From Gelidibacter sediminis (lineage in GTDB: Bacteria > Bacteroidota > Bacteroidia > Flavobacteriales > Flavobacteriaceae), in NCBI RefSeq assembly GCF_004364975.1, contig NZ_SOBW01000008.1:742610-806609 (forward strand): DNA of 64,000 nucleotides, in the 5' to 3' direction. Below the pieces are notes generated by a model, which had not been told where the DNA came from, ran no database searches, and worked only from the letters and a program-made list of their open reading frames with translations. Made by a program: the position numbers and the translations under genes. Shown here piece after piece: positions 1 to 64,000 of the stretch; the stretch's first letter is position 1, and each line of letters opens with the position of its first letter.

Positions 1-290
1 CCATTATAATCAATAAGATAACTCTGAATTCTTCTATTATTATTGGTCATTACCAAATCTTCAGTATCAGATACAATTGCGAGATTAAAAGGTTGGGCAG
101 CTATGGGGTCGGCAGCTGTTACTGTAATTGTTAAGATATCGTTTGGTTTGTAAGTTAATTGTTCAGGTGAAGAGTCAATATAGCCACCGCTCAGTGGTTC
201 ATCTTGAAAATATATAAAGTCTTTTCGAGAAGCACAGGACGACACCATAGTTAAGGCTATTATTAAAATAATTAAAAAACGTATATTCAT
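1..290 (-). CDS. Polysaccharide export lipoprotein, Wza-like (partial)
   Basis: Reading the minus strand from an ATG at 290 gives a lipoprotein signal (hydrophobic stretch, then SSC near residues 19-21) followed by a segment containing YKPNDILTITV and DTEDLVMTNN. This matches the N-terminus of polysaccharide biosynthesis/export outer-membrane lipoproteins, which form the channel for capsule or exopolysaccharide. The gene runs off the window start, so only about 96 residues are visible and the SLBB domains cannot be checked. It lies downstream of the pglF-like and aminotransferase genes on the same strand, 33 bases away, which fits one transcript. The family call rests on the short N-terminus and on context. 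Confidence 0.72.
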   Translation of the reverse strand, partial: MNIRFLIILIIALTMVSSCASRKDFIYFQDEPLSGGYIDSSPEQLTYKPNDILTITVTAADPIAAQPFNLAIVSDTEDLVMTNNNRRIQSYLIDYN

Positions 291-323
291 CTATATTGAT
301 TTTAAGTTAAAATTTTCGAGTAA

Positions 324-2216
324 TTAGTTTTTTTTATCCAAAACCTCATATGTAGAGTTGTTCGATTTATATTCTGGAATTAGTAATTTGAGGGATGATA
401 CAATTACAAGAGGTTGCGTACTGGAATTTAACGTGGTGATATTGTTTATAGCATTTTCTACATGTTCCATATCGATATGTCGTGATTTTGCAATCATGAT
501 TTTTTCATGATACGTTTTTTTCGTGTTTTCACCATCCGCCAATAGTTCTTCATAAATTTTCTCTCCTGGCCTTAATCCAGTAATTTTTATATCAATATCT
601 TCAGGGTAGCGTAAACCAGATAGCATGATCATGTTTGTGGCAAGATTAAATATTTTAATTGGCTCACCCATGTCAAAAACAAATATCTCACCGCCATTAC
701 CCATTGCTGCTGCCTCTAAAACCAACTGGCAAGCTTCTGGAATCGTCATGAAATAGCGTGTAATATCTTTGTGTGTCACTGTAATGGGGCCCCCTTTTTC
801 AATTTGTTTTTTAAATAATGGAATTACGGACCCATTTGACCCCAACACATTACCAAACCTTGTGGTAATGAACTTGGTTTTACCTTTTTCTTTAAGGCAA
901 GTTACGTAAAGCTCTGCCACGCGTTTCGTGGCCCCCATTACATTTGTTGGATTTACTGCCTTATCTGTAGATATAAAGACAAATTTCTCTACACCATGTT
1001 TTACAGAAATATCGGTGACGTTTTTCGTGCCTCCAACATTTACACTAACGGCTTCATAAGGGTTGTTTTCCATTAATGGAACATGCTTATAGGCAGCAGC
1101 GTGAAAAACTATTTTTGGTTTATGCAAATTGAAAACTTGGTCCATCCTAGTCCTATTTCGAACATCCGCAACAATAATTTCAATGTTTTCAAGGCCCTGA
1201 GATTTGAACTCTTGCTGAATATCATATAACGCAGATTCTGAGTTGTCTAAAAGGACCAATTTTTTGTATTTATATATCCCAATTTTTCTACATATTTCAC
1301 TACCTATAGATCCTGCAGCACCTGTAATTAGAATAACTTTATTCTCATATTCATTAACTAGGGTCGGGTTGATAATGGAAATAGGTTCTCTGCCTAGTAA
1401 ATCCTCGATTTTAATATTCTTGATTTGGCCTATACTTAGATCGCCATCAATCCAGTTTTGTATTGGAGGAACAATTTTAACATGAAGACCTAAATCAAAG
1501 AGGTGGCCAGTAATATTAAGTAAGCGTGTTGGATCAATATTTTGAATTGAAACGATAACCTCTTCAAGCTTATTTTTTTCAATCAGTTCTGCAGTTATAT
1601 GTTTAAGGTTATAAACTGGCAGAAGGTCAATCTTTTTTCCTACTTTGCCTTCATTGTCGTCAATAAACCCAGTCACAATATAGCTGTTTTTAGGGTCATT
1701 ACTAATGGCGTCATAGGTAATCATACCGTAATTTCCCGCACCAAAAATTAGCACTTTTTTAGTTGGTACAAAGTCGTTGGTAAGCGTATTATACATTGAT
1801 TTAATGAATAATTTAAAACCTATCAGCAAGAATATGTTAAGTAAAAGGTGTATGTAAATAATAGAGCCGGGAATATCAAAAACTTCATTAAACTCGTATT
1901 TTCTGCTAAAGTATGTGGATATTATTAATAATGTGGCCATAATGTTGGCTCCAATGATGATGTTAATAACATCTTTAAAACCCGTAAAACGAACCACACC
2001 TTTATGAGAACCAACAGCTAAAAAGCTTAAGATGGCCGCAGCCATTACAAAAGGAATTTGGATTAACATGGCGCTAATGTCAAATTCAAATTGAAAATTG
2101 TATCTTATTATATAAGCTAAGAAAAAGGTAAATCCAACAATAATCAAATCAACCAGCAGTACCAACCATTTGGAGGCATATTTTTGTGATATATTATGTA
2201 AAATTTTATAATACAT
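324..2216 (-). CDS. UDP-sugar 4,6-dehydratase, PglF/WbpM/CapD-like membrane enzyme
   Basis: A 630-residue protein with four predicted membrane helices in the first ~140 residues, a CoA-binding-like Rossmann domain (GAGNYG at 159-164) and a second Rossmann domain (TGAAGSIG at 298-305). The active-site segment STDKAVNPTNVMGATKR at 416-432 has Met where short SDR enzymes have Tyr, which is characteristic of the large membrane-bound UDP-GlcNAc 4,6-dehydratases. These make UDP-4-keto-6-deoxy-GlcNAc, the precursor of bacillosamine, QuiNAc and FucNAc sugars. The start codon overlaps the stop of the upstream aminotransferase (TAATG), so the two are translationally coupled and probably act in sequence: ketone formation, then transamination. 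The family is certain; the exact substrate is inferred. Confidence 0.93.
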   Translation of the reverse strand: MYYKILHNISQKYASKWLVLLVDLIIVGFTFFLAYIIRYNFQFEFDISAMLIQIPFVMAAAILSFLAVGSHKGVVRFTGFKDVINIIIGANIMATLLIISTYFSRKYEFNEVFDIPGSIIYIHLLLNIFLLIGFKLFIKSMYNTLTNDFVPTKKVLIFGAGNYGMITYDAISNDPKNSYIVTGFIDDNEGKVGKKIDLLPVYNLKHITAELIEKNKLEEVIVSIQNIDPTRLLNITGHLFDLGLHVKIVPPIQNWIDGDLSIGQIKNIKIEDLLGREPISIINPTLVNEYENKVILITGAAGSIGSEICRKIGIYKYKKLVLLDNSESALYDIQQEFKSQGLENIEIIVADVRNRTRMDQVFNLHKPKIVFHAAAYKHVPLMENNPYEAVSVNVGGTKNVTDISVKHGVEKFVFISTDKAVNPTNVMGATKRVAELYVTCLKEKGKTKFITTRFGNVLGSNGSVIPLFKKQIEKGGPITVTHKDITRYFMTIPEACQLVLEAAAMGNGGEIFVFDMGEPIKIFNLATNMIMLSGLRYPEDIDIKITGLRPGEKIYEELLADGENTKKTYHEKIMIAKSRHIDMEHVENAINNITTLNSSTQPLVIVSSLKLLIPEYKSNNSTYEVLDKKN

Positions 2217-3346
2217 TAATTAAAAAATTGCTTTACAGTTGTAATAACTCTTTTAATTTGCTCTTCCGTCAAATTAGAACCACTTGGGAGGCATAATCCC
2301 CTGTCAAACAAGTCATCAGAAATCCCATTGACATAGCGGGGAGCACTCTTGAAAATTGGTTGTTGATGCATCGGTTTCCATAAGGGGCGAGACTCTATAT
2401 TTTCTTTTTCTAGGGCAGTTCTTAAATGCTCCCGAGTTTTTATAGAATCCAACAGGATACAAGTTAACCATCGGTTTGAAAAATATCCCTCTGGCTCTTG
2501 TAAAAATTTGATAGAATTTATATCATTAAAAGCGGTTTCATATATTTTATAATTTTTTCGTCGTTTGATTACATGATCATCCAAAACAGTCATTTGTCCT
2601 CTGCCAATTCCAGCCAGAATATTAGACATTCGGTAGTTGTATCCAATATTGGAATGCTGATAGTAAGGTGTATCATCTCTGGCTTGTGTTGCCAAAAACA
2701 CTGCTTTATTCTTGTTTTTTTCGGATCTTGACACCAAAGCACCTCCTCCGGAAGTTGTTATAATTTTGTTGCCATTAAAGGATAATATCGAATAGTCTCC
2801 AAAAGCACCACACTTTTGTCCTTCAAATTCACTTCCTAATGCTTCAGCACTATCTTCAATAACGGGGATGCCATATCTTGCACTTAATTCTTTTACTCTT
2901 GAAACGTTGTAAGGCATGCCATATAAATGGACAGCAATAATAGCCTTAGGTTTAACGCCTTTAGTTATTCTATCTTTAATTGCAATTTCTAGTTGAATCG
3001 GACACATATTCCATGTTTCTGATTCACTATCTACAAAAACTGGAGTAGCCCCAAGATACACGATTGGGTTTGCGGATGCCGAAAATGTTTTACTTTGGCA
3101 AATCACTTCATCACCTTGACTGACATTTAATAAAACAAGGGCTAAATGAATAGCAGCAGTTCCAGAACTTAATACGGCCACATGGGAATCAACACCAAGA
3201 TAACCTTGAATATCGTCTTCAAATCCAGTAACATTCGGGCCTAAGGGGGCCACCCAATTTGAGTCGAAAGCGTCTTTTATGTAGGATTGTTCATGACCAC
3301 TCATGTGTGGTGATGATAGCCATATTTTCGGTTTCATAAGTAACAA
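2216..3346 (-). CDS. DegT/DnrJ/EryC1/StrS sugar aminotransferase, PglE-like
   Basis: A 376-residue PLP enzyme of the sugar aminotransferase family. The SSGTAAIHLAL segment near residues 60-70 binds the cofactor phosphate, EDSAEALGSE lies near 164-173, and the Schiff-base lysine is in SFNGNKIITTSGGG (Lys194). Such enzymes transaminate 4-keto sugars made by the dehydratase encoded directly downstream, giving UDP-4-amino-4,6-dideoxy-GlcNAc. The first in-frame start gives MLLMKPKIW; the second Met (at 3337) is an equally good start and fits the family's usual N-terminus better. No PglD-type acetyltransferase is seen in this window, so the fate of the new amino group is open. Confidence 0.92.
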   Translation of the reverse strand: MLLMKPKIWLSSPHMSGHEQSYIKDAFDSNWVAPLGPNVTGFEDDIQGYLGVDSHVAVLSSGTAAIHLALVLLNVSQGDEVICQSKTFSASANPIVYLGATPVFVDSESETWNMCPIQLEIAIKDRITKGVKPKAIIAVHLYGMPYNVSRVKELSARYGIPVIEDSAEALGSEFEGQKCGAFGDYSILSFNGNKIITTSGGGALVSRSEKNKNKAVFLATQARDDTPYYQHSNIGYNYRMSNILAGIGRGQMTVLDDHVIKRRKNYKIYETAFNDINSIKFLQEPEGYFSNRWLTCILLDSIKTREHLRTALEKENIESRPLWKPMHQQPIFKSAPRYVNGISDDLFDRGLCLPSGSNLTEEQIKRVITTVKQFFN

Positions 3347-3704
3347 TAATTTGCAGTTAAGTTAGTATACTATAATATTCCATGTAAATAGTGGGGTCTA
3401 CTATACTTGCCAAAGTACAGTTAAATATGCGGTAATAAGAGATAAAACCCCAATTAAAACGATGAGAAGCAAATATTTACGTTGTTGTTTGTGATGATAA
3501 GTTTTAATGTCCTCAACTTCTAATCAATATATCGGTTGGTTATTTTAAGAACTCACCATAATGTTAGTATATCTTACTTATGTTTAATTTCTGCCTTAGG
3601 TCCCTTGAGTTTCTAGGCATCGTACGTCCCTAATTTTAGCATTCTACCGTACACATTGCGAATAGAACATTATTTTTAATAAATTAGAAGCTTAAATTGG
3701 TTAA
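3347..3704. other. Intergenic region with a start-less small ORF
   Basis: A 358-base gap between the divergent aminotransferase (minus) and ATP-grasp (plus) genes. On the minus strand, 3523 to 3401 is an open stretch of 40 codons whose product reads like a cytosolic charged segment (KTYHHKQQRKY) followed by one membrane helix and a TAG stop. It has no ATG, GTG or TTG in frame after the preceding stop codon at 3526-3524. It may be the relic of a small membrane protein. No convincing promoter or terminator was recognised in the remainder. Confidence 0.4.
3401..3523 (-). pseudogene. Possible remnant of a small membrane protein
   Basis: An open frame of 40 codons on the minus strand with no standard start. 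The N-terminal part is charged and His-rich, the middle is a clean hydrophobic helix of about 20 residues (LLLIVLIGVLSLITAYLTVL), and it ends at a TAG. The amphipathic-then-transmembrane pattern looks like real protein, not chance, but the length is small. It is either a decayed gene that has lost its 5' end or a gene using a non-standard start. No function can be assigned. Confidence 0.3.
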
Positions 3705-4676
3705 ATGAACATTTTAATTACTTCTGCAGGACGCAGGGTTTCTCTTGTAAGATCCTTCCAAAAAGAATTTAAAAATGCGGGTATAGAAGCTAGGGTTTTT
3801 GCTTCTGATTCCAATCCAAATCTTTCAGCAGCATGTCATGTTGCCGATGCTTTTTTAAAAGTCCCTAAATTAAATGAGTCACACTATTTTGATGAATTGA
3901 TTAAACTTTGTAAAATCCATGACATAGGTTTGATTATACCAACCATTGATACAGAATTATTAGCCCTGGCACAGTATAAACCGCATTTGGAGATGCTTGG
4001 GATCAAAGTTGTCATATCGTCTGTAGATTTCATAGAAACATGTAGAGACAAAAGATTAATACACCAATTCTTTAAGGCTCTAAATGTTAACGTAGCAAAG
4101 GAATACGCTAAAGACAACTATAAACTTCCACTTTATATAAAACCAGTTGATGGGAGTAGGAGTGTTGATAATTATATTATTTGTGCTGAGGAAGAGTTGA
4201 CGGATTATCATTTAAATAACCCAAAACTAATGTTCTTGGAATATTTAGATCATAATCAGTATGATGAGTTCACTTGTGATTTATATTATGACAAAGCCCA
4301 TAATTTAAAATGTGTGGTGCCAAGAAAAAGATTAGAGGTAAGAGATGGTGAGGTTTATAAAGCAGTGACTGTCAATAACTATTTGGCCTCTTACGTTAAG
4401 GAAAACTTCAATTATATTAAGGGTGCTGTTGGGTGCTTAACCGCGCAGTTTTTTGTCAATAATATGGATGATAAACAACTCTACGGTATAGAAATTAATC
4501 CGCGATTTGGTGGTGGATATCCATTGTCATATTTGGCTGGAGCCAATTTTTCTAAATGGATTATCGACGAGTATGTATTGGGAGAAACCATTCAGGATAA
4601 TTTTGATGTCTGGGAAAATAATTTATTAATGATTCGATATGATGATGAAATTTTAGTACATGGATATAAAGGTTGA
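3705..4676 (+). CDS. ATP-grasp family ligase of the polysaccharide locus
   Basis: A 323-residue protein with a pre-ATP-grasp Rossmann-like N-terminus (MNILITSAGRRVSLVRSF) and a C-terminal ATP-grasp fold ending in a Mg-binding segment, YGIEINPRFGGGYPLSYLAGAN (Glu and Asn ligands). It resembles the carbamoyl-phosphate-synthase-large-subunit-like ATP-grasp proteins found singly in glycan clusters. ATP-grasp enzymes join a carboxylate to an amine or thiol through an acyl phosphate. Its last 17 bases overlap the following HAD gene, so the two are made together. They are on the strand opposite to the rest of the locus. The substrate is unknown; ligating an acyl or amino-acid group to the 4-amino sugar made next door is an inference. 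Confidence 0.8.
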   Translation: MNILITSAGRRVSLVRSFQKEFKNAGIEARVFASDSNPNLSAACHVADAFLKVPKLNESHYFDELIKLCKIHDIGLIIPTIDTELLALAQYKPHLEMLGIKVVISSVDFIETCRDKRLIHQFFKALNVNVAKEYAKDNYKLPLYIKPVDGSRSVDNYIICAEEELTDYHLNNPKLMFLEYLDHNQYDEFTCDLYYDKAHNLKCVVPRKRLEVRDGEVYKAVTVNNYLASYVKENFNYIKGAVGCLTAQFFVNNMDDKQLYGIEINPRFGGGYPLSYLAGANFSKWIIDEYVLGETIQDNFDVWENNLLMIRYDDEILVHGYKG

Positions 4677-5316
4677 TAGAAACACTGTAGTAGTTTTTGA
4701 TTTAGATGATACACTTTATAATGAATTGGACTTTTTAAAATCAGCGTACAAATCCATTGCGCAGCATTTAGAACCAAAACAATGGAAACCTTTATATTCA
4801 AAGATGTTTTCATTATATCGGTGTAAACTAAATGTCTTTGAATTTCTTTCGAAGATGTATAACATTGACCTGTCTAGCTTAATTGAAATGTATCAACACC
4901 ATCAACCAGATATTCAGGTATTTGATGGTGTCTTGAAGTTGTTTGAAGAGATAAAGAATAAGAAGGGAAGGATTGGTATTGTTACCGATGGGAGAACACT
5001 AACACAACGGGCAAAACTTGAAAGTTTAGGGGTGTTAGAATATATAGATAAAATTATTATTTCTGAGGAGTTTGGGTCTGAAAAACCGAACATCGCAAAT
5101 TTTAAGGCTATCGAATCTTTTTTACCAGCAACATTATACTATTATATTGCAGACAATCTGAAGAAAGATTTTATTGGACCGCATGCACTTGGTTGGCGAA
5201 GTATTGCATTAATAGATAATGGGAAGAATATTCATTATGAGAGCCATATCTATATGGAGAAGCAATCTGAGCCTAACAATTTCATTATTGATTTTAATGA
5301 TATAAAGATCGCATAA
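4660..5316 (+). CDS. HAD-superfamily hydrolase paired with the ATP-grasp gene
   Basis: A 218-residue haloacid dehalogenase-type phosphatase. Motif I is VFDLDDTLY (nucleophile Asp14, acid Asp16), motif II is the TDG in GIVTDGRTLTQRAKLESLG, the motif III lysine is in EEFGSEKPN, and the motif IV region is YIADNLKKDF. All catalytic positions are present. The start lies inside the end of the ATP-grasp gene, implying translational coupling. The next gene (deacetylase) converges on it 17 bases downstream. A phosphosugar or phosphorylated-intermediate phosphatase role is likely, but the substrate cannot be read from sequence. Confidence 0.88.
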   Translation: MDIKVDRNTVVVFDLDDTLYNELDFLKSAYKSIAQHLEPKQWKPLYSKMFSLYRCKLNVFEFLSKMYNIDLSSLIEMYQHHQPDIQVFDGVLKLFEEIKNKKGRIGIVTDGRTLTQRAKLESLGVLEYIDKIIISEEFGSEKPNIANFKAIESFLPATLYYYIADNLKKDFIGPHALGWRSIALIDNGKNIHYESHIYMEKQSEPNNFIIDFNDIKIA

Positions 5317-5333
5317 TATACATGCTCGAATTT

Positions 5334-6320
5334 TTAATTTTTCAGTTTTCTATATTCTTCCCCTAACTTTTGCATCGTTATGCTTTCAAAATTATACTGC
5401 TTTCTTAAAGTTGAATAATGTTCAAGAATTTCTGAAAAATTTTTAAAATTTTCGTTAATATTATTAGCAAAATTATGAGGATGCCACCAGAGGTGATACA
5501 CTTCATTTCGTTTCGCTGCTTTTGTCATTGCGTTTTTTATCCTATTTATTTTCAATGGCTCTAAAAACCCCAATTGTGGAGTGTATGGCCTTAAAAACCT
5601 ACTTGCAGGGATATTAATCAGTTTTGATCTTTTTAAATTATAATCTTCTAATTTAAAACTATTAGATCCTGTAAGATTTAAATAAGAGTCTATCATCCGC
5701 GAAGTTTTGAGAAAATATTCAATCAACTTGAGTTTTCGTGGATTGTTATTAAAATTAAACCAACAATTTCCTCTATACGTTTCGATTCCTAATTCTTCGC
5801 AAATTTTTAAGTAGCTACTATTTACTTGGTTTCTTGGAAACACAATACTTTTTAGAGAAATATCTAAATGGGATGCAATAGCTACTGCAGAGGTGAGGTC
5901 TGCATAAAAATCTGCGTCGGTCTGCCCATTTTCCTGACAATAATAATGTGAGAACGTATGTGTGGCCATTTCGTGCAATGTATCATTCTTGATTTGGCTT
6001 ACTAAATCCTGACCGAAATAAAATTTCTCATCATTTACCGCCATATTTTGTAACAACTTATAGGCGTCAAGACTTGTATTGGAATAGTTGGGTTTTAGAT
6101 TAGGAATGAATTTATAGATTTCAGCTTTACTCTTTGCGAACAATATCCCTACTGTGGCAAAAGTTATACACACATTGTGTTGTCTTGACTGTTCCAAAAA
6201 TTGATTAATGACAATATCAACGTTTGATAATTGAGATTTGCATTCTGAAAGGTGTCTGTTGTCAAAAAAACCCCAATGTTTCTCAAAATCTAGTGATATT
6301 ACAAATTTCCCATTAGTCAT
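5334..6320 (-). CDS. Polysaccharide deacetylase (NodB-like) family protein
   Basis: A 328-residue protein beginning FVISLDFEKHWGFFD, where the Asp/Glu positions match the start of NodB-type deacetylases. It contains the metal-binding HxxxH in THTFSHYYCQE near residues 118-122 and a late WWHPHNF segment matching the closing catalytic motif. These enzymes remove N- or O-acetyl groups from glycans in a divalent-metal-dependent way. There is no signal peptide, so it likely acts on cytoplasmic, lipid-linked or nucleotide-linked sugars. It is the last minus-strand gene of the main glycan operon, 106 bases after the phosphoglycosyltransferase gene. Confidence 0.8.
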   Translation of the reverse strand: MTNGKFVISLDFEKHWGFFDNRHLSECKSQLSNVDIVINQFLEQSRQHNVCITFATVGILFAKSKAEIYKFIPNLKPNYSNTSLDAYKLLQNMAVNDEKFYFGQDLVSQIKNDTLHEMATHTFSHYYCQENGQTDADFYADLTSAVAIASHLDISLKSIVFPRNQVNSSYLKICEELGIETYRGNCWFNFNNNPRKLKLIEYFLKTSRMIDSYLNLTGSNSFKLEDYNLKRSKLINIPASRFLRPYTPQLGFLEPLKINRIKNAMTKAAKRNEVYHLWWHPHNFANNINENFKNFSEILEHYSTLRKQYNFESITMQKLGEEYRKLKN

Positions 6321-6426
6321 TGTATGTTATTATATAAGTGATTAGTTGCAAATTAATTTAAGTTAACTGAGAGTTTCATGATATCTATGCATTAGAATTT
6401 TAACAGATACTTGAATAAAGTGTTAT

Positions 6427-7044
6427 TTACTCTTCAGTGTTATTAGTTCCCTTAAACAAGGCCATATCTACTGATTCCGAGCTGTTGATGTTGCTTTTTT
6501 TAACAACCTTGTATAAGGTGAGCCAAAAGATTTTTAAGTCTAACAGGAATGAAAGATGATCAACATAATAGACATCATATTCAAATTTTTGTTCCCAGGT
6601 AATAGCATTTCGACCATTTATTTGTGCCCATCCGGTAATTCCCGGCATAACTTCATGTCTTCTATTTTGAAATTTATTATAATACTCGACATATTCGGGC
6701 AATAATGGGCGTGGTCCTATTAAACTCATGTCTCCTTTGAGAATGTTTAATAGTTGAGGGATTTCATCTAATGAATACTTCCGACAAATATTTCCTATTA
6801 CAGTAACCCTATCTAGTGCTGGTAACAAATTTCCATATGAATCAGTGTTATCATTCATAGTTTTCAATTTGATTATTCGAAAAAGTTTGCCATTTTTGCC
6901 AGTTCTCAATTGATAAAAAAAAGGTTTTCCACGGTTTATAATACTTAGTATAACAATTAAAATCAATAACAAAGGAGATATTAATACTAGCCCGATTGCA
7001 GCAATAACATAGTCAAATATGGGTTTGAGAATTTTGGAATACAT
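6427..7044 (-). CDS. Initiating phosphoglycosyltransferase, PglC-like
   Basis: A 205-residue monotopic sugar transferase of the bacterial sugar transferase family, of the small PglC size instead of the large WcaJ or WbaP size. It has one N-terminal hydrophobic re-entrant helix (YVIAAIGLVLISPLLLILIV), a KLFRIIKLKTM segment, the catalytic Asp-Glu in YSLDEIPQLLNILKGDMSLIGPRPL, and MPGITGWAQINGRNAI. It transfers a phosphosugar, probably di-N-acetylbacillosamine-like or QuiNAc4N-like, from UDP to undecaprenyl phosphate, starting repeat-unit assembly. Three bases separate it from the upstream glycosyltransferase, which probably adds the second sugar. Confidence 0.93.
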   Translation of the reverse strand: MYSKILKPIFDYVIAAIGLVLISPLLLILIVILSIINRGKPFFYQLRTGKNGKLFRIIKLKTMNDNTDSYGNLLPALDRVTVIGNICRKYSLDEIPQLLNILKGDMSLIGPRPLLPEYVEYYNKFQNRRHEVMPGITGWAQINGRNAITWEQKFEYDVYYVDHLSFLLDLKIFWLTLYKVVKKSNINSSESVDMALFKGTNNTEE

Positions 7045-7047
7045 AAA

Positions 7048-8202
7048 TTAGAATTCTAATGATCTGTACAAGTTTAATAACGAGTCCCAAATAATTTCCT
7101 TCTTATACTTCGCAATTATATTGTCTCTTGCATTTGATGAAAATACAGCTAAATCTGCTGGATTATCGATTAAATATTGCATCGCATTTTGTAATTCTTT
7201 CTTTGATTTAGGAGCAATTATAAGTCCATTATTTTTATGGGATATAATTTCATTACATCCATTGATATCAGTTACGATGCATGCCAATTCCATGGCGCCG
7301 GCTTGCATGACAACATTTGGAAAGCCTTCGCGATAACTTGGAAATACTAAGGCATTAGAGATGGCAAAATAGGGTCGCACGTCAGATTGCCATTCTACAT
7401 AAATAATATTATTATTTTGTTCAATTTCTTTTAACGTTTCAGTATTAAGAGGATCTAAGTTGGATTCAAATATTCCAACTAACAATAGTTTTGTTTTTTT
7501 ATTGGCATTTGAAACTGAGTTAAAAGCGTGTACTAACTCATTAATTCCTTTATCGGCAACTAATCGACCTACATAAATAAACACGAATTCGTCATTAGAA
7601 ATATTTAATTGAGTTTTTAGATTTTCTTGTTGATTGATGTCTATATTGGCCTTATTAAAATATTCGGTATCAATGCCATTAGAGCTTCCATTTCCTATAA
7701 TTTTTAATTTATTATCTGAAGCAAACTTGTTTTTTTTTATAATTTCCTGTAAACCGGTAGAATTTGGTATAATTAAAGTGGCATTGGCATACGTAATTTT
7801 TTCTACCACATTTAAAAGATTGCGTTTCCGGCCAGTGGCCTCTAAAAGCGGTAAACCAGCAACGGTATGCAACCTGTTGGGAACACCGGCCAATCGCGCT
7901 GCAAGCATCCCAAGAGTTCCTGCTTTTGGAGTGTGTGTATGTACTAAAAAAGGTTTTTCTCTTTTTAAATATTTATACAATTGATATGCTGACTTTAAAT
8001 CCTTTAACGGAGAAATGTTGCGCGTCATATTAATTGCATGGGTCCTAATATTTTCTTGATCTTCCAATTTTGAGAGATATGGGTCTTGACTGGAGACTCC
8101 TATAATTTCATAGAATTCACTCATATATTTGAGTTGTCCCTTTAAAAGAGTTAACATGGAACCAGGAATCGTAGTTATTCGAATAATCTTTTTCTTTTCC
8201 AT
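7048..8202 (-). CDS. Glycosyltransferase family 4, PglA-like
   Basis: A 384-residue GT-B enzyme. The N-terminal acceptor domain includes HTHTPKAGTLGMLAARLAGVP, and the C-terminal nucleotide-sugar domain has FIYVGRLVADKGINELVHAF and REGFPNVVMQAGAME. In the last motif the usual second Glu of the EX7E pair is Gln. The HTHTPKAG and VTDINGCNEII signatures resemble PglA-type GalNAc or GlcNAc transferases acting on the PglC product. It sits in a tight row with the pglC-like gene (3 bases) and an asparagine-synthetase homologue (7 bases). The sugar donated is not determinable. Confidence 0.88.
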   Translation of the reverse strand: MEKKKIIRITTIPGSMLTLLKGQLKYMSEFYEIIGVSSQDPYLSKLEDQENIRTHAINMTRNISPLKDLKSAYQLYKYLKREKPFLVHTHTPKAGTLGMLAARLAGVPNRLHTVAGLPLLEATGRKRNLLNVVEKITYANATLIIPNSTGLQEIIKKNKFASDNKLKIIGNGSSNGIDTEYFNKANIDINQQENLKTQLNISNDEFVFIYVGRLVADKGINELVHAFNSVSNANKKTKLLLVGIFESNLDPLNTETLKEIEQNNNIIYVEWQSDVRPYFAISNALVFPSYREGFPNVVMQAGAMELACIVTDINGCNEIISHKNNGLIIAPKSKKELQNAMQYLIDNPADLAVFSSNARDNIIAKYKKEIIWDSLLNLYRSLEF

Positions 8203-8209
8203 TTGGCAG

Positions 8210-10111
8210 TTAAATTACTGAATATGTATTTAAATACCATTTCTGAAAGGCATAAAAGCACCATACACGTAAACTGTTATCTTCTTTTCCTGAAATGTGA
8301 TTTTTGACTAATTCACTGATATAATCTTTATTAAAAATGCTTTGAGTTTCTAAAAATTTCTGATCAATGTAGAATTCCAATTCTGGTTTTAAACTACCTT
8401 TTAACCAATCTCCAACCGGCACGCCAAATCCTTGTTTTGATTTTTCTAGAAATTTTTGTGGAAACTTATCTGCAAATGCTTCTTTTAATATGTATTTTTT
8501 ATTCCAACCTTTCAATAAGTATTCTTCTGGTAAAGAATTAGTTAAATTCCATATGTCCTTATTTAGAAATGGTGCTCGACATTCTAATGAATTAAGCATG
8601 CTGGTTCTATCAACCTTTACCAACATATCACCTTCCAAACTAATATTTTTGTCCACCAATCTGAAGTCTGTTAAGGTGTTAGGATTCTCTTGATTATATT
8701 CCGATTTCAATTGAGCAAAAGTATCTACAATTAGATTGTTTTCCTTTAATAGAAGGTTTTTCTCCTGTTCTGTAAAAGCCAAGGAGATAATGTTCCAATA
8801 TTGATTTCCTTCATAATTAAAGGCTTTTAATAACCGATTTAATCGGAAACGCATTCCTCTATTGTCATTTTTAGTATGCAATAATCCTGAAGATAAATTT
8901 AGAACTTGTTTATGTACCATTTGAGGCATAATTGAGGTGTACTTATTGTTCAATTTACCCATATAGTACTTATTGTAACCCCCAAACATTTCGTCCCCAC
9001 CATCTCCAGTTAATGCTACTTTTACATAATCACTTGCATGTTTGGAAACCAAATAGGTAGGTAGGGCAGAAGAATCTGCAAAAGGTTCGTCAAAATTTAA
9101 TAGAATTTCGTCTAGTCTATTTTTAAAATCGTCCTCTTTAACAATGAATTCATGATGATTGCTGTTGATGAGTTTTGCAACAATTTTTGATTTATCTGTT
9201 TCATCATACTCTTGTCTTTCAAAACCAATTGAAAACGTTTCAATTTTTTCACTCGAAATTTCAGCTAGGCAGTGTGAAACAATAGAAGAATCAACTCCTC
9301 CGGATAGAAAAGCACCTAAGGATACATCTGCAATTGATCGGCTTTCTACACTTTTTATGACCTCATCATATACTTCTTTTTTGGCATTATCAAACGAAAT
9401 CTCTCTTTTGTAAATTGGTTCTTGTTTTTGAATTTCATGAATCTTAAAGCTGTCTAAGTTTAAGTCAAAGTCGATATAGTGATTCGAGGATAATTTATGG
9501 ATACCCTCATAAATAGAGTAGGGCGCAGGTATATATGTGAGTCTGAAATAGAGGTTTAAGGCTTCTAGACTAATGTCTGGTTTGCAAGCTAAACAGTTAA
9601 TTACAGATTTGAGTTCAGAACCAAAAATAAAATCTGTTTTTGTTTTAGTGTAATACAGCGGTTTTTCACCAAAAAAATCGCGTGCTATGAAAACTTTATT
9701 CTTAGACTTATCATGTATGCTCAGTGCGAACATGCCATCTAATTCTTTAAATGCAGATGGACCTTTTTGTTCGTAAAGTTTTAGAACCACTTCAGTGTCG
9801 CTGGTGGTTTTAAAATTTACGCCAGAGGCCTCTAGCTGTTGTTTTAATATTTTATAGTTATAGATTTCGCCGTTAAAAACAATACTGATTAGATTGTTTT
9901 CTGTGTACATGGGTTGTTGGCCGGTACTTAAATCTATAATAGATAGTCGACGCATGGCCATAGCAACAGAAACCGAATCAGATGTTGAGATATAAAATCC
10001 ATCCTCATCCGGACCCCGATGGAATATTAACTTATTCATCTTAGTTAAATTCTTTCGTAGATGGCTTTCGTCATTAATGACGGTACTAATTATTCCGTTG
10101 ATTCCACACAT
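8210..10111 (-). CDS. asnB: Asparagine synthetase (glutamine-hydrolysing) homologue, glycan locus copy 1
   Basis: A 633-residue two-domain amidotransferase. The start is fixed by MCGINGI, because Cys2 must be the N-terminal nucleophile of the glutaminase domain. That domain contains RRLSIIDLSTGQQPM and FNGEIYNY. The synthetase domain carries the ATP-pyrophosphatase loop SGGVDSS and TGDGGDEMFGGYNKY. It is an AsnB/WbpS-type protein. In polysaccharide loci such enzymes are thought to amidate sugar carboxylates (uronamides) instead of making asparagine. It lies between two glycosyltransferases with 5-7 base spacing. A second, clearly different copy lies 2.4 kb upstream. Confidence 0.92.
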   Translation of the reverse strand: MCGINGIISTVINDESHLRKNLTKMNKLIFHRGPDEDGFYISTSDSVSVAMAMRRLSIIDLSTGQQPMYTENNLISIVFNGEIYNYKILKQQLEASGVNFKTTSDTEVVLKLYEQKGPSAFKELDGMFALSIHDKSKNKVFIARDFFGEKPLYYTKTKTDFIFGSELKSVINCLACKPDISLEALNLYFRLTYIPAPYSIYEGIHKLSSNHYIDFDLNLDSFKIHEIQKQEPIYKREISFDNAKKEVYDEVIKSVESRSIADVSLGAFLSGGVDSSIVSHCLAEISSEKIETFSIGFERQEYDETDKSKIVAKLINSNHHEFIVKEDDFKNRLDEILLNFDEPFADSSALPTYLVSKHASDYVKVALTGDGGDEMFGGYNKYYMGKLNNKYTSIMPQMVHKQVLNLSSGLLHTKNDNRGMRFRLNRLLKAFNYEGNQYWNIISLAFTEQEKNLLLKENNLIVDTFAQLKSEYNQENPNTLTDFRLVDKNISLEGDMLVKVDRTSMLNSLECRAPFLNKDIWNLTNSLPEEYLLKGWNKKYILKEAFADKFPQKFLEKSKQGFGVPVGDWLKGSLKPELEFYIDQKFLETQSIFNKDYISELVKNHISGKEDNSLRVWCFYAFQKWYLNTYSVI

Positions 10112-10116
10112 TTGAT

Positions 10117-11271
10117 CTAGCCTTCTATAAGTTCTGTTACTTGATTGTAAATAATTTTTAAATCGTTTCGTTTAGCCCGTTCAAAGCCTGCTAGACTATA
10201 TTTCTGTCTTACTACCGGGTGGGCTTTGAGATAGGTCAATGCTTTCGCTAAAGCAATAGTATCATCAACATTTATAAGTATACCATATTTGCATTGTACA
10301 AATTCACCATCTTTGATATTGACGGGCTCATTATCATTTAGTAATTCTAAAGGTCCTGACATACAATTTGTAGCAATTACGGGCAAACCAACGGACATGG
10401 CTTCTAATACAACATTCGGAAACCCTTCCGTTCTAGACGATAGAACAAAGCAATCATTCTTGATTAACGCTTGTCTTACGTGGCTTATCTTTCCTAAAAA
10501 TGTAACTTGTTCTTCAACTTCCAATTCTTTTAAAGATTTGCGTATCTCACTTTCCATTTCACCAACACCTGCATGTTCAAATTGAAAATTATTTTTTTCC
10601 AATAGAGGTAAGGTTTTGATAATCATCATTTGATTTTTAGCATGATATAAGCTACCGACATTAATAAATCTGAAAATTTTAGTGGTTACTATCTCTTCTG
10701 GGAGCTTTCTTAAATTTTCATCCACGCTAATAGGGTTGTAAATTACTGACATTGGCATATTCACGTTAAAATGGTCCTTCAAATCCTTGTTGATATGAAT
10801 TGAATTTGAAAATAGATGATCATTCTTTGAATAAAAATATGGAAACATATAGTTAGCTAAAAGACGAGATGAAATATTTGCTTTGTACATAATAGAAGGA
10901 TAACAACGCTCACTTATAATTGTTCTCAAATCTTTATTCCACATGGCCATAATACCATTAATGATATTTGGCAAGGCTAAAAACGCTAAGGATACATCTA
11001 TTTTTTTCCGTCTGATTAGTCGATGGTATTTAAAAGTAACAGCTAGCGTATCTTTAGCTTTCCTAAATAGCGTATTCTCTCTACTCATAGAAGATGACAA
11101 AATTTCTAATTCTACACCATCAGGAATTTCATAATCTATATAATTATAGAAAAGCACTAAAGTAACGTTATAATCATTAACTAAGTGTTGTAATAACAAA
11201 CTAATAACCCGCTCAGTACCACCTGCACCGTAATCAATGGATAAAATACTAATATTCTTTTTAGTTTTCAT
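10117..11271 (-). CDS. Glycosyltransferase family 4
   Basis: A 384-residue GT-B enzyme. It starts KKNISILSIDYGAGGTERVISLLLQHL, the glycine-rich acceptor-domain loop of GT4 enzymes. The donor domain has RFINVGSLYHAKNQMMII and RTEGFPNVVLEAMSVGLPVIATNCMSGPLELL, which contains an intact EX7E motif. CMSGPLELL is typical of N-acetylgalactosamine transferase-like (PglH/PglJ) members, but donor specificity cannot be read with confidence. It is cytoplasmic or peripheral to the inner membrane. A 126-base gap upstream may hold a secondary promoter; downstream it is 5 bases from asnB copy 1. Confidence 0.9.
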   Translation of the reverse strand: MKTKKNISILSIDYGAGGTERVISLLLQHLVNDYNVTLVLFYNYIDYEIPDGVELEILSSSMSRENTLFRKAKDTLAVTFKYHRLIRRKKIDVSLAFLALPNIINGIMAMWNKDLRTIISERCYPSIMYKANISSRLLANYMFPYFYSKNDHLFSNSIHINKDLKDHFNVNMPMSVIYNPISVDENLRKLPEEIVTTKIFRFINVGSLYHAKNQMMIIKTLPLLEKNNFQFEHAGVGEMESEIRKSLKELEVEEQVTFLGKISHVRQALIKNDCFVLSSRTEGFPNVVLEAMSVGLPVIATNCMSGPLELLNDNEPVNIKDGEFVQCKYGILINVDDTIALAKALTYLKAHPVVRQKYSLAGFERAKRNDLKIIYNQVTELIEG

Positions 11272-11397
11272 TAGTACAGGTTAATTTAAGAATATATAGA
11301 TTATGCGCATTTATTTTATTTTAATTTACACCATTCGTTCAGTGTATATTTTTAATTATACACACGATGGACATTGAGTTAATTTTATATGAATTGT

Positions 11398-12486
11398 TTA
11401 GCTCTGTCCTTGACCTAAACGTGAAAATAAATTTTCATATTTCTCTATAATATCCCATTTATTAAATTTTTTAAATACAGTCTCTCGTACCTGTTTTGGC
11501 AAAAATTCATTCTTTTTATAAAACAAGTTAATATAGTAGATAAACTCTTCTTCGTCAGAAGCGAGGTACCCATTTATGCCATGTTCTATAATTTCGCTAG
11601 TACCACCAGGAGCATGAAATGCTATCACAGGTGTCCCTACCGCACAGCTTTCCAAAACAGCGTTAGGAAATCCTTCAGCATAGGAGCCTTGTAAAAATAC
11701 GTCGTGGGTACTTAAATATTCTGATATTACAGTAGAATAGGGGATGTATGTGACTTGCGATTCTAGTTTTAATGATTTTATCAATTTTGAAATAGTCTCC
11801 AATTCATTTCCTGTACCAATTATGGTGTAATGAAATGGGAATTCTAATTTTGATAAAATCCTTAAGATGCGTTCATGTCCTTTTTCAGCATGTAAACGTC
11901 CAACAGTAATAAAGGATAAAATATTAGATTTTTGGGTCGCATCTTTTAATGTAAACCCGTCTGATATAGGATTATTAATGACGACTAATTTCTTTTTATC
12001 GATTTGATAATACTGTTCCATTTCACTAGCCATGTCTTCCGATTGACAAATGAACACCGTGGTGCGTTTATGCGCCCTGTTCACCATTTGTCTATAAAAC
12101 CACGAGTCTGTTTGATTTTCAACTATATCACTGATACTTTTTATATTGGCTTGTCTGGTAACTAACTTTGTATTGGGTAACAATGATAATATAAAAGCTA
12201 CAGGTATCGTAACATGATCCATGCAGCTCACTACTATTTGCGGTTTGTTTTCTAATAAATACGTAGCGAGTTTAGGGATACTAGATAGAACTCTTGATTT
12301 ATTGAAATAGTCCACCTTGAGTCCTTCTGTATCATAAGCATTGTCTTTTTCAAAGCCAAAAACAACTAGGCTAACCTCAAAGACTTTTTTGTTAAGATTA
12401 GCAGCTACAAAAGACAATACTCTTTCAGCTCCGCCAGCATTTAGAGAAGGAAGAATAAAGATTACACTAGTTTTTTGTGGTTGCAT
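11398..12486 (-). CDS. Glycosyltransferase family 4
   Basis: A 362-residue GT-B enzyme. The N-terminal loop is FILPSLNAGGAERVLSFVA. The donor domain has SFITVGRLHAEKGHERILRIL and GSYAEGFPNAVLESCAVGTPVIAFHAPGGTSEII, which holds the EX7E pair. It adds a sugar to the growing undecaprenyl-linked repeat unit on the inner face of the inner membrane. The start lies one base after the stop of asnB copy 2, so the two are probably co-translated, as in the asnB copy 1 neighbourhood. Donor and acceptor are unknown. Confidence 0.9.
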   Translation of the reverse strand: MQPQKTSVIFILPSLNAGGAERVLSFVAANLNKKVFEVSLVVFGFEKDNAYDTEGLKVDYFNKSRVLSSIPKLATYLLENKPQIVVSCMDHVTIPVAFILSLLPNTKLVTRQANIKSISDIVENQTDSWFYRQMVNRAHKRTTVFICQSEDMASEMEQYYQIDKKKLVVINNPISDGFTLKDATQKSNILSFITVGRLHAEKGHERILRILSKLEFPFHYTIIGTGNELETISKLIKSLKLESQVTYIPYSTVISEYLSTHDVFLQGSYAEGFPNAVLESCAVGTPVIAFHAPGGTSEIIEHGINGYLASDEEEFIYYINLFYKKNEFLPKQVRETVFKKFNKWDIIEKYENLFSRLGQGQS

Positions 12487-12487
12487 T

Positions 12488-14335
12488 TTATTTGATTGGA
12501 ATGTTCTTACAATTTGTATTCAACCACTGTTTAAGCACTAATAAGCTCCATATTAATGGATAACGATCCCATGTACCATCCATATGTTGCTTAATACGAA
12601 ATTTCACCTCTTCAATATCTATACATGGTATGGATTTCAGGCTGTTGTCATCTAACTCAGATAATACATAATCTTTCAAGTCTTCACGGAACCATCTTGA
12701 AAAAGGCATAGTGAAACCTGCTTTTGGCCTGTCGAATATTTCTTTGGGAACGGACTCATAAAGAATGTCCTTCAATATTCGTTTTTGGTTTCCATTATGC
12801 ATTTTGTATTCGGAAGGAAGAGCGCGTGCAAAATCAACTACACGATGATCCATAAGTGGAGCACGTGCTTCGAGTGAATACGCCATAGTAGCGCGATCTA
12901 CCTTTGTGTTGATATCCCAATTTAAGTAGGTTTTTATATCAAAATCAGAAACCCGCTCTAATAAGTTTTTATTGTTGTGAAAAAGGTATTTAAGCTCTTC
13001 TACATCTTTATAATCTATGTCTGTTTTTAAATACGACAAATCAACCCCTGTCATAGCAGCTAAATACGTGTCATCAATAGTTTTGAATTTTAGCGCTTTG
13101 GCAATGACTCTGTGTCTATAATTAGGTGACAATTCAAGAACTTTAGAACCTAATTGCCTCAAAGGCAATGGTAAATAATGAATTCTTTTCCCTTTCATAA
13201 TCCAACTATAGCGATGATATCCAATAAAGCTTTCATCACCACCATCACCGGATAGTGCTACAGTAACTTGCTTACGGGTATGTTTGGCCAATAACATGGA
13301 AGGAATTGCGGATGAATCTGCAAAAGGTTCATCATAGTAATGATTGAAATTTTTAATAAGATCGATGCCCTCATCATAATTACATTCTATGACGTGATGA
13401 TCGGTTTTTAAATGATCAGCAACTTGCTGTGCGTATTTACTTTCATCAAACCCCTTTTCATTAAATTTTACTGAAAACGTCTTTACCTTCTCGGATGTAC
13501 TCTGGGTTGCGATTGCTGAAATTAGAGAAGAATCCACGCCACCAGACAAAAACACACCTACAGAAACATCGGCAAATAAACGTGTTGACACGGCGTCATT
13601 TAATATGTTTTTCAATTCTGTTTTGGCCTCTTCGTAACTGCCACTAAATTGACTCTTGCCCTGATAATCAATATCCCAATAGCAGCGGTCCTTAAATTCA
13701 CCAGTGGCTAATTGAAAGGTAAAAGAATGGCCAGGTAAAAGCTTTTTAACCTCATTAAATATGGTCTTAGGATCAGGAATTGCTCCCCATGCGAGATAGT
13801 GCGCAATGGCTTCCGAAGAAATGGTCAAATCATGATGATGCAATTGAATTGAAGAAATTTGGCTAGCAAATTCAAAATTCTTACCATTGTGATAATAATA
13901 AAATGGTTTCTTACCTAATCGATCTCGCGCTCCAAAAAATAATTGCTTCTTTGTATCAAATATTACAAATGAAAACATGCCATTAAAATGTTCTACACAT
14001 TCTTCGCCATATTCTAAATATGCGGCACACATAACCTCAGTATCACTTGTAGTACGGAATTGATAACCTTTGGTGGATAACGATTCCTTTAGTGTTTTGA
14101 AGTTATATATTTCACCATTAAAAACAATATGAATATGTTCAAAATATGTGAAAGGTTGATCTGACCGTGGGTCTAAATCAATAATAGAAAGTCTATTATG
14201 TCCAAAAATTACAGGGTAATTAGCTGAATAATATTTCCAGCCCATTTTATCTGGACCTCTAAAAGCTGTCCTTTGTAATTTTTCTTTTATTTGGACTTCG
14301 TTATATTGAAGTGTGGTTCCGTATATGCCGCACAT
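12488..14335 (-). CDS. asnB: Asparagine synthetase homologue, glycan locus copy 2
   Basis: The true start is placed at 14335 (MCGIYGTTLQ), because Cys2 must become the N-terminal nucleophile. The open frame extends 35 codons further upstream, but only as an overlap with the polymerase gene. The protein is about 615 residues, with a glutaminase domain (FNGEIYNFKTL, GARDRLGKKPFYYY) and a synthetase domain (FLSGGVDSSLISAIA, LSGDGGDESFIGYHRYSW). It differs throughout from copy 1, so this is not a recent duplication. It lies 10 bases after the polymerase gene and 1 base before a glycosyltransferase. Amidation of a carboxyl sugar in the repeat unit is the likely role; bulk asparagine synthesis is the alternative. 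Confidence 0.9.
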   Translation of the reverse strand: MCGIYGTTLQYNEVQIKEKLQRTAFRGPDKMGWKYYSANYPVIFGHNRLSIIDLDPRSDQPFTYFEHIHIVFNGEIYNFKTLKESLSTKGYQFRTTSDTEVMCAAYLEYGEECVEHFNGMFSFVIFDTKKQLFFGARDRLGKKPFYYYHNGKNFEFASQISSIQLHHHDLTISSEAIAHYLAWGAIPDPKTIFNEVKKLLPGHSFTFQLATGEFKDRCYWDIDYQGKSQFSGSYEEAKTELKNILNDAVSTRLFADVSVGVFLSGGVDSSLISAIATQSTSEKVKTFSVKFNEKGFDESKYAQQVADHLKTDHHVIECNYDEGIDLIKNFNHYYDEPFADSSAIPSMLLAKHTRKQVTVALSGDGGDESFIGYHRYSWIMKGKRIHYLPLPLRQLGSKVLELSPNYRHRVIAKALKFKTIDDTYLAAMTGVDLSYLKTDIDYKDVEELKYLFHNNKNLLERVSDFDIKTYLNWDINTKVDRATMAYSLEARAPLMDHRVVDFARALPSEYKMHNGNQKRILKDILYESVPKEIFDRPKAGFTMPFSRWFREDLKDYVLSELDDNSLKSIPCIDIEEVKFRIKQHMDGTWDRYPLIWSLLVLKQWLNTNCKNIPIK

Positions 14336-14345
14336 AAGATTGATA

Positions 14346-15452
14346 TTATATAGAGGATAGGGGCTGAATGCCACTATTGACGTTATTAGTAATACTCGCG
14401 AAAAGCCACATGGAAGTGAATATGATAACATAATTATCAAAATAATTATGCATAGTCATTAAAATGGCTATTAATACAATGGACAACATTAATTTATGAC
14501 TAGCGATGTGTAAGTATTTAATACTACTTAATAGTAGGTATAGATAGATAGTAACAATTAATAAAAATGGGATGATACCAGATTCTCCCAACACCATTAA
14601 GAATGTATTATGTACACCTTGTTTCCTAGAATCTAAACCACTCATTACTTGATACCCGTTTCCGAGTAATGGACGATCTAAAATCATACTATAATATTGA
14701 GACCACGTATCCATTCTTGAATCTTCTTGTATAATTGCCTGTGCTGTGGAGTTTGTATCTGAGTTAAGTAAATTTTCGAAGGCGTTAAACCTTGTAGTAT
14801 TCAATTGCATAAATGTTGCGAGACTATATGCAATTACAATAGCCCCTAATCCGAAGACAAAATTTAAAGTGTTTTTTCTGTTAGCTAAAATCGAAATAGT
14901 ACTTACCAATAACCATAATATAATGAATGTTCTTGAAAAAGTAGTGATTCCAGCTAAAGTGAAAATAAATTGCCCCAAAATTTGCAAATTTCGTTTAGTG
15001 ATGTCGAAACTTAAGCAGTATCCTATAATGCATATAAACCCAGCGCCATTCGGATTTAGATATAATCCACTATATCGTCCAAAACCATCCTGAAAAAGCA
15101 TCGCATGAATAAGAATGCTGCAAGCTCCTAACATTAACATTACAAAAAACTCATTGATTGTAGTCTTTCTCACAATCTCGCCCCCAGCCAATATTAAAAT
15201 AATATATTTTATTAATTCAGTAATATAATTGAGCGAGTTGTCAACATAACTCAATGCGCTTATAGCAAAATATAATAGACCCAATATTAAAAAAGGTAGT
15301 ATTAATTTATTTTTCGCACTTAAGAAATAGTATAATAGCAGTAAGCCATAGGTGAGAAAACTCAATTTACTGCCAATGGAAACATCGTAAGAAAAAAAAC
15401 TTGGAATCCCCCAGAGCAACATTATCAAAATAAGATATTTTAAAATCTTCAT
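14346..15452 (-). CDS. O-antigen/polysaccharide polymerase or ligase, Wzy-like
   Basis: A 368-residue integral membrane protein with about ten hydrophobic helices. The late extracytoplasmic region has GNGYQVMSGLDSRKQGVHNT and VLGESGIIPFLL, the HN...G..G pattern of the Wzy/WaaL O-antigen ligase family. Such enzymes polymerise lipid-linked repeat units in the periplasm or move the chain to an acceptor. The start overlaps the stop of the upstream GT2 gene by 4 bases (ATGA). Because the same locus encodes a flippase and an export lipoprotein, polymerase is preferred over ligase, but sequence alone does not separate them. Confidence 0.85.
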   Translation of the reverse strand: MKILKYLILIMLLWGIPSFFSYDVSIGSKLSFLTYGLLLLYYFLSAKNKLILPFLILGLLYFAISALSYVDNSLNYITELIKYIILILAGGEIVRKTTINEFFVMLMLGACSILIHAMLFQDGFGRYSGLYLNPNGAGFICIIGYCLSFDITKRNLQILGQFIFTLAGITTFSRTFIILWLLVSTISILANRKNTLNFVFGLGAIVIAYSLATFMQLNTTRFNAFENLLNSDTNSTAQAIIQEDSRMDTWSQYYSMILDRPLLGNGYQVMSGLDSRKQGVHNTFLMVLGESGIIPFLLIVTIYLYLLLSSIKYLHIASHKLMLSIVLIAILMTMHNYFDNYVIIFTSMWLFASITNNVNSGIQPLSSI

Positions 15453-16336
15453 AAAAATTTTTTGACTAATCGAATTGGAGAAACTATTGTAAATATAATG
15501 CTACACGTAAAGGTTTTAATAAACGACAGTTTCAAATTTGGGTCATTAAAGTAAAATTTAGATTTAATATATTCAAATGCAAGAATCCGATAATATTTAT
15601 AGCTTATTATATCAGTCAAACTTCTATTTTCCATTGCATAATATGAACTATAATAGTATCCGATTGCAACTTGCTTCGCTGTTTTAGAAGAATTTATTAA
15701 ACTTCCTTCAGTGACAAAGGCTTTTAGGTAGGCAATGTTAATACATAAAAAATCATAAGTTTCGTTAATTCTATTCCAGGTGTGACTTTCTCCAATGTGA
15801 CAATTATTTTGAGTGTATAAGGGATGTTTCCTTAATACTTCTGTTTTCCAACAATGCCACTTGTCCCCATCGATAGGTTTTTTTAGAGATAATATTCGTT
15901 CTTTAAAATTTGCCTGCCAGAAATCCTTTGGAAATGGATCTCCCTTAACTTTGCCATTTTCATCTTTGACTAATGTCCAAATAGCACCAATATTCCCATT
16001 GGTAAGGTCTATAATATTCCAAAATCGCCTCAAATCTGATAAAGTTTTGTACGAAAAGGAGTCGTCGCTATCTGCAATGATAGTATAATCTTCCATACAT
16101 CGATTTAGACCATAATTAACAGCATATGGTTTACCCTGATTTTTTAATAATTTGTGATATTCTATTTTTATTATATTTTCAGTTATCCAGTTATTTACAA
16201 CTTCTTCAGTACTATCACTACTGCAATCATCTACAATTATCCACGTAAATTGTTTTTCTCTCTGATTTATAAGTGAATCATAAACTCTATTTAGAGTATG
16301 GGCTCTATTATATGTGGGTGTTATTATGTTAAACAT
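15449..16336 (-). CDS. Glycosyltransferase family 2
   Basis: A 295-residue GT-A enzyme. It has the N-terminal nucleotide-binding stretch FNIITPTYNRAHTLNRVYDSL, IIVDDCSSDSTEEVV, and the metal-binding DxD in IIADSDDSFSY near residues 88-95. A hydrophobic C-terminal tail (SIIFTIVSPIRLVKKFL) may hold it at the membrane. It is inverting by family and acts on lipid-linked intermediates. It overlaps the polymerase gene by 4 bases and follows another GT2 gene by 12 bases. Sugar specificity is unknown. Confidence 0.9.
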   Translation of the reverse strand: MFNIITPTYNRAHTLNRVYDSLINQREKQFTWIIVDDCSSDSTEEVVNNWITENIIKIEYHKLLKNQGKPYAVNYGLNRCMEDYTIIADSDDSFSYKTLSDLRRFWNIIDLTNGNIGAIWTLVKDENGKVKGDPFPKDFWQANFKERILSLKKPIDGDKWHCWKTEVLRKHPLYTQNNCHIGESHTWNRINETYDFLCINIAYLKAFVTEGSLINSSKTAKQVAIGYYYSSYYAMENRSLTDIISYKYYRILAFEYIKSKFYFNDPNLKLSFIKTFTCSIIFTIVSPIRLVKKFL

Positions 16337-16348
16337 TTTTTCATAGAA

Positions 16349-17296
16349 TTATAATTGTTTTCTAAAATGCCATAAAGCGACGATAAGCACGCGATATGTT
16401 CTAGAATCGATAACCTTTACATAATCTGATAGTCTATAATCTAGATATATTGAACTTTTTAAAATAAAATAAATGCATTTAAAAAAATAGAGGGGCGTTT
16501 TCAATTTATAATCTTTGTAAAACCAATTTAAATTACAAATGTTGTAAATCACTGTACCTAAGGCATTGTTTTTTATTCCTGATGAAGTTATGGAATTTTC
16601 GACATTTAAATAATATTTTCTCAGATTCACATTTATATATTTTGTGATAAATCCTTCCTTTGCTAGAAGATTCCAAATTAACCCTTCTGGTATTAATCCT
16701 TTTTGAAATAAATCATCATGTAATTGAACACCTTTTAATATACTCGTTTTTGTGAATCCCCATTTTTCACCATTTATTTTATTAATATTATTAGAAATGA
16801 AAGTATTGCTATAAAAAGGGGTTGAAGGAAATTTGTCACCTACCTGATGTCCATATTGATCAATACATAGTCCTGTGACTGCAATGCAGTTTTTTGCAAA
16901 TTGACTATCAATTGAGGCATATTCAGTGGCAAAAATATCAAGAGCGTCATACATACATTCATCATCAGCATCGAATGGAAGAAAATATTCACCTCGAGCG
17001 ACTTGTACAGCTTGCATTAGACAAGACATTTTATGCTTATTCACTGTATTATTTATGTAATTTACAGGAAATGTTGCCGTTTTAATTAATGCAAGTGCTA
17101 CATCGTGCGAATTATCAGTAGAGCCATCGTTAATAAGAATCAATTCGAAATCTCGATAGGTTTGTTTATTTAGAGACCTAAATACTCTATACAAAGTTTT
17201 CTCACTATTGTATAAAGGTGTAAATACTGTAAACTTACATGTAGGACTAAATGGATGAGAGGTTTTATAAATCGGTATCAATTCTTTGAGCTTCAT
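16349..17296 (-). CDS. Glycosyltransferase family 2
   Basis: A 315-residue GT-A enzyme with FTVFTPLYNSEKTLYRVFRSL, LILINDGSTDNSHDVA and the DxD in FLPFDADDECMYDAL. The N-terminus has an extra ~20 residues before the fold begins. The central part differs strongly from the neighbouring GT2, so the two are not a recent duplication. It starts one base after the flippase gene ends. It is a cytoplasmic-face repeat-unit assembly enzyme; donor and acceptor are unknown. Confidence 0.9.
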   Translation of the reverse strand: MKLKELIPIYKTSHPFSPTCKFTVFTPLYNSEKTLYRVFRSLNKQTYRDFELILINDGSTDNSHDVALALIKTATFPVNYINNTVNKHKMSCLMQAVQVARGEYFLPFDADDECMYDALDIFATEYASIDSQFAKNCIAVTGLCIDQYGHQVGDKFPSTPFYSNTFISNNINKINGEKWGFTKTSILKGVQLHDDLFQKGLIPEGLIWNLLAKEGFITKYINVNLRKYYLNVENSITSSGIKNNALGTVIYNICNLNWFYKDYKLKTPLYFFKCIYFILKSSIYLDYRLSDYVKVIDSRTYRVLIVALWHFRKQL

Positions 17297-17297
17297 A

Positions 17298-18632
17298 TCA
17301 AAAATCTTTAGAATTAAGTTTTCTAATATAAATATATAAAACGATACTATTAATTAAAGAAACCACTGAGGTTGCCAATGCTAGCCCAAATACCTCCATA
17401 TATTTAATAAAGATATAATTAAGAATAATATTTAAGGTTAAACTTATAAGTGATGCAAAAACCATAAAATTATTTTTGTTAATAGAAGTCAAGAATTTAA
17501 CCATTACCAAGCCTGAAATATAAGAAGGAATCTGTAATAAATACATTTGTTGAATTTTAGAGACAACCAAAGTGTCTGCTGCTTCGAAGGCACCTCGTTC
17601 AAAGAGAAGCTCAATAATTGGTTTTGATAATACTACTGAAAAGATTAATAGTACTATACTACCACATATAATATATTTTAAAATTTCATTCAGCTTATTA
17701 AAAGCATCCTTTTTATTATCAACAGCATGTTTTGAAAAGTAAGGAAGAATCACAGTTCCAATTCCCATCCCAATTATCCCTATTGTAAAAGAGGGAATCT
17801 TATTGCCATAATTTAAGGCTGTAATGGAACCAATAAAAAGTTGTGCCGAAAAAAACTGATCTACAATAGGATTTACGCCTGATATTAGTCCAGAAGAAAT
17901 TTTTGCAGGAACTTGTCTAAACATAATTACAGCATTCTGACTAAAAAAATCAGGTTTATCAATTTGAATTACATTTTTAGTTAAAGCAATGCTCAGTAAT
18001 ATAAGGAACTGTAAAACGCTTCCAATTAGCGTTCCAGTTGCTAGGACTGCATCTTTTAGTTCAACATGAAAAAACATCAGACATGTTATTATAGACAAAG
18101 GGATGACAACTGAAGAAAAAGAAGTATATAAAAATTCGTCATAGATATTTAATAAGCCAGTTAAAAGTGATGATAGTCCCCAAAATAAGATACAAGGTAG
18201 TAATGTATAAAATTGCAATTTGACTAAATCATAATAATCCTGAGTATGCCCACTGAAAAAAGCTTTCAAGTAAATATCTAAAAATAAGAATGAAAGAATT
18301 ATAAAAATAAGGGCTACTGAGATTGTTATTAAACCACTGGTAGTCTGAAAAGATCCAATGTTTCTTGTTGTTTTTTGTTCCGTGATATAGTTAGGAATAA
18401 AAACCGAATTGAATGAATTTAAAAATACTTCACTGACTAATCCGGGTATGAGCATTGCAATGAAAAAAGTGTCGAGTAGTTCTGAGAGCCCAAAAGTTTC
18501 AGCTATAACTATTTCTTTATAAAACCCAACAGTTTTTATTATTAAAGCTATTGCTCCAACAGTAATCATGTTGAGAAATGTAGGACTGTCCTTAATTTTA
18601 ATAATAAGGAATCTAATTACCGACTTTATCAT
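17298..18632 (-). CDS. MurJ/MviN-family lipid-linked oligosaccharide flippase
   Basis: A 444-residue polytopic membrane protein with around 12 hydrophobic helices. It opens with LNMITVGAIALIIKTVGFYKEIVIAETFG and carries SGLISGVNPIVDQFFSAQL and LLFERGAFEAADT, which are MurJ-family signatures (ERGAF is the helix-10 motif of MviN proteins). Full-length MurJ is usually about 500 residues with 14 helices, so this is a short member. Its place among glycosyltransferases and a polymerase suggests that it flips the repeat unit (a Wzx function), not peptidoglycan lipid II. It overlaps the preceding glycosyltransferase by 20 bases. Confidence 0.88.
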   Translation of the reverse strand: MIKSVIRFLIIKIKDSPTFLNMITVGAIALIIKTVGFYKEIVIAETFGLSELLDTFFIAMLIPGLVSEVFLNSFNSVFIPNYITEQKTTRNIGSFQTTSGLITISVALIFIILSFLFLDIYLKAFFSGHTQDYYDLVKLQFYTLLPCILFWGLSSLLTGLLNIYDEFLYTSFSSVVIPLSIITCLMFFHVELKDAVLATGTLIGSVLQFLILLSIALTKNVIQIDKPDFFSQNAVIMFRQVPAKISSGLISGVNPIVDQFFSAQLFIGSITALNYGNKIPSFTIGIIGMGIGTVILPYFSKHAVDNKKDAFNKLNEILKYIICGSIVLLIFSVVLSKPIIELLFERGAFEAADTLVVSKIQQMYLLQIPSYISGLVMVKFLTSINKNNFMVFASLISLTLNIILNYIFIKYMEVFGLALATSVVSLINSIVLYIYIRKLNSKDF

Positions 18633-19737
18633 TTTTACTAGGATTATTTAAAAGTGATTCTATAGCCGATCTCCACTGATTTATTATAATTTCCTCTTTC
18701 AACAAATTGCATTGGAATGAAGAATTTATTGAAAATTTATCTCTCAACACTTTGCTGTTTATAAGTTTGTCTAAGCATATTTCCATTCGGTTCTGATCGC
18801 CCACAGGTATTAGAAACCCATTAAAATTATTTATAATAAGTTCTGATGGCCCTGATGGGCAATCTGTGGCAATACAAGGTAATTCGAAATATAACGCCTC
18901 CATCAAGGCGTTTGGGAATCCTTCGTAGCGCGAAGAAAACGCAAATATCGAGGCACGATTGTAATAATCGGCAACGTTATCAACCTTTCCAAGCAATAAT
19001 ATTTTGTCTTCCAAACCTAACGATTTGATAAGTCGCTCATAGTTTCCTCTATTTTTTCCTTCGCCAATAATAATAAGTTTCCAACCTTCATGATTTATAG
19101 ATGCAAACGCCTTAATTAATAAGTCTTGATTTTTTTGATTATCTAATCGCCCGATATTTAAAATTACCAATTCTTTACTTATGGATTTATTTTTCAAAAC
19201 ACTCAACTCATTACTAATTGGGTTTTTGATGATCAGCAATGAATTCTCTCGCATGAATTTTGAAAAGTAATTTAAAATCTCCTTTGTTTGAATTATTAGT
19301 AAGGAGCTAAAAGGATAAAGAAATATTCTTAGTTTGAACATTAAATTACTAATATCACTGTATTTAGGATGTATTCTTTCACTAATAATACTTGGTATTC
19401 TCAATAATTTTGAAATTATAATTGCAAATAAATTCGGTGTCGTCATAAATCCAATAATCACATCTGATCTATGTTTTTTCGAATAGCAAAAAACATTTTT
19501 AAACAAAATGAGATGATGATAAATTGAATGAAAAAAGGTTTTATTTCTAACAAAATCTTCTGTGCAGTAATTTATTTTAACTTTAGAGTTAACTCTATAG
19601 AAAGGCGAGCCTTTAAAAAATACAATTATTTGAACATCATAATATTTAACTAAATGATTTGCCAATATTGTTAAAACTCGCTCGGCACCACCATTTTGAA
19701 GGTCGGGAATAATAAATGTTATCTTTTTCTTTTCCAA
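18613..19737 (-). CDS. Glycosyltransferase family 4 (first gene of the main glycan operon)
   Basis: A 374-residue GT-B enzyme. It starts KKITFIIPDLQNGGAERVLTILANHL; the donor domain has ILNIGRLDNQKNQDLLIKAF and SSRYEGFPNALMEALYFELPCIATDCPSGPSELI with an intact EX7E. It is the most upstream minus-strand gene of the cluster, so the main promoter should lie in the 391-base gap before it. It overlaps the flippase gene by 20 bases. Specificity is unknown. Confidence 0.9.
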   Translation of the reverse strand: MEKKKITFIIPDLQNGGAERVLTILANHLVKYYDVQIIVFFKGSPFYRVNSKVKINYCTEDFVRNKTFFHSIYHHLILFKNVFCYSKKHRSDVIIGFMTTPNLFAIIISKLLRIPSIISERIHPKYSDISNLMFKLRIFLYPFSSLLIIQTKEILNYFSKFMRENSLLIIKNPISNELSVLKNKSISKELVILNIGRLDNQKNQDLLIKAFASINHEGWKLIIIGEGKNRGNYERLIKSLGLEDKILLLGKVDNVADYYNRASIFAFSSRYEGFPNALMEALYFELPCIATDCPSGPSELIINNFNGFLIPVGDQNRMEICLDKLINSKVLRDKFSINSSFQCNLLKEEIIINQWRSAIESLLNNPSKNDKVGN

Positions 19738-20128
19738 ATTGATTTTTTAATACGAGTTAGTTGTGAGCGAAGATTACGGACTAAAAGTATTCAATTATTT
19801 TTTATTTCATTCGTACAATAACTAAAAATAGTTGGAAGTCAATTTTCTCAGGATAAAATGATTAGGTGTATTGAGAACATTCAGTTCCAATGTAGATTTA
19901 ATCGGATAAAAGTATAAATTTAATCGATGAAACGTCTAAAATTAAATTTTGTACGTACATACAGATGTGTTCTTGAAAAGAGGTAAAACTGTTGTTAATT
20001 CATAATAATTGTAGGATAATTATTTCAATAATTATTATTACGTCGATTTTTGGAGCATTTTAACGTTATTAATCATTCTATTCTTTAGATTAGTTGTCTA
20101 AATTATTGCCCTAAATGTTCAATTGTAA
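19738..20128. other. 391-base divergent intergenic region
   Basis: This region separates the start of the minus-strand glycan operon from the plus-strand giant secreted protein, so it must hold promoters for both. It is AT-rich. A 7-of-8 match to TAnnTTTG (TACTTTTA) is visible on the minus strand near 19785, but without a well-spaced -33 box. No ORF, RNA gene or strong hairpin is recognised. Confidence 0.4.
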
Positions 20129-23100
20129 ATGAAATCCCCAAATTGCTTTCGTGTTTACATAGGTCAGTCCTATGATTATTTTTTATTAGTTCTTATTTTT
20201 TTATTCAATTGCATTCTTGGTTTTGGCCAGGAATATCCTAAAGATGAGGCGATAAATTCTGTTGATTGGAGTATTTACAAATCACCATCCAATCTTCCTG
20301 GATATTTGATACCTTTTAACGATCCTGTAACGGGTAATAAGGTTACGAGAATTAGCGATATAAACACCTTTGGATGTGATTGTTCCCAATTGAGACATCG
20401 ATACGCCAAAAATCAACCATGGAACTCTGACGGTACGTTAATAATGACTTCCGGCTCACCCTCTAAAATTTTAGATGGTTCTACTTTTAAGGTGCTGTAC
20501 GAAAGCCATACGAAGGCGTTATGGAGTAATACCCATCCACATTATACCTATGACACTTCTAGTAATTCCACTTTTGTGAAGAAAAATATCATTACAGGTG
20601 TTATTACAGTTTTACATACATTTTCAAAGTATTCAGCTGTTAGTATCGGTAATGATGAAGGCAATCTCTCAAATGACGATAGATATGTAGCACTGATAGG
20701 AACAAGTGGATCTAATAAATCAGTAATTGTTTATGATATACTAAATGATGTCATAATTAGTGAGAAATCCTTGGGAACCGTCGAAATTGATTGGGTATCA
20801 GTTTCTCAATCTGGAAATTTTGTAGTTATAAGTGGTTACTCGGATGGTTCCGGACCATTTCAAGGAATAAAGTCTTATGATAAATTTATGAATAATGAGG
20901 TGCATTTATATAGCGGACGACCTCATGGGGATATTGGTTTTGATACTCAAGGGAATGAAGTATACGTGGCATATCAAGGACCTAGTGGTTATAGTCTGTC
21001 ATACGCGAGACTCGATAATGGTGCTATACAAGGACTTTTTCCTTATTCGGGGGCAGAGGGTGATCGAGGTTTATGGGGTGGGCACATTAGTACAAGAAAT
21101 TTGGAACGACCAGGTTGGGCTTATGTGAGTGACCAAGGACATCCCACTGATGTCAATAAACATGAGGCTACACGAGAAAATTTTGCGATTAAATTAGACG
21201 ATACGCAAACAATTGAACGATTTGGAAAGCATCATTCTAATTTAAATGTAAATTCGAGTTATTATCACCAAGCTCAAGCGGTTCCTAATCGGAATGGTAC
21301 AAAAATGTTATTTGCCAGCAATTGGGACGATAGTAGTTTAAAAAATTCAACTTATCCAGTTATGTTTGTTGTAGAAGCCACGCAATCCAAAACAAGCATT
21401 ACAGCCAACGCAGGAACCGATGTATCTATTTGCGAAGGTAATGACACTAAACTTACGGCCACTGGAGGATCAAGCTATCTTTGGAGTACTGGAGAAACCA
21501 CAGCTAGTATCACAGTTAAACCAGAAGCTACTACTACATATACAGTTACTGCTTACGATAGTTCAGGAAATAATTCTGATACAGATGATGTCGTGGTAAC
21601 AGTTAATCCCTTGCCAACTGTAAGTGCAGGTCCTGATGTAAATCTCAACTTAGGAGAGGCTATCACCTTAACTGCATCTGGAGCAGATTCCTATTTATGG
21701 AGCACTGGAGCAACGACTGCGAGCATTGAAGTAAGTCCAAATAGCACTACCACTTATACAGTAACAGGAACGACAAATAATTGCGAAGCTTCAGATGCAG
21801 TCACCGTTTTTTCGGTAGAAGCCAGCGTTAACGCCAACGCTGGCGAAGACACCATAATCTGCCAAGGCTCTACCGCCACCTTAACCGCCACCGGAGGTAC
21901 TTCCTACCTATGGAATACAGGTGCCACCACAGCAAGTATTGAGGTGTCGCCAATTGAGACCACTACATATACGGTGACAGCGTATGATGCTACAGGTGAC
22001 AAATCTGATACTGATGAGGTCTTAGTTGCTGTCAATCCTCTACCAACCGTTGATGCAGGCAAGGATGTCACTATCAACTCAGGGGAGAGTGTTGTTTTAA
22101 CAGCTACAGGTACTGAATCCTTTAAATGGGATACAGGTGCTACAGAGGCGAGCATAACGGTGAGTCCAACTGCAACAAAAACATATACGGTTACAGGAAC
22201 AACTAAAGGTTGTGAGGTGACAGACACCATCATAGTAACGGTTCTGAATAAGTCTGAAATTACAGCAAATGCTGGTAAAGACCAAACCATTTGTGAAGGT
22301 GCAAGTGCCACCTTAACCGCCACCGGAGGTACTTCCTACCTATGGAACACAGGTGCCACCACAGCAAGCATTGAAGTTTCTCCAATTGAGACCACTACAT
22401 ATTCTGTTACAGCGTATGATGCTAAAGGTGACAAATCTGATACTGATGAGGTCTTAGTTACTGTTAATCCACTACCAACTGTTGATGCTGGAAAAGATGT
22501 CACCATTAATTCTGGGGAGAATATCACCCTAACTGCAATAGGTACTAAAACGTTTAAATGGGATACAGGTGCTACAGAGGCGAGCATCACAGTCAGTCCA
22601 TCTGCAACAAAAACATATACGGTTACAGGAACAACTAACGGTTGTGAGGTGACAGACACCGTTACTGTAACTGTATTAAACTCTACACAAACTACTGCTG
22701 ATGCAGGAATGGATCAAACCATTTGCGAAGGTGCAAGCGTAACTTTAACGGCCACTGGAGGTGATTCGTTTCTTTGGAACACAGGTGCCACTACGCCAAC
22801 TATAAAAGTGTCACCTAGCCAGACAACAACTTATACTGTAACAGTCAGTGATACCTCAGGTAATACATCTGATACTGATGATGTGGTGGTTACTGTCAAT
22901 CCATTACCAACAGTTGATGCTGGAAAAAACAAAGTCATCAAAATTGGGGAGAGCATCACTTTAACTGCAACAGGGGCACAATCCTATATATGGAATACTG
23001 GCGCTACAGAAGCAAGTATTACAGTGAGCCCGTCTACAACAACGACCTATACAGTAATTGGTTCTACAAATGGCTGCGACGCTACTGACACGATAACCGT

Positions 23101-24535
23101 AAGAGTGCAAGGCTCGAATGAGGTTGTAGTGGATGCGGGAAAAGATCAATCAATTTGTGAAGGTGGAAGTGTTATTCTAACGGCCACCGGAGGAGAAACA
23201 TACCTTTGGAATACAGGAATCACCACAGCAAGTATTGAAGTATCGCCAAGTGAGACCACAACTTACACGGTTACAGCGTACGATTCAAAAGGAAACCCCT
23301 CAGATTCCGATGATGTGATTGTCACCGTTAATCCTATTCCAATTGTTGATGCAGGTAAGGACGTTACGATCAATTTAGGCGAAAGTGTGGTGCTATCAGC
23401 AACGGGAAGCAATAACTACCAATGGAGTACAGGTGTTTCAGGGCCTTCAATTAATGTTAGTCCTACATCAACTCAAACTTATACCGTTACGGGTACATCT
23501 AATACTTGTGAAGCAACTGATTCTGTAACCGTAACTGTGCTAAATACTGACACAACTGCTGTAAAAGCAAATGCTGGTTTAGATCAAATTATATGTTATG
23601 GTACGAGTACTACACTTACGGCTACTGGGGGTGATACTTATTTATGGAATACCGGAGAAACGACGTCAAGTATCAATGTAAGTCCTACGGCTACGACAAA
23701 ATTCACTGTCACAGCTTATAAAGGAGATGTTTCTAGCACTGATGAGGTTGTTGTGTATGTAGATGCGAAACCCAATGTGACCATAACGAATGGAGCAGAA
23801 GCTGCCATCCTTGAAGGCGAATTTATTACCCTTTCAGCCACTGGTGCAGATTCTTACTTATGGAGTAATGGCGCAACTGAACCCAATATTGCTGTGAGCC
23901 CGAGAGCTACCAAAACTTATAGTGTGACAGGGACTATCAACAATTGTGAGGCTCAAAAATCGGTTGTTGTTAATGTATTTGAGAAAGTGGTTGCTAATGC
24001 AGGGTCGGATGTAACACTGTGTAGAAACGAAAAAACTGTACTGACTGCTGATGGTCCTAAAAATAGCAGTTACTTATGGAGTACAGGTGAAACAACAAAA
24101 AGTATTACTGTAGAGCCAAAAAGCGATACAGAATACTCGGTTATGGTTTATCATGAATTAGATTCGGACACGGATAATGTCATGGTTAAAGTTGTAAACT
24201 GTAACAGCCCTCAAGGTTCTGGACAATCTGGACAACTTGTACAAACGTTAGAACCGTCTAGAGAACTTAATGATGGGTTGACAGAATTGGAATTTGTAGT
24301 ATATCCAAACCCTACATATGGCGATGTCAATATCAAAATTTCTGGACTTACAAACCTGTCTAGTATTCATTTATATGATCTTTCAGGTAAAGCATTATAC
24401 AATGAAACGATTAACGATGGGGAGATTCAAAGTTATACTAAAACCCTAGACCTTTCACAGTACACGTCTGGGATCTATTTATTACAATTGGTTGATGATA
24501 ATCGGGTTGTTACCAAAAAGATAATTTTGAAGTAA
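20129..24535 (+). CDS. Giant secreted T9SS protein with N-terminal propeller-like domain and 13 Ig-like repeats
   Basis: 1468 residues. Residues 1-34 are a signal peptide ending near GFG-QEY. Residues ~35-420 are β-rich with blade-like repeats (WVSVSQSGNFVVISGYSDG, GFDTQGNEVYVAYQ) and resemble a β-propeller; the enzyme-like family is not recognised. Residues ~425-1355 hold 13 short β-sandwich repeats of about 71 residues in two alternating types. Type A is NAGxDxxICxG...LTATGG..YLWNTGxTTxSI and type B is VDAGKDVxIxxGExxxLxATG. Residues ~1389-1468 (VVYPNPTYGDV...GIYLLQLVDDNRVVTKKIILK) form a type A T9SS sorting domain. It is therefore likely exported and attached to the cell surface, possibly as an adhesin or glycan-binding protein. 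The adjacent glycan locus is a possible partner. Confidence 0.9.
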   Translation: MKSPNCFRVYIGQSYDYFLLVLIFLFNCILGFGQEYPKDEAINSVDWSIYKSPSNLPGYLIPFNDPVTGNKVTRISDINTFGCDCSQLRHRYAKNQPWNSDGTLIMTSGSPSKILDGSTFKVLYESHTKALWSNTHPHYTYDTSSNSTFVKKNIITGVITVLHTFSKYSAVSIGNDEGNLSNDDRYVALIGTSGSNKSVIVYDILNDVIISEKSLGTVEIDWVSVSQSGNFVVISGYSDGSGPFQGIKSYDKFMNNEVHLYSGRPHGDIGFDTQGNEVYVAYQGPSGYSLSYARLDNGAIQGLFPYSGAEGDRGLWGGHISTRNLERPGWAYVSDQGHPTDVNKHEATRENFAIKLDDTQTIERFGKHHSNLNVNSSYYHQAQAVPNRNGTKMLFASNWDDSSLKNSTYPVMFVVEATQSKTSITANAGTDVSICEGNDTKLTATGGSSYLWSTGETTASITVKPEATTTYTVTAYDSSGNNSDTDDVVVTVNPLPTVSAGPDVNLNLGEAITLTASGADSYLWSTGATTASIEVSPNSTTTYTVTGTTNNCEASDAVTVFSVEASVNANAGEDTIICQGSTATLTATGGTSYLWNTGATTASIEVSPIETTTYTVTAYDATGDKSDTDEVLVAVNPLPTVDAGKDVTINSGESVVLTATGTESFKWDTGATEASITVSPTATKTYTVTGTTKGCEVTDTIIVTVLNKSEITANAGKDQTICEGASATLTATGGTSYLWNTGATTASIEVSPIETTTYSVTAYDAKGDKSDTDEVLVTVNPLPTVDAGKDVTINSGENITLTAIGTKTFKWDTGATEASITVSPSATKTYTVTGTTNGCEVTDTVTVTVLNSTQTTADAGMDQTICEGASVTLTATGGDSFLWNTGATTPTIKVSPSQTTTYTVTVSDTSGNTSDTDDVVVTVNPLPTVDAGKNKVIKIGESITLTATGAQSYIWNTGATEASITVSPSTTTTYTVIGSTNGCDATDTITVRVQGSNEVVVDAGKDQSICEGGSVILTATGGETYLWNTGITTASIEVSPSETTTYTVTAYDSKGNPSDSDDVIVTVNPIPIVDAGKDVTINLGESVVLSATGSNNYQWSTGVSGPSINVSPTSTQTYTVTGTSNTCEATDSVTVTVLNTDTTAVKANAGLDQIICYGTSTTLTATGGDTYLWNTGETTSSINVSPTATTKFTVTAYKGDVSSTDEVVVYVDAKPNVTITNGAEAAILEGEFITLSATGADSYLWSNGATEPNIAVSPRATKTYSVTGTINNCEAQKSVVVNVFEKVVANAGSDVTLCRNEKTVLTADGPKNSSYLWSTGETTKSITVEPKSDTEYSVMVYHELDSDTDNVMVKVVNCNSPQGSGQSGQLVQTLEPSRELNDGLTELEFVVYPNPTYGDVNIKISGLTNLSSIHLYDLSGKALYNETINDGEIQSYTKTLDLSQYTSGIYLLQLVDDNRVVTKKIILK
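21404..24190 (+). repeat. Tandem coding repeats, unit about 430 bases (A+B domain pair)
   Basis: Seven A-type domains start near 21404, 21833, 22265, 22693, 23125, 23564 and 23993, alternating with six B-type domains starting near 21620-23790. The spacing between A domains is 428-439 bases. The second and third A+B units are the most alike: 21875-21915 and 22307-22347 are identical over 41 bases (offset 432), and further identical blocks are separated by clusters of substitutions. That mosaic indicates gene conversion or recent duplication among repeats. The other units have diverged at DNA level while keeping protein motifs. Confidence 0.85.
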
Positions 24536-24563
24536 CAAGCTTGAAATTTATAAAAGCAGACAG

Positions 24564-24589
24564 GAGCCACAGTTGTAAAACTGTGGCTC
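24564..24589 (+). terminator. Rho-independent terminator of the giant secreted protein gene
   Basis: An 11-bp perfect stem (24564-24574 with 24579-24589) with a four-base GTAA loop, followed by the T-rich tail ATTTATTTTAATTT. It lies 28 bases after the plus-strand stop and 7 bases before the stop of the converging minus-strand gene, and so may act on both. Confidence 0.85.
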
Positions 24590-24596
24590 ATTTATT

Positions 24597-24968
24597 TTAA
24601 TTTAAAAGGATAGATTCTATAGTAGCTAGGGAATCACAATTCTTAATCTGGAATCTGAAATCTTGATCTTTAAAACTGTTTTCAATAATGTATGTTTTGC
24701 AAGGTTCTGTTTTTGTGTTACTTTCAGAAAAATTTACGGATCCATGTTTTATCATATCAGCTACAATTAAGGTATCCATTTGAAATGTGCGCATGGTTGC
24801 TAGGGCATCTTCTGAATATGATTTCTTTTTTTGCGATATAACCTTTATTGTTCTAGCATTAGGGCCGTAAGCACATGATGTTTTTTTTCCGCTTAAAAAG
24901 AAGGCTAGAATTATCAAACCGATGGAGAAGCCACCTAAATAATAACCCAAACGATGTATGAATTTCAT
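24597..24968 (-). CDS. Small membrane-anchored protein, DUF4258-like
   Basis: A 123-residue protein with one N-terminal hydrophobic helix (LGYYLGGFSIGLIILAFFLSG) followed by KKTSCAYGPNARTIKVIS and a periplasmic-type domain containing FSESNTKTEPCKTYIIE and IKNCDSLATIE. I recognise the pattern from conserved flavobacterial proteins that carry the DUF4258 label, from memory and not from a search. The two later Cys could pair. It follows alanine dehydrogenase by one base and is probably co-transcribed with it. Function unknown. Confidence 0.7.
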   Translation of the reverse strand: MKFIHRLGYYLGGFSIGLIILAFFLSGKKTSCAYGPNARTIKVISQKKKSYSEDALATMRTFQMDTLIVADMIKHGSVNFSESNTKTEPCKTYIIENSFKDQDFRFQIKNCDSLATIESILLN

Positions 24969-24969
24969 T

Positions 24970-26169
24970 TTAAAAAATTAAGAGATTGACGTCACTGTAT
25001 TTCAAATCGAACCAATTGGCCACCGATTTGTTTGTTAAAATACCGTGGTAAAAGTACAATCCATTTTTTAAACCTCTATCAAATCGGAGTGCATTTTCAA
25101 TACCGCCGTCTTCAGCAATTTTTAAAAGATAAGGAGTAAACATATTACTAATTGATACAGAGGCTGATCGGGAATAGCGTGCGGGAATATTTGGTACACA
25201 ATAATGAACTATGCCATTGTGCTCAAAAGTGGGCTTATCGTGAGAGGTAACCTCGCTGGTTTCAAAACAGCCACCCATATCAATACTGACGTCAATTATA
25301 ACAGCGCCAGATTTCATACAGTCTACCATCGATTCCGTTACCACAATGGGCGCTCTATTGGCGCCACGAACAGCTCCAATTGCAACATCACAACGTTTCA
25401 ATGCTTTTAATAAATTTTTGGGTTGTAATGTTGAAGTGTAAAGCGTTCTTCCCAAATTTGATTGAACAGTTCTTAACTTGGTTATGGAATTATCGAAAAT
25501 TTTCACATTGGCGCCTAAGCCAATTGCTGAACGTGCGGCAAATTCGCCAACAGTGCCGGCACCAATGATGACCACTTCCGTTGGCGGTACACCACTGATG
25601 TTTCCAAACATCAATCCGTTGCCGCCGTTCATGTTAGATAATAATTCTGCGGCAATAAGAATAGAAGCAGTTCCAGCAATTTCACTCAATGATCTGACCG
25701 CAGGGTAGGAGCCGTCATCATCTTTAATAAATTCGAAGGCCAAAGCAGTAATCCGTTTAGCAGCTAAAGTTTCAAAATATTTTTTATGTTGGGTTTTTAA
25801 TTGAAGTGCAGAGATTAATAACGTTTGCGGATTAATCATCTTTATTTCATCTAATGATGGCGGTTCGACCTTTAATATTATGGGACAAGAATATACTTTT
25901 GCAGTATCTTTAGTGATTTCCGCACCAGCTTCACTATAGGTTTTATCTTTAAAATTTGCGCCAGCACCGGCACCTGCTTCAATCATAACCCGGTGGCCAT
26001 TGGATACTATCGCTGAAACCGCATCAGGAGTAAGGCAAACGCGTTTTTCCTGAAAATATGTTTCTTTGGGAATGCCAATAAATAGGCTACCTTTTTTTTT
26101 ATAAATCTCCAGAATCTCTTCTTGAGGAAGTAATTGGGCTCTGGTAAAAGGGGAGATTGATTTGCTCAT
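24970..26169 (-). CDS. ald: Alanine dehydrogenase
   Basis: A 399-residue NAD-dependent enzyme interconverting L-alanine and pyruvate plus ammonia. The N-terminal catalytic domain has FIGIPKETYFQEKRVCLTPDAV and HRVMIEAGAGAGANFKD (substrate Arg and Lys region). The Rossmann domain carries VVIIGAGTVGEFAARSAIGLGA (GAGTVGEF at 203-210), and further on IVVTESMVDCMKSGAVIIDVSIDMGG. It resembles AlaDH/PNT family members with an N-terminal extension of about 28 residues before the usual start, a form common in Bacteroidota. The enzyme is cytoplasmic. Operon with the small membrane gene downstream. Confidence 0.92.
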   Translation of the reverse strand: MSKSISPFTRAQLLPQEEILEIYKKKGSLFIGIPKETYFQEKRVCLTPDAVSAIVSNGHRVMIEAGAGAGANFKDKTYSEAGAEITKDTAKVYSCPIILKVEPPSLDEIKMINPQTLLISALQLKTQHKKYFETLAAKRITALAFEFIKDDDGSYPAVRSLSEIAGTASILIAAELLSNMNGGNGLMFGNISGVPPTEVVIIGAGTVGEFAARSAIGLGANVKIFDNSITKLRTVQSNLGRTLYTSTLQPKNLLKALKRCDVAIGAVRGANRAPIVVTESMVDCMKSGAVIIDVSIDMGGCFETSEVTSHDKPTFEHNGIVHYCVPNIPARYSRSASVSISNMFTPYLLKIAEDGGIENALRFDRGLKNGLYFYHGILTNKSVANWFDLKYSDVNLLIF

Positions 26170-26228
26170 TTAAGTTTAAAATAAGCAGTCAAATTACAAA
26201 TATTTTTTTTAATTTTTAAGATCTAAAC

Positions 26229-26786
26229 TTAGAAGTAATCACTTAACTTTTCAATAACGCCTTTAGGTTTAATTTTAAATTCTTCTTCAAGCTCCTGTAA
26301 CGTCTTATCTGCATCGTTAATTTTATTAAATACCTTAGCTCTAATTAGATATATAGAGGGTATTATAATGGCCATCACTGGTAATAAATATATAAGATCA
26401 AAATCATCAACTGATGTAACAGTGTCTTGTAGAACGGCACCAATAATTTGATAAATGAACATTGCTATAGGGGCAAGTAAGGCATGATACCACCAATGTC
26501 GACAGGTGAAGAACCAAATAATGAGAAAGAATAGGGTTATGAGCTTCCCAGTAAGCATCCACATCGCGGTTTGGGCATTTTCATAAAATCCACTATTATA
26601 TGTAAATAAAAAGGTCTCCCATTCAGGTGTAGGAGGTACATAATTATACAGATAAAACAAAAAGGGAGATCCTGCAATTAATGTTGCAAGGATGCTCCCT
26701 AATAAAAATTTCTTTTTTGTACTCTTATTACCCGTTTCTTGGGATTTTAATCGTAGATTTTTCAATGTTTGTTGTTGTTTGTCCAT
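26229..26786 (-). CDS. Unknown four-helix membrane protein
   Basis: A 185-residue protein with a Lys-rich cytosolic N-terminus, about four hydrophobic helices (FLLGSILATLIAGSPFLFYLY; LITLFFLIIWFFTC; HALLAPIAMFIYQIIGAVL; LIYLLPVMAIIIPSIYLI) and a charged C-terminal tail (DADKTLQELEEEF). I do not recognise a domain. Its start lies inside the 3' end of a small secreted-type ORF read in another frame (59-base overlap), so translation of the two is probably linked. It sits between ald and tsaE. Confidence 0.75.
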   Translation of the reverse strand: MDKQQQTLKNLRLKSQETGNKSTKKKFLLGSILATLIAGSPFLFYLYNYVPPTPEWETFLFTYNSGFYENAQTAMWMLTGKLITLFFLIIWFFTCRHWWYHALLAPIAMFIYQIIGAVLQDTVTSVDDFDLIYLLPVMAIIIPSIYLIRAKVFNKINDADKTLQELEEEFKIKPKGVIEKLSDYF

Positions 26787-26871
26787 TTAGGTCAATAAGA
26801 TTTGTTGCTTGTGCAGTGAACAATGCACCTCCAAAAATTGCTAATGCAATTACGTACTTTTTTGTTTTCAT
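26728..26871 (-). CDS. Small secreted-type protein overlapping the next gene out of frame
   Basis: 47 codons from ATG at 26871 to TAA at 26728. The product starts MKTKKYVIALAIFGGALFTA, a textbook signal peptide (KTKK, hydrophobic core, FTAQA cleavage site), followed by a short mature part of about 25 residues ending IKIPRNG. The final 59 bases overlap the four-helix membrane protein gene in a different frame. A -7 element TAAATTTG lies about 30 bases upstream on the same strand (26909-26902). The signal peptide quality and the promoter argue that it is real. Function unknown. Confidence 0.65.
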   Translation of the reverse strand: MKTKKYVIALAIFGGALFTAQATNLIDLNGQTTTNIEKSTIKIPRNG

Positions 26872-26901
26872 AATTCAAGGGATTTAATTAATTAATTGAT
26901 T

Positions 26902-26909
26902 CAAATTTA
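26902..26909 (-). promoter_or_regulatory. Candidate -7 promoter element for the small secreted ORF
   Basis: Minus strand reads TAAATTTG, an exact match to the Bacteroidota -7 consensus TAnnTTTG, 30 bases before the ATG at 26871. No clear TTTG -33 box is seen at the expected spacing. Confidence 0.45.
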
Positions 26910-27076
26910 AGTTTAACACATTTGAAAAAGTGTTAAATAAATGTTAAAACTAATCGCTTAACCCTTGTGAACGTTACGGTTTTCCCGTACTCTTCAAAAT
27001 TGACGGGAGGTGTGCCTGCTAATTATTTTCAATTTTTTTATTCATTTTATCAACGTAGAGGTCCAAAAAAAAGATT

Positions 27077-27484
27077 TTAAACCATTTTTAATGATCTAGT
27101 ACCGTCTAAATTCAAGGTAATGTCAATTTTTTGTACATCTTTCGGTAACAGTTCTGCAATTTTATCAGGCCATTCAATTAATATCCAATGATTGGAAAAC
27201 AAATAGTCCTCTATACCAAAATTTAATGCTTCCTCTGCATTCTTAATTCTATACAAATCAAAATGATATATTAGTCCGCTGTTGGTTTCGTATTCATTAA
27301 CAATTGAAAACGTAGGACTATTTACATTTGACGTACTTCCTAATAGCTTGGACAACGCTTTAATTAAGGTTGTTTTGCCAACACCCATATCTCCATAAAA
27401 CAATAATGTCTTAAAGGTCGCATGCTGAATAATAGCTTTCGCCACAGATTCAATGTCGTTTAAAGCATAAGTGATTTCCATCAA
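27077..27484 (-). CDS. tsaE: tRNA threonylcarbamoyladenosine biosynthesis ATPase TsaE
   Basis: A 135-residue P-loop protein with Walker A GDMGVGKTTL at 31-40, the switch-like NSPTFSIVNEYE and a Walker-B-like HFDLYRI. The ending ILIEWPDKIAELLP is diagnostic of TsaE. It works with TsaB and TsaD to make t6A37 on ANN-decoding tRNAs. The length is slightly short of the usual ~150 but complete. The start may be the first or the second Met. It lies 103 bases after porX on the same strand; this porX-tsaE-ald order is, from memory, common in Flavobacteriaceae. Confidence 0.93.
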   Translation of the reverse strand: MMEITYALNDIESVAKAIIQHATFKTLLFYGDMGVGKTTLIKALSKLLGSTSNVNSPTFSIVNEYETNSGLIYHFDLYRIKNAEEALNFGIEDYLFSNHWILIEWPDKIAELLPKDVQKIDITLNLDGTRSLKMV

Positions 27485-27587
27485 ATACGTAATAAAGTTT
27501 ACTTATTATTAGGCAATATTAAGAATTATAACTGTAAAAAACTAATAATATGTGTATTTCATCGGAGTTTTTATACACTACATGGAG

Positions 27588-29141
27588 TTATTTGGGGTTT
27601 AATACGACAAATGGTATGATCATTTCTTCCAATGAAACGCCACCATGTTGGTAGGTGTTTCTAAAATAACTGACATAATGATTGTAGTTATTTGGGTAGG
27701 CTAGAAACATATCCCCTTTAGCAAAAATGAAAGAGCTACTCATGGTTATGGTAGGTAGATGAATGTCTTTTGGATCTTTAACTACAAATACATCTTTAGC
27801 TTCGTAGGTCAGGCTTCTCCCAGTTTTGTACCGAAGATTTAAACTTGTCTCTCTATCTCCAATTACTTTAGTTGGATTATTTACGTTGATGGTACCGTGA
27901 TCCGTTGTCAGAATCAGTTTAAAGCCCATATGCTGTGCTTTTTGTATCATTTCTAACAGTGGGGAGTTTTTAAACCAGCTTAAGGTAAGTGATCGATAAG
28001 CCTTATCATTTGAAGCCAACTCCTTAACCACCTCCATTTCTGTCTTAGAGTGGGAAAGCATATCTACAAAATTATAAACTACAACCGATAGGTTATTGTT
28101 TTTTAAAGATTTGAAATTATCAACCAGTTTCTTGCCTGTTTGTAGATTGGTAATTTTATGATATTCAGTTTTTAAATTTTGTAGACCCAACCGTTTTAAC
28201 TGGGCTTCCATAAATTCCGCTTCAAACAAGTTCTTACCTCCGTCATCCACATCATTTTTCCAATATTCCGGATGGCGTTTCTCCATCTCACTGGGCATCA
28301 AACCAGAAAAAATGGCATTACGGGCGTACTGTGTTGCCGTTGGTAAAATACTGTAAAATGAACTCTCGCTGTTTTTCTTATAATAGTTGCTTACTACGGG
28401 TTCAAATGCTTTCCATTGATCATACCGTAAATTATCAATTACAATCAGCAATGTGGGCTGCTTGTCTGACAGTTCCGGAACCACTTTGTCTTTGAAAAGA
28501 TTATGAGACATAATTGGTGCGTCGGCGTTTTTCTCAAACCAACTGGAATAATTTTTTTCAATAAATTTTCCAAATTGAGCATTTGCTTCTGTTTTTTGGG
28601 ATTCTAAAATCTCAGTCATCCCCACATCCTCAATATCCTCTAACTGAAGCTCCCAATAAATTAATTTCTGATACAAGTCTGCCCATTCTTCATAGCTGTT
28701 CACCATAGACATATCCATGGCAATCTTTCTGAATTCCTGTTGGTAATTGGAAGTCGTTTTTTCTGAAATCAATCGCGAATGGTCTAAATTCTTCTTTAAG
28801 CTTAATAAGATTTGATTTGGGTTGACAGGCTTTATAAGGTAATCCGCTATTTTATTACCTATAGCTTCTTCCATAATATATTCTTCTTCGCTTTTGGTAA
28901 TCATCACCACAGGAAGATTGGCCCTTCGCTCCTTAATTTCATTTAAGGTTTCCAACCCCGTCAACCCTGGCATGTTTTCGTCCAAAAAAACAATGTCAAA
29001 ATTAGTATCATCTATAATTTCCAACGCTTCGGTGCCGCTTTTACAGGTGGTCACTTTATAGTTCTTTTTTTCTAAAAAAATGATATGGGGCTTTAGCAAA
29101 TCAATTTCATCGTCAACCCAAAGAATATTTATATGGTTCAT
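27588..29141 (-). CDS. porX: PorX: response regulator with PglZ domain, type IX secretion regulator
   Basis: 517 residues. An N-terminal CheY-like receiver (VDDE at 9-12, phospho-acceptor Asp54 in FLDENMPG, the Lys in LIKPVNPNQ) is followed by a linker and a C-terminal PglZ/alkaline-phosphatase-superfamily domain (LLIVIDNLRYDQW; TTDHGTINVNNPTKVIGDRET). This architecture is PorX, which in Porphyromonas and Flavobacterium works with the kinase PorY and sigma SigP on T9SS genes; its PglZ domain is reported to act as a nuclease/phosphodiesterase. The giant T9SS substrate 3 kb away gives it a target system nearby. Only 20 bases separate it from the divergent HD gene. Confidence 0.94.
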   Translation of the reverse strand: MNHINILWVDDEIDLLKPHIIFLEKKNYKVTTCKSGTEALEIIDDTNFDIVFLDENMPGLTGLETLNEIKERRANLPVVMITKSEEEYIMEEAIGNKIADYLIKPVNPNQILLSLKKNLDHSRLISEKTTSNYQQEFRKIAMDMSMVNSYEEWADLYQKLIYWELQLEDIEDVGMTEILESQKTEANAQFGKFIEKNYSSWFEKNADAPIMSHNLFKDKVVPELSDKQPTLLIVIDNLRYDQWKAFEPVVSNYYKKNSESSFYSILPTATQYARNAIFSGLMPSEMEKRHPEYWKNDVDDGGKNLFEAEFMEAQLKRLGLQNLKTEYHKITNLQTGKKLVDNFKSLKNNNLSVVVYNFVDMLSHSKTEMEVVKELASNDKAYRSLTLSWFKNSPLLEMIQKAQHMGFKLILTTDHGTINVNNPTKVIGDRETSLNLRYKTGRSLTYEAKDVFVVKDPKDIHLPTITMSSSFIFAKGDMFLAYPNNYNHYVSYFRNTYQHGGVSLEEMIIPFVVLNPK

Positions 29142-29142
29142 G

Positions 29143-29150
29143 TATATTTG
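29143..29150 (+). promoter_or_regulatory. -7 element of the HD phosphohydrolase gene
   Basis: TATATTTG matches TAnnTTTG exactly, only 11 bases before the ATG at 29162 and directly next to the porX start codon. A start site about 5-7 bases downstream would give an almost leaderless mRNA. No -33 TTG at the ideal distance is seen. Confidence 0.5.
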
Positions 29151-29161
29151 TTTATAATTTA

Positions 29162-30415
29162 ATGATTAAACTCTCAAGATTGAATAAAGTAAACAAACTG
29201 AAAATTTTTAACGACCCAATTTACGGATTTATTACGATACCGAATTCGTTAATATTCGATTTGATTGCGCATAAGTATTTTCAAAGGTTGCGTCGTATTT
29301 CTCAAATGGGAATGTCATATCTAGTTTATCCGGGAGCGCATCACACTAGGTTTCATCACGCCATGGGAAGCATGCACTTGATGCAAAAAGCAATCAATGT
29401 GCTTCGTTTTAAGGGCGTTGAGATTTCTAAGGAGGAGGAAAATGGATTATTGATAGCAATATTGTTACATGATATTGGTCACGGCCCATTTAGTCATGCC
29501 ATGGAGCACAGCATCGTTACAGGTGTATCTCATGAAGCTATTTCCTTGCTTTTTATGCAGCAATTGAACATTGAATTTAACGGAAGTTTAACGCTAGCTA
29601 TAGAGATCTTTAAGGGTGTATATCACAGAAATTTTATGTGTCAGTTAATTTCTGGACAATTGGATATGGATCGCGCCGATTATTTGAAGCGTGATAGTTT
29701 TTATACGGGAGTGGCTGAAGGTAATATTAATGCTGAACGCTTGATTACTATGCTCAATGTTGTAGATGACGAATTGGTGGTGGAAGAGAAGGGTATTTAT
29801 AGTGTAGAGAAGTTTTTAGTGGCTAGAAGACTTATGTATTGGCAAGTTTATTTACACAAGACAAGTGTGGTTGCTGAACAATTATTGATGAGGGTTTTGA
29901 AACGCGCAAAGGAATTAACGATTAAAGGTGTCCAATTGAACGCTAGCAGGGCGCTGACTTATTTCTTAAAGAATGAAATAAGCACTTCTAATTTTAATAA
30001 TGAAACCTTAGATGTTTTTGCTCATTTAGACGATTATGACATTGTTTCCGCAATGAAAGAATGGCAATACCATGAAGACTTTGTATTGAAGAACTTATGC
30101 GATATGATAATCAATCGGGACCTTCTGAAAGTAAAAGTGAAAGATAAAAAAAGCCAATTAAAGAACATTCAGGAATACAAAAATAATTTGATGCAGCGCT
30201 ATGATATCTCTGCACAAGAAGCAGACTATTTTGTCTTTACTGGGCAAATTTCCAATCAGGCATATCAGCTTAAATCACAGAATATTAATATATTGCACAA
30301 ATCTGGAAAGATTGAAGATATCGTAAAAGCGTCAGACCAGTTGAATTTAAAAGCATTGTCAAAACCGGTTACCAAATACTATGTTTGTTATCCTAAACCG
30401 GAGTCCATTTCTTGA
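29162..30415 (+). CDS. HD-domain phosphohydrolase (dNTPase-like)
   Basis: A 417-residue HD-superfamily enzyme. It has the opening motif KIFNDPIYGFITIPN, HTRFHHAMGSMHLM (first metal His), the HD pair in ILLHDIGHGPFSHAMEH and the final Asp in SGQLDMDRADYLKRDSFYTG. This set matches the SAMHD1/dGTPase-like family of prokaryotic HD phosphohydrolases, which cleave dNTPs to nucleoside and triphosphate. It is not the long E. coli Dgt form. It is cytoplasmic and divergent from porX. The substrate is inferred from the family. Confidence 0.88.
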   Translation: MIKLSRLNKVNKLKIFNDPIYGFITIPNSLIFDLIAHKYFQRLRRISQMGMSYLVYPGAHHTRFHHAMGSMHLMQKAINVLRFKGVEISKEEENGLLIAILLHDIGHGPFSHAMEHSIVTGVSHEAISLLFMQQLNIEFNGSLTLAIEIFKGVYHRNFMCQLISGQLDMDRADYLKRDSFYTGVAEGNINAERLITMLNVVDDELVVEEKGIYSVEKFLVARRLMYWQVYLHKTSVVAEQLLMRVLKRAKELTIKGVQLNASRALTYFLKNEISTSNFNNETLDVFAHLDDYDIVSAMKEWQYHEDFVLKNLCDMIINRDLLKVKVKDKKSQLKNIQEYKNNLMQRYDISAQEADYFVFTGQISNQAYQLKSQNINILHKSGKIEDIVKASDQLNLKALSKPVTKYYVCYPKPESIS

Positions 30416-30523
30416 ACAACCAATATTTATAGTAACTTTATAAGGAGTTCTCATTTTCTGAACCGTTAATAACTCCATTATAAACAACTCTCCAACAAAC
30501 AAGAATATATGGGACATTTTTTC

Positions 30524-30531
30524 TATTTTTG
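30524..30531 (+). promoter_or_regulatory. -7 element of the lpxD operon
   Basis: TATTTTTG fits TAnnTTTG and ends 6 bases before the ATG chosen for lpxD (30538). It argues against the TTG at 30529 as a start, because that codon lies inside the promoter element. Transcript initiation here would be nearly leaderless. Confidence 0.5.
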
Positions 30532-30537
30532 CGTTTG

Positions 30538-31566
30538 ATGAAATTTACAGCATTACAAATAGCAGAAATTTTAGATGGCGATATCGTGGGCAATCCCGAT
30601 GTTGAAGTTTCTAAACTTTCAAAGATAGAAGAGGGTACTGAAGGCTCATTGACCTTTTTAGCTAACCCTAAGTATAAACCTTATATCTATAATACTAAAG
30701 CCTCTATAACTATAGTGGGCAAATCTTTTGAAGCCGAAAGCGTAATCAGCACCACGCTGATTAAAGTGGAAGATGCCTACAAATCCTTTTCGAAATTGTT
30801 GGAGTACTATAATCAGGCTAAACTTAATAAATTTGGTGTTGAGCAACCTTCATTTATAGCCGAATCCAGTACTTACGGGACTGATGTGTACATTGGTGCA
30901 TTTACCTATATTGGAGAAAATGTGAAAATTGGAAATAATGTAAAGATTTTTCCAAATTCATACATTGGCGATAATGTAAAAATTGGAGACAACTCCATAT
31001 TGTATGCTGGGGCTAAAATATATTTTGATTGCATAATAGGAAAGGACTGTGTCATCAATTCAGGGGCTATAATTGGAGCGGACGGGTTTGGTTTTGCGCC
31101 CAATGAAAATGGAGAGTACACCAAGGTGCCACAAACTGGAAATGTTATCTTAGAAGATTTTGTTGATATTGGTGCAGCCACTACCATTGATAGAGCTACT
31201 TTAGGTTCTACAATTATTAGAAAAGGGGTGAAACTGGACAATCAGATTCAAATTGCCCATAATGTAGAAATAGGTAAAAATACCGTTATTGCAGCGCAAA
31301 CCGGTGTTGCTGGATCTACTAAGATTGGCGAAAATTGTATTATTGGAGGACAGGTAGGTATTGCCGGCCATATTGCTATTGGTAATAATGTAAAAATACA
31401 AGCACAATCTGGAGTGGGGAGGAACGTTAAAGATGATGAAGCAATTCAGGGTTCGCCTGCATTTTCTTATGCTGATTTTAATAAATCTTACGTGTATTTC
31501 AAAAATCTACCTAAGATCATGAAAGAAATTAATGTTATTGATAAAAAAGTAAATGGGAATAGTTAA
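30538..31566 (+). CDS. lpxD: UDP-3-O-(3-hydroxyacyl)glucosamine N-acyltransferase
   Basis: About 342 residues from the ATG at 30538 (an in-frame TTG at 30529 lies within the promoter). LpxD adds the N-linked hydroxyacyl chain to UDP-3-O-acyl-GlcN in lipid A synthesis. There is an N-terminal uridine-binding domain ([19 protein letters not shown]), then left-handed β-helix hexapeptide repeats ([26 protein letters not shown]), then [19 protein letters not shown] and the catalytic His in QIAHNVEIG. It overlaps lpxC-fabZ by 14 bases. A second LpxD-like gene lies 3 kb downstream; this copy is closer to canonical LpxD. Confidence 0.93.
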
Positions 31567-32959
31567 AACAAACTTTAAACAGAAAACCATTCGAGAGAGC
31601 GTATCTCTTACGGGTGTGGGGTTGCATACAGGTAAAGATGTAACCATGACGTTTTTGCCTGCGCCAGTTAATTCAGGCTTTTCATTTAAACGTTTAGATC
31701 TTGAAGGTACACCTATAATTGAGGCCGATGCAACATATGTTACAAATACACAACGTGGCACATGTTTAGAAAAGAATGGTGTGCTAATTCAAACTTCAGA
31801 ACATGTATTGGCGGCTTTAGTAGGAATGGATCTTGATAACGTGACCATTGAACTGAATGCTTCTGAACCTCCAATTATGGATGGATCTTCCAAATTTTTT
31901 GTGGAAGCCCTTGAGAAAGCTGGTGTTGAGGAACAGGAGGATTTTAGGGAAGAATATGTTGTGACCGACGTCGTTTCTTATATGGATGAAAATTCTGGGA
32001 GTGAAATTATTATCATGCCCGCAAAAGAATACCAAGTAACGACAATGGTCGATTTTGGAACCAAAGTTTTAGGGACACAAAATGCCACTTTAAACACCAT
32101 TCACGATTTTAAGGAAGATATTTCGGATTCCAGAACGTTTAGTTTCTTGCACGAAATTGAAATGCTTTTAGAACATGGACTTATAAAAGGCGGCGATTTG
32201 AACAACGCCATTGTTTATGTAGATAAGGAATTATCGCCTGAAACAATGGAAAAATTAAAAGTTGCCTTTAAAAAAGATACCATTGCAGTGAAACCTAATG
32301 GTATTTTAGATAATTTGACACTGCACCATCCCAATGAGGCTGCACGACATAAATTGCTTGATGTTATTGGCGATTTGGCGCTTGTGGGCATCCGATTAAA
32401 AGGTAAAGTCATTGCGAACAAGCCAGGTCATTTTATCAATACACAGTTTGCAAAAAAAATGTCCAAATTGATTAAAATTGAAAGGAGGAGCAATGTGCCT
32501 GTAATCGATCTGAACCAGGAGCCTCTAATGGATATTAATCAAATTATGGATATGTTGCCACACAGGCAACCGTTCTTATTGATAGACAAAATTTTCGAAT
32601 TAACGGATACTGGTGTTATCGGGGTAAAGAATGTTACCATGAATGAACCGTTTTTCGCTGGACATTTTCCTGGAGCTCCAGTGATGCCAGGTGTATTGAT
32701 TGTGGAGGCCATGGCACAAACTGGTGGGATTTTGGTGTTAAGCACTGTTCCTGATCCAGAAAATTATTTAACCTTCTTTATGAAGATAGACAAGGTTAAA
32801 TTCAAACAAAAAGTAGTTCCGGGAGATACACTAATCTTTAAGTGTGACTTAATTACACCTATTAGAAGGGGTATTTGTCATATGCAAGGCTACGCATATG
32901 CCAATGGAAAACTTTGTGCAGAAGCAGAGTTGATGGCACAAATATCAAAAGTTAAATAA
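31553..32959 (+). CDS. lpxC-fabZ: Fused LpxC deacetylase / FabZ hydroxyacyl-ACP dehydratase
   Basis: 468 residues. The N-terminal ~310 residues are LpxC, UDP-3-O-acyl-GlcNAc deacetylase, with Zn ligands and catalytic groups in [22 protein letters not shown] and [19 protein letters not shown]. The C-terminal ~150 residues are FabZ, with [16 protein letters not shown] (catalytic His) and [26 protein letters not shown] (catalytic Glu). The fusion is a known Bacteroidota/Chlorobi arrangement that joins the committed lipid A step to fatty-acid elongation. The short junction near [19 protein letters not shown] shows no linker disruption. It sits between lpxD and lpxA in one operon. Confidence 0.96.
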
Positions 32960-33031
32960 GACTAATCACCTAAGTTCTTTAAGTGACTATATTGTGTCCA
33001 TTTTAAGAGCAGTAAATAAATAGAAAAGTAA

Positions 33032-33817
33032 ATGAACCAGCCACTCGCATATGTGCACCCTGGAGCAAAAATTGCAAAAAATGTTGTAATTGATCCTTTT
33101 ACAACCATACACAACAATGTGGTGATTGGAGAAGGAACTTGGATAGGGAGTAACGTGACTATTATGGAAGGCGCGCGCATTGGTAAAAATTGTAATATTT
33201 TTCCTGGCGCTGTAATTTCAGCCGTTCCACAAGATTTAAAGTTTAAAGACGAAGATACTACTACTGAAATTGGTAATAACGTAACCATCAGAGAATGTGT
33301 AACTATTAATAGAGGAACAACAGACAGAATGAAAACCATAATTGGTGACAACTGTCTGATTATGGCTTATTGCCATATTGCACACGACTGTATTGTGGGA
33401 AACAATTGTATATTCTCAAATAACAGTACATTAGCAGGCCACATTACTGTGGGTGATTATGTGGTATTGGCAGGGATGACCGCGGTTCATCAATTTTGTT
33501 CCATCGGTAATCATGCCTTCGTTACAGGAGGCTCTTTGGTACGCAAAGATGTGCCGCCCTTTGTAAAGGCAGCTAGAGAACCATTATCCTATGTAGGAAT
33601 TAATTCAGTAGGTCTTAGAAGACGCGGATTTTCTTCAGACAAAATCAGAGAGGTACAGGACATTTACCGAATTCTTTATCAAAAAAATTATAACAATACT
33701 CAAGCATCAGAAATTATAGAGGCAGAAATGGAAGCCACGCCTGAGCGTGATGAAATTTTACAATTTATTAAAAATTCGCATCGCGGCATTATGAAGGGCT
33801 ATTTCAAGTCTAATTAA
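33032..33817 (+). CDS. lpxA: UDP-N-acetylglucosamine O-acyltransferase
   Basis: 261 residues, the standard LpxA length. Hexapeptide repeats begin at AYVHPGAKIAKNVVIDPFTTIHNNVVIGEGTWIG. The catalytic region MAYCHIAHDCIVGNNCI contains the essential His, and FVTGGSLVRKDVPPFVKAAREPLSYVGIN precedes the helical C-terminus with GLRRRGFS. It catalyses the first step of lipid A synthesis. It is 72 bases after lpxC-fabZ and 43 bases before efp, in line with one transcript. Confidence 0.96.
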   Translation: MNQPLAYVHPGAKIAKNVVIDPFTTIHNNVVIGEGTWIGSNVTIMEGARIGKNCNIFPGAVISAVPQDLKFKDEDTTTEIGNNVTIRECVTINRGTTDRMKTIIGDNCLIMAYCHIAHDCIVGNNCIFSNNSTLAGHITVGDYVVLAGMTAVHQFCSIGNHAFVTGGSLVRKDVPPFVKAAREPLSYVGINSVGLRRRGFSSDKIREVQDIYRILYQKNYNNTQASEIIEAEMEATPERDEILQFIKNSHRGIMKGYFKSN

Positions 33818-33860
33818 GCAATCAAAAATAATCAAACCATAATAACAAATTAAATACAGA

Positions 33861-34427
33861 ATGGCAACTACATCAGATATAAGAAATGGAATGTGCATTA
33901 GGTACAACAATGATATTTATAAGATTACCGAATTTTTGCATGTTAAACCGGGTAAGGGTCCAGCGTTTGTTAGAACAAAAATGAAAAGTGTTACCAACGG
34001 AAAAGTTTTGGACAATACATTTTCAGCAGGACATAAAATTGATGAAGTTAGAGTAGAAACTCACAAATTTCAATATTTATATAATGATGGTGAATTTTAC
34101 CATTTCATGAACCAGGAAGATTATACGCAAATTAGGCTGATGGAAGCTGCATTGGATAGACCTGAATTAATGAAGGAAGGAGAAGTGGTCACAATTCAAA
34201 TCAATACAGAAGATAATATGCCGCTGTCAGTAGAGTTGCCTGCTACGGTAACTTTGGAAGTTACTGCTACTGAACCAGGAGTTAAAGGTAATACGGCTAC
34301 AAATGCTACAAAGCCAGCCACTGTAGAGACTGGAGCTGAAGTCAATGTGCCTTTATTTATTAATGAAGGTGATAAAATTAAAGTTGAAACAGAAAAAGGT
34401 ACTTATAAAGAGCGGGTTAAGGAATAA
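33861..34427 (+). CDS. efp: Translation elongation factor P
   Basis: 188 residues with the three β-barrel domains of EF-P. The domain I loop carries VKPGKGPAFVRTK with Lys32 at the tip position that is modified in many bacteria. Domain II has HKIDEVRVE and the EF-P signature region near TEPGVKGNTATNATKPATVETGAEV. It rescues ribosomes stalled at polyproline stretches. It lies within the lipid A block (lpxA-efp-lpxD2). No modification genes (epmA/epmB) are seen nearby. Confidence 0.96.
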   Translation: MATTSDIRNGMCIRYNNDIYKITEFLHVKPGKGPAFVRTKMKSVTNGKVLDNTFSAGHKIDEVRVETHKFQYLYNDGEFYHFMNQEDYTQIRLMEAALDRPELMKEGEVVTIQINTEDNMPLSVELPATVTLEVTATEPGVKGNTATNATKPATVETGAEVNVPLFINEGDKIKVETEKGTYKERVKE

Positions 34428-34432
34428 GTTTG

Positions 34433-34560
34433 AGAAGTTTAGGAGTCTATAAAGTTTAGATGTTTATAATGTTAAACCTTTCAAATTTAAAGCTTCCATC
34501 ACATTTAACCACTAAAACCCTAAACTAATAAACTCTTCAACTCATCAACTTAGCAATACA
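34433..34560. repeat. Imperfect inverted repeat between efp and lpxD2
   Basis: The gap contains AAGTTTAGGAGTCTATAAAG early on and CCCTAAACTAATAAACTCTT later, with AAACTTCTCAA-like wording also in opposite orientation (GAGAAGTTTA versus TAAACTCTTC). The two arms are imperfect and about 75 bases apart. It has the look of a small dispersed intergenic repeat, but a genome search would be needed to call it one. Confidence 0.35.
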
Positions 34561-34573
34561 TCAAGTAAATAAA

Positions 34574-35509
34574 ATGAAATTCCCAAAACCTCATACTTTA
34601 AAACAAATTTCCGAAATTATCAATACCAGCTATGTTGGTAATGCTGATTTCCCGGTTTTGGGCATGAATGAGATTCATGTAGTGGAACCCGGAGATATTG
34701 TATTTGTAGATCACCCTAAGTATTATGACAAAGCATTAAAATCAGCTGCCACAATTGTTTTGATTAATAAGGAAGTAGATTGTCCTGAGGGCAAAGCATT
34801 ACTCATCAGTAATGATCCGTTTAGGGATTTCAATAAATTGACCCAACATTTTAAACCATTTAGAAGTGCGAATCAAAGTATTTCTGACTCGGCTCAGATT
34901 GGAGACAACACAATACTTCAACCAAATTGCTTTATAGGTCACAATGTGGTGATTGGAGAGAATTGTTTGATACACTCCAATGTGGTCATTTATGATGATA
35001 CAGTTATTGGAGACAATGTCACAATTCACGCAGGTACGGTGTTGGGTGCAAGTGCATTCTATTATAAAAAACGACCTGAAGGATTTGATCAATTAATTTC
35101 TGGTGGTCGAGTTGTAATTAAGGATAATGTGCATATTGGCGCACTATGTACTATTGATCGTGGGGTTACCGGAGATACAATCATTGGTGAAGGTTCAAAA
35201 TTGGACAATCAGATTCAGATTGGGCATGACACTGTTATTGGTAAAAAATGTTTGATTGCCTCTCAAGCGGGAATTGCAGGATGCGTGGTAATAGAAGATG
35301 AAGTTACCATTTGGGGGCAAGTGGGCAGTACCAGCGGTATTACAATTGGCAGTAAGGCAATTGTTCATGCACAAGCTGGTATCAGTAAGTCTTTAGAAGG
35401 GGGCAAAACCTATTGGGGGAGACCAGCTCAAGAAGCCAAGTCTGAATTGAAAGACAAGATCTATATTAAGCGAATTCCAGAAATAATAGAACAATTAAAG
35501 CACAAATAA
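34574..35509 (+). CDS. Second LpxD-like N-acyltransferase
   Basis: A 311-residue paralogue of LpxD. It has an N-terminal LpxD-type domain (MNEIHVVEPGDIVFVDHPKYYDKALKSAA), β-helix repeats, then [31 protein letters not shown], where His occupies the catalytic place seen in LpxD, and a C-terminal GKTYWGRPAQEAKSELKDKI. It is shorter and clearly diverged from the lpxD at 30538. It may act on another UDP-amino-sugar or set a different chain length. It overlaps the next gene by one base (TAATG). Confidence 0.85.
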   Translation: MKFPKPHTLKQISEIINTSYVGNADFPVLGMNEIHVVEPGDIVFVDHPKYYDKALKSAATIVLINKEVDCPEGKALLISNDPFRDFNKLTQHFKPFRSANQSISDSAQIGDNTILQPNCFIGHNVVIGENCLIHSNVVIYDDTVIGDNVTIHAGTVLGASAFYYKKRPEGFDQLISGGRVVIKDNVHIGALCTIDRGVTGDTIIGEGSKLDNQIQIGHDTVIGKKCLIASQAGIAGCVVIEDEVTIWGQVGSTSGITIGSKAIVHAQAGISKSLEGGKTYWGRPAQEAKSELKDKIYIKRIPEIIEQLKHK

Positions 35510-35916
35510 TGTCTGCAAAAGAAATTGTCAAATCCTTTTATGATTCAAATTTAGCGAATGGCTTAGACCTTATTCCTGAATATATCCATCCAGATTGTCA
35601 ATTACATTGGAATAGCTCTTCGGGCTACAATGTGATGGATTATGATGGATTGGTTCGGTTTTTTAAGGGTATTAAGGCATCTTACCACTCGTTAAGAACT
35701 CAAATAAGTCATTTGCTCGAAGATGAAAATTTTGTAACCATCAGGTATACCATGTTTGCAAGTACTATTGAGGATCCTGATAATGAGCAGCCTTTGGCTA
35801 ATTTTATTAGTATCTGGGAATTAAAAGACAATAAACTTTACAAGCGCTATGAAATAAGCCAAATGGCCGACGATAATTTAGAAAGTTACAAATCATTTTC
35901 AGAAATAAAAGTTTAA
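35509..35916 (+). CDS. NTF2/SnoaL-like fold protein
   Basis: A 135-residue single-domain protein beginning SAKEIVKSFYDSNLANGLDLIPEYIHPDC, the N-terminal helices of the SnoaL/NTF2 fold, then FKGIKASYHSLRTQISHLLEDENFVTIRYTMFAS and ISIWELKDNKLYKRYEISQM. It has no recognised catalytic set. Such proteins bind small hydrophobic ligands or act as isomerases. Coupled by TAATG to the LpxD paralogue upstream. Specific role unknown. Confidence 0.8.
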   Translation: MSAKEIVKSFYDSNLANGLDLIPEYIHPDCQLHWNSSSGYNVMDYDGLVRFFKGIKASYHSLRTQISHLLEDENFVTIRYTMFASTIEDPDNEQPLANFISIWELKDNKLYKRYEISQMADDNLESYKSFSEIKV

Positions 35917-35946
35917 CAAAGACTTCATAAGTGCTTTTAAATAGAT

Positions 35947-35954
35947 TACTTTTG
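35947..35954 (+). promoter_or_regulatory. -7 element upstream of sucD
   Basis: TACTTTTG matches TAnnTTTG and lies 30 bases before the sucD ATG at 35985. The expected -33 TTG is not clear, so this is a half-supported promoter. Confidence 0.45.
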
Positions 35955-35984
35955 CGAAGTCTTAAAATTTAAAAAATAATATAA

Positions 35985-36857
35985 ATGAGCGTTTTAGTAA
36001 ATAAAGATTCAAAAATAATTGTTCAAGGTTTTACAGGCAGTGAAGGCACTTTTCACGCTGAACAAATGATAGAATACGGAACAAATGTGGTTGGAGGTGT
36101 TACACCTGGTAAAGGTGGGCAAACCCATTTAGACAGACCTGTTTTCAATACTGTTGAAGACGCAGTTAAAGAAGCCAAGGCAGATACGTCTATTATTTTT
36201 GTACCGCCAGCGTTTGCTGCAGATGCCATTATGGAAGCTGCTGATGCGGGTATTAAAGTGATTATCTGTATTACGGAAGGAATTCCTGTAGCAGATATGA
36301 TTAAGGCTTCAAATTATATTAAGAATAAGAATTGCCGATTAATTGGTCCTAACTGCCCGGGTGTTATTACTCCAGGTGAAGCTAAAGTTGGTATTATGCC
36401 AGGTTTCGTATTTAAAAAAGGTACTGTAGGTATTGTTTCTAAATCTGGAACATTAACTTATGAGGCGGCCGATCAAGTAGTTAAACAAGGTTTAGGTATT
36501 ACAACTGCAATCGGTATTGGGGGCGATCCAATTATTGGAACGACAACTAAGGAAGCTGTTGAATTGTTAATCAACGATCCAGAAACTGAATGTGTAGTTA
36601 TGATTGGTGAAATTGGCGGACAATTGGAAGCAGATGCTGCTAATTGGTATAAGGCAAGTGGTAGTAAAAAGCCAATTATTGGTTTTATTGCAGGCGAAAC
36701 TGCACCTGCAGGTCGTACAATGGGTCATGCTGGGGCTATTGTTGGTGGAAGTGATGACACTGCTCAGGCCAAAAAGGAAATTATGAGAGCTTGTGGAATT
36801 CATGTTGTGAATTCTCCAGCTGAAATTGGTAAAAAAGTAGCCGAAGTTATGGCGTAA
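35985..36857 (+). CDS. sucD: Succinyl-CoA synthetase alpha subunit
   Basis: 290 residues. CoA-binding N-terminal Rossmann domain ([34 protein letters not shown]), [20 protein letters not shown], and the phospho-histidine loop [13 protein letters not shown]. It is the TCA-cycle enzyme subunit that converts succinyl-CoA to succinate with nucleotide triphosphate formation. The beta subunit gene sucC is not beside it, so the two subunits are encoded apart here. It has its own promoter candidate and a strong terminator. Confidence 0.97.
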
Positions 36858-36879
36858 TTACCGACTATAAATTTTAAGA

Positions 36880-36907
36880 AACCTCACAATTTTGTGGGGT
36901 TTTTTTA
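36880..36907 (+). terminator. Rho-independent terminator after sucD
   Basis: A 9-bp stem (36880-36888 with 36893-36901, one G·U pair) and a four-base loop, followed directly by a T run. It lies 23 bases after the sucD stop codon. Confidence 0.85.
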
Positions 36908-36936
36908 TTTGATACAGCTTCTAATCCTTATATTTG
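36908..36936 (+). promoter_or_regulatory. Bacteroidota-type promoter of fabG
   Basis: TTTG at 36908-36911, 17 bases of spacer, then TATATTTG at 36929-36936. This fits the two-part consensus TTTG...TAnnTTTG and directly follows the sucD terminator. It would give a 5' UTR of about 65 bases before fabG. It is the best complete promoter in the window. Confidence 0.65.
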
Positions 36937-37008
36937 ATTTGAGAATTATCAACCTAGTGAGGATGTTTAAACAGAAGTAGGTTAGCATTCACTACTAAAT
37001 TTATATTT

Positions 37009-37755
37009 ATGAAATTACTACAAGGAAAAACAGCAATTATAACCGGTGCAAGTAGAGGTATTGGTAAAGGCATCGCTCAATCATTTGCCGAACATGGTGC
37101 AAATGTCGCATTTACGTATAGTTCTTCTGCAGAGTCCGCTAAAGCGCTTGAAGATGAGTTAAACACCTTAGGCATTAAGGCTAAAGGCTACCAAAGTAAT
37201 GCGGCAGACTTTAATGCGGCACAACAACTAGCAGAAGATGTATTAGCTGAATTTGGAAGCATTGATATTCTGGTAAATAATGCTGGAATTACAAAAGATA
37301 ATCTCTTAATGAGAATGGGTGAGGAAGATTTTGATAAAGTGATTGAGGTCAACCTTAAATCTGTTTTCAATATGACTAAAGCTGTACAACGCACCATGCT
37401 TAAACAACGCAAAGGTTCTATTATTAATATGAGTTCTGTGGTGGGAGTTAAAGGAAATGCCGGGCAGGCAAATTACGCTGCATCAAAGGCCGGAATCATA
37501 GGTTTTTCTAAATCTGTAGCTTTAGAGTTGGGGTCTCGAAATATTAGAAGCAACGTTATTGCACCAGGGTTTATTGAAACAGAGATGACTGCAAAGTTAG
37601 ATGAAAACACGGTTAAATCGTGGAGAGATGCTATTCCGTTAAAACGCGGGGGGTCTCCTGAAGATATTGCTAATGTTTGCGTGTTTTTAGCTAGTGATAT
37701 GAGTGCTTATGTAACAGGTCAGACAATAAATGTTGATGGAGGTATGCTCACCTAA
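37009..37755 (+). CDS. fabG: 3-oxoacyl-ACP reductase FabG (short-chain dehydrogenase)
   Basis: A 248-residue classical SDR. NADP-binding GASRGIGKGIA near the start, NNAG in LVNNAGITKDNLLMRM, and the catalytic Ser-Tyr-Lys in INMSSVVGVKGNAGQANYAASKAG. The ITKDNLLMRM segment and the ending GQTINVDGGMLT are FabG hallmarks. It reduces β-ketoacyl-ACP in fatty-acid elongation. It stands alone, with its own promoter. Confidence 0.95.
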   Translation: MKLLQGKTAIITGASRGIGKGIAQSFAEHGANVAFTYSSSAESAKALEDELNTLGIKAKGYQSNAADFNAAQQLAEDVLAEFGSIDILVNNAGITKDNLLMRMGEEDFDKVIEVNLKSVFNMTKAVQRTMLKQRKGSIINMSSVVGVKGNAGQANYAASKAGIIGFSKSVALELGSRNIRSNVIAPGFIETEMTAKLDENTVKSWRDAIPLKRGGSPEDIANVCVFLASDMSAYVTGQTINVDGGMLT

Positions 37756-37769
37756 TAGTTATTTCATTG

Positions 37770-37830
37770 AATTGCGAATTATGATTTTGCGACTCTTAAT
37801 TTTCGTAAATTGTAATTCGTAATTCATAAT
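37770..37830. repeat. Imperfect palindromic intergenic repeat before the VWA-like gene
   Basis: AATTGCGAATTATGATTTTG and, after a short spacer, AATTGTAATTCGTAATTCAT: each arm is made of repeated (T)AATTC/GAATT(A) words in opposite orientation. It could form a long AT-rich hairpin in the mRNA. Its wording resembles dispersed flavobacterial intergenic repeats, but only one copy is visible here. Confidence 0.4.
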
Positions 37831-37835
37831 TTATA

Positions 37836-39869
37836 ATGCAAACAGAAATAATCCTATACATTATATTGGCTGGAATTTTAGCGCTTTCATTAGCGCTTTT
37901 TCAATATATATATAGGTCAAAAAAACGGGATAAGTTATCGTGGAGTCTAACGTTTTTACGCTTTACCACCTTATTTTCGGTACTTTTATTATTGATCAAT
38001 CCCAAATTCAATAAGACATCCTATTATACCGAAAAACCAAATCTCATTGTAGCCATTGACAATTCTGAATCTGTTGGGTTTTTAGAACAAACAGACAACT
38101 CCAACAACTTTGTAGCACTGCTTAAATCAAATGAGGCACTTAACGATAGATTTGATATTGAATATTATAAGTTTGGAAAAGATGTAGGCGTTTTGGATCA
38201 ATTGAGCTTTAATGAAAAGCAAACCAACCCCACAGTACTTTTTGATCGTTTTTCGCAAGTTTATGGTAATTCAATTGCACCGCTTTTAATGGTTACAGAT
38301 GGCAATCAAACCTATGGTAATGATTATGAGTTTGGGTTTCAAAAATTTAAACAACCCGTTTTTCCAATAATTTTGGGTGATACCATTAACTATATTGACC
38401 TTAAGATAGAACAACTTAATGTCAATAAATATGCGTACTCCAAAAATAAATTTCCCGTTGAAATAATTGTAAATTACAATGGGAATGAGGATGTAACTTC
38501 CCAGTTAATACTTACCTCAGGGAATTCTACTGTGTATTCACAGTCTGTAAAATTTTCCAAAGAAGCAACAAGTAGGATTATCACACTGACACTTCCCGCC
38601 AACACTCCTGGTGTGCATAGCTATAAAGCTACTTTAAAGCCAATTTCTAATGAGAAAAACACGATCAATAATGTCAAGAATTTTGCAGTTGAAGTAATTG
38701 ATAGAAAAACAAGTGTGGCCATTGTTTCAGATCTTTTACATCCAGATATGGGAGCTTTAAAAAAGGCTATAGAAAGCAATGAACAACGGTTAGCTACAAT
38801 TCTAAGTCCATCAGAATTTTTAAATCATACTGTTGATTTTCAGCAGGTTATATTGTATCAGCCGAATGATAAATTTAAGTCTGTTTATAAGGCATTAGAA
38901 ACCATGCAAATAAACATATTTACCATCTTAGGGACGAAAACCAAATGGTCTGATTTGAATGATTTACAAAACGATTTTAAACAATCGATCACCAATCAAT
39001 TTGAGGATTATCAATCTGAATTGAACTTAAATTACAATTCATTTATTGTTGAAGATCTGGGTTTCTCTGATTTTCCGCCTTTGTCAACTGAATTCGGACC
39101 CCTCAAGTTTTCTGTGCCCATTGATGTAATATTATATAAAAAGGTTAATGGTATACAACTAAAAGAACCTTTACTACTAACATATGAAGTTGGCCAGAAG
39201 AGGGCAGTAGTAATGAATGGTGAAGGCATTTGGCGTTGGAGGGCGCAAAGTTATTTAAATGATAAATCATTTAATGGTTTTGACAATTTCATTGGTAAAA
39301 TTATTCAATATCTAGATTCCGAACAACGGAAAAGCCGTTTGAACATGTCCTATGATTCATTTTATGACGGCAACGATAATGTAGTGATGACAGCTCAATT
39401 CTTTAATAAAAATTATGAATTTGATACTTCTGAAACACTTGAAATAACTGTAACGAATAAAGACAATAAACAATCGCAAACACTTCCATTCATCTTGAAA
39501 CAAAACAATTATCAAGTAGATTTGAGTGGCTTGCCGGCAGCCGATTATCAGTTTACCGTCAGATCTAAAAATGAAAATATCTCTAAGTCAGGAGAATTTA
39601 AAATTTTAGACTACAATGTTGAACAGCAGTTTTTAAACGCGAATGTTTCTAAACTTAAGGGCTTAGCAACGAAGAGTCAAGGAACAGCTCATTTTATTAA
39701 GGATAGCGAAGAAATCGTGGCACAACTTTTAAAGGACGAAAGGTTTGCAACCATCCAAAAAAGCACTAAAAATGTTGTACCTTTGATTGATTGGAAATTT
39801 CTACTCGCATTAATCGCGTTAAGCCTCTCCTTAGAGTGGTTCATTAGAAAATACAACGGATTAATTTAA
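37836..39869 (+). CDS. VWA-like membrane protein (BatA/BatB-related architecture)
   Basis: 677 residues. Two membrane helices at the N-terminus (IILYIILAGILALSLALFQYIY; FLRFTTLFSVLLLLINPKF), a large extracytoplasmic region opening with LIVAIDNSESVGFLEQTDN, a DxSxS-like metal-site motif of von Willebrand A domains, and one C-terminal helix (FLLALIALSLSLEWFIRKY). The layout matches the long flavobacterial VWA/Bat-type proteins. A further domain near residues 400-500 resembles the glutamine-amidotransferase-like part of that group. It may act in envelope stress, but no partner is defined. A prohibitin gene follows by 18 bases. Confidence 0.75.
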   Translation: MQTEIILYIILAGILALSLALFQYIYRSKKRDKLSWSLTFLRFTTLFSVLLLLINPKFNKTSYYTEKPNLIVAIDNSESVGFLEQTDNSNNFVALLKSNEALNDRFDIEYYKFGKDVGVLDQLSFNEKQTNPTVLFDRFSQVYGNSIAPLLMVTDGNQTYGNDYEFGFQKFKQPVFPIILGDTINYIDLKIEQLNVNKYAYSKNKFPVEIIVNYNGNEDVTSQLILTSGNSTVYSQSVKFSKEATSRIITLTLPANTPGVHSYKATLKPISNEKNTINNVKNFAVEVIDRKTSVAIVSDLLHPDMGALKKAIESNEQRLATILSPSEFLNHTVDFQQVILYQPNDKFKSVYKALETMQINIFTILGTKTKWSDLNDLQNDFKQSITNQFEDYQSELNLNYNSFIVEDLGFSDFPPLSTEFGPLKFSVPIDVILYKKVNGIQLKEPLLLTYEVGQKRAVVMNGEGIWRWRAQSYLNDKSFNGFDNFIGKIIQYLDSEQRKSRLNMSYDSFYDGNDNVVMTAQFFNKNYEFDTSETLEITVTNKDNKQSQTLPFILKQNNYQVDLSGLPAADYQFTVRSKNENISKSGEFKILDYNVEQQFLNANVSKLKGLATKSQGTAHFIKDSEEIVAQLLKDERFATIQKSTKNVVPLIDWKFLLALIALSLSLEWFIRKYNGLI

Positions 39870-39887
39870 AAAACTATTTAATTATTT

Positions 39888-40703
39888 ATGGAAAAATTAC
39901 CTAAAATCGCACTACCTGTTATCATTGGTGCAATTATCTTAATTATTATCATTGCTAAATCAGCCATAACTGTCGATTCTGGACAGGCCGGGGTGTTATA
40001 TAAAACATTTGGGGGTGGTGTTGTTACAGATGAACCCGCACTAGGTGAAGGGTTTCATATTGTAGCACCATGGAATAAAGTATTTATTTATGAAGTAAGA
40101 CAGCAAGAGATATTTGAAAAAATGAGCGCTTTATCTTCAAATGGTTTAGATATCAAATTGGATGCATCCATCTGGTTTCAACCTGAATATGAAAATCTAG
40201 GAAAATTACATCAAGAAAAAAGTGAGATGTATAAAGAACGCATTCTATTGCCTGCTGTAAGATCAGCAGCAAGAAGTGTTGTTGGTCGTTATACGCCAGA
40301 ACAGTTGTACTCTAGTAAGAGAGATGCGATTCAATCAGAAATTTTTGAAGAAACTAAAAATTACGTAGATGATCAGTACATTCAACTTATAGATATATTA
40401 GTACGTGATGTAACATTGCCGCCTACTATTAAAGATGCTATTGAACGTAAATTAAAACAGGAGCAAGAATCTTTAGAATATGAGTTCAGGTTGGTGACAG
40501 CAGCTAAAGAAGCTGAAAAGGTAATTATTGAAGCTCAAGGTAAAGCAGATGCGAATAAGATTTTGAGTGCCTCTTTAACAGATAAAATTCTTCAGGATAA
40601 AGGAATAGAAGCTACCGTTAAACTGTCTCAGTCTAGTAATAGTAAGGTTATTGTTATTGGATCAGGAGATTCAGGATTACCAATTATACTTGGTAATCAA
40701 TAG
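39888..40703 (+). CDS. Prohibitin/SPFH-domain membrane protein
   Basis: 271 residues: one N-terminal helix (IALPVIIGAIILIIIIAKSAI), the SPFH/band-7 domain (VDSGQAGVLYKTFGGGV; AARSVVGRYTPEQLYSSKRDAIQSEI), then a coiled coil (AIERKLKQEQESLEYEFRLVTAAKEAEKV) and IEAQGKADANKILSASL. This matches bacterial prohibitin homologues, which form membrane-anchored ring assemblies around proteases such as FtsH. It probably forms an operon with the VWA-like gene. No protease gene is adjacent. Confidence 0.92.
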   Translation: MEKLPKIALPVIIGAIILIIIIAKSAITVDSGQAGVLYKTFGGGVVTDEPALGEGFHIVAPWNKVFIYEVRQQEIFEKMSALSSNGLDIKLDASIWFQPEYENLGKLHQEKSEMYKERILLPAVRSAARSVVGRYTPEQLYSSKRDAIQSEIFEETKNYVDDQYIQLIDILVRDVTLPPTIKDAIERKLKQEQESLEYEFRLVTAAKEAEKVIIEAQGKADANKILSASLTDKILQDKGIEATVKLSQSSNSKVIVIGSGDSGLPIILGNQ

Positions 40704-40760
40704 TTTAACTCCATGTATTGCTATAAATTAAAAATTATTTTAAATTTTTTAATTTCATCC

Positions 40761-40793
40761 TTGGGATTTATAAAATAATTTTTACGACATTTG
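40761..40793 (+). promoter_or_regulatory. Candidate promoter of the his leader/operon
   Basis: TTG at 40761-40763, 22 bases, then GACATTTG at 40786-40793, which matches TAnnTTTG except for the first base. A start site near 40799 would place the leader peptide ATG (40811) about 12 bases into the transcript. Confidence 0.5.
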
Positions 40794-40810
40794 TAACATA
40801 CAATAAGAGC

Positions 40811-40867
40811 ATGAAGTTTATTCAATCACATCATCACCATCATCATATTTGCACTCAAGCGAACTGA
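40811..40867 (+). CDS. hisL: His operon leader peptide with six consecutive His codons
   Basis: An 18-codon ORF, MKFIQSHHHHHHICTQAN followed by TGA, with an AAGAG Shine-Dalgarno-like sequence before the ATG. Six consecutive His codons (40829-40846) sit just upstream of a terminator hairpin and the complete his operon. This is the arrangement of transcription attenuation: ribosomes stall here when charged tRNA-His is short. The Salmonella and E. coli leader has seven His codons, so the resemblance is strong, but the rest of the sequence is unrelated. The chance of an accidental His run in exactly this place is very low. Confidence 0.93.
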   Translation: MKFIQSHHHHHHICTQAN

Positions 40868-40930
40868 AGATGTATTGAATAAAGTCAACATATTTTAAAA
40901 ACCGTTTGAGTAAATCAAGCGGTTTTTTTT
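40817..40930 (+). promoter_or_regulatory. Histidine attenuator: pause hairpin, antiterminator and terminator
   Basis: Three competing pairings can be drawn. (1) 40817-40832 pairs with 40869-40883 over 15 bp with one bulged C, enclosing the His codons. (2) Antiterminator: ACTCAAGCG at 40853-40861 pairs with CGTTTGAGT at 40903-40911 (8 Watson-Crick pairs and one G·U). (3) Terminator: 40900-40909 pairs with 40915-40924, then a T run. A ribosome stalled on the His codons leaves 40853-40861 free and allows pairing 2. A ribosome reaching the stop codon covers it, so pairing 3 forms. Pairings 2 and 3 share 40903-40909 and exclude each other. Confidence 0.88.
40900..40930 (+). terminator. Attenuator terminator hairpin of the his operon
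   Basis: A 10-bp stem (AACCGTTTGA with TCAAGCGGTT, one G·U), a five-base GTAAA loop and eight T at 40923-40930. It lies 33 bases after the leader peptide stop and 91 bases before hisG, so read-through must be regulated for the operon to be expressed. Confidence 0.9.
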
Positions 40931-41021
40931 GTTTTTATTCACCTCAAAACCTTACTAAGCTAGATTTACTCAAATATCATCTAAGTCAAATTAAAAGCTA
41001 CCCACAGTATGGGCCACAACA

Positions 41022-41879
41022 ATGAGTAAATTAAGAATAGCAGTACAGAAATCAGGTCGTTTACACGACGATTCCATGAAACTCCTCAACGATGTTGGTG
41101 TTTCTATAGACAATGGTAAAGATCAGCTTAAGGCGTCGGCCAAGAATTTCCCTTTAGAAGTGTTTTATCTTCGAAATGGAGACATACCTCAATATTTAAG
41201 AGATGGTGTTGTTGATGCTGCCATCATAGGTGAAAATATTTTAGTAGAAAAAGGAAAAGATATTTCTATTATAGAAAAATTAGGATTTTCATCATGTAAA
41301 GTTTCTATAGCTGTTCCTAAATCATTTAAATATAAAGGTATTAAAGATTTGGAAGGCAAACGAATAGCAACATCTTATCCAAATACTGTAACTCAGTTTT
41401 TAGAGACCAACAATGTATCTGCTCAACTGCATATAATTAATGGATCAGTAGAAATAGCACCAAATATTGGTCTGGCAGATGCTATTGTAGATATTGTTTC
41501 AAGCGGCAGTACGTTGTTTAAGAATAATTTAAAGGAAGTTGAAATCTTATTAAGTTCTGAAGCTGTTTTAGCCGCATCACCGATGATTTCTGCTGCAAAT
41601 GAAACTATTTTAAGGCGTTTGCAATTTAGGTTTCAATCCGTATTAAAAGGAAGACAGTCAAAGTATGTGCTTTTAAATGCACCAAATGACAAGTTGGATA
41701 AAATTATAAATGTACTGCCAGGAATGCGTAGTCCCACTGTTTTGCCTTTGGCACAAGAAGGATGGAGTTCTATCCATTCTGTAATAACAAAAAATGAATT
41801 TTGGGATGTTATTGATGAGCTAAAAGCTAATGGAGCTGAAGGAATTTTAGTCTGTCCTATTGAAAACATGGTCATTTAA
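41022..41879 (+). CDS. hisG: ATP phosphoribosyltransferase (long form)
   Basis: 285 residues, the long HisG with a C-terminal regulatory ACT-like domain (EGWSSIHSVITKNEFWDVIDELKANGAEGILVCPIENMVI), which in this class binds histidine for feedback inhibition and needs no HisZ. The catalytic part has LRIAVQKSGRLHDDSM, DAAIIGENIL, IATSYPN and the PRPP loop DIVSSGSTLFKNNL. It catalyses the first step of histidine synthesis and is the first structural gene after the attenuator. Confidence 0.97.
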   Translation: MSKLRIAVQKSGRLHDDSMKLLNDVGVSIDNGKDQLKASAKNFPLEVFYLRNGDIPQYLRDGVVDAAIIGENILVEKGKDISIIEKLGFSSCKVSIAVPKSFKYKGIKDLEGKRIATSYPNTVTQFLETNNVSAQLHIINGSVEIAPNIGLADAIVDIVSSGSTLFKNNLKEVEILLSSEAVLAASPMISAANETILRRLQFRFQSVLKGRQSKYVLLNAPNDKLDKIINVLPGMRSPTVLPLAQEGWSSIHSVITKNEFWDVIDELKANGAEGILVCPIENMVI

Positions 41880-41923
41880 TTGTAAAACTTAACTTCGAGA
41901 TAAGGACAAATAAACGCTACACT

Positions 41924-43207
41924 ATGGAAATCATAAAAAATCCAAAAAGAAATACATGGTCAGAATTAATTAAGAGACCAACCCAATCGGTGGATAGTAT
42001 TGAAGCCACTGTCATCCAAATTTTTGATGATGTCAGCAGAAATGGGGATATAGCCGTCCAGAAGTATACTGCGCTTTTTGATGGAACTGAATCTAAAATT
42101 GCCCAAGTTTCTGAATCAGAAATAAAATCAGCTTGCCAAAATGTTCCTGAAAATTTAAAAAATGCCATTCAAATGGCAAAAGATAATATTGAACGCTTTC
42201 ACAAGGCTCAAAAAACAGCACCAATTAAGGTTGAAACGATGCCAGGGGTAATGTGTTGGCAAGAGAAACGCCCAATTGAGAAGGTGGGTTTGTATATACC
42301 AGGAGGTACAGCACCACTATTTTCAACTGTGTTAATGTTGGCAATTCCGGCACATATTGCAGGTTGTGAAAGCATAGTACTTTGCACACCGCCAAATAGA
42401 AATGGCGCAATTGCCAATGAAATTTTATATGCCGCACAGCTATGTGGGGTTACTACAATATATAAAGTGGGAGGGATTCAAGCTATTGCAGCTATGACGT
42501 TTGGAACGGAGAGCATAGCACAGGTTTATAAAATTTTCGGTCCTGGAAACCAATTTGTTACAGTGGCTAAACAATTAGCTACAAAGTATGGTGTGTCTAT
42601 AGATATGCCAGCAGGCCCTAGTGAGCTTTTGGTTGTAGCTGATGATAGTGCAAATGCTGGATTTGTAGCATCTGATTTATTAAGTCAGGCTGAACATGGT
42701 GCAGATAGTCAAGTGATTCTTGTGTCAAATTCGGAATCATTTATCAAGTCTGTTGCCGTCGAATTGCGTGTGCAATTGGATATTTTACCTAGAAAAGATA
42801 TGGCAGAAAAGGCTATTGAGAATTCAAAATTTATTCTTTTAGATAATCATATTGATGCCTTAGACTTTATAAATGCGTATGGGCCTGAACATTTTATAGT
42901 GTGCGCAAAAAACGAGGCCTTATATCTCGACGGTATTAGAAATGCCGGCTCTGTCTTTGTTGGAAATTACACTCCTGAAAGCGCGGGCGATTATGCCTCT
43001 GGAACCAATCATACACTACCTACAAACGGCTATAGCAGGGCCTATTCTGGTGTAAACTTAGATAGTTTTCTAAAAAGTATGACCTTTCAAAAAATCACTA
43101 AAGTAGGCTTGCAAAATATAGGAAAGACCGTTGAGCTCATGGCGTCAGCAGAGGGGTTGGAAGCACACAAAAATGCGGTATCAATTCGATTAAAAGATCT
43201 AAACTAA
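41924..43207 (+). CDS. hisD: Histidinol dehydrogenase
   Basis: 427 residues, the usual length. GLYIPGGTAPLFSTVLMLAIPA, VGGIQAIAAMTFGTESI, FGPGNQFVTVAKQLA, MPAGPSELLVVAD, and the Zn/catalytic stretches QAEHGADSQV and YGPEHFI...SAGDYASGTNHTLPT. It carries out the last two oxidations, histidinol to histidine, with NAD. The stop overlaps the hisC start by one base (TAATG). Confidence 0.97.
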   Translation: MEIIKNPKRNTWSELIKRPTQSVDSIEATVIQIFDDVSRNGDIAVQKYTALFDGTESKIAQVSESEIKSACQNVPENLKNAIQMAKDNIERFHKAQKTAPIKVETMPGVMCWQEKRPIEKVGLYIPGGTAPLFSTVLMLAIPAHIAGCESIVLCTPPNRNGAIANEILYAAQLCGVTTIYKVGGIQAIAAMTFGTESIAQVYKIFGPGNQFVTVAKQLATKYGVSIDMPAGPSELLVVADDSANAGFVASDLLSQAEHGADSQVILVSNSESFIKSVAVELRVQLDILPRKDMAEKAIENSKFILLDNHIDALDFINAYGPEHFIVCAKNEALYLDGIRNAGSVFVGNYTPESAGDYASGTNHTLPTNGYSRAYSGVNLDSFLKSMTFQKITKVGLQNIGKTVELMASAEGLEAHKNAVSIRLKDLN

Positions 43208-44244
43208 TGAGTATTCAGCACTTAATACGCACCACCATAAAGGCTTTAAAACCTTATTCTTCAGCGCGAGATGAATTTAAGGGCCTAAAAGACAACTTGA
43301 TTTTTCTGGATGCCAATGAAAATCCATTTGAAAATGGTGTCAATCGGTATCCAGATCCTCAACAGCAAAGGTTAAAACTTTTGTTGTCTGAGATGAAAAA
43401 TGTACAACCAGAACAAATTCTCTTGGGCAATGGCAGTGATGAAGTTTTGGATTTATTAATAAGAATGTTCTGTGAGCCCAATCAAGACAATATTATCATA
43501 CTACCACCAACCTATGGAATGTATGAGGTTTTGGCAGATATTAATGCCGTTAAAACCATTAAAGTCAATTTATCAGCCAGCTCTTTTCAACCGCAACTAT
43601 CTGACATATTAGAGCGTGCAAATGAATATAGTAAAATTTTGTTTTTGTGCTCTCCTAATAATCCAACTGGAAATAGTTTTGAAGCTTCAACAATAGAGAG
43701 TTTGTTAAGAACATTTAAGGGTATCGTAGTTATCGATGAAGCTTATATTGACTTTTCAAATAAAGAAAGCTGGTTGTCTCAGCTGCATAACTTTCCAAAT
43801 CTTGTCATTACGCAAACCCTGTCTAAAGCATATGGCATGGCTGGGATACGGTTGGGAATGTGTTTTGCTTCCACTGAAATAATTTCTACTCTAAATAAAA
43901 TAAAGGCGCCTTATAATATTAATGAACTCACGCAAAAAAAGGCACTTGAAGGGCTCCGTAAACACTCAGCCCTAAAAGAGCAAATTGCATCTATTTTAAC
44001 TGAAAGAAGTACCTTGGCTGAAGCATTGGACCATCTGCCGTATGTTGAAAAAATATTTCCTACTGACGCCAATTTTATAATGGCTAAAGTTGATGATGCC
44101 AACCAGCGTTATCAGCAATTAATTGAGAAAGGCGTTGTAATTCGGAATAGAACTTCACAACCATTATGTGAAAATTGTTTGCGATTTACAATAGGCACTA
44201 ATGAAGAAAATAGGCGCTTGGTGCAAATATTAAAAACCTTATAA
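43207..44244 (+). CDS. hisC: Histidinol-phosphate aminotransferase
   Basis: 345 residues, fold-type I PLP aminotransferase. It starts after TAATG coupling to hisD. Motifs: [59 protein letters not shown] and the Schiff-base Lys in [17 protein letters not shown]; the substrate Arg is in [14 protein letters not shown]. It converts imidazole-acetol phosphate to histidinol phosphate. Confidence 0.96.
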
Positions 44245-44255
44245 GAGTTAATAAA

Positions 44256-45377
44256 ATGAAGAAAAAAGTATTATTTATAGATCGTGATGGCACTATAATT
44301 ATAGAGCCAGAAGATTATCAAATTGACGGTTTTGACAAGTTGCAATTTTACCCTAAAGTATTTCAATATTTAGGGAAGATAGCGCGAGAGTTGGATTATG
44401 AACTAGTGATGGTTACAAATCAGGACGGACTAGGTACAGATTCATTCCCTGAAAACACATTCTGGCCGGTTCATAATTTTATGGTGCAAACATTCCAATC
44501 TGAAGGTATTGTTTTTAATGAGCAATTCATTGATCGAACATTTGATGAGGACAATGCCCCTACAAGGAAGCCAAGAACAGGGTTGTTAACGCCATATTTT
44601 TCTGATACTTATGATTTGGAAAACTCATTTGTAATTGGAGACCGTTTAACTGATGTCGAATTGGCCAAAAACCTTGGAGCAAAAGGGATTTTCATAAATA
44701 AGTCCAATAAAAATGAACCCTCAACGGACAAATTACGTAAGTACATTGCACTTGAGTCTACAGATTGGGAAGAAATCTATAATTTTCTTAAAACAGAAGA
44801 TCGCACTGCAGGTTTAAATAGAAATACGAATGAAACGAAAATTGCTATCCATCTAAATCTCGATGGATCTGGAAAAAGCAATATTGGTACAGGTATAGCT
44901 TTTTTTGACCATATGTTAGATCAAATTGCGCGTCATGGTCAATTGGATTTAGACATTAAGGTCAATGGTGATTTGGAAGTGGATGAGCATCATACAATTG
45001 AGGATACGGGAATTGCCTTAGGAGAAGTTTTTTCGAAGGCTTTAGGAAATAAATTAGGTGTTGAGCGTTATGGGTTCTGTTTGCCTATGGACGATTGTCT
45101 CGCTCAAGTGGCTATAGATTTTGGTGGGCGAAATTGGTTGGTGTGGGATGCCGAATTTAAACGGGAAATGATAGGGAAAATGCCTACCGAAATGTTCTTT
45201 CATTTCTTTAAATCCTTTACAGACGGGGCAAAGTGTAATTTGAATATTAAAGCAGAGGGCGTGAATGAACATCATAAAATTGAAGCTATTTTTAAGGCCT
45301 TCGCCAAATCCATTAAGATGGCTATTAAACGCGATTTGGACAAAATGATTCTCCCGTCCACAAAAGGTGTTTTATAA
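44256..45377 (+). CDS. hisB: Bifunctional histidinol-phosphatase / imidazoleglycerol-phosphate dehydratase
   Basis: 373 residues with both domains. The N-terminal HAD phosphatase has [14 protein letters not shown] (nucleophile Asp), [14 protein letters not shown] and [18 protein letters not shown]. The C-terminal dehydratase domain has [28 protein letters not shown] and [16 protein letters not shown] (Mn-binding His clusters). This fused form is shared with enterobacteria and Bacteroidota. Confidence 0.97.
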
Positions 45378-45450
45378 AATAATGATCAGCTAAATTTAAC
45401 TCTATAAAAAATTTCCATTTAAAGCGGATTCAGATCAATAAAAAGACATT

Positions 45451-46032
45451 ATGAATATAGTAATAATAGATTACGGAGCCGGTAATACCAAGAGTGTACA
45501 ATTTGCTTGTCATCGGTTGGGTTTTAGTCCCGTGCTCAGTAATGATAAAGATGTTATACGCTTAGCTGATAAAGTCATTTTTCCGGGAGTAGGCCAGGCC
45601 AGTAATGCTATGCAAATGCTAAAGAAAAGTGGTTTGGATAGTGTTATACCTACACTTACTCAACCAGTATTAGGCATCTGTTTGGGGATGCAATTATTGT
45701 GTAATACTACAGAAGAAGGCCATACACAGGGCTTGGGGGTTTTTGATGTAGCGGTGAAGCGGTTTTCAAACACACTCAAGGTACCTCAAATGGGTTGGAA
45801 TACCATTTTCAGTTTGGAATCTAATCTTTTTCTAGGCTTAAAAAATGATGCTTATATGTATCTTGTACACAGTTATTATGCAGAAATCTGTGAGCACACC
45901 ATATCACAGACAAATTACGGCCTAAACTATAGTTCTGCCCTAAAACGTGACAATTTTTATGGTGTACAATTTCATCCTGAAAAGAGTAGTACTGAGGGTG
46001 CTCAAATATTGAATAATTTTTTAACGTTATAA
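45451..46032 (+). CDS. hisH: Imidazole glycerol phosphate synthase, glutaminase subunit
   Basis: 193 residues, class I glutamine amidotransferase: [15 protein letters not shown], the oxyanion strand [14 protein letters not shown], the nucleophile Cys in [12 protein letters not shown] and the His-Glu in [11 protein letters not shown]. It feeds ammonia to HisF. It is separated from hisB by 73 bases and from hisA by 1 base. Confidence 0.97.
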
Positions 46033-46033
46033 G

Positions 46034-46768
46034 ATGAGAATAATACCAGCAATAGATATTATAGATGGGAAATGTGTACGCCTAACAAAAGGAGATTATA
46101 CGACTAAAAAAATATATAATGAAAACCCATTGGAGGTTGCCAAACAGTTTGAAGCTTCAGGTATTGAATATTTACATTTAGTCGATTTAGATGGCGCCAA
46201 GGCTAAACATATAGTGAATTATAAGGTCTTGGAGCAAATTGCTTCAAAAACAAAACTAAAAATTGATTTTGGCGGTGGACTCAAATCTAATGAAGATCTC
46301 CATATTGCCTTTAATTCTGGCGCTAGACAAGTTACAGGTGGCAGTATTGCAGTAAATGACCATAATACATTTGAATCTTGGTTGGCAAAATATGGTTCGG
46401 CTAAAATTATTTTGGGTGCTGATTGCAATAATGGTAAAATTGCTATTAGCGGTTGGCAGGAGGAAAGTACTTTGGAAGTGATTCCATTTATAAAAAATTA
46501 CCAGCGCAAAAAAGTACAATATGTTGTCTGTACAGATATCGCTAAAGATGGCATGTTAGAAGGTCCTTCCTTCGATTTGTATAAAGACATTATTGAAGAA
46601 TGTTCCAATAGCAGTACAGATCAATCTATCAAATTAATTGCCTCTGGAGGTATTTCACATATTGACGAACTGCCAAAGTTGGAGGCGTTGGGCTGTGAGG
46701 GAGTCATCATCGGGAAAGCTATTTATGAAAACAAGATTAGTTTACAAGATTTAGAACGATTTTGTTAA
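46034..46768 (+). CDS. hisA: ProFAR isomerase
   Basis: A 244-residue (βα)8 barrel. It starts [22 protein letters not shown] (catalytic Asp8), then [42 protein letters not shown] (second catalytic Asp) and [12 protein letters not shown] for phosphate binding. It follows hisH by one base, so translation is probably coupled. It shares the half-barrel ancestry with hisF downstream. Confidence 0.97.
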
Positions 46769-46801
46769 TGCAACCAAAATTAGAAACCAATAGTTTAATA
46801 A

Positions 46802-47557
46802 ATGCTTACAAAACGAATTATTCCCTGTTTGGACATTAAAGATGGGCGCACCGTAAAGGGTGTCAATTTTATCAATTTAATTGACGCTGGAGACCCTGTG
46901 GTCTTGGCGAAGGAATACGCTGAAAAAGGTGCTGACGAATTAGTTTTTCTCGACATTTCTGCAACTTTAGAAGGACGTAAGACGACATTGGAAATGGTTT
47001 TGAAAGTGGCAGAGCAAGTTAATATTCCGTTCACCGTTGGCGGCGGTATTAGCTCAATTAAAGATGTTGATTCATTATTAAAATCTGGTGCAGATAAAGT
47101 TTCTATAAATTCCTCAGCCATCAAACGTCCTGAGCTCATTAATGAATTATCTGCAAAATTTGGAAGTCAATGCGTGGTAGTGGCTATAGATGCCAAACAA
47201 ATTGACGGACAGTGGATGGTGCACTTGGCTGGTGGCAGTATTCCCACTGAATTAAATCTTTTTAATTGGGCCAAGGAGGTGGAAATGCGAGGTGCGGGAG
47301 AAATCTTGTTTACTTCTATGGATCATGATGGTACTAAAGACGGGTTTGCTAATGAAGCGCTGTCGCGATTATCCACTGAATTACATATTCCAATCATTGC
47401 TTCGGGTGGTGCAGGTACAATTCAACATTTTGTCGATACATTTCAAATAGGGAAATCTGACGCTGCACTTGCGGCCAGTGTTTTTCATTTTGGCGAAATT
47501 AAAATTCATGAATTGAAAGAAAATTTAAGGAAGAATAATATTAATGTTAGACTTTAA
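46802..47557 (+). CDS. hisF: Imidazole glycerol phosphate synthase, cyclase subunit
   Basis: A 251-residue (βα)8 barrel. [23 protein letters not shown] (catalytic Asp11), [66 protein letters not shown] (second catalytic Asp) and [12 protein letters not shown]. It pairs with HisH to form IGP and AICAR. 33 bases after hisA. Confidence 0.97.
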
Positions 47558-47650
47558 TATAGATATTATAATAATTTGTAAATCAAAAAATTGAATATTT
47601 CAATAAGTGCTTTTTTCAGTGGAGGTTCTTTTGTCAAATAAATAATTACT

Positions 47651-48244
47651 ATGAATTTAAAATATACTTCAGACGGGTTGATTCCTGCAATCATACAAGA
47701 TGGTATTACCAAAAATGTATTAATGCTAGGCTATATGAATGAAGCCTCCTTTAAAATAACTCAGGACTCTAAAAGAGTGACGTTTTATAGTAGGAGCAAG
47801 CAACGCCTATGGACTAAAGGAGAAGAGAGTGGCAATTTTTTACATGTTTTAGATATCAAACTCGATTGTGATAATGACACCTTATTGATTCAAGTCAAGC
47901 CAGAAGGTCCGACTTGTCACACTGGTTCGGACACCTGTTGGAACGAATCCAACACCTCTAATTTTGGGTTTCTATCACAATTGGAGCAAAAGATCGATGA
48001 GCGTCGCACCAATGCTGATCCAAACAATTCTTATGTGGCCTCGCTATTTGCCAAAGGAATAAATAAATTGGCACAAAAAGTAGGTGAAGAAGCTGTAGAG
48101 GTGGTTATTGAAGCAAAGGATGATAATCATGCATTATTTTTAAATGAAAGTGCTGATTTGCTCTTCCATTATCTGATGCTGTTACAGGCTAAAGGTTTTA
48201 AGTTGGAAGATATTGAGCGTGTACTTAAAAATCGAGAGAAATAG
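47651..48244 (+). CDS. hisIE: Bifunctional phosphoribosyl-AMP cyclohydrolase / phosphoribosyl-ATP pyrophosphohydrolase
   Basis: 197 residues. The N-terminal HisI part has MLGYMNEASFK, TFYSRSKQRLWTKGEESGN and the Zn-binding LDCDNDTLLIQVKPEGPTCHTG. The C-terminal HisE part has NSYVASLFAKGINKLAQKVGEEAVEVVIEAKDD, a MazG-like helix set. It completes steps 2 and 3 of the pathway. It is the last his gene and is immediately followed by a pseudouridine synthase gene whose Shine-Dalgarno overlaps its stop. Confidence 0.97.
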   Translation: MNLKYTSDGLIPAIIQDGITKNVLMLGYMNEASFKITQDSKRVTFYSRSKQRLWTKGEESGNFLHVLDIKLDCDNDTLLIQVKPEGPTCHTGSDTCWNESNTSNFGFLSQLEQKIDERRTNADPNNSYVASLFAKGINKLAQKVGEEAVEVVIEAKDDNHALFLNESADLLFHYLMLLQAKGFKLEDIERVLKNREK

Positions 48245-48248
48245 GAGC

Positions 48249-49025
48249 ATGACTCATTTTTACCTTATCAATATTCAATATTTGGGATTCCGTTATCATG
48301 GGTGGCAAAAACAGCCAAAGCTCAAAACGGTTCATTTGATGATTGATAAAACATTGAATTATGTTTTTGGAGGTGACTTTCGATATAAAACTCTAGCGGC
48401 TGGAAGAACAGATGCCATGGTGTCAGCCAATAACGCAGCCTTCGAGCTTTTTTTGGAAAAGCCTATTTCAGATTATGCAGAATTTTTGACCCAGTTCAAC
48501 TATTACCTTCCACAAGATATTAGAGCCTTATCTATAACAGAAGTTGATAAGGATTTTAATGTTATACAAAATGCCAAACTTAAGGAATACCTTTATTTGT
48601 TTGCCCACGGACAAAAAGCACACCCTTTTTGCGCGCCCATAATGACCACTTTTAGAGATGTTCTTGATATAGAACTAATGGTAATTGGGGCAAAGCTATT
48701 TGAAGGATTGCATAACTTTAAGGGGTATTGTTCTGATGTTACCGAAAAAGGTTTGTATCAGAGAGAAGTGCTGTCTTGCCAACTAATTGTCAATACAGAA
48801 TTTTCAGCCAGTTTTTTTCCAGAGGACACCTTTATACTTAGAGTGAAAGGCGAAGGTTTTGGATATAACCAAATCAGAATTATGATGGGGGCACTAGTTC
48901 AATTGGGAAGGTATGAAATAACCCTAGAGGACATTTCAAATAGTTTAAAGCCAAAAAGTGGCATCACTATGAATTTTGTCGCACCTGCTTCTGGATTAAT
49001 CCTTAATTCTGTGGTTTATAATTGA
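48249..49025 (+). CDS. TruA-family tRNA pseudouridine synthase at the end of the his operon
   Basis: 258 residues from the ATG at 48249, chosen because AGGAG overlaps the hisIE stop just before it; a start at 48213 would add 12 residues read through hisIE. It has IQYLGFRYHGWQKQP and the catalytic Asp55 in LAAGRTDAMVSANNAAFEL, a late HNFKGYC segment, and GFGYNQIRIMMGALVQLGRYE (TruA: QIR.MVG.L...G). Canonical TruA reads GRTDAGVHA; here it is GRTDAMVSA, so the family is clear but diverged. TruA makes pseudouridine at 38-40 of tRNAs including tRNA-His. Its position suggests a HisT-like regulatory role. It may be a second TruA paralogue. Confidence 0.82.
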   Translation: MTHFYLINIQYLGFRYHGWQKQPKLKTVHLMIDKTLNYVFGGDFRYKTLAAGRTDAMVSANNAAFELFLEKPISDYAEFLTQFNYYLPQDIRALSITEVDKDFNVIQNAKLKEYLYLFAHGQKAHPFCAPIMTTFRDVLDIELMVIGAKLFEGLHNFKGYCSDVTEKGLYQREVLSCQLIVNTEFSASFFPEDTFILRVKGEGFGYNQIRIMMGALVQLGRYEITLEDISNSLKPKSGITMNFVAPASGLILNSVVYN

Positions 49026-49047
49026 GGTAGAAGGTGTTTTGCGATAC

Positions 49048-49467
49048 TCACGTTAGCCATTTGCGTGAAACGGCACGTTTAGAAAACCAAACTAAAAATA
49101 CTGCGATTACGATAATGGTTAAACTTAAAAAGATGTCTCGCGGATTGACTTCTGTCAAAATATAAAATTGTTGAAGTCCAACGGCAAGGAAGGAAATAAA
49201 AAAAAAAATGTATGCCCAACGTTTGCGTAAGAGTAGCGAAATGGCACCAAGCAGACCAGCAAATACTGCAATGGCAAACACTGAGATATACCAAACTGGC
49301 AAGTTAGCGTATAAAGTTTGGTCAGATTTCGAAAGTGCAGATAGCTCTTCCTGGGTCATTAAGGCGTGTGAAAGATAGTTGTAGACACCAATGGCATTCC
49401 ACAGTATCGCTATCACACTTACCACCCAAAAATAGACAGGAGGCTTGTTTAAACTAGTAAAATTCAT
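49048..49467 (-). CDS. Unknown four-helix membrane protein
   Basis: 139 residues with about four membrane helices (VYFWVVSVIAILWNAIGVYNYL; VWYISVFAIAVFAGLLGAISLLL; WAYIFFFISFLAVGLQQFYIL; IFLSLTIIVIAVFLVWFS). MTQEELSALSKSDQTLYANLPVW lies between helices 1 and 2. I recall similar short proteins in many Flavobacteriaceae without an assigned role. It converges on the TruA-family gene (22 bases between stops), with no clear terminator hairpin between. Confidence 0.8.
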   Translation of the reverse strand: MNFTSLNKPPVYFWVVSVIAILWNAIGVYNYLSHALMTQEELSALSKSDQTLYANLPVWYISVFAIAVFAGLLGAISLLLRKRWAYIFFFISFLAVGLQQFYILTEVNPRDIFLSLTIIVIAVFLVWFSKRAVSRKWLT

Positions 49468-49559
49468 AAATTGTCGTTTTTAAGTCGGTTAGGACACAAC
49501 AATTTATGAATTTTTTGATTATAATCAGAAAGTATTTTCCTGAGATGCTAAAAGAAACT

Positions 49560-49787
49560 TTAATCTTCTTCTACAACATGAAGCACTGGGGTTTTATTAA
49601 CCCATTTTCCGTTTTTAGATTCACCTAAAATGTAAACTTCTTTAGTCAATTCATACTCTTTAATAGTACGAAGCATATGTTCTTTAGTATCTCTATGGAT
49701 TTTAATTCCTGTAGTTTTTCCTTTATTTCTGATTTCTATATAAAAACCGTCTCTAAATTTGATCGGTCTTGTAGGTGGTCTTCCCAT
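49560..49787 (-). CDS. Small conserved basic protein of unknown function
   Basis: 75 residues, starting MGRPPTRPIKFRDGFYIEIRNKGKTTGIKIHRDTKEHM and ending VLHVVEED. The N-terminal half is basic and β-rich, then a helix. The GRPP start and short all-β look could suit nucleic-acid binding, but no family is recognised. Its upstream region toward corA is 202 bases. The ORF is supported by a clean start, balanced composition and no competing frame. Confidence 0.7.
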   Translation of the reverse strand: MGRPPTRPIKFRDGFYIEIRNKGKTTGIKIHRDTKEHMLRTIKEYELTKEVYILGESKNGKWVNKTPVLHVVEED

Positions 49788-49989
49788 GAATATTATTATT
49801 TGTAGTATATAACACGCATATTAAACATTTTAATGTCAAAAAGCAAACGTTATTTAAATTTTTCAAAAATAGCTTTCTTTATCATCTAAAGCACATTTAT
49901 TTGATAGTAATTTTATATTCATTAATTGAGCCATACTATACGGAAAAAAATATTTACTTTTAAATCAATTATTTCTACAAAAGTGCTTA

Positions 49990-51060
49990 ATGAAATCCAA
50001 AACGAAAAAAAAATCTTATAAAACCGTCAATCGTTCACCAGGTACTGTACATTACCGTGGTAGAAAACAATCTACTGTAACCACTGTTGAGATTATCAAT
50101 TATAGCAAACAATCACATCAGCTTATAGAAACACAAAATGTAGAAGAGGCTTTTCATTTTAAAGGGAAAGATACGGTTACATGGATTAATGTTAATGGTC
50201 TCAATAATACATCTCAAATTGAGAAACTTGGAGTCCATTATGGGCTACATCCATTAACCATGGAGGATATTCTAAATACCAACCATAGGCCTAAATTGGA
50301 TGAATTTGATCAGTATTTGTTCCTTGTTTTAAAAATGCTATATTTTAAAAATGATGAAGAACTGGTGTATGAGCAAGTTAGTATTGTTGCGGGAGAAGGC
50401 TACGTATTAACTTTTCAAGAAGCCGACGGCGATGTCTTTGATGATTTAAGAGAGCGCATTAAAGTAGGAAAAGGGCGTGCACGGGGCATGGGTTCAGACT
50501 ACTTGATGTATACCATTGTAGATGCTGTTGTAGACAATTATTTGACAGTTATAGAAGCTTTTGGAGATAAAATTGAAGACATTGAAGATCGTATTTTTGA
50601 AACAAACACAGAAGATCATCAAACTGCCAATACCATTCAAGCACTCAAACGCGAGGTCATTAAAATTAGACGCTCTGTATTTCCGTTACGTGAGGCCATA
50701 AACAGGTTGGAGAAAATAGAACACCCTATTATTGAAGAGAAAACCAGGAATTTCATTAGAGATTTATATGATCATATTGTACAAGTAAATGAAAGTATCG
50801 AAGTTTATAGAGAAATGGTGTGGAGTTTATTGGATATGTACATGACCATAATCAGTAATAAAATGAACGAAGTAATGAAAGTATTGACCATTATTGCTAC
50901 TATTTTTATTCCGCTAACTTTTATTGCAGGCATCTATGGGATGAATTTTGACAACATACCAGAATTGCATTATAAGTATAGTTACTTTATTTTGTGGGGT
51001 GTCATGATTTTTGTATTCTTATTAATGCTATTGTATTTTAGAAGAAAGAAATGGCTTTAA
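49990..51060 (+). CDS. corA: CorA-family magnesium/cobalt transporter
   Basis: 356 residues. A large N-terminal cytosolic α/β domain (WINVNGLNNTSQIEKLGVHYGLHPLTMEDILNTNHRPKLDEF), a long helix (DKIEDIEDRIFETNTEDHQTANTIQALKREVIKIRRSVFPLREAINRL) and two C-terminal membrane helices, the first followed by the signature FIAGIYGMNFDNIPEL (GMN selectivity motif). It acts as a pentamer in the inner membrane for Mg2+ uptake. It lies in a region rich in osmotic-stress channels. Confidence 0.96.
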   Translation: MKSKTKKKSYKTVNRSPGTVHYRGRKQSTVTTVEIINYSKQSHQLIETQNVEEAFHFKGKDTVTWINVNGLNNTSQIEKLGVHYGLHPLTMEDILNTNHRPKLDEFDQYLFLVLKMLYFKNDEELVYEQVSIVAGEGYVLTFQEADGDVFDDLRERIKVGKGRARGMGSDYLMYTIVDAVVDNYLTVIEAFGDKIEDIEDRIFETNTEDHQTANTIQALKREVIKIRRSVFPLREAINRLEKIEHPIIEEKTRNFIRDLYDHIVQVNESIEVYREMVWSLLDMYMTIISNKMNEVMKVLTIIATIFIPLTFIAGIYGMNFDNIPELHYKYSYFILWGVMIFVFLLMLLYFRRKKWL

Positions 51061-51347
51061 ATTTATTGAAAACAAATATAATTGTATTGTTTCTACTGTC
51101 ATATTAGTCAATGAGACATCAGGATTAGTACTACACAGAGATAAGTATTGTTTTCAGAAAGGCCCTGTAACATTATGTTGTGTTCGTATACATCAAACAA
51201 AAAATCTCAGGTTGATTGGTAGACCAGAAATAAAAGTTCCAATACAAAAGTTTACAACGTCCATTGCCATATTTTAATATTAGAATGGATGTATCATCCT
51301 AACTTTATCAACTATTAATTATTTTAAAATTCGTAATAATTTCACAT

Positions 51348-52241
51348 ATGAGAGAAGAATTAAATAAATCATTTCAAAGTCTAGTTTCTAAGTTGTTGGG
51401 GTGGATGAATTCATTTGTCGAGAATATTCCAAATTTAATATTGGCAATGTTAGTGATGCTCATTGCATATTTTTTGGCGAAATATGTGAGTCAACTAATG
51501 ATGAAGTTAGTTGGGAGTCGAGTTAAGCAAAAATCAGTCAGCAATATTATTGCCAGGTTAACGACTATCATGGTTGTGTTTTTAGGACTGTTTCTAGCCC
51601 TCGGAATTTTAAACCTCTCGCAAACTTTAACATCACTTATTACCGGTGCGGGAGTTTTAGGATTAGTAATTGGTTTGGCGCTACAAGGCACACTTTCTAA
51701 TACAATTTCTGGAATTGTTATTTCGTTTAGAGATAAAATCCAAATTGGACATTGGGTAGAAACCAATGATTTTGCTGGCGAAATTATAGATATTAATCTT
51801 AAGAATTTCACCCTAAAAGAATCAGATAATAACATGGTTTTAATTCCCAATAAAACCATTCTTGAAACCCCAATGAAAAATTACTCATTAACGCCCTATA
51901 TTCGTGTTGATGTATCGTGTGGTGTAGGCTATGAGTCAGATTTAGAATTTGTTCAGGAGTTAACTAAAAAAACCCTAGAACAAACTTTTGAAAAAATAGA
52001 TGATATGAAGCCAGTAGAATTCTTTTTTACAGAATTTGGTGATAGTTCCATAAACTTTAAATGTAGATTCTGGATTGAAGGCACCAAAAATGTCCATAAA
52101 CTAAATGCCACCAACAAAGCAATAATAGCGATTAAAAAAGCATTTGACGAGGAAGGAATAAATATTCCGTTTCCAATTAGAACTTTACAGTTTAATAATC
52201 AATTGAGTGTAACAGAAATCAATGATGACACATCAAATTAG
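51348..52241 (+). CDS. MscS-family mechanosensitive channel (short form)
   Basis: 297 residues, close to E. coli MscS size. Three helices, with the pore helix in TSLITGAGVLGLVIGLALQGTLSNTISGIVISFRDKIQIGHWVE (Gly/Ala-packed TM3), then the β domain (DINLKNFTLKESDNNMVLIPNKTILETPMKNYSL) and a C-terminal αβ domain ending NIPFPIRTLQF. It opens on membrane tension to release solutes. The 287 bases upstream of it show no other gene. It is the first of three MscS members within 10 kb. Confidence 0.95.
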   Translation: MREELNKSFQSLVSKLLGWMNSFVENIPNLILAMLVMLIAYFLAKYVSQLMMKLVGSRVKQKSVSNIIARLTTIMVVFLGLFLALGILNLSQTLTSLITGAGVLGLVIGLALQGTLSNTISGIVISFRDKIQIGHWVETNDFAGEIIDINLKNFTLKESDNNMVLIPNKTILETPMKNYSLTPYIRVDVSCGVGYESDLEFVQELTKKTLEQTFEKIDDMKPVEFFFTEFGDSSINFKCRFWIEGTKNVHKLNATNKAIIAIKKAFDEEGINIPFPIRTLQFNNQLSVTEINDDTSN

Positions 52242-52270
52242 TATTAAAGAGAAGTTTTATGTACTCGCCT

Positions 52271-52278
52271 TAAATTTG
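52271..52278 (+). promoter_or_regulatory. -7 element of the DUF2461 gene
   Basis: TAAATTTG, an exact TAnnTTTG match, ends 5 bases before the ATG at 52284. If used, the mRNA would be leaderless or nearly so. No -33 TTG at ideal distance. Confidence 0.4.
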
Positions 52279-52283
52279 AATAT

Positions 52284-52967
52284 ATGATAAGATATCCCGT
52301 GTTCTCTAAAGCACTATTGGATTTTTTAAAGCAATTAAGAGACAATAATAATAGAGATTGGTTTGCTGAGCACAAAGCAGAGTTTACCATTTTGCAAACA
52401 GACGCAAAGCATAATTTCAATGTCCTCTTTGAAGCACTTAACATGCATGACGACCTAGAACGTTTAAAAATATTTCGGATTTATAGAGATGTTCGTTTTT
52501 CTAAAAATAAAGCACCCTATAAAACACATTTCAGTGGGTCATTTCAAAGAAGAAAGCCAGAACTACGGGGTGGGTACTATCTACATATCCAGCCCTACGA
52601 CAAATCATTTATCGCTGTGGGTTTTTGGGATCCCTCTAAAGAAGATTTATTGAGAATCCGAAAAGAATTTGAAATGGATGATGATGTAATCAGAACATTA
52701 ATTGAGTCTAAAAAAATACGTGAGATCTGGGGAGAATTGATGGGTGATGAATTAAAAACGGCACCAAAGGGTTTTGATAAAACACACAAGGCCATTGATT
52801 TGATCAGGAAAAAGCAATTTCTTTTCACCAAAACATATACTGATGCGCAGGTGCTTTCCCCTGATTTTTTAGAGGATGTCAATACCGCGTTTAAGGCCAT
52901 TAGACCATATTTTGACTATATGACTGATGTTCTAAATACCAATACCAATGGAGAACTACTTATATAA
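52284..52967 (+). CDS. DUF2461 (TIGR02453) family protein
   Basis: 227 residues. FSKALLDFLKQLRDNNNRDWFAEHKAEF and LKIFRIYRDVRFSKNKAPYKTHFSGSFQRRKPELRGGYYLHIQP are the conserved blocks of DUF2461, a widespread family with no established biochemistry. Its last 8 bases overlap the end of the converging Gre-like gene. It is cytoplasmic and lacks a signal peptide. The family call is confident; function is unknown. Confidence 0.9.
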   Translation: MIRYPVFSKALLDFLKQLRDNNNRDWFAEHKAEFTILQTDAKHNFNVLFEALNMHDDLERLKIFRIYRDVRFSKNKAPYKTHFSGSFQRRKPELRGGYYLHIQPYDKSFIAVGFWDPSKEDLLRIRKEFEMDDDVIRTLIESKKIREIWGELMGDELKTAPKGFDKTHKAIDLIRKKQFLFTKTYTDAQVLSPDFLEDVNTAFKAIRPYFDYMTDVLNTNTNGELLI

Positions 52968-53406
52968 CTTCCGTTATCGTAAAAGTGTTCCCATTAAATT
53001 CAATTTTATCTCCGCTAATTTTATTGTTCAAAAGCAATCCAATTGGTGAGCTTGGTGAAATAGCAAACACACTGAGGTTATCAATGTCAATTTTTCCGGC
53101 ACTAATTGAAATAAAAAAATGATTGGTGGTGGTTTTAACTAAACTCCCCAATGACACATAAGTATTGACTGTTTTGGGACTAATAGCCCTTAAACTGTCC
53201 AACATTTTTTGTGCATCGATAAGATGGAGCGAATTCTTTTCCAGATCATTTAAAAGTTTTCCGTTTCCTGAATCGTCATCGTCACCGCTACCTTTATCAT
53301 TGCTTTCAAGAGAATCTTTAATGGTTTCGATTTCATTCTTGTAATTGGCAATACGCTTGTTGGCATAATCATAACATGCCTGCAGAACATCACTTTTTAT
53401 TTTCAT
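52960..53406 (-). CDS. Gre-like transcript factor homologue
   Basis: 148 residues: an N-terminal coiled coil (YDYANKRIANYKNEIETIKDSLE), an acidic tip (KGSGDDDDSGNGKLL), a second helix, then a C-terminal FKBP-like β domain with VSLGSLVKTTTNHFF and ISPSSPIGLLLNNKISGDKIEFNGNTFTITEV. SPIG..L.N...GD is the GreA/GreB C-terminal signature. The acidic tip lies where Gre factors carry their catalytic acids. These proteins are often auto-named 3-oxoacyl-ACP synthase, which the sequence does not support. It overlaps the upstream gene by 4 bases. Confidence 0.75.
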   Translation of the reverse strand: MKIKSDVLQACYDYANKRIANYKNEIETIKDSLESNDKGSGDDDDSGNGKLLNDLEKNSLHLIDAQKMLDSLRAISPKTVNTYVSLGSLVKTTTNHFFISISAGKIDIDNLSVFAISPSSPIGLLLNNKISGDKIEFNGNTFTITEVI

Positions 53407-53816
53407 ATAACTGCTGCCATTTCTGGTCTAAATAGTTGAATATGACTAACCAATCGCTCCTTTACAAGATTCATCATTCGCTTGTTTAACGCGGATGAAT
53501 TTTTAATATAATCTGCATATTCTTCAATAGTAAACTGACCTATGATCATACCTTTTATTGAATTTCTGAGCTTCATATCCTTGTTAATGGCATTCTCAAT
53601 ATAGTCCAATTGTTTCGGCAAAGATAAATCATAAAACACATTTTTGTGCTTCACAATGTAATTTTTAAACACTGCCACAATAAGATCATTTTGAAGTTTT
53701 AATAAGGGTCTCAAAATTCCATTTTGAAATCGCTCTTCACTGCTCATCGTATCGTAAATTCTAGCTCTAGAAATGATCGGTCTTATTTGAAGGAGATCTT
53801 TTGTTCTGTTTGTCAT
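53403..53816 (-). CDS. Unknown helical protein coupled to the Gre-like gene
   Basis: 137 residues from the ATG at 53816 (MTNRTKDLLQIRP); the open frame extends 14 codons further but without family-like sequence. It is all-helical in character: LLKLQNDLIVAVFKNYIVKHKNVFYDLSLPKQLDYIENAINKDMKLRNSIKGMIIGQFTIEEY, ending ALNKRMMNLVKERLVSHIQLF. Similar flavobacterial proteins carry the automatic name glyoxalase, but no glyoxalase metal motif is seen. It overlaps the Gre-like gene by 4 bases, so a joint role in RNA polymerase function is possible. Confidence 0.72.
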   Translation of the reverse strand: MTNRTKDLLQIRPIISRARIYDTMSSEERFQNGILRPLLKLQNDLIVAVFKNYIVKHKNVFYDLSLPKQLDYIENAINKDMKLRNSIKGMIIGQFTIEEYADYIKNSSALNKRMMNLVKERLVSHIQLFRPEMAAVI

Positions 53817-54112
53817 AGCATTGGATTTTATTAAATGTATGCATAATACATTCTTCATATAACAAAGCGCTTAGATATTGTTAACTGCTTTATTAACAAC
53901 CATACATCTTGCTCTTATTTTAAAATCTTAAAAATTTAATAGTTCTGTAAGTATTGCATTGAAGTCAGTAAAAATATCAATATGATTAATGATGCCATTG
54001 CAAGTGTGCTAGATTTGTAGTCGTTCAGTGTTGAATATAGATGAGTGGTGTCCACCTCAATTATTTAAGCACTTTATAAGTTGATTAATAAAAATAAGTA
54101 TTAAACCACTAT

Positions 54113-54499
54113 ATGAGATTTCACACACGTAAATGGGTAAAACCTGAAGATTTAAATCCTAACGGTACTTTATTTGGAGGACAATTGTTGGCTTGGATTG
54201 ATGAAGAGGCAGCACTCTATACTGTTATTCAGCTAGAAAACTCTAAAATTGTAACCAAGTATATTTCTGAAATCAATTTTATGAGTTCTGCCAAACAAGG
54301 AGATATTATTGAAATTGGCATGGACGTGGTGAAATTTGGTGGAACTTCAGTAACATTAAAGTGTGAAGCGCGAAACAAAATGACTAGAGAAACGATACTT
54401 ACCGTTGATAATATCATAATGGTAAATTTAGGAAAAGATGGAAAACCAGCGCCACATGGCAAAACTGAAATTGAGTTTGTGAAGAACCGGATGAAGTGA
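54113..54499 (+). CDS. Acyl-CoA thioesterase, hotdog fold (YciA-like)
   Basis: 128 residues with the YciA/BACH-type hotdog sequence LNPNGTLFGGQLLAWIDEEAAL (catalytic Asp region), VTKYISEINFMSSAKQGDIIEIGMDVVKFGGTSVTLKCEARNK and ETILTVDNIIMVNLGKDGKPAPHGK. It hydrolyses acyl-CoAs in the cytoplasm. It stands alone with a 254-base gap upstream. Confidence 0.93.
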   Translation: MRFHTRKWVKPEDLNPNGTLFGGQLLAWIDEEAALYTVIQLENSKIVTKYISEINFMSSAKQGDIIEIGMDVVKFGGTSVTLKCEARNKMTRETILTVDNIIMVNLGKDGKPAPHGKTEIEFVKNRMK

Positions 54500-54595
54500 T
54501 TTTTTAAAATACCTTAACAAATTATGGGAAAGCATTAACAACCCGTATGTAGTAATATTCGTATATTTAATAATAACCAATAGAACTTTATCACA

Positions 54596-55078
54596 ATGAA
54601 AAAAATAGGAATTATAATTCTCGTAGCATCACTTTTCATGTCATGCTCTTTATCAAAAGTAGAGAAATCTGCTCGAAAAACTGTTGATGGTAATTGGGTA
54701 CTCAACTCCGTTACTTATGACACGCCAGGCGTTTTCAATACTGTTTTATTGAATGATGCAACAGCGTCTTGCTTTGAAGATAGTCAATGGTTTTTTAGAT
54801 CCAACAATAGTACCGGAACTTATAACATTATAAATACCGATTGCTCAACTGGAGTCAGAAACTTTAGATGGGCCGCAAATGAGATTGGAAAAGATACGGG
54901 TAACTTTGATTTTACCTTAAAATTTACAGATGCTAAATTTAAAGATATACAGGAAGATACCGGCTATCGAATGAATTTGAAATACCTAGATGATAACAGT
55001 ATGCAAATTACCCAAACCGTACAATTTGAAGGAAAGCCCTTTAAGATCAATTTAAACTTTACAAGAACAACTTTATAA
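54596..55078 (+). CDS. Lipocalin-like lipoprotein
   Basis: 160 residues. Lipobox in LVASLFMSCSLSK (Cys17), then a β-barrel-like domain opening with VDGNWVLNSVTYDTPG and holding NSTGTYNIINTDC and MNLKYLDDNSMQITQTVQFEGKPFKINLNFTRT. This is the lipocalin-like domain pattern of many Bacteroidota lipoproteins. It is followed 10 bases later by an OmpA lipoprotein gene, so both are probably co-expressed envelope proteins. Confidence 0.82.
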   Translation: MKKIGIIILVASLFMSCSLSKVEKSARKTVDGNWVLNSVTYDTPGVFNTVLLNDATASCFEDSQWFFRSNNSTGTYNIINTDCSTGVRNFRWAANEIGKDTGNFDFTLKFTDAKFKDIQEDTGYRMNLKYLDDNSMQITQTVQFEGKPFKINLNFTRTTL

Positions 55079-55088
55079 ACTTAAACAC

Positions 55089-55781
55089 ATGAAAAATACG
55101 ATAAAAACAATTGCATTACTATTTATGGTAACTGCATTAGTAAGCTGCGATGCCACCAGAAATGCTAATAATAAGCAGAAAGGAACAGTCATTGGGGCGT
55201 CTAGTGGCGCTGTAATTGGTGGGGTTATAGGAAATAATGTTGGTGACAAGAACAACACCGCTTTAGGTGCCATTATTGGTGCGGTAGTTGGAGGAGTAGC
55301 AGGAAATTATATAGGTGACCGGATGGATCGTCAAGCGGAACGCATAGAACAAGAAATTCCGGGTGCTCAAGTAGAGCGCGTAGGTGAAGGAATCAACGTC
55401 GTGTTTGATGAAAGTAGTGGGGTGTATTTTGATACTAATAAATATAATATCAATAGTGCCTCCTCAGCAACATTAAACAAATTAGCTGGGATCTTTAAGG
55501 AATATCCAGATACTAATATTTTAGTGGAAGGTCATACCGATAGTACAGGGCCTTACGATTTTAATATGACCTTATCTAAACAACGCGCAGGTGCTGTTAC
55601 ATCCTACTTATCAAGTCAAGGTATTTCATCAGGACGCTTTACAACCAATTGGTATGGTCCTAATCAGCCGAAGTATGATAATTCCACTACAGAGGGTAGG
55701 GCAAAAAATAGACGTGTAGAATTAGCGATTATTGCCAATGATAAAATGAAGAAAGAAGCAATGGAAAAAGCGGGTGATTAA
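55089..55781 (+). CDS. OmpA-domain lipoprotein with glycine zipper
   Basis: 230 residues. Lipobox ALVSCDATRN, a glycine-zipper segment (GTVIGASSGAVIGGVIGNNVG; GAIIGAVVGGVAGNYIGDRMD), then a C-terminal OmpA peptidoglycan-binding domain with VYFDTNKYNINSASSATLNKLAGIF and ILVEGHTDSTGPYDFNMTLSKQRAGAVTSYL ending NRRVELAI. It is lipid-anchored in the outer membrane and ties it to peptidoglycan. Operon with the lipocalin-like gene, ending at a strong terminator. Confidence 0.94.
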   Translation: MKNTIKTIALLFMVTALVSCDATRNANNKQKGTVIGASSGAVIGGVIGNNVGDKNNTALGAIIGAVVGGVAGNYIGDRMDRQAERIEQEIPGAQVERVGEGINVVFDESSGVYFDTNKYNINSASSATLNKLAGIFKEYPDTNILVEGHTDSTGPYDFNMTLSKQRAGAVTSYLSSQGISSGRFTTNWYGPNQPKYDNSTTEGRAKNRRVELAIIANDKMKKEAMEKAGD

Positions 55782-55810
55782 ACTAATACCTATAATCTCT
55801 TTTAAGACAA

Positions 55811-55837
55811 AAACAGCCCTTAAAGGGCTGTTTTTTT
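55811..55837. terminator. Bidirectional terminator between convergent genes
   Basis: A 10-bp perfect stem (AAACAGCCCT with AGGGCTGTTT) with a three-base TAA loop at 55821-55823. T-rich tail on the plus strand, matching A-rich flank for the minus strand. It lies between the OmpA lipoprotein (plus) and MscS-family (minus) stops. Confidence 0.9.
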
Positions 55838-57089
55838 ATGGTTTATGGTTTGTATTAAATAGGATGGGTGACAGCTCAAACATTTCTAAATCGAAATATG
55901 AAATTGCTGCGATAACATGATCAAAAATATCAGACATAATATATTCATAGTTCACCCAACGTTTATCACTACTAAAAGCATAAATTTCTAGAGGAATACC
56001 TTGTGCGGTGGGCTCCAATTGCCGCACCATTATCGTCATGTCTTTATTAATGCCAGAATGACGTTCAATATAGGTTTGAATGTACTTTCTAAAAACTCCT
56101 AAATTGGTCAGGTTACGCCCGTTAATTAATGTTGATTTATCTACCTTATTAGATGTATTGTAGTCTAATAGCTCATTTTGCTTAGTGGTAAGATAAGCAG
56201 ATATGAGTTCAATTTTTTTGAGATTTTCAATTTCATCATCAGTAAGATAATGAACACTTTTTGATTTAATAAGTATTGATCTTTTAATACGTCTACCGCC
56301 TGAAGATTGCATACCTCGCCAATTCTTGAACGATTCTGAGATAATCGCATAAGTTGGAATATTAGTAATGGTCATGTCAAAGTTTTGAACTTGAACAGTG
56401 GAGAGATTTATCTCAATAACATCTCCATCAGCACCATATTTTTCCATCGTAATCCAGTCGCCAATTCTTAAGGTATCATTTATAGCCACCTGAATACTAG
56501 CAACAAATCCTAGGATGGTGTCCTTAAATATCAATAATAAAATTGCAGATGCAGCACCTATAGTGGTAAAAAATTTAAGGAATGATAGATCTATAATCGT
56601 AGCTAATATTGAAGCTGCACCTATAACCCATACAAATAGCATTACTACCTGAATATAACTGTCTATAGGTTTGTCCCTTAATCGGGGTAAGGTTTTAAAA
56701 TACGATTCTAAACTTCTGAGAACGCTTCTAACAATCCATATGGTAAGTAAAATTCCGTAAACTTTAAGTGCCATAAGTATAAAGGACTCGAAGTGCGGAT
56801 AATCGTAAAACACTATGGGAAATAACTTTATTGTAATTAAGAGGGGCACCAAATGCGCAATATTCCGTGGCGCTTTATGACTTACTAATAAGTCATCAAA
56901 TTGGGTACTTGAACGTTGGGCAAATTTATTGAACGTTTGCACTAAAATTTTCCGTGTAACGTAATCTGAAACAAAAATGATTACACACAAAATTAATAGT
57001 AACGTAAGCATGTTCATAAATGTTGCCCACTGATCAGTGAAGCCTAGACCAAGAAAGTAATCACAAAAAATATGAGTGTATTCCGACAT
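55836..57089 (-). CDS. MscS-family channel, YbdG/MscM-like
   Basis: 417 residues. About five helices, with the pore region FFTTIGAASAILLLIFKDTILGFVASIQVAINDTLRIGDWI, then GADGDVIEINLSTVQVQNFDMTITNIPTYAIISESFKNWRGMQSSGGRRIKRSI. The WRGM..SGGRRIKR stretch and long C-terminal domain with GIPLEIYAFSSDKRWVNYEYI identify the YbdG (miniconductance) branch. It overlaps the start region of the DUF3817 gene by one base. Confidence 0.94.
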   Translation of the reverse strand: MSEYTHIFCDYFLGLGFTDQWATFMNMLTLLLILCVIIFVSDYVTRKILVQTFNKFAQRSSTQFDDLLVSHKAPRNIAHLVPLLITIKLFPIVFYDYPHFESFILMALKVYGILLTIWIVRSVLRSLESYFKTLPRLRDKPIDSYIQVVMLFVWVIGAASILATIIDLSFLKFFTTIGAASAILLLIFKDTILGFVASIQVAINDTLRIGDWITMEKYGADGDVIEINLSTVQVQNFDMTITNIPTYAIISESFKNWRGMQSSGGRRIKRSILIKSKSVHYLTDDEIENLKKIELISAYLTTKQNELLDYNTSNKVDKSTLINGRNLTNLGVFRKYIQTYIERHSGINKDMTIMVRQLEPTAQGIPLEIYAFSSDKRWVNYEYIMSDIFDHVIAAISYFDLEMFELSPILFNTNHKP

Positions 57090-57385
57090 TATGCGGTTTG
57101 GTTTAAATATTTACGTTCAATGTAAAATGTTGCAAACGGAATAAGTGATGCCAATAGTACAATACCTAGTGTTTTAAAGGACCACTTTAATTTAGATCCT
57201 ACCAATAGGGCTAAAATGACATAGGCAATAAATAATAAACCGTGCGTCATACCGATAGGATAGAGTAGGGTCTCGTAAATTTCTGGTTGAAAAGGTTTCA
57301 CCAATAACATGTTACCAAATAAGACTAAATAGGAAATACCTTCCAAAATGGCAACAAATTTGAAGCTTTTTAATAGTGTGAACAT
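57089..57385 (-). CDS. DUF3817 small integral membrane protein
   Basis: 98 residues from the ATG at 57385. An upstream in-frame Met at 57406 is rejected because the promoter -7 element TATTTTTG (57411-57404) overlaps it. Three helices: FKFVAILEGISYLVLFGNMLL, the conserved GMTHGLLFIAYVILALLVG, and WSFKTLGIVLLASLIPFATFYIERKYL. The EG.S...L..MP and HG.LF..Y pattern is that of DUF3817 (YdzA). Function unknown. It is coupled to the MscS gene downstream, suggesting a membrane-related role. Confidence 0.88.
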   Translation of the reverse strand: MFTLLKSFKFVAILEGISYLVLFGNMLLVKPFQPEIYETLLYPIGMTHGLLFIAYVILALLVGSKLKWSFKTLGIVLLASLIPFATFYIERKYLNQTA

Positions 57386-57403
57386 GGCAATAAAATTTTT
57401 ATG

Positions 57404-57411
57404 CAAAAATA
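57404..57411 (-). promoter_or_regulatory. -7 promoter element that decides the DUF3817 start
   Basis: Minus strand TATTTTTG, an exact TAnnTTTG match, overlaps the upstream Met codon (57406-57404). A transcript starting about 6 bases downstream would exclude that Met and use the ATG at 57385. Confidence 0.5.
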
Positions 57412-57525
57412 CCTATGTTATCCTGTATAAGCTAATTTTAACAGGAGAAAATAGGGTATTTGCATTTGGCATTTATACGGTAAGATAGCTGACCATTATA
57501 TCGAAAAAAGAACGATATTCAGCTT

Positions 57526-57978
57526 TTATTCTGATAAGTATAACCATTCAAAATGGTCTTCATTTTTGAGTGATTTTATTCGTGTAAAACCGTTTTTGAC
57601 GTAAAATTGATGTAATCGATTTTCTTCAGTCAGCAGAAAATATTTTTCATGCGCTTCAGCTTTCTTAAGTTGGGTAAGCCAGTAAGAACCCAAATTATTG
57701 CTGCGTTTGTGTTTTGCAATCCAAATAAATCCAAGATAGAGATAGCCCTTGCTAAACCAATAATTTGCTTCATCCTCAAAATATGTAAAGTTTGGAGGGC
57801 AAGCAGAAAACATGATGCCACCTCCTATAATGATATCGTTCTCTTCAATAATATAAATTTTGGCAACAGATTCATAATCCTTCCAATATGGAGCGATTTC
57901 TTTTTGCCATTCTGATGGTAACATATCAAAGAATTGTTGGGGTTCTGTAGTGAGCTGTCTAAAAGTTAGGGAATCCAT
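57526..57978 (-). CDS. GNAT-family N-acetyltransferase
   Basis: 150 residues. The fold shows FRQLTTEPQQFFDMLPSEWQKEIAPYW, YIIEENDIIIGGGIMFSACP, the β4 strand YLYLGFIWIAKHKRSNNLGSYWLTQLKKAEA (acetyl-CoA loop RSNNLG) and FLLTEENRLHQFYVKNGFTRIK, where FYVKNGF is the typical GNAT ending. The substrate is unknown. It stands alone between the DUF3817 and PurD-like genes. Confidence 0.85.
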   Translation of the reverse strand: MDSLTFRQLTTEPQQFFDMLPSEWQKEIAPYWKDYESVAKIYIIEENDIIIGGGIMFSACPPNFTYFEDEANYWFSKGYLYLGFIWIAKHKRSNNLGSYWLTQLKKAEAHEKYFLLTEENRLHQFYVKNGFTRIKSLKNEDHFEWLYLSE

Positions 57979-58041
57979 GTTTTTAATTTATTGCTATTAA
58001 TATAAAGGGTATAAAGTTAAATATTTTAAGATGAATACAAA

Positions 58042-59337
58042 CTATAATAGACCCCAAGACCACAATCGATCAGAATCTTCAAACCAACGGTCGCCTATAT
58101 CTGTCCTGTAATAGCCATTATTTACAATAATATTGCTGATTCTATTATACATCATCTTTTGCGCATCTTTCATGGTAATTCCTGTTCCTGTTACTAAAAG
58201 GGCAATACCCGTGTTTCCCGTAATCAACCATTCATCATTAACTTTTTTAAGGTGCATTGGATGGACACCTTCTTTTAAATCTTTTCTAAAAACCACTACA
58301 GCATCCTTAGAAAATAATTCGAAAGTTTTTTTATCATTATAAGGAAAAGGTGGTACTACTATAAAAGCGCCCACTTGAAAGCCTTTTTTAGTGGAAATTT
58401 TAAAATTCTGACCTGTAGCCACTTTATAGAGCAGTTCTCCTATAGGCTCATTAATGCCCGCACGTTGGATAAATATTTGAGGAAATCCAAATCGGGAGGT
58501 GAATTCAAGAGGATAAATACCGTTACCATTTACAATACAGTTAATGTCAATATGTCCTATAAAATGTTGTTTAGCTAAAGTGGCTTCGAATTTTTTAAGC
58601 GTGGCGTCAAAAATTGGGGATTGATTCACCCAAAACATGCTTGAGCCCATTTCGCCAGTAGACACCCCTAATTCTTTAGGGAATAGTTTTTTATGTTCAA
58701 AGGTAATATTGATGGGCTTGAGAAATTCTATGCCATTAAAAAAAGCAGAGACTGAAATTTCTACCCCTTTAACTTTTTTCTGGAGTTGGAAATTCCCAAA
58801 ATCATTTCCCCAAGATTTGTCATAGGCTCTTAAAACACGTATGACGTCAAGACCTTCGTCATCACTTCCAACAAATAACAATTGCTTTAATTCTTGGGTT
58901 TCACCAGAGGGTTTTACAACGTAGGCATCAGGATTGTTCTCAACATAGGTAATGGCATCCTGAAAACTTTCAAACTCCCTAAACGGCAAGGTTTTTATTT
59001 TGTGTTTTTGAAGTTCCTGTTGTCCAAAATTTCGATCCAACTCAAGTCTATCGGTATATTCACTTCCACCAAATACAACCTTCCCAGATGTTCTTAGGGC
59101 CGAACATTCTTTTCCAAAACCCGTATAATCAAAAATGAGTATATCAGCCCATTCTATGTGCTTCTTCCAATCCTTAACTTTTTTTATAAAGCCAGAACCA
59201 ATTTCTTTTGACGGTTTATCCTCAATGTATAGTTTAACATCGTGTCCTTCATTTTTAGTGGTATATGCAATATCAAGAATCTCGCCCCAACGAGAAACGA
59301 ACAGGAAGTTCTTTGGTAAGCTGTTGTGCTTTTTCAA
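58042..59337 (-). CDS. PurD-like ATP-grasp protein
   Basis: 431 residues. An N-terminal Rossmann-like domain (FLFVSRWGEILDIAYTTKNEGHDVKLYIED), an ATP-grasp fold with FREFESFQDAITYVENNPDAYVVKPSGE, EISVSAFFNGIEFLKPINITFEHKKLF and FIGHIDINCIVNGNGIYPLEFTSRFGFPQIFIQ, then a C-terminal domain like the GARS C-domain (TGNTGIALLVTGTG; MKDAQKMMYNRISNIIVNNGYYRTDIG). It resembles phosphoribosylglycinamide synthetase but lacks its usual start GxGGREHA, so it is probably a paralogue with another amine substrate, not housekeeping PurD. It stands alone. Confidence 0.78.
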   Translation of the reverse strand: MKKHNSLPKNFLFVSRWGEILDIAYTTKNEGHDVKLYIEDKPSKEIGSGFIKKVKDWKKHIEWADILIFDYTGFGKECSALRTSGKVVFGGSEYTDRLELDRNFGQQELQKHKIKTLPFREFESFQDAITYVENNPDAYVVKPSGETQELKQLLFVGSDDEGLDVIRVLRAYDKSWGNDFGNFQLQKKVKGVEISVSAFFNGIEFLKPINITFEHKKLFPKELGVSTGEMGSSMFWVNQSPIFDATLKKFEATLAKQHFIGHIDINCIVNGNGIYPLEFTSRFGFPQIFIQRAGINEPIGELLYKVATGQNFKISTKKGFQVGAFIVVPPFPYNDKKTFELFSKDAVVVFRKDLKEGVHPMHLKKVNDEWLITGNTGIALLVTGTGITMKDAQKMMYNRISNIIVNNGYYRTDIGDRWFEDSDRLWSWGLL

Positions 59338-59419
59338 GGTGTTTTTATAATGAATTATGTCTTACGAAATTACTCAATTATTCGATTGGAAAAATAAATT
59401 AACAACCAATTTAAAAATA

Positions 59420-59449
59420 AAAGAGACTGTTAGAAATAACAGTCTCTTT
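59420..59449 (-). terminator. Terminator after the OmpA/MotB-like gene
   Basis: A 13-bp perfect stem (59420-59432 with 59437-59449) closed by a GAAA loop. On the minus strand it is followed by TTATTTTTAA. It lies 26 bases past the stop of the minus-strand OmpA gene. Confidence 0.88.
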
Positions 59450-59475
59450 AGGATTAATTAATTAAAAAATAATGC

Positions 59476-60309
59476 CTATTCTTCAGTTCCCATTAGGGCA
59501 AAGAATTTATCTAAATTAGGAAGAATCACAATACGCGTTCTTCTATTTTTAGCTCTATTATCATTTGTGTCATTCTCAGCAATTGGCTTGTAAGAACTTC
59601 TACCTGCTGCAATCATTTTTTCTGGTGCAACACCATAGTCATCTTGTAACTTTCTAACAACTGAAGTGGCACGCAACACACTTAAATCCCAGTTATCTGC
59701 AATTTTACTTGTACGGATGCTTCTTGAGTCTGTATGACCTTCAACCATAACCTCTACACTTGGTTCTGAATTGATGACATTAGCCAATTTTTGTAAAATA
59801 TCATTTGCTTTGTTGCTAACTTTATAACTAGCTGTGTTGAATAACATTTTATCAGAAATTGAAATCATCACGACCGTTTCATTAATGTCTATTGAAATAT
59901 CTTCATCTTCATTAAGTTCACTATTGTCTAATGATTTATTCAGGTTATAAGACAACGCAAGATTCATAGAATCTTTTAAAGTCTTTGCTTCTGCTAATTT
60001 AGCCTGATCTACATTCTGCAATGTTTTACGCATTGCTTTTTTAGTATCATTTGAAATCACTGCAATATTGTCAACGTTTACAAGCATAGCATCATTCTCC
60101 TCTGTAAGGGAATTGATTTTTTTATTGTAACTGTCAACACGAGCTTGTATAGCATCAAACTTAGCTTCAAGATCTTCTTTTTCTACTCTCGTCTTAGTTA
60201 GTTCACTCTTTATTTGGCCATTTTCTTGCTCAAGAGCAACATATTTCTTTTTAGAAACACACGAGGTAAACATTATAACGGTGAATACTGCAATTGAAAT
60301 TTTTTTCAT
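59476..60309 (-). CDS. OmpA-domain lipoprotein with coiled coil
   Basis: 277 residues. Lipobox VIMFTSCVSKKKY, then a coiled coil of about 90 residues (LEQENGQIKSELTKTRVEKEDLEAKFDAIQARVDSYNKKINSLTEENDAM), then an OmpA/MotB C-terminal domain (MLFNTASYKVSNKANDILQKLANVI; VMVEGHTDSRSIRT; GRSSYKPIAENDTNDNRAKNRRTRIVILP). It links the outer membrane to peptidoglycan. The coiled coil may set spacing across the periplasm. It has its own strong terminator. Confidence 0.93.
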   Translation of the reverse strand: MKKISIAVFTVIMFTSCVSKKKYVALEQENGQIKSELTKTRVEKEDLEAKFDAIQARVDSYNKKINSLTEENDAMLVNVDNIAVISNDTKKAMRKTLQNVDQAKLAEAKTLKDSMNLALSYNLNKSLDNSELNEDEDISIDINETVVMISISDKMLFNTASYKVSNKANDILQKLANVINSEPSVEVMVEGHTDSRSIRTSKIADNWDLSVLRATSVVRKLQDDYGVAPEKMIAAGRSSYKPIAENDTNDNRAKNRRTRIVILPNLDKFFALMGTEE

Positions 60310-60505
60310 AATTATAAATTTATTGGTTTAGTATATGTACGATCAGCTATGCCTTATAGACGTAATGGCTTCTCATATTTTTGATTATTTTAACATTTTG
60401 CATTGTTAATGCAACAGGATCTGTTAGTTAAGTGTTTTCTGTCATTTTATTTTTTTTTAGATAAAGTTAAACTGTGTAATGAATTGCGAGTAGGCTCTCT
60501 CATAT

Positions 60506-61429
60506 TTAGGGCTCTGAATCTTTGCTTCCTTGGGTTACAGAGGTTTCGCTTTTTTCCAATCTTACTGGAAATCCTTTCTCGCCACCGTAAAGTTTTATTT
60601 CTTGGATATCGGCTGGTAGGTAATAGCCATTATCCTCTAATGCTTCTTTAATATTCCTAACCACGTTTCCTTTAGTAATCAATGCCATTCTCCTAAAATC
60701 GGTGGTATCAACCCAAAAATAGACCTTTAGGTTAACCGTGCTTGTCGCAAGTTCATCTTCTATGACAAAATTTACGTGTTCAGGATCTTCGATCACATTC
60801 GGCTCTTTTTTTAAGGCATTCATAATGGTTTGTTTTGCCCCTTCTATATTATCTTCATAGGCGATTCCAATTATAAAATTCCATCTATAAAAGCCATCTT
60901 CAGTATAGTTGGTTACGGGTTTTGTTAAGACATCACTATTTGGTATATAAACATCCTTTCCATCAAAAGTTTTTAGTTTAGTATACCTAAACTCCAAATT
61001 TTTGACTTTACCAAAGTTATCTCCTATTTCAACCGTATCATTTACATCAAATGGTCTGTTGAATGCCAATATCACCCCTGCAATAAAATTTTCACCGATA
61101 TCCTTAAATGCGAAACCTAAAACTAAAGCGCTAGCTCCCGCAGCAGTCAGTATGGCCGTTGCAATTCCACCCAGTCCGGCAGATCTTAACGCAATCATGA
61201 TGGCGAATATAATGAGCACATACTTAATTGCCTGACCCAAAAATTTACTCATAAGTGGATCGTGGGTTCTATCAGATATGCGCCGTCTTGCAAACTGACC
61301 AATCCATCCGGCTATAAGGGAACCTAACACTACAATTAATACACCAACCCCGATACCTGGAAGTTGGTCTATAAAGTTGTTATAAAAGTTAATGAAAGAC
61401 TCTGTTACCGTTTTTGTATCGTATTGCAT
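60506..61429 (-). CDS. MscS-family mechanosensitive channel (third copy)
   Basis: 307 residues. Three N-terminal helices with the pore helix GIATAILTAAGASALVLGFAFKDIGENFIAGVILAFNRPFDVNDTVE, then the β domain VKNLEFRYTKLKTFDGKDVYIPNSDVLTKPVTNYTEDGFYRW and a C-terminal αβ domain (ALEDNGYYLPADIQEIKLYGGEKGFPV). FKDIGENFIAG differs from the LQGTLSNTISG and FKDTILGFVAS versions in the two other copies. The 196 bases downstream of it, before the OmpA gene, show no gene. Confidence 0.94.
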   Translation of the reverse strand: MQYDTKTVTESFINFYNNFIDQLPGIGVGVLIVVLGSLIAGWIGQFARRRISDRTHDPLMSKFLGQAIKYVLIIFAIMIALRSAGLGGIATAILTAAGASALVLGFAFKDIGENFIAGVILAFNRPFDVNDTVEIGDNFGKVKNLEFRYTKLKTFDGKDVYIPNSDVLTKPVTNYTEDGFYRWNFIIGIAYEDNIEGAKQTIMNALKKEPNVIEDPEHVNFVIEDELATSTVNLKVYFWVDTTDFRRMALITKGNVVRNIKEALEDNGYYLPADIQEIKLYGGEKGFPVRLEKSETSVTQGSKDSEP

Positions 61430-61460
61430 AGGTTTATATAAGTGACACTACTTTTATAGC

Positions 61461-61763
61461 TCAATCTATCTCTGTTGAATCTGTTTCCTCCAAATGTTCA
61501 TTTCCTGGACCACCTTGACTGTAGAGTTGATTTTCTTCATCTTTCAATTTTCTTTTGGAGTTAGTATTTGGTTGTTCCCTACCGGGAATATCCAAATCCT
61601 TTCCTTCAAAATCTACGGGCATAGTTCTATTATCATCATCCAAAAACGCGTCATCACCCCCGTCTGTTCTAAGATGTTTTTTCTTATCGCCAAGAATTTC
61701 TTTATCATGTTTGGTGACGTCTGAATTATATGTTTTTTTCTCTTTATTATCCATAGTTGTCAT
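61461..61763 (-). CDS. Small acidic disordered protein
   Basis: 100 residues, strongly polar with almost no hydrophobic core: DNKEKKTYNSDVTKHDKEILGDKKKHLRTDGGDDAFLDDDNRTMPVDFEGKDLDIPGREQ and SQGGPGNEHLEETDSTEID. The VDFEGKDLDIPGRE segment is the only part that looks conserved. It is 31 bases upstream of an MscS-family gene in the same direction, so it is probably its operon partner. It could be a stress or desiccation-type protein, but this is a guess. Function unknown. Confidence 0.72.
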   Translation of the reverse strand: MTTMDNKEKKTYNSDVTKHDKEILGDKKKHLRTDGGDDAFLDDDNRTMPVDFEGKDLDIPGREQPNTNSKRKLKDEENQLYSQGGPGNEHLEETDSTEID

Positions 61764-62113
61764 ATTTATAATTTCCTGTTTCTAAGATACAGCGGTATTA
61801 GTTTAACATTTAACCGGTTCGATAGTAATCTTAATGCTATAAGAATCAACAGACGTCTGTGGTGAGTTTGAGATGAGTTCAGTTTTAAATGGGTTGCATC
61901 AATCAATTAGCTTTTAAGGTTATAATTTTGAATTGTTGGTATACTCACGTCGTGGTAAGCGTTTTTTACACAACGCAACACAAACAACTCATCTATAAAG
62001 TGAAGTAAATCACTAAAGATTGAGAGAGATGCAGTTGATCAGTCAACTTACTGTTTAAGCATTTAATAGGCAACGCCAGCATCATTTTTAAACAACACAC
62101 ACAATTAGACACT
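61764..62113. other. 350-base divergent intergenic region
   Basis: It lies between the small acidic protein (minus) and the aldehyde dehydrogenase (plus). TAATTTTG at 61923-61930 matches the TAnnTTTG -7 element on the plus strand; TTG at 61894-61896 is 26 bases upstream, slightly too far for an ideal -33 box. If it is used, the leader of the dehydrogenase mRNA is about 180 bases long. No ORF or RNA gene is recognised. Confidence 0.4.
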
Positions 62114-63508
62114 ATGAGTACAGATAAAAAAACATTTGCTACAGTCAATCCGGCAACTGAGGAGGAGATTGCAACCTATACATATATGACCAGCGAGACT
62201 GCGTTTAAAGCGGTGGAAGAGTGCCATAGCGCTTATCTCGAGTGGCGGACAAGGCCGGTTGAAGATCGAGCTAAAATTATTAAATCCATTGGAAAGGAAT
62301 TAATTAACCAAAAAGATAAATTGGCAAAATTGATGACTGAAGAGATGGGGAAGCTCTTAAGGCAAGGTCATCAAGAGATAGAGCTTTGTGCTGGCATTTG
62401 TGAGTTTACAGGTACTGAAGGTATTAAGTACCTTAAAGATGAGGAAAGAGATCTGGCTGAGGGCGGAAAAGGAATCATAACATACTCTCCAATAGGTGTT
62501 ATATATGGTATTCAGCCTTGGAATTTCCCAACTTATCAGGTCATTAGATATTCTATAGCCAATTTATTGGCAGGAAATGGTATTTTATTAAAACATGCTA
62601 AAAATGTAACTGGCTCAGCTTTGTTATTGCAAGAGATTTATAATACGGCTGGACTACCAAATGACTTGTTTAAGGTACTTATTGTAGACCATGACCTATC
62701 GGACAAAATAATTGAACATGATTTGGTGCGTGGCGTAACCTTAACCGGTAGCTCTGAAGCTGGCCGAATTATCGGAAAAAAAGCAGGTGCTGTGTTAAAG
62801 AAAACGGTTCTGGAATTAGGAAGTAATGATGCATATTTAGTGCTAGATGATGCTGACGTGGCATTGGCTGCAAAAACCTGTGTACAAGGTCGTATTTATA
62901 ACAATGGTGAAACTTGCGTTTCAGCAAAACGTTTTATTGTGACTGAAAAAGTATACGATCAATTTCGGGACGCTTTTATTGAGGGCATGAAAGCGATAGT
63001 GACTGGAGATCCTACTGAAAAATCTTCTAAGATGGGACCATTAGCTCGAAAAGATTTACGAAAAACGCTCCATGAACAAGTAGAAGAAAGTGTGAAAAAA
63101 GGTGCCAAAATTAGTTTGGGTGGAGTAATACCCGAAGGCAAAGGATATTATTATCCAGCAACAGTTTTAGAAAACGTCACCCCAGGACAACCAGCTTATG
63201 ATGATGAATTATTTGGACCTGTAGCATCCTTAATTAAGGCCAAAGACAATGAAGACGCCATGCGAATTGCCAATGATAGTCAATTTGGATTGGGTGGGGG
63301 CATATTTTCCAATAATGAGGATAAGGCCATCCAATTGGCAAGAGAGCATTTTGACACAGGAATGGTTAACATCAACTCATTCGGATTGGCAAGGCCAAAT
63401 ATGCCATTTGGAGGTATTAAAAATTCAGGATTTGGCAGAGAACATGGCGGATTTGGGATTCGTGAGTTTGTAAATGCAAAATCCATTTATATTCCAAGAA
63501 AAGATTAA
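62114..63508 (+). CDS. NAD(P)-dependent succinate-semialdehyde dehydrogenase-like aldehyde dehydrogenase
   Basis: 464 residues, ALDH superfamily. FATVNPATEEEIATY start, IQPWNFPTYQVIRYSIANLLAGNGILLKHA (cofactor site), the catalytic Glu in VLELGSNDAYLVLDDADV, the catalytic Cys in YNNGETCVSAKRFIV, and ending PFGGIKNSGFGREHGGFGIREFVN. The NGET.C.S.KR signature fits SSADH (GabD/Sad) members, which oxidise succinate semialdehyde to succinate. Other small aldehydes are possible. No GABA transaminase is nearby. Confidence 0.88.
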   Translation: MSTDKKTFATVNPATEEEIATYTYMTSETAFKAVEECHSAYLEWRTRPVEDRAKIIKSIGKELINQKDKLAKLMTEEMGKLLRQGHQEIELCAGICEFTGTEGIKYLKDEERDLAEGGKGIITYSPIGVIYGIQPWNFPTYQVIRYSIANLLAGNGILLKHAKNVTGSALLLQEIYNTAGLPNDLFKVLIVDHDLSDKIIEHDLVRGVTLTGSSEAGRIIGKKAGAVLKKTVLELGSNDAYLVLDDADVALAAKTCVQGRIYNNGETCVSAKRFIVTEKVYDQFRDAFIEGMKAIVTGDPTEKSSKMGPLARKDLRKTLHEQVEESVKKGAKISLGGVIPEGKGYYYPATVLENVTPGQPAYDDELFGPVASLIKAKDNEDAMRIANDSQFGLGGGIFSNNEDKAIQLAREHFDTGMVNINSFGLARPNMPFGGIKNSGFGREHGGFGIREFVNAKSIYIPRKD

Positions 63509-63531
63509 TCAATTATTTAAAATAAAATTTT

Positions 63532-63925
63532 ATGAACATTACATCAGGCAGAGGCAATCATAGTTAAGGCTAAAGAAAAAGCACAGGAAATTGATACAAA
63601 AATGAATATCTCTATAGTAGGTGTAAGTGCAAATCAGGTCGCATTTGTCCGTATGGATGGCGCATAGTTAAGGAATGCAGATATCGCCTTAAAAAAAGCT
63701 AAAACTGGAAAATTTTTTGATATGATCAATGGAGACGGTGGTAATTTGTCCCAACGTAGGACGTCACTATACACTATTGAGTATTCCAATGGCGGTTTAA
63801 TTACGTGTCCAAGAGGTATACCAAGTAAAGATCCTCAAGTACAGATAATTGATGTCATAGGAGTGAGTGAAAGTTTAGTTGAAAATGACCATATGGTTGC
63901 ATCAGCTGGTGCTTCAGCATTATAA
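63532..63925 (+). pseudogene. Broken GlcG/HbpS-type heme-binding family gene
   Basis: Reading from ATG at 63532, the first codons (MNIT) are in frame, then the frame is lost near 63545. It continues one frame over as AEAIIVKAKEKAQEIDTKMNISIVGVSANQVAFVRMDGA, hits TAG at 63665-63667 where intact relatives have Trp (a TGG to TAG change), and resumes LRNADIALKKAKTGKFFDM through YSNGGLITCPRGIP to a TAA at 63923. The order of motifs matches the GlcG/HbpS (DUF336) family. Two independent lesions in about 140 bases mark it as a pseudogene. Confidence 0.85.
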
Positions 63926-63934
63926 GTTAAATTT

Positions 63935-63950
63935 AAAAAAAAAAAAAAAA
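63935..63950. repeat. Homopolymer run of 16 A before the OsmC-type gene
   Basis: Sixteen consecutive A at 63935-63950, eight bases before the ATG at 63958. Such a run is prone to slipped-strand length change, and it lies where it could alter ribosome access or the promoter-to-start distance. Confidence 0.9.
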
Positions 63951-63957
63951 TAATATT

Positions 63958-64000
63958 ATGAAATTCAATAGAACAGCCAAGGCCCACTGGGAAGGTGGTG
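63958..64000 (+). CDS. OsmC/YhfA-type peroxiredoxin family protein (partial, N-terminus only)
   Basis: ATG at 63958 followed by MKFNRTAKAHWEGG to the window edge. AKAHWEGG resembles the N-terminus of OsmC-family proteins (organic hydroperoxide reductases), which commonly open with a RTA.A.W.G pattern. Only 14 residues are visible, so the two catalytic Cys cannot be checked. Confidence 0.55.
   Translation, partial: MKFNRTAKAHWEGG

Follow-up and report, generated by a model that had tools for sequence, protein, structure and literature searches.

What does a TruA-family pseudouridine synthase do at the end of an attenuated histidine operon? The question is raised by Gelidibacter sediminis, in which the window—the whole stretch of 64,000 nucleotides that was analysed—carries his genes spanning 41022-48244, with an intact synthase gene, here named truAh, as the final gene behind them and 4 nt between the end of hisIE and the truAh ATG (Table 1). 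An earlier note on this DNA had placed a TruA-family gene last in the operon, which holds (Pfam PF01416, PseudoU_synth_1, E 3.1e-19), and had proposed from this position a feedback loop, in which truAh would modify the anticodon arm of tRNA-His, the His codons of the leader would be read faster, and the enzyme's own operon would be shut.

Table 1. Features of the his operon and its surroundings, in window coordinates
Feature	Position	Strand	Basis or remark
His leader peptide ORF MKFIQSHHHHHHICTQAN	40811..40867	+	six consecutive His codons
Antiterminator segment CTCAAGCG, within leader ORF, over T-Q-A codons	40854..40861	+	can pair with 40903-40910
Intrinsic terminator hairpin, T run after	40897..40927	+	folding
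hisG	41022..41879	+	ORF, label by inspection
hisD	41924..43207	+	ORF, label by inspection; relatives have the same gene order
hisC	43207..44244	+	ORF, label by inspection
hisB	44256..45377	+	ORF, label by inspection
hisH	45451..46032	+	ORF, label by inspection
hisA	46034..46768	+	ORF, label by inspection
hisF	46802..47557	+	ORF, label by inspection
hisIE	47651..48244	+	ORF; product with PRA-CH and PRA-PH domains
AGGAG across hisIE stop	48243..48247	+	1 nt from truAh ATG; unlikely Shine-Dalgarno
truAh, divergent TruA-family pseudouridine synthase paralogue, 258 aa	48249..49025	+	ORF, Pfam, TIGR00071, AlphaFold model, structure matches

The PF01416 domain, the fold and the active-site residues all place the truAh product in the TruA family. 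Its AlphaFold model (mean pLDDT 90.6) has E. coli and Thermus TruA as best structural matches by E-value (TM to query 0.80-0.84; 22-27% identity in the structural alignments), and with E. coli TruA/HisT (truA, b2318) it has in common the fold, a similar length and the four active-site residues that we checked, namely the catalytic D60 together with R58, Y118 and R205 (E. coli numbering), which we take to be active-site residues of the family. These four are invariant in 96 of 96 distinct truAh rows, which were assigned by best-scoring query, are in many cases from Aquimarina and Gelidibacter and include two distant rows (L200 and L201), and likewise in 18 of 18 canonical rows, 17 of them from the same genome and same-order relatives and one from Acetoanaerobium. 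The two sets differ at other positions, with S at position 64 in 96/96 truAh rows vs. H in 18/18 canonical rows, E at 71 in 89/96 vs. H in 17/18, N at 108 in 93/96 vs. H in 18/18, I at 110 in 95/96 vs. R in 18/18, K at 116 in 96/96 vs. R in 17/18, and Q at 203 in 96/96 vs. M in 18/18. Relative to E. coli TruA itself, the changes read H64S, H71E, H108N, R110I and M203Q. Across the family genomes, the motif patterns RTD..VS and GF...Q.R each hold in 96/96, and a third expression in 94/96.

Further differences from E. coli TruA lie in the score, the genomic company and the neighbourhood. Against TIGR00071, truAh reaches E 8.4e-36 and 123.8 bits, below the cut-off of 142.85 for a canonical TruA equivalog; a canonical TruA exists beside it; and E. 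coli truA is flanked by usg and dedA, with pdxB nearby, whereas truAh lies behind hisIE. FastTree separated 110 truAh rows from 10 canonical rows with local support 100, in a gene tree with 48 of 117 inner branches open and with a long E. coli branch that, under a tool warning, joins the truAh clade. Some of the changes recur elsewhere, with VS after the catalytic motif in PDB 8q70 and the Q in Thermus TruA (printed alignments). Since S64 and Q203 occur in other TruA-family structures, the motif changes alone are no proof of a new substrate, and it is I110 and the whole combination that set truAh apart. Judged by its sequence, truAh is a distinct TruA subfamily with catalytic residues kept, and we infer that it would be an active enzyme with a substrate set other than that of canonical TruA.

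A tentative but serious candidate, which we put somewhat below an even chance, is that truAh acts on other tRNA positions (such as 27/28), mRNA or rRNA. Eukaryotic Pus1 modifies tRNA positions such as 27/28, and the printed alignments give truAh and human Pus1 in common the V-S after the catalytic motif, the F-N of motif II and the Q-I-R of motif III, the first and last of these being common to Pus3 as well. Single-sequence comparison also brings truAh nearer to human Pus1 than its own canonical TruA is (E 1.9e-7 vs. 1.4e-3). Against this stands the fact that VS and Q are each also present in another prokaryotic TruA-family structure, and that bacterial TruA gives the best matches in sequence and in structure, its structures outscoring Pus1/Pus3 by both sequence and fold. 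Overall, truAh is nearer bacterial TruA than Pus1/Pus3; it is also shorter than these enzymes and has Ile for the motif-II basic residue.

The substrate invoked by the feedback loop is tRNA-His, which in this genome was located through RF00005 and ARAGORN (a DNA-pattern search missed it) and reads G37, U38, A39, C40. A possible TruA target is thus present at U38, and with A39 and C40 beside it a TruA-type enzyme could act there at U38 alone. The loop also draws on Salmonella, where, according to one report, tRNA-His has pseudouridine at 38 and 39 and loss of hisT de-attenuates his (PMC4046918). Among the 29 tRNAs listed—an incomplete list with no tRNA-Ile or tRNA-Ala(UGC), and with three of four RF00005 matches without a locus falling inside neighbouring loci—U38 occurs in 3, namely tRNA-His, tRNA-Gln(UUG) and tRNA-Glu(UUC), U39 occurs in 11, and none has both. 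We also observed that tRNA-Val(GAC) of the same genome (L147 1500-1575 (-), G000:C5:129588-129662) has C33, with the loop TCGACAA, at a position where U33 is near-universal in tRNAs.

The uridine counts would permit a clean division within a subfunctionalised pair, with positions 38, 39 and 40 split such that truAh might take U38 and canonical TruA U39. The PDB names eukaryotic Pus3 as a 38/39 enzyme, and Pus1 and Pus3 chains are both matched by the truAh profile (E about 1e-15). We nevertheless regard such a split as unlikely, with the 53 of 149 genomes that have no truAh presumably needing those sites from canonical TruA alone, and with I110 replacing a motif Arg that is conserved in 18/18 canonical rows.

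A separate canonical TruA was looked for and found, confirming that truAh is a paralogue: the genome has two TruA-family members, truAh and a 262-aa canonical TruA (G000:C2:4338-5123), which are 26% identical. Across 20 genomes, this one included, truAh is present in 13, and a second, canonical-like match accompanies it in 13/13. Canonical TruA likewise occurs alongside truAh in 26 of 28 genomes (20 in which truAh abuts hisIE and 8 without hisIE), the two genomes with no canonical match being assemblies 82% and 89% complete. Seven of these 26 matches cross a stop codon in the aligned stretch (open frames 246-255 aa), which we read as alignment beyond the gene end. A same-order genome (G017) has two TruA-family genes, neither of which is truAh-type by score. 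The canonical enzyme weighs against the loop, being expected (from E. coli) to make Psi38 already, and so do the fixed motif changes, which suggest another substrate.

The claim that the operon is attenuated was upheld by the leader peptide, the terminator hairpin and the antiterminator pairing, and a genuine His-leader attenuator ahead of the operon is well supported. The 151-nt leader stretch is far more stable than its shuffles (fold z -6.17), and CTCAAGCG resembles the 3' arm of the terminator and pairs with its 5' arm (40903-40910), which locates the antiterminator strand in the leader ORF. Like known his attenuators with a His leader peptide, it has a His-rich leader ORF, an antiterminator and a terminator; it differs from them in that its T-Q-A codons overlap the antiterminator strand and in that an Rfam scan of the leader gave no match over the gathering score. 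The ending (T/A)QA(R/N/S) is common to many His leader peptides of Flavobacteriaceae, and the antiterminator overlap seen for these codons in the window may be the reason for the conserved ending.

We surveyed leaders in relatives by requiring at least three His in 8 codons upstream of hisG, a rule passed by 45 of 1060 shuffles. Such an ORF was found in 22 of 23 loci that also carry truAh (nine from Gelidibacter, the window among these), and, among hand-picked comparison genomes, in 10/10 with truAh far away (from 27) and 19/20 without truAh (from 35 with hisIE only). Under a four-in-8 rule (shuffles 3/1060) the respective counts were 22/23, 7/10 and 11/20, so the leaders of the latter two groups are poorer in His. 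A terminator-like hairpin lies within 160 nt in 48 of 51 leaders, and antiterminator pairing of at least 7 occurs in 41 of 51, vs. 17 expected from shuffling. With the leader present in 19/20 genomes without truAh, the co-occurrence that the earlier note proposed checking yields no hisT-like pattern: leader and truAh are distributed independently, which argues against the loop.

At the junction itself, the AGGAG assigned to truAh does overlap the hisIE TAG but does not stand as a translation signal. Its 1-nt gap to the ATG is too short for normal Shine-Dalgarno use, and with this spacing, and Bacteroidia ribosomes being blind to such sites, we ruled it out as the truAh Shine-Dalgarno sequence. 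Two papers describe Bacteroidia ribosomes that fail to recognise Shine-Dalgarno-type sites and phylum members that are naturally without them (PMC9976891, PMC6847099). AGGA, GGAG or GAGG lies at -20 to -4 of truAh in 2 of 20 abutting genomes, with upstream distances approximate for those rows whose script-chosen start is not ATG (20 of 96, 6 of them abutting). On the far side of truAh, the next gene in Gelidibacter encodes 139 aa (window 49048-49467 (-)) and gave no Pfam match over cut-off; in Formosa maritima, members of its cluster separate hisIE from truAh, and in Winogradskyella jejuensis they flank truAh on either side. Candidate kin are the antisense ORFs, 137-148 aa long, that occupy the hisIE-truAh gap in 14 genomes.

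Among 149 Flavobacteriaceae genomes, truAh occurs in 96 and hisIE in 123, with both in 88, truAh only in 8, hisIE only in 35 and neither in 18. Loss together with the his operon, as for a hisT-like gene, is not what these genomes display, since truAh is kept in 8 of 26 without detected hisIE. The co-occurrence of the two genes is significant before adjustment (Fisher p = 2e-4) and not after adjusting for genome size (p = 0.17), in statistics that ignore kinship, phylogeny entering through the gene tree only; below 2.5 Mb, truAh is present in 3/13 genomes with hisIE and 3/14 without.

Where both genes are present (n = 88), truAh lies downstream of hisIE on the same strand out to 30 kb in 69, with gaps of at most 100 bp in 18, 101-1000 bp in 17, 1-10 kb in 26 and 10-30 kb in 8; of the remaining 19, two have truAh farther away and three have it upstream, while in three it is on the other strand and in 11 on a separate contig. 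Where the gap measures 392-633 bp, an ORF of at least 60 aa on the opposite strand lies within it in 15/15 genomes. Classed by adjacency, truAh abuts hisIE (gap at most 200 bp, no ORF of 60 aa between) in 20/88, is near, further downstream, in 41/88, and is far in 27/88, 11 of which have the two genes on different contigs, such that fragmented assemblies may hide linkage.

On the gene tree, the abutting state takes at least 13 changes, compared with a mean of 18.5 and a minimum of 14 in 200 shuffles, and the linked state takes 16, compared with a shuffled mean of 23. The abutting state is thus clustered on the tree beyond all 200 shuffles, a clustering that a functional link would also predict, and the counts of changes together with the placements indicate an arrangement that is inherited but loose. 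As a control, we took an SPFH-domain gene from the upstream flank of his (window 39888-40703). Of 119 genomes that have this gene and hisIE, 91 place it no more than 15 kb upstream of hisIE, compared with 62 of 88 for truAh within 15 kb downstream: the linkage of this functionally unrelated gene to hisIE is at least as tight as that of truAh. Five genomes have 58-109 bp between the SPFH-domain gene and truAh, an interval that contains neither a his gene nor a leader, and the 160 nt before truAh hold no run of three His codons; hisIE went undetected in three of the five and is on a different contig in the other two.

A sample of 148 genomes across the phylum gave 11 matches at E<=1e-35, nine in the family of the window's own genome and two distant at 32%. 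Carriers elsewhere include Fulvivirga, Persicobacter (on large plasmids), Crocinitomix and Desulfobacteraceae MAGs, whose flanks (10 kb at most, often less) showed none of the query-set his genes except one weak hisB match in L101; these carriers suggest some lateral transfer or misbinning. The truAh-type genes of Desulfobacteraceae and Desulfobacula MAGs (L089, L101, L103), at 48-51% identity, point to transfer between phyla or to misbinned contigs. In Aquimarina, truAh has neighbour clusters of cytidylate kinase, LysM and MOSC genes, with no pathway theme among the clusters scanned.

We also found a promoter-like element, TTTTG...TA(N)(A/C/T)TT(T/G)(C/G), whose pattern was drawn up once the sequences had been inspected. 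It lies in the 80 nt preceding truAh in 17 of the 41 near genomes, where 0.3 would be expected, compared with 1/20 abutting, 1/27 far and 0/8 without hisIE; control stretches further upstream gave 0/96, 1/95, 0/95 and 1/94. Here too, upstream distances are approximate for the rows whose script-chosen start is not ATG. The same 80 nt hold no such element in the two Gelidibacter rows. Visual inspection showed a related TTTTG...TACTTG form in several of the abutting genomes whose gap is close to 56 bp, and not in the two Gelidibacter rows. First promoter patterns had little excess (TANNTTTG, 11/96 vs. 6.1 expected), and the single TANNTTTG match within hisIE, at 47959, means little.

Collectively, these findings make the proposed feedback loop highly unlikely as an account of truAh. 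In its favour are the 4-nt distance from hisIE, the 80 nt upstream in which a promoter-like element was sought and not found, the six consecutive His codons, the U38 of tRNA-His and the Salmonella hisT precedent. Against it, truAh persists where neither his nor leader is at the locus, lies mostly outside the operon (nearby, with antisense ORFs or kilobases in between, in 41/88 vs. abutting in 20/88) and has a promoter-like element of its own in 17/41; and because the linkage of an unrelated SPFH-domain gene to hisIE is no looser and canonical TruA is alongside in 26/28, a dedicated loop is not supported. A local effect of truAh on tRNA-His in Gelidibacter is possible, as is a his-specific feedback loop confined to this genus, to which the comparison lends no support. 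With its own promoter seemingly gone and a few bases to hisIE in some species, an attenuator-controlled TruAh would there set tRNA-His Psi38 and tune the attenuator, as a loop newly built from an old neighbour, an account to which we give very little credence.

We instead consider it quite probable that truAh encodes a competent TruA-fold synthase of a distinct subfamily, an old neighbour of his that in Gelidibacter is passively under the attenuator and has no dedicated role in his regulation. Going by the fixed changes around its active site, it most likely modifies a uridine set unlike that of canonical TruA. The gene would long have followed the his operon, in the same orientation and within an inherited gene order, and in several lineages, including Gelidibacter, would have come to adjoin hisIE directly. 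In that position, transcription from the his promoter probably continues into truAh, which would place the gene passively under the attenuator, and nothing points to a dedicated regulation of his by truAh. Its position within the Gelidibacter his operon is best read as derived, the outcome of change within an inherited neighbourhood.

A precedent for truA beside an amino-acid operon comes from some proteobacteria, in which, according to one paper, truA adjoins trpF (PMC2395257); the two cases have in common a TruA gene adjoining an amino-acid biosynthesis operon, and differ in operon and group. In the literature covered, by title, abstract start and term counts and with most subscription journals outside its scope, we found no paper on a TruA paralogue linked to his in Bacteroidota. 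With its catalytic residues retained and its motifs altered, a second TruA subfamily present in 96 of the 149 Flavobacteriaceae genomes sampled would imply a further pseudouridine site in a large bacterial group, and its his context provides a natural test, with some genera carrying truAh directly behind an attenuated operon and others outside it.
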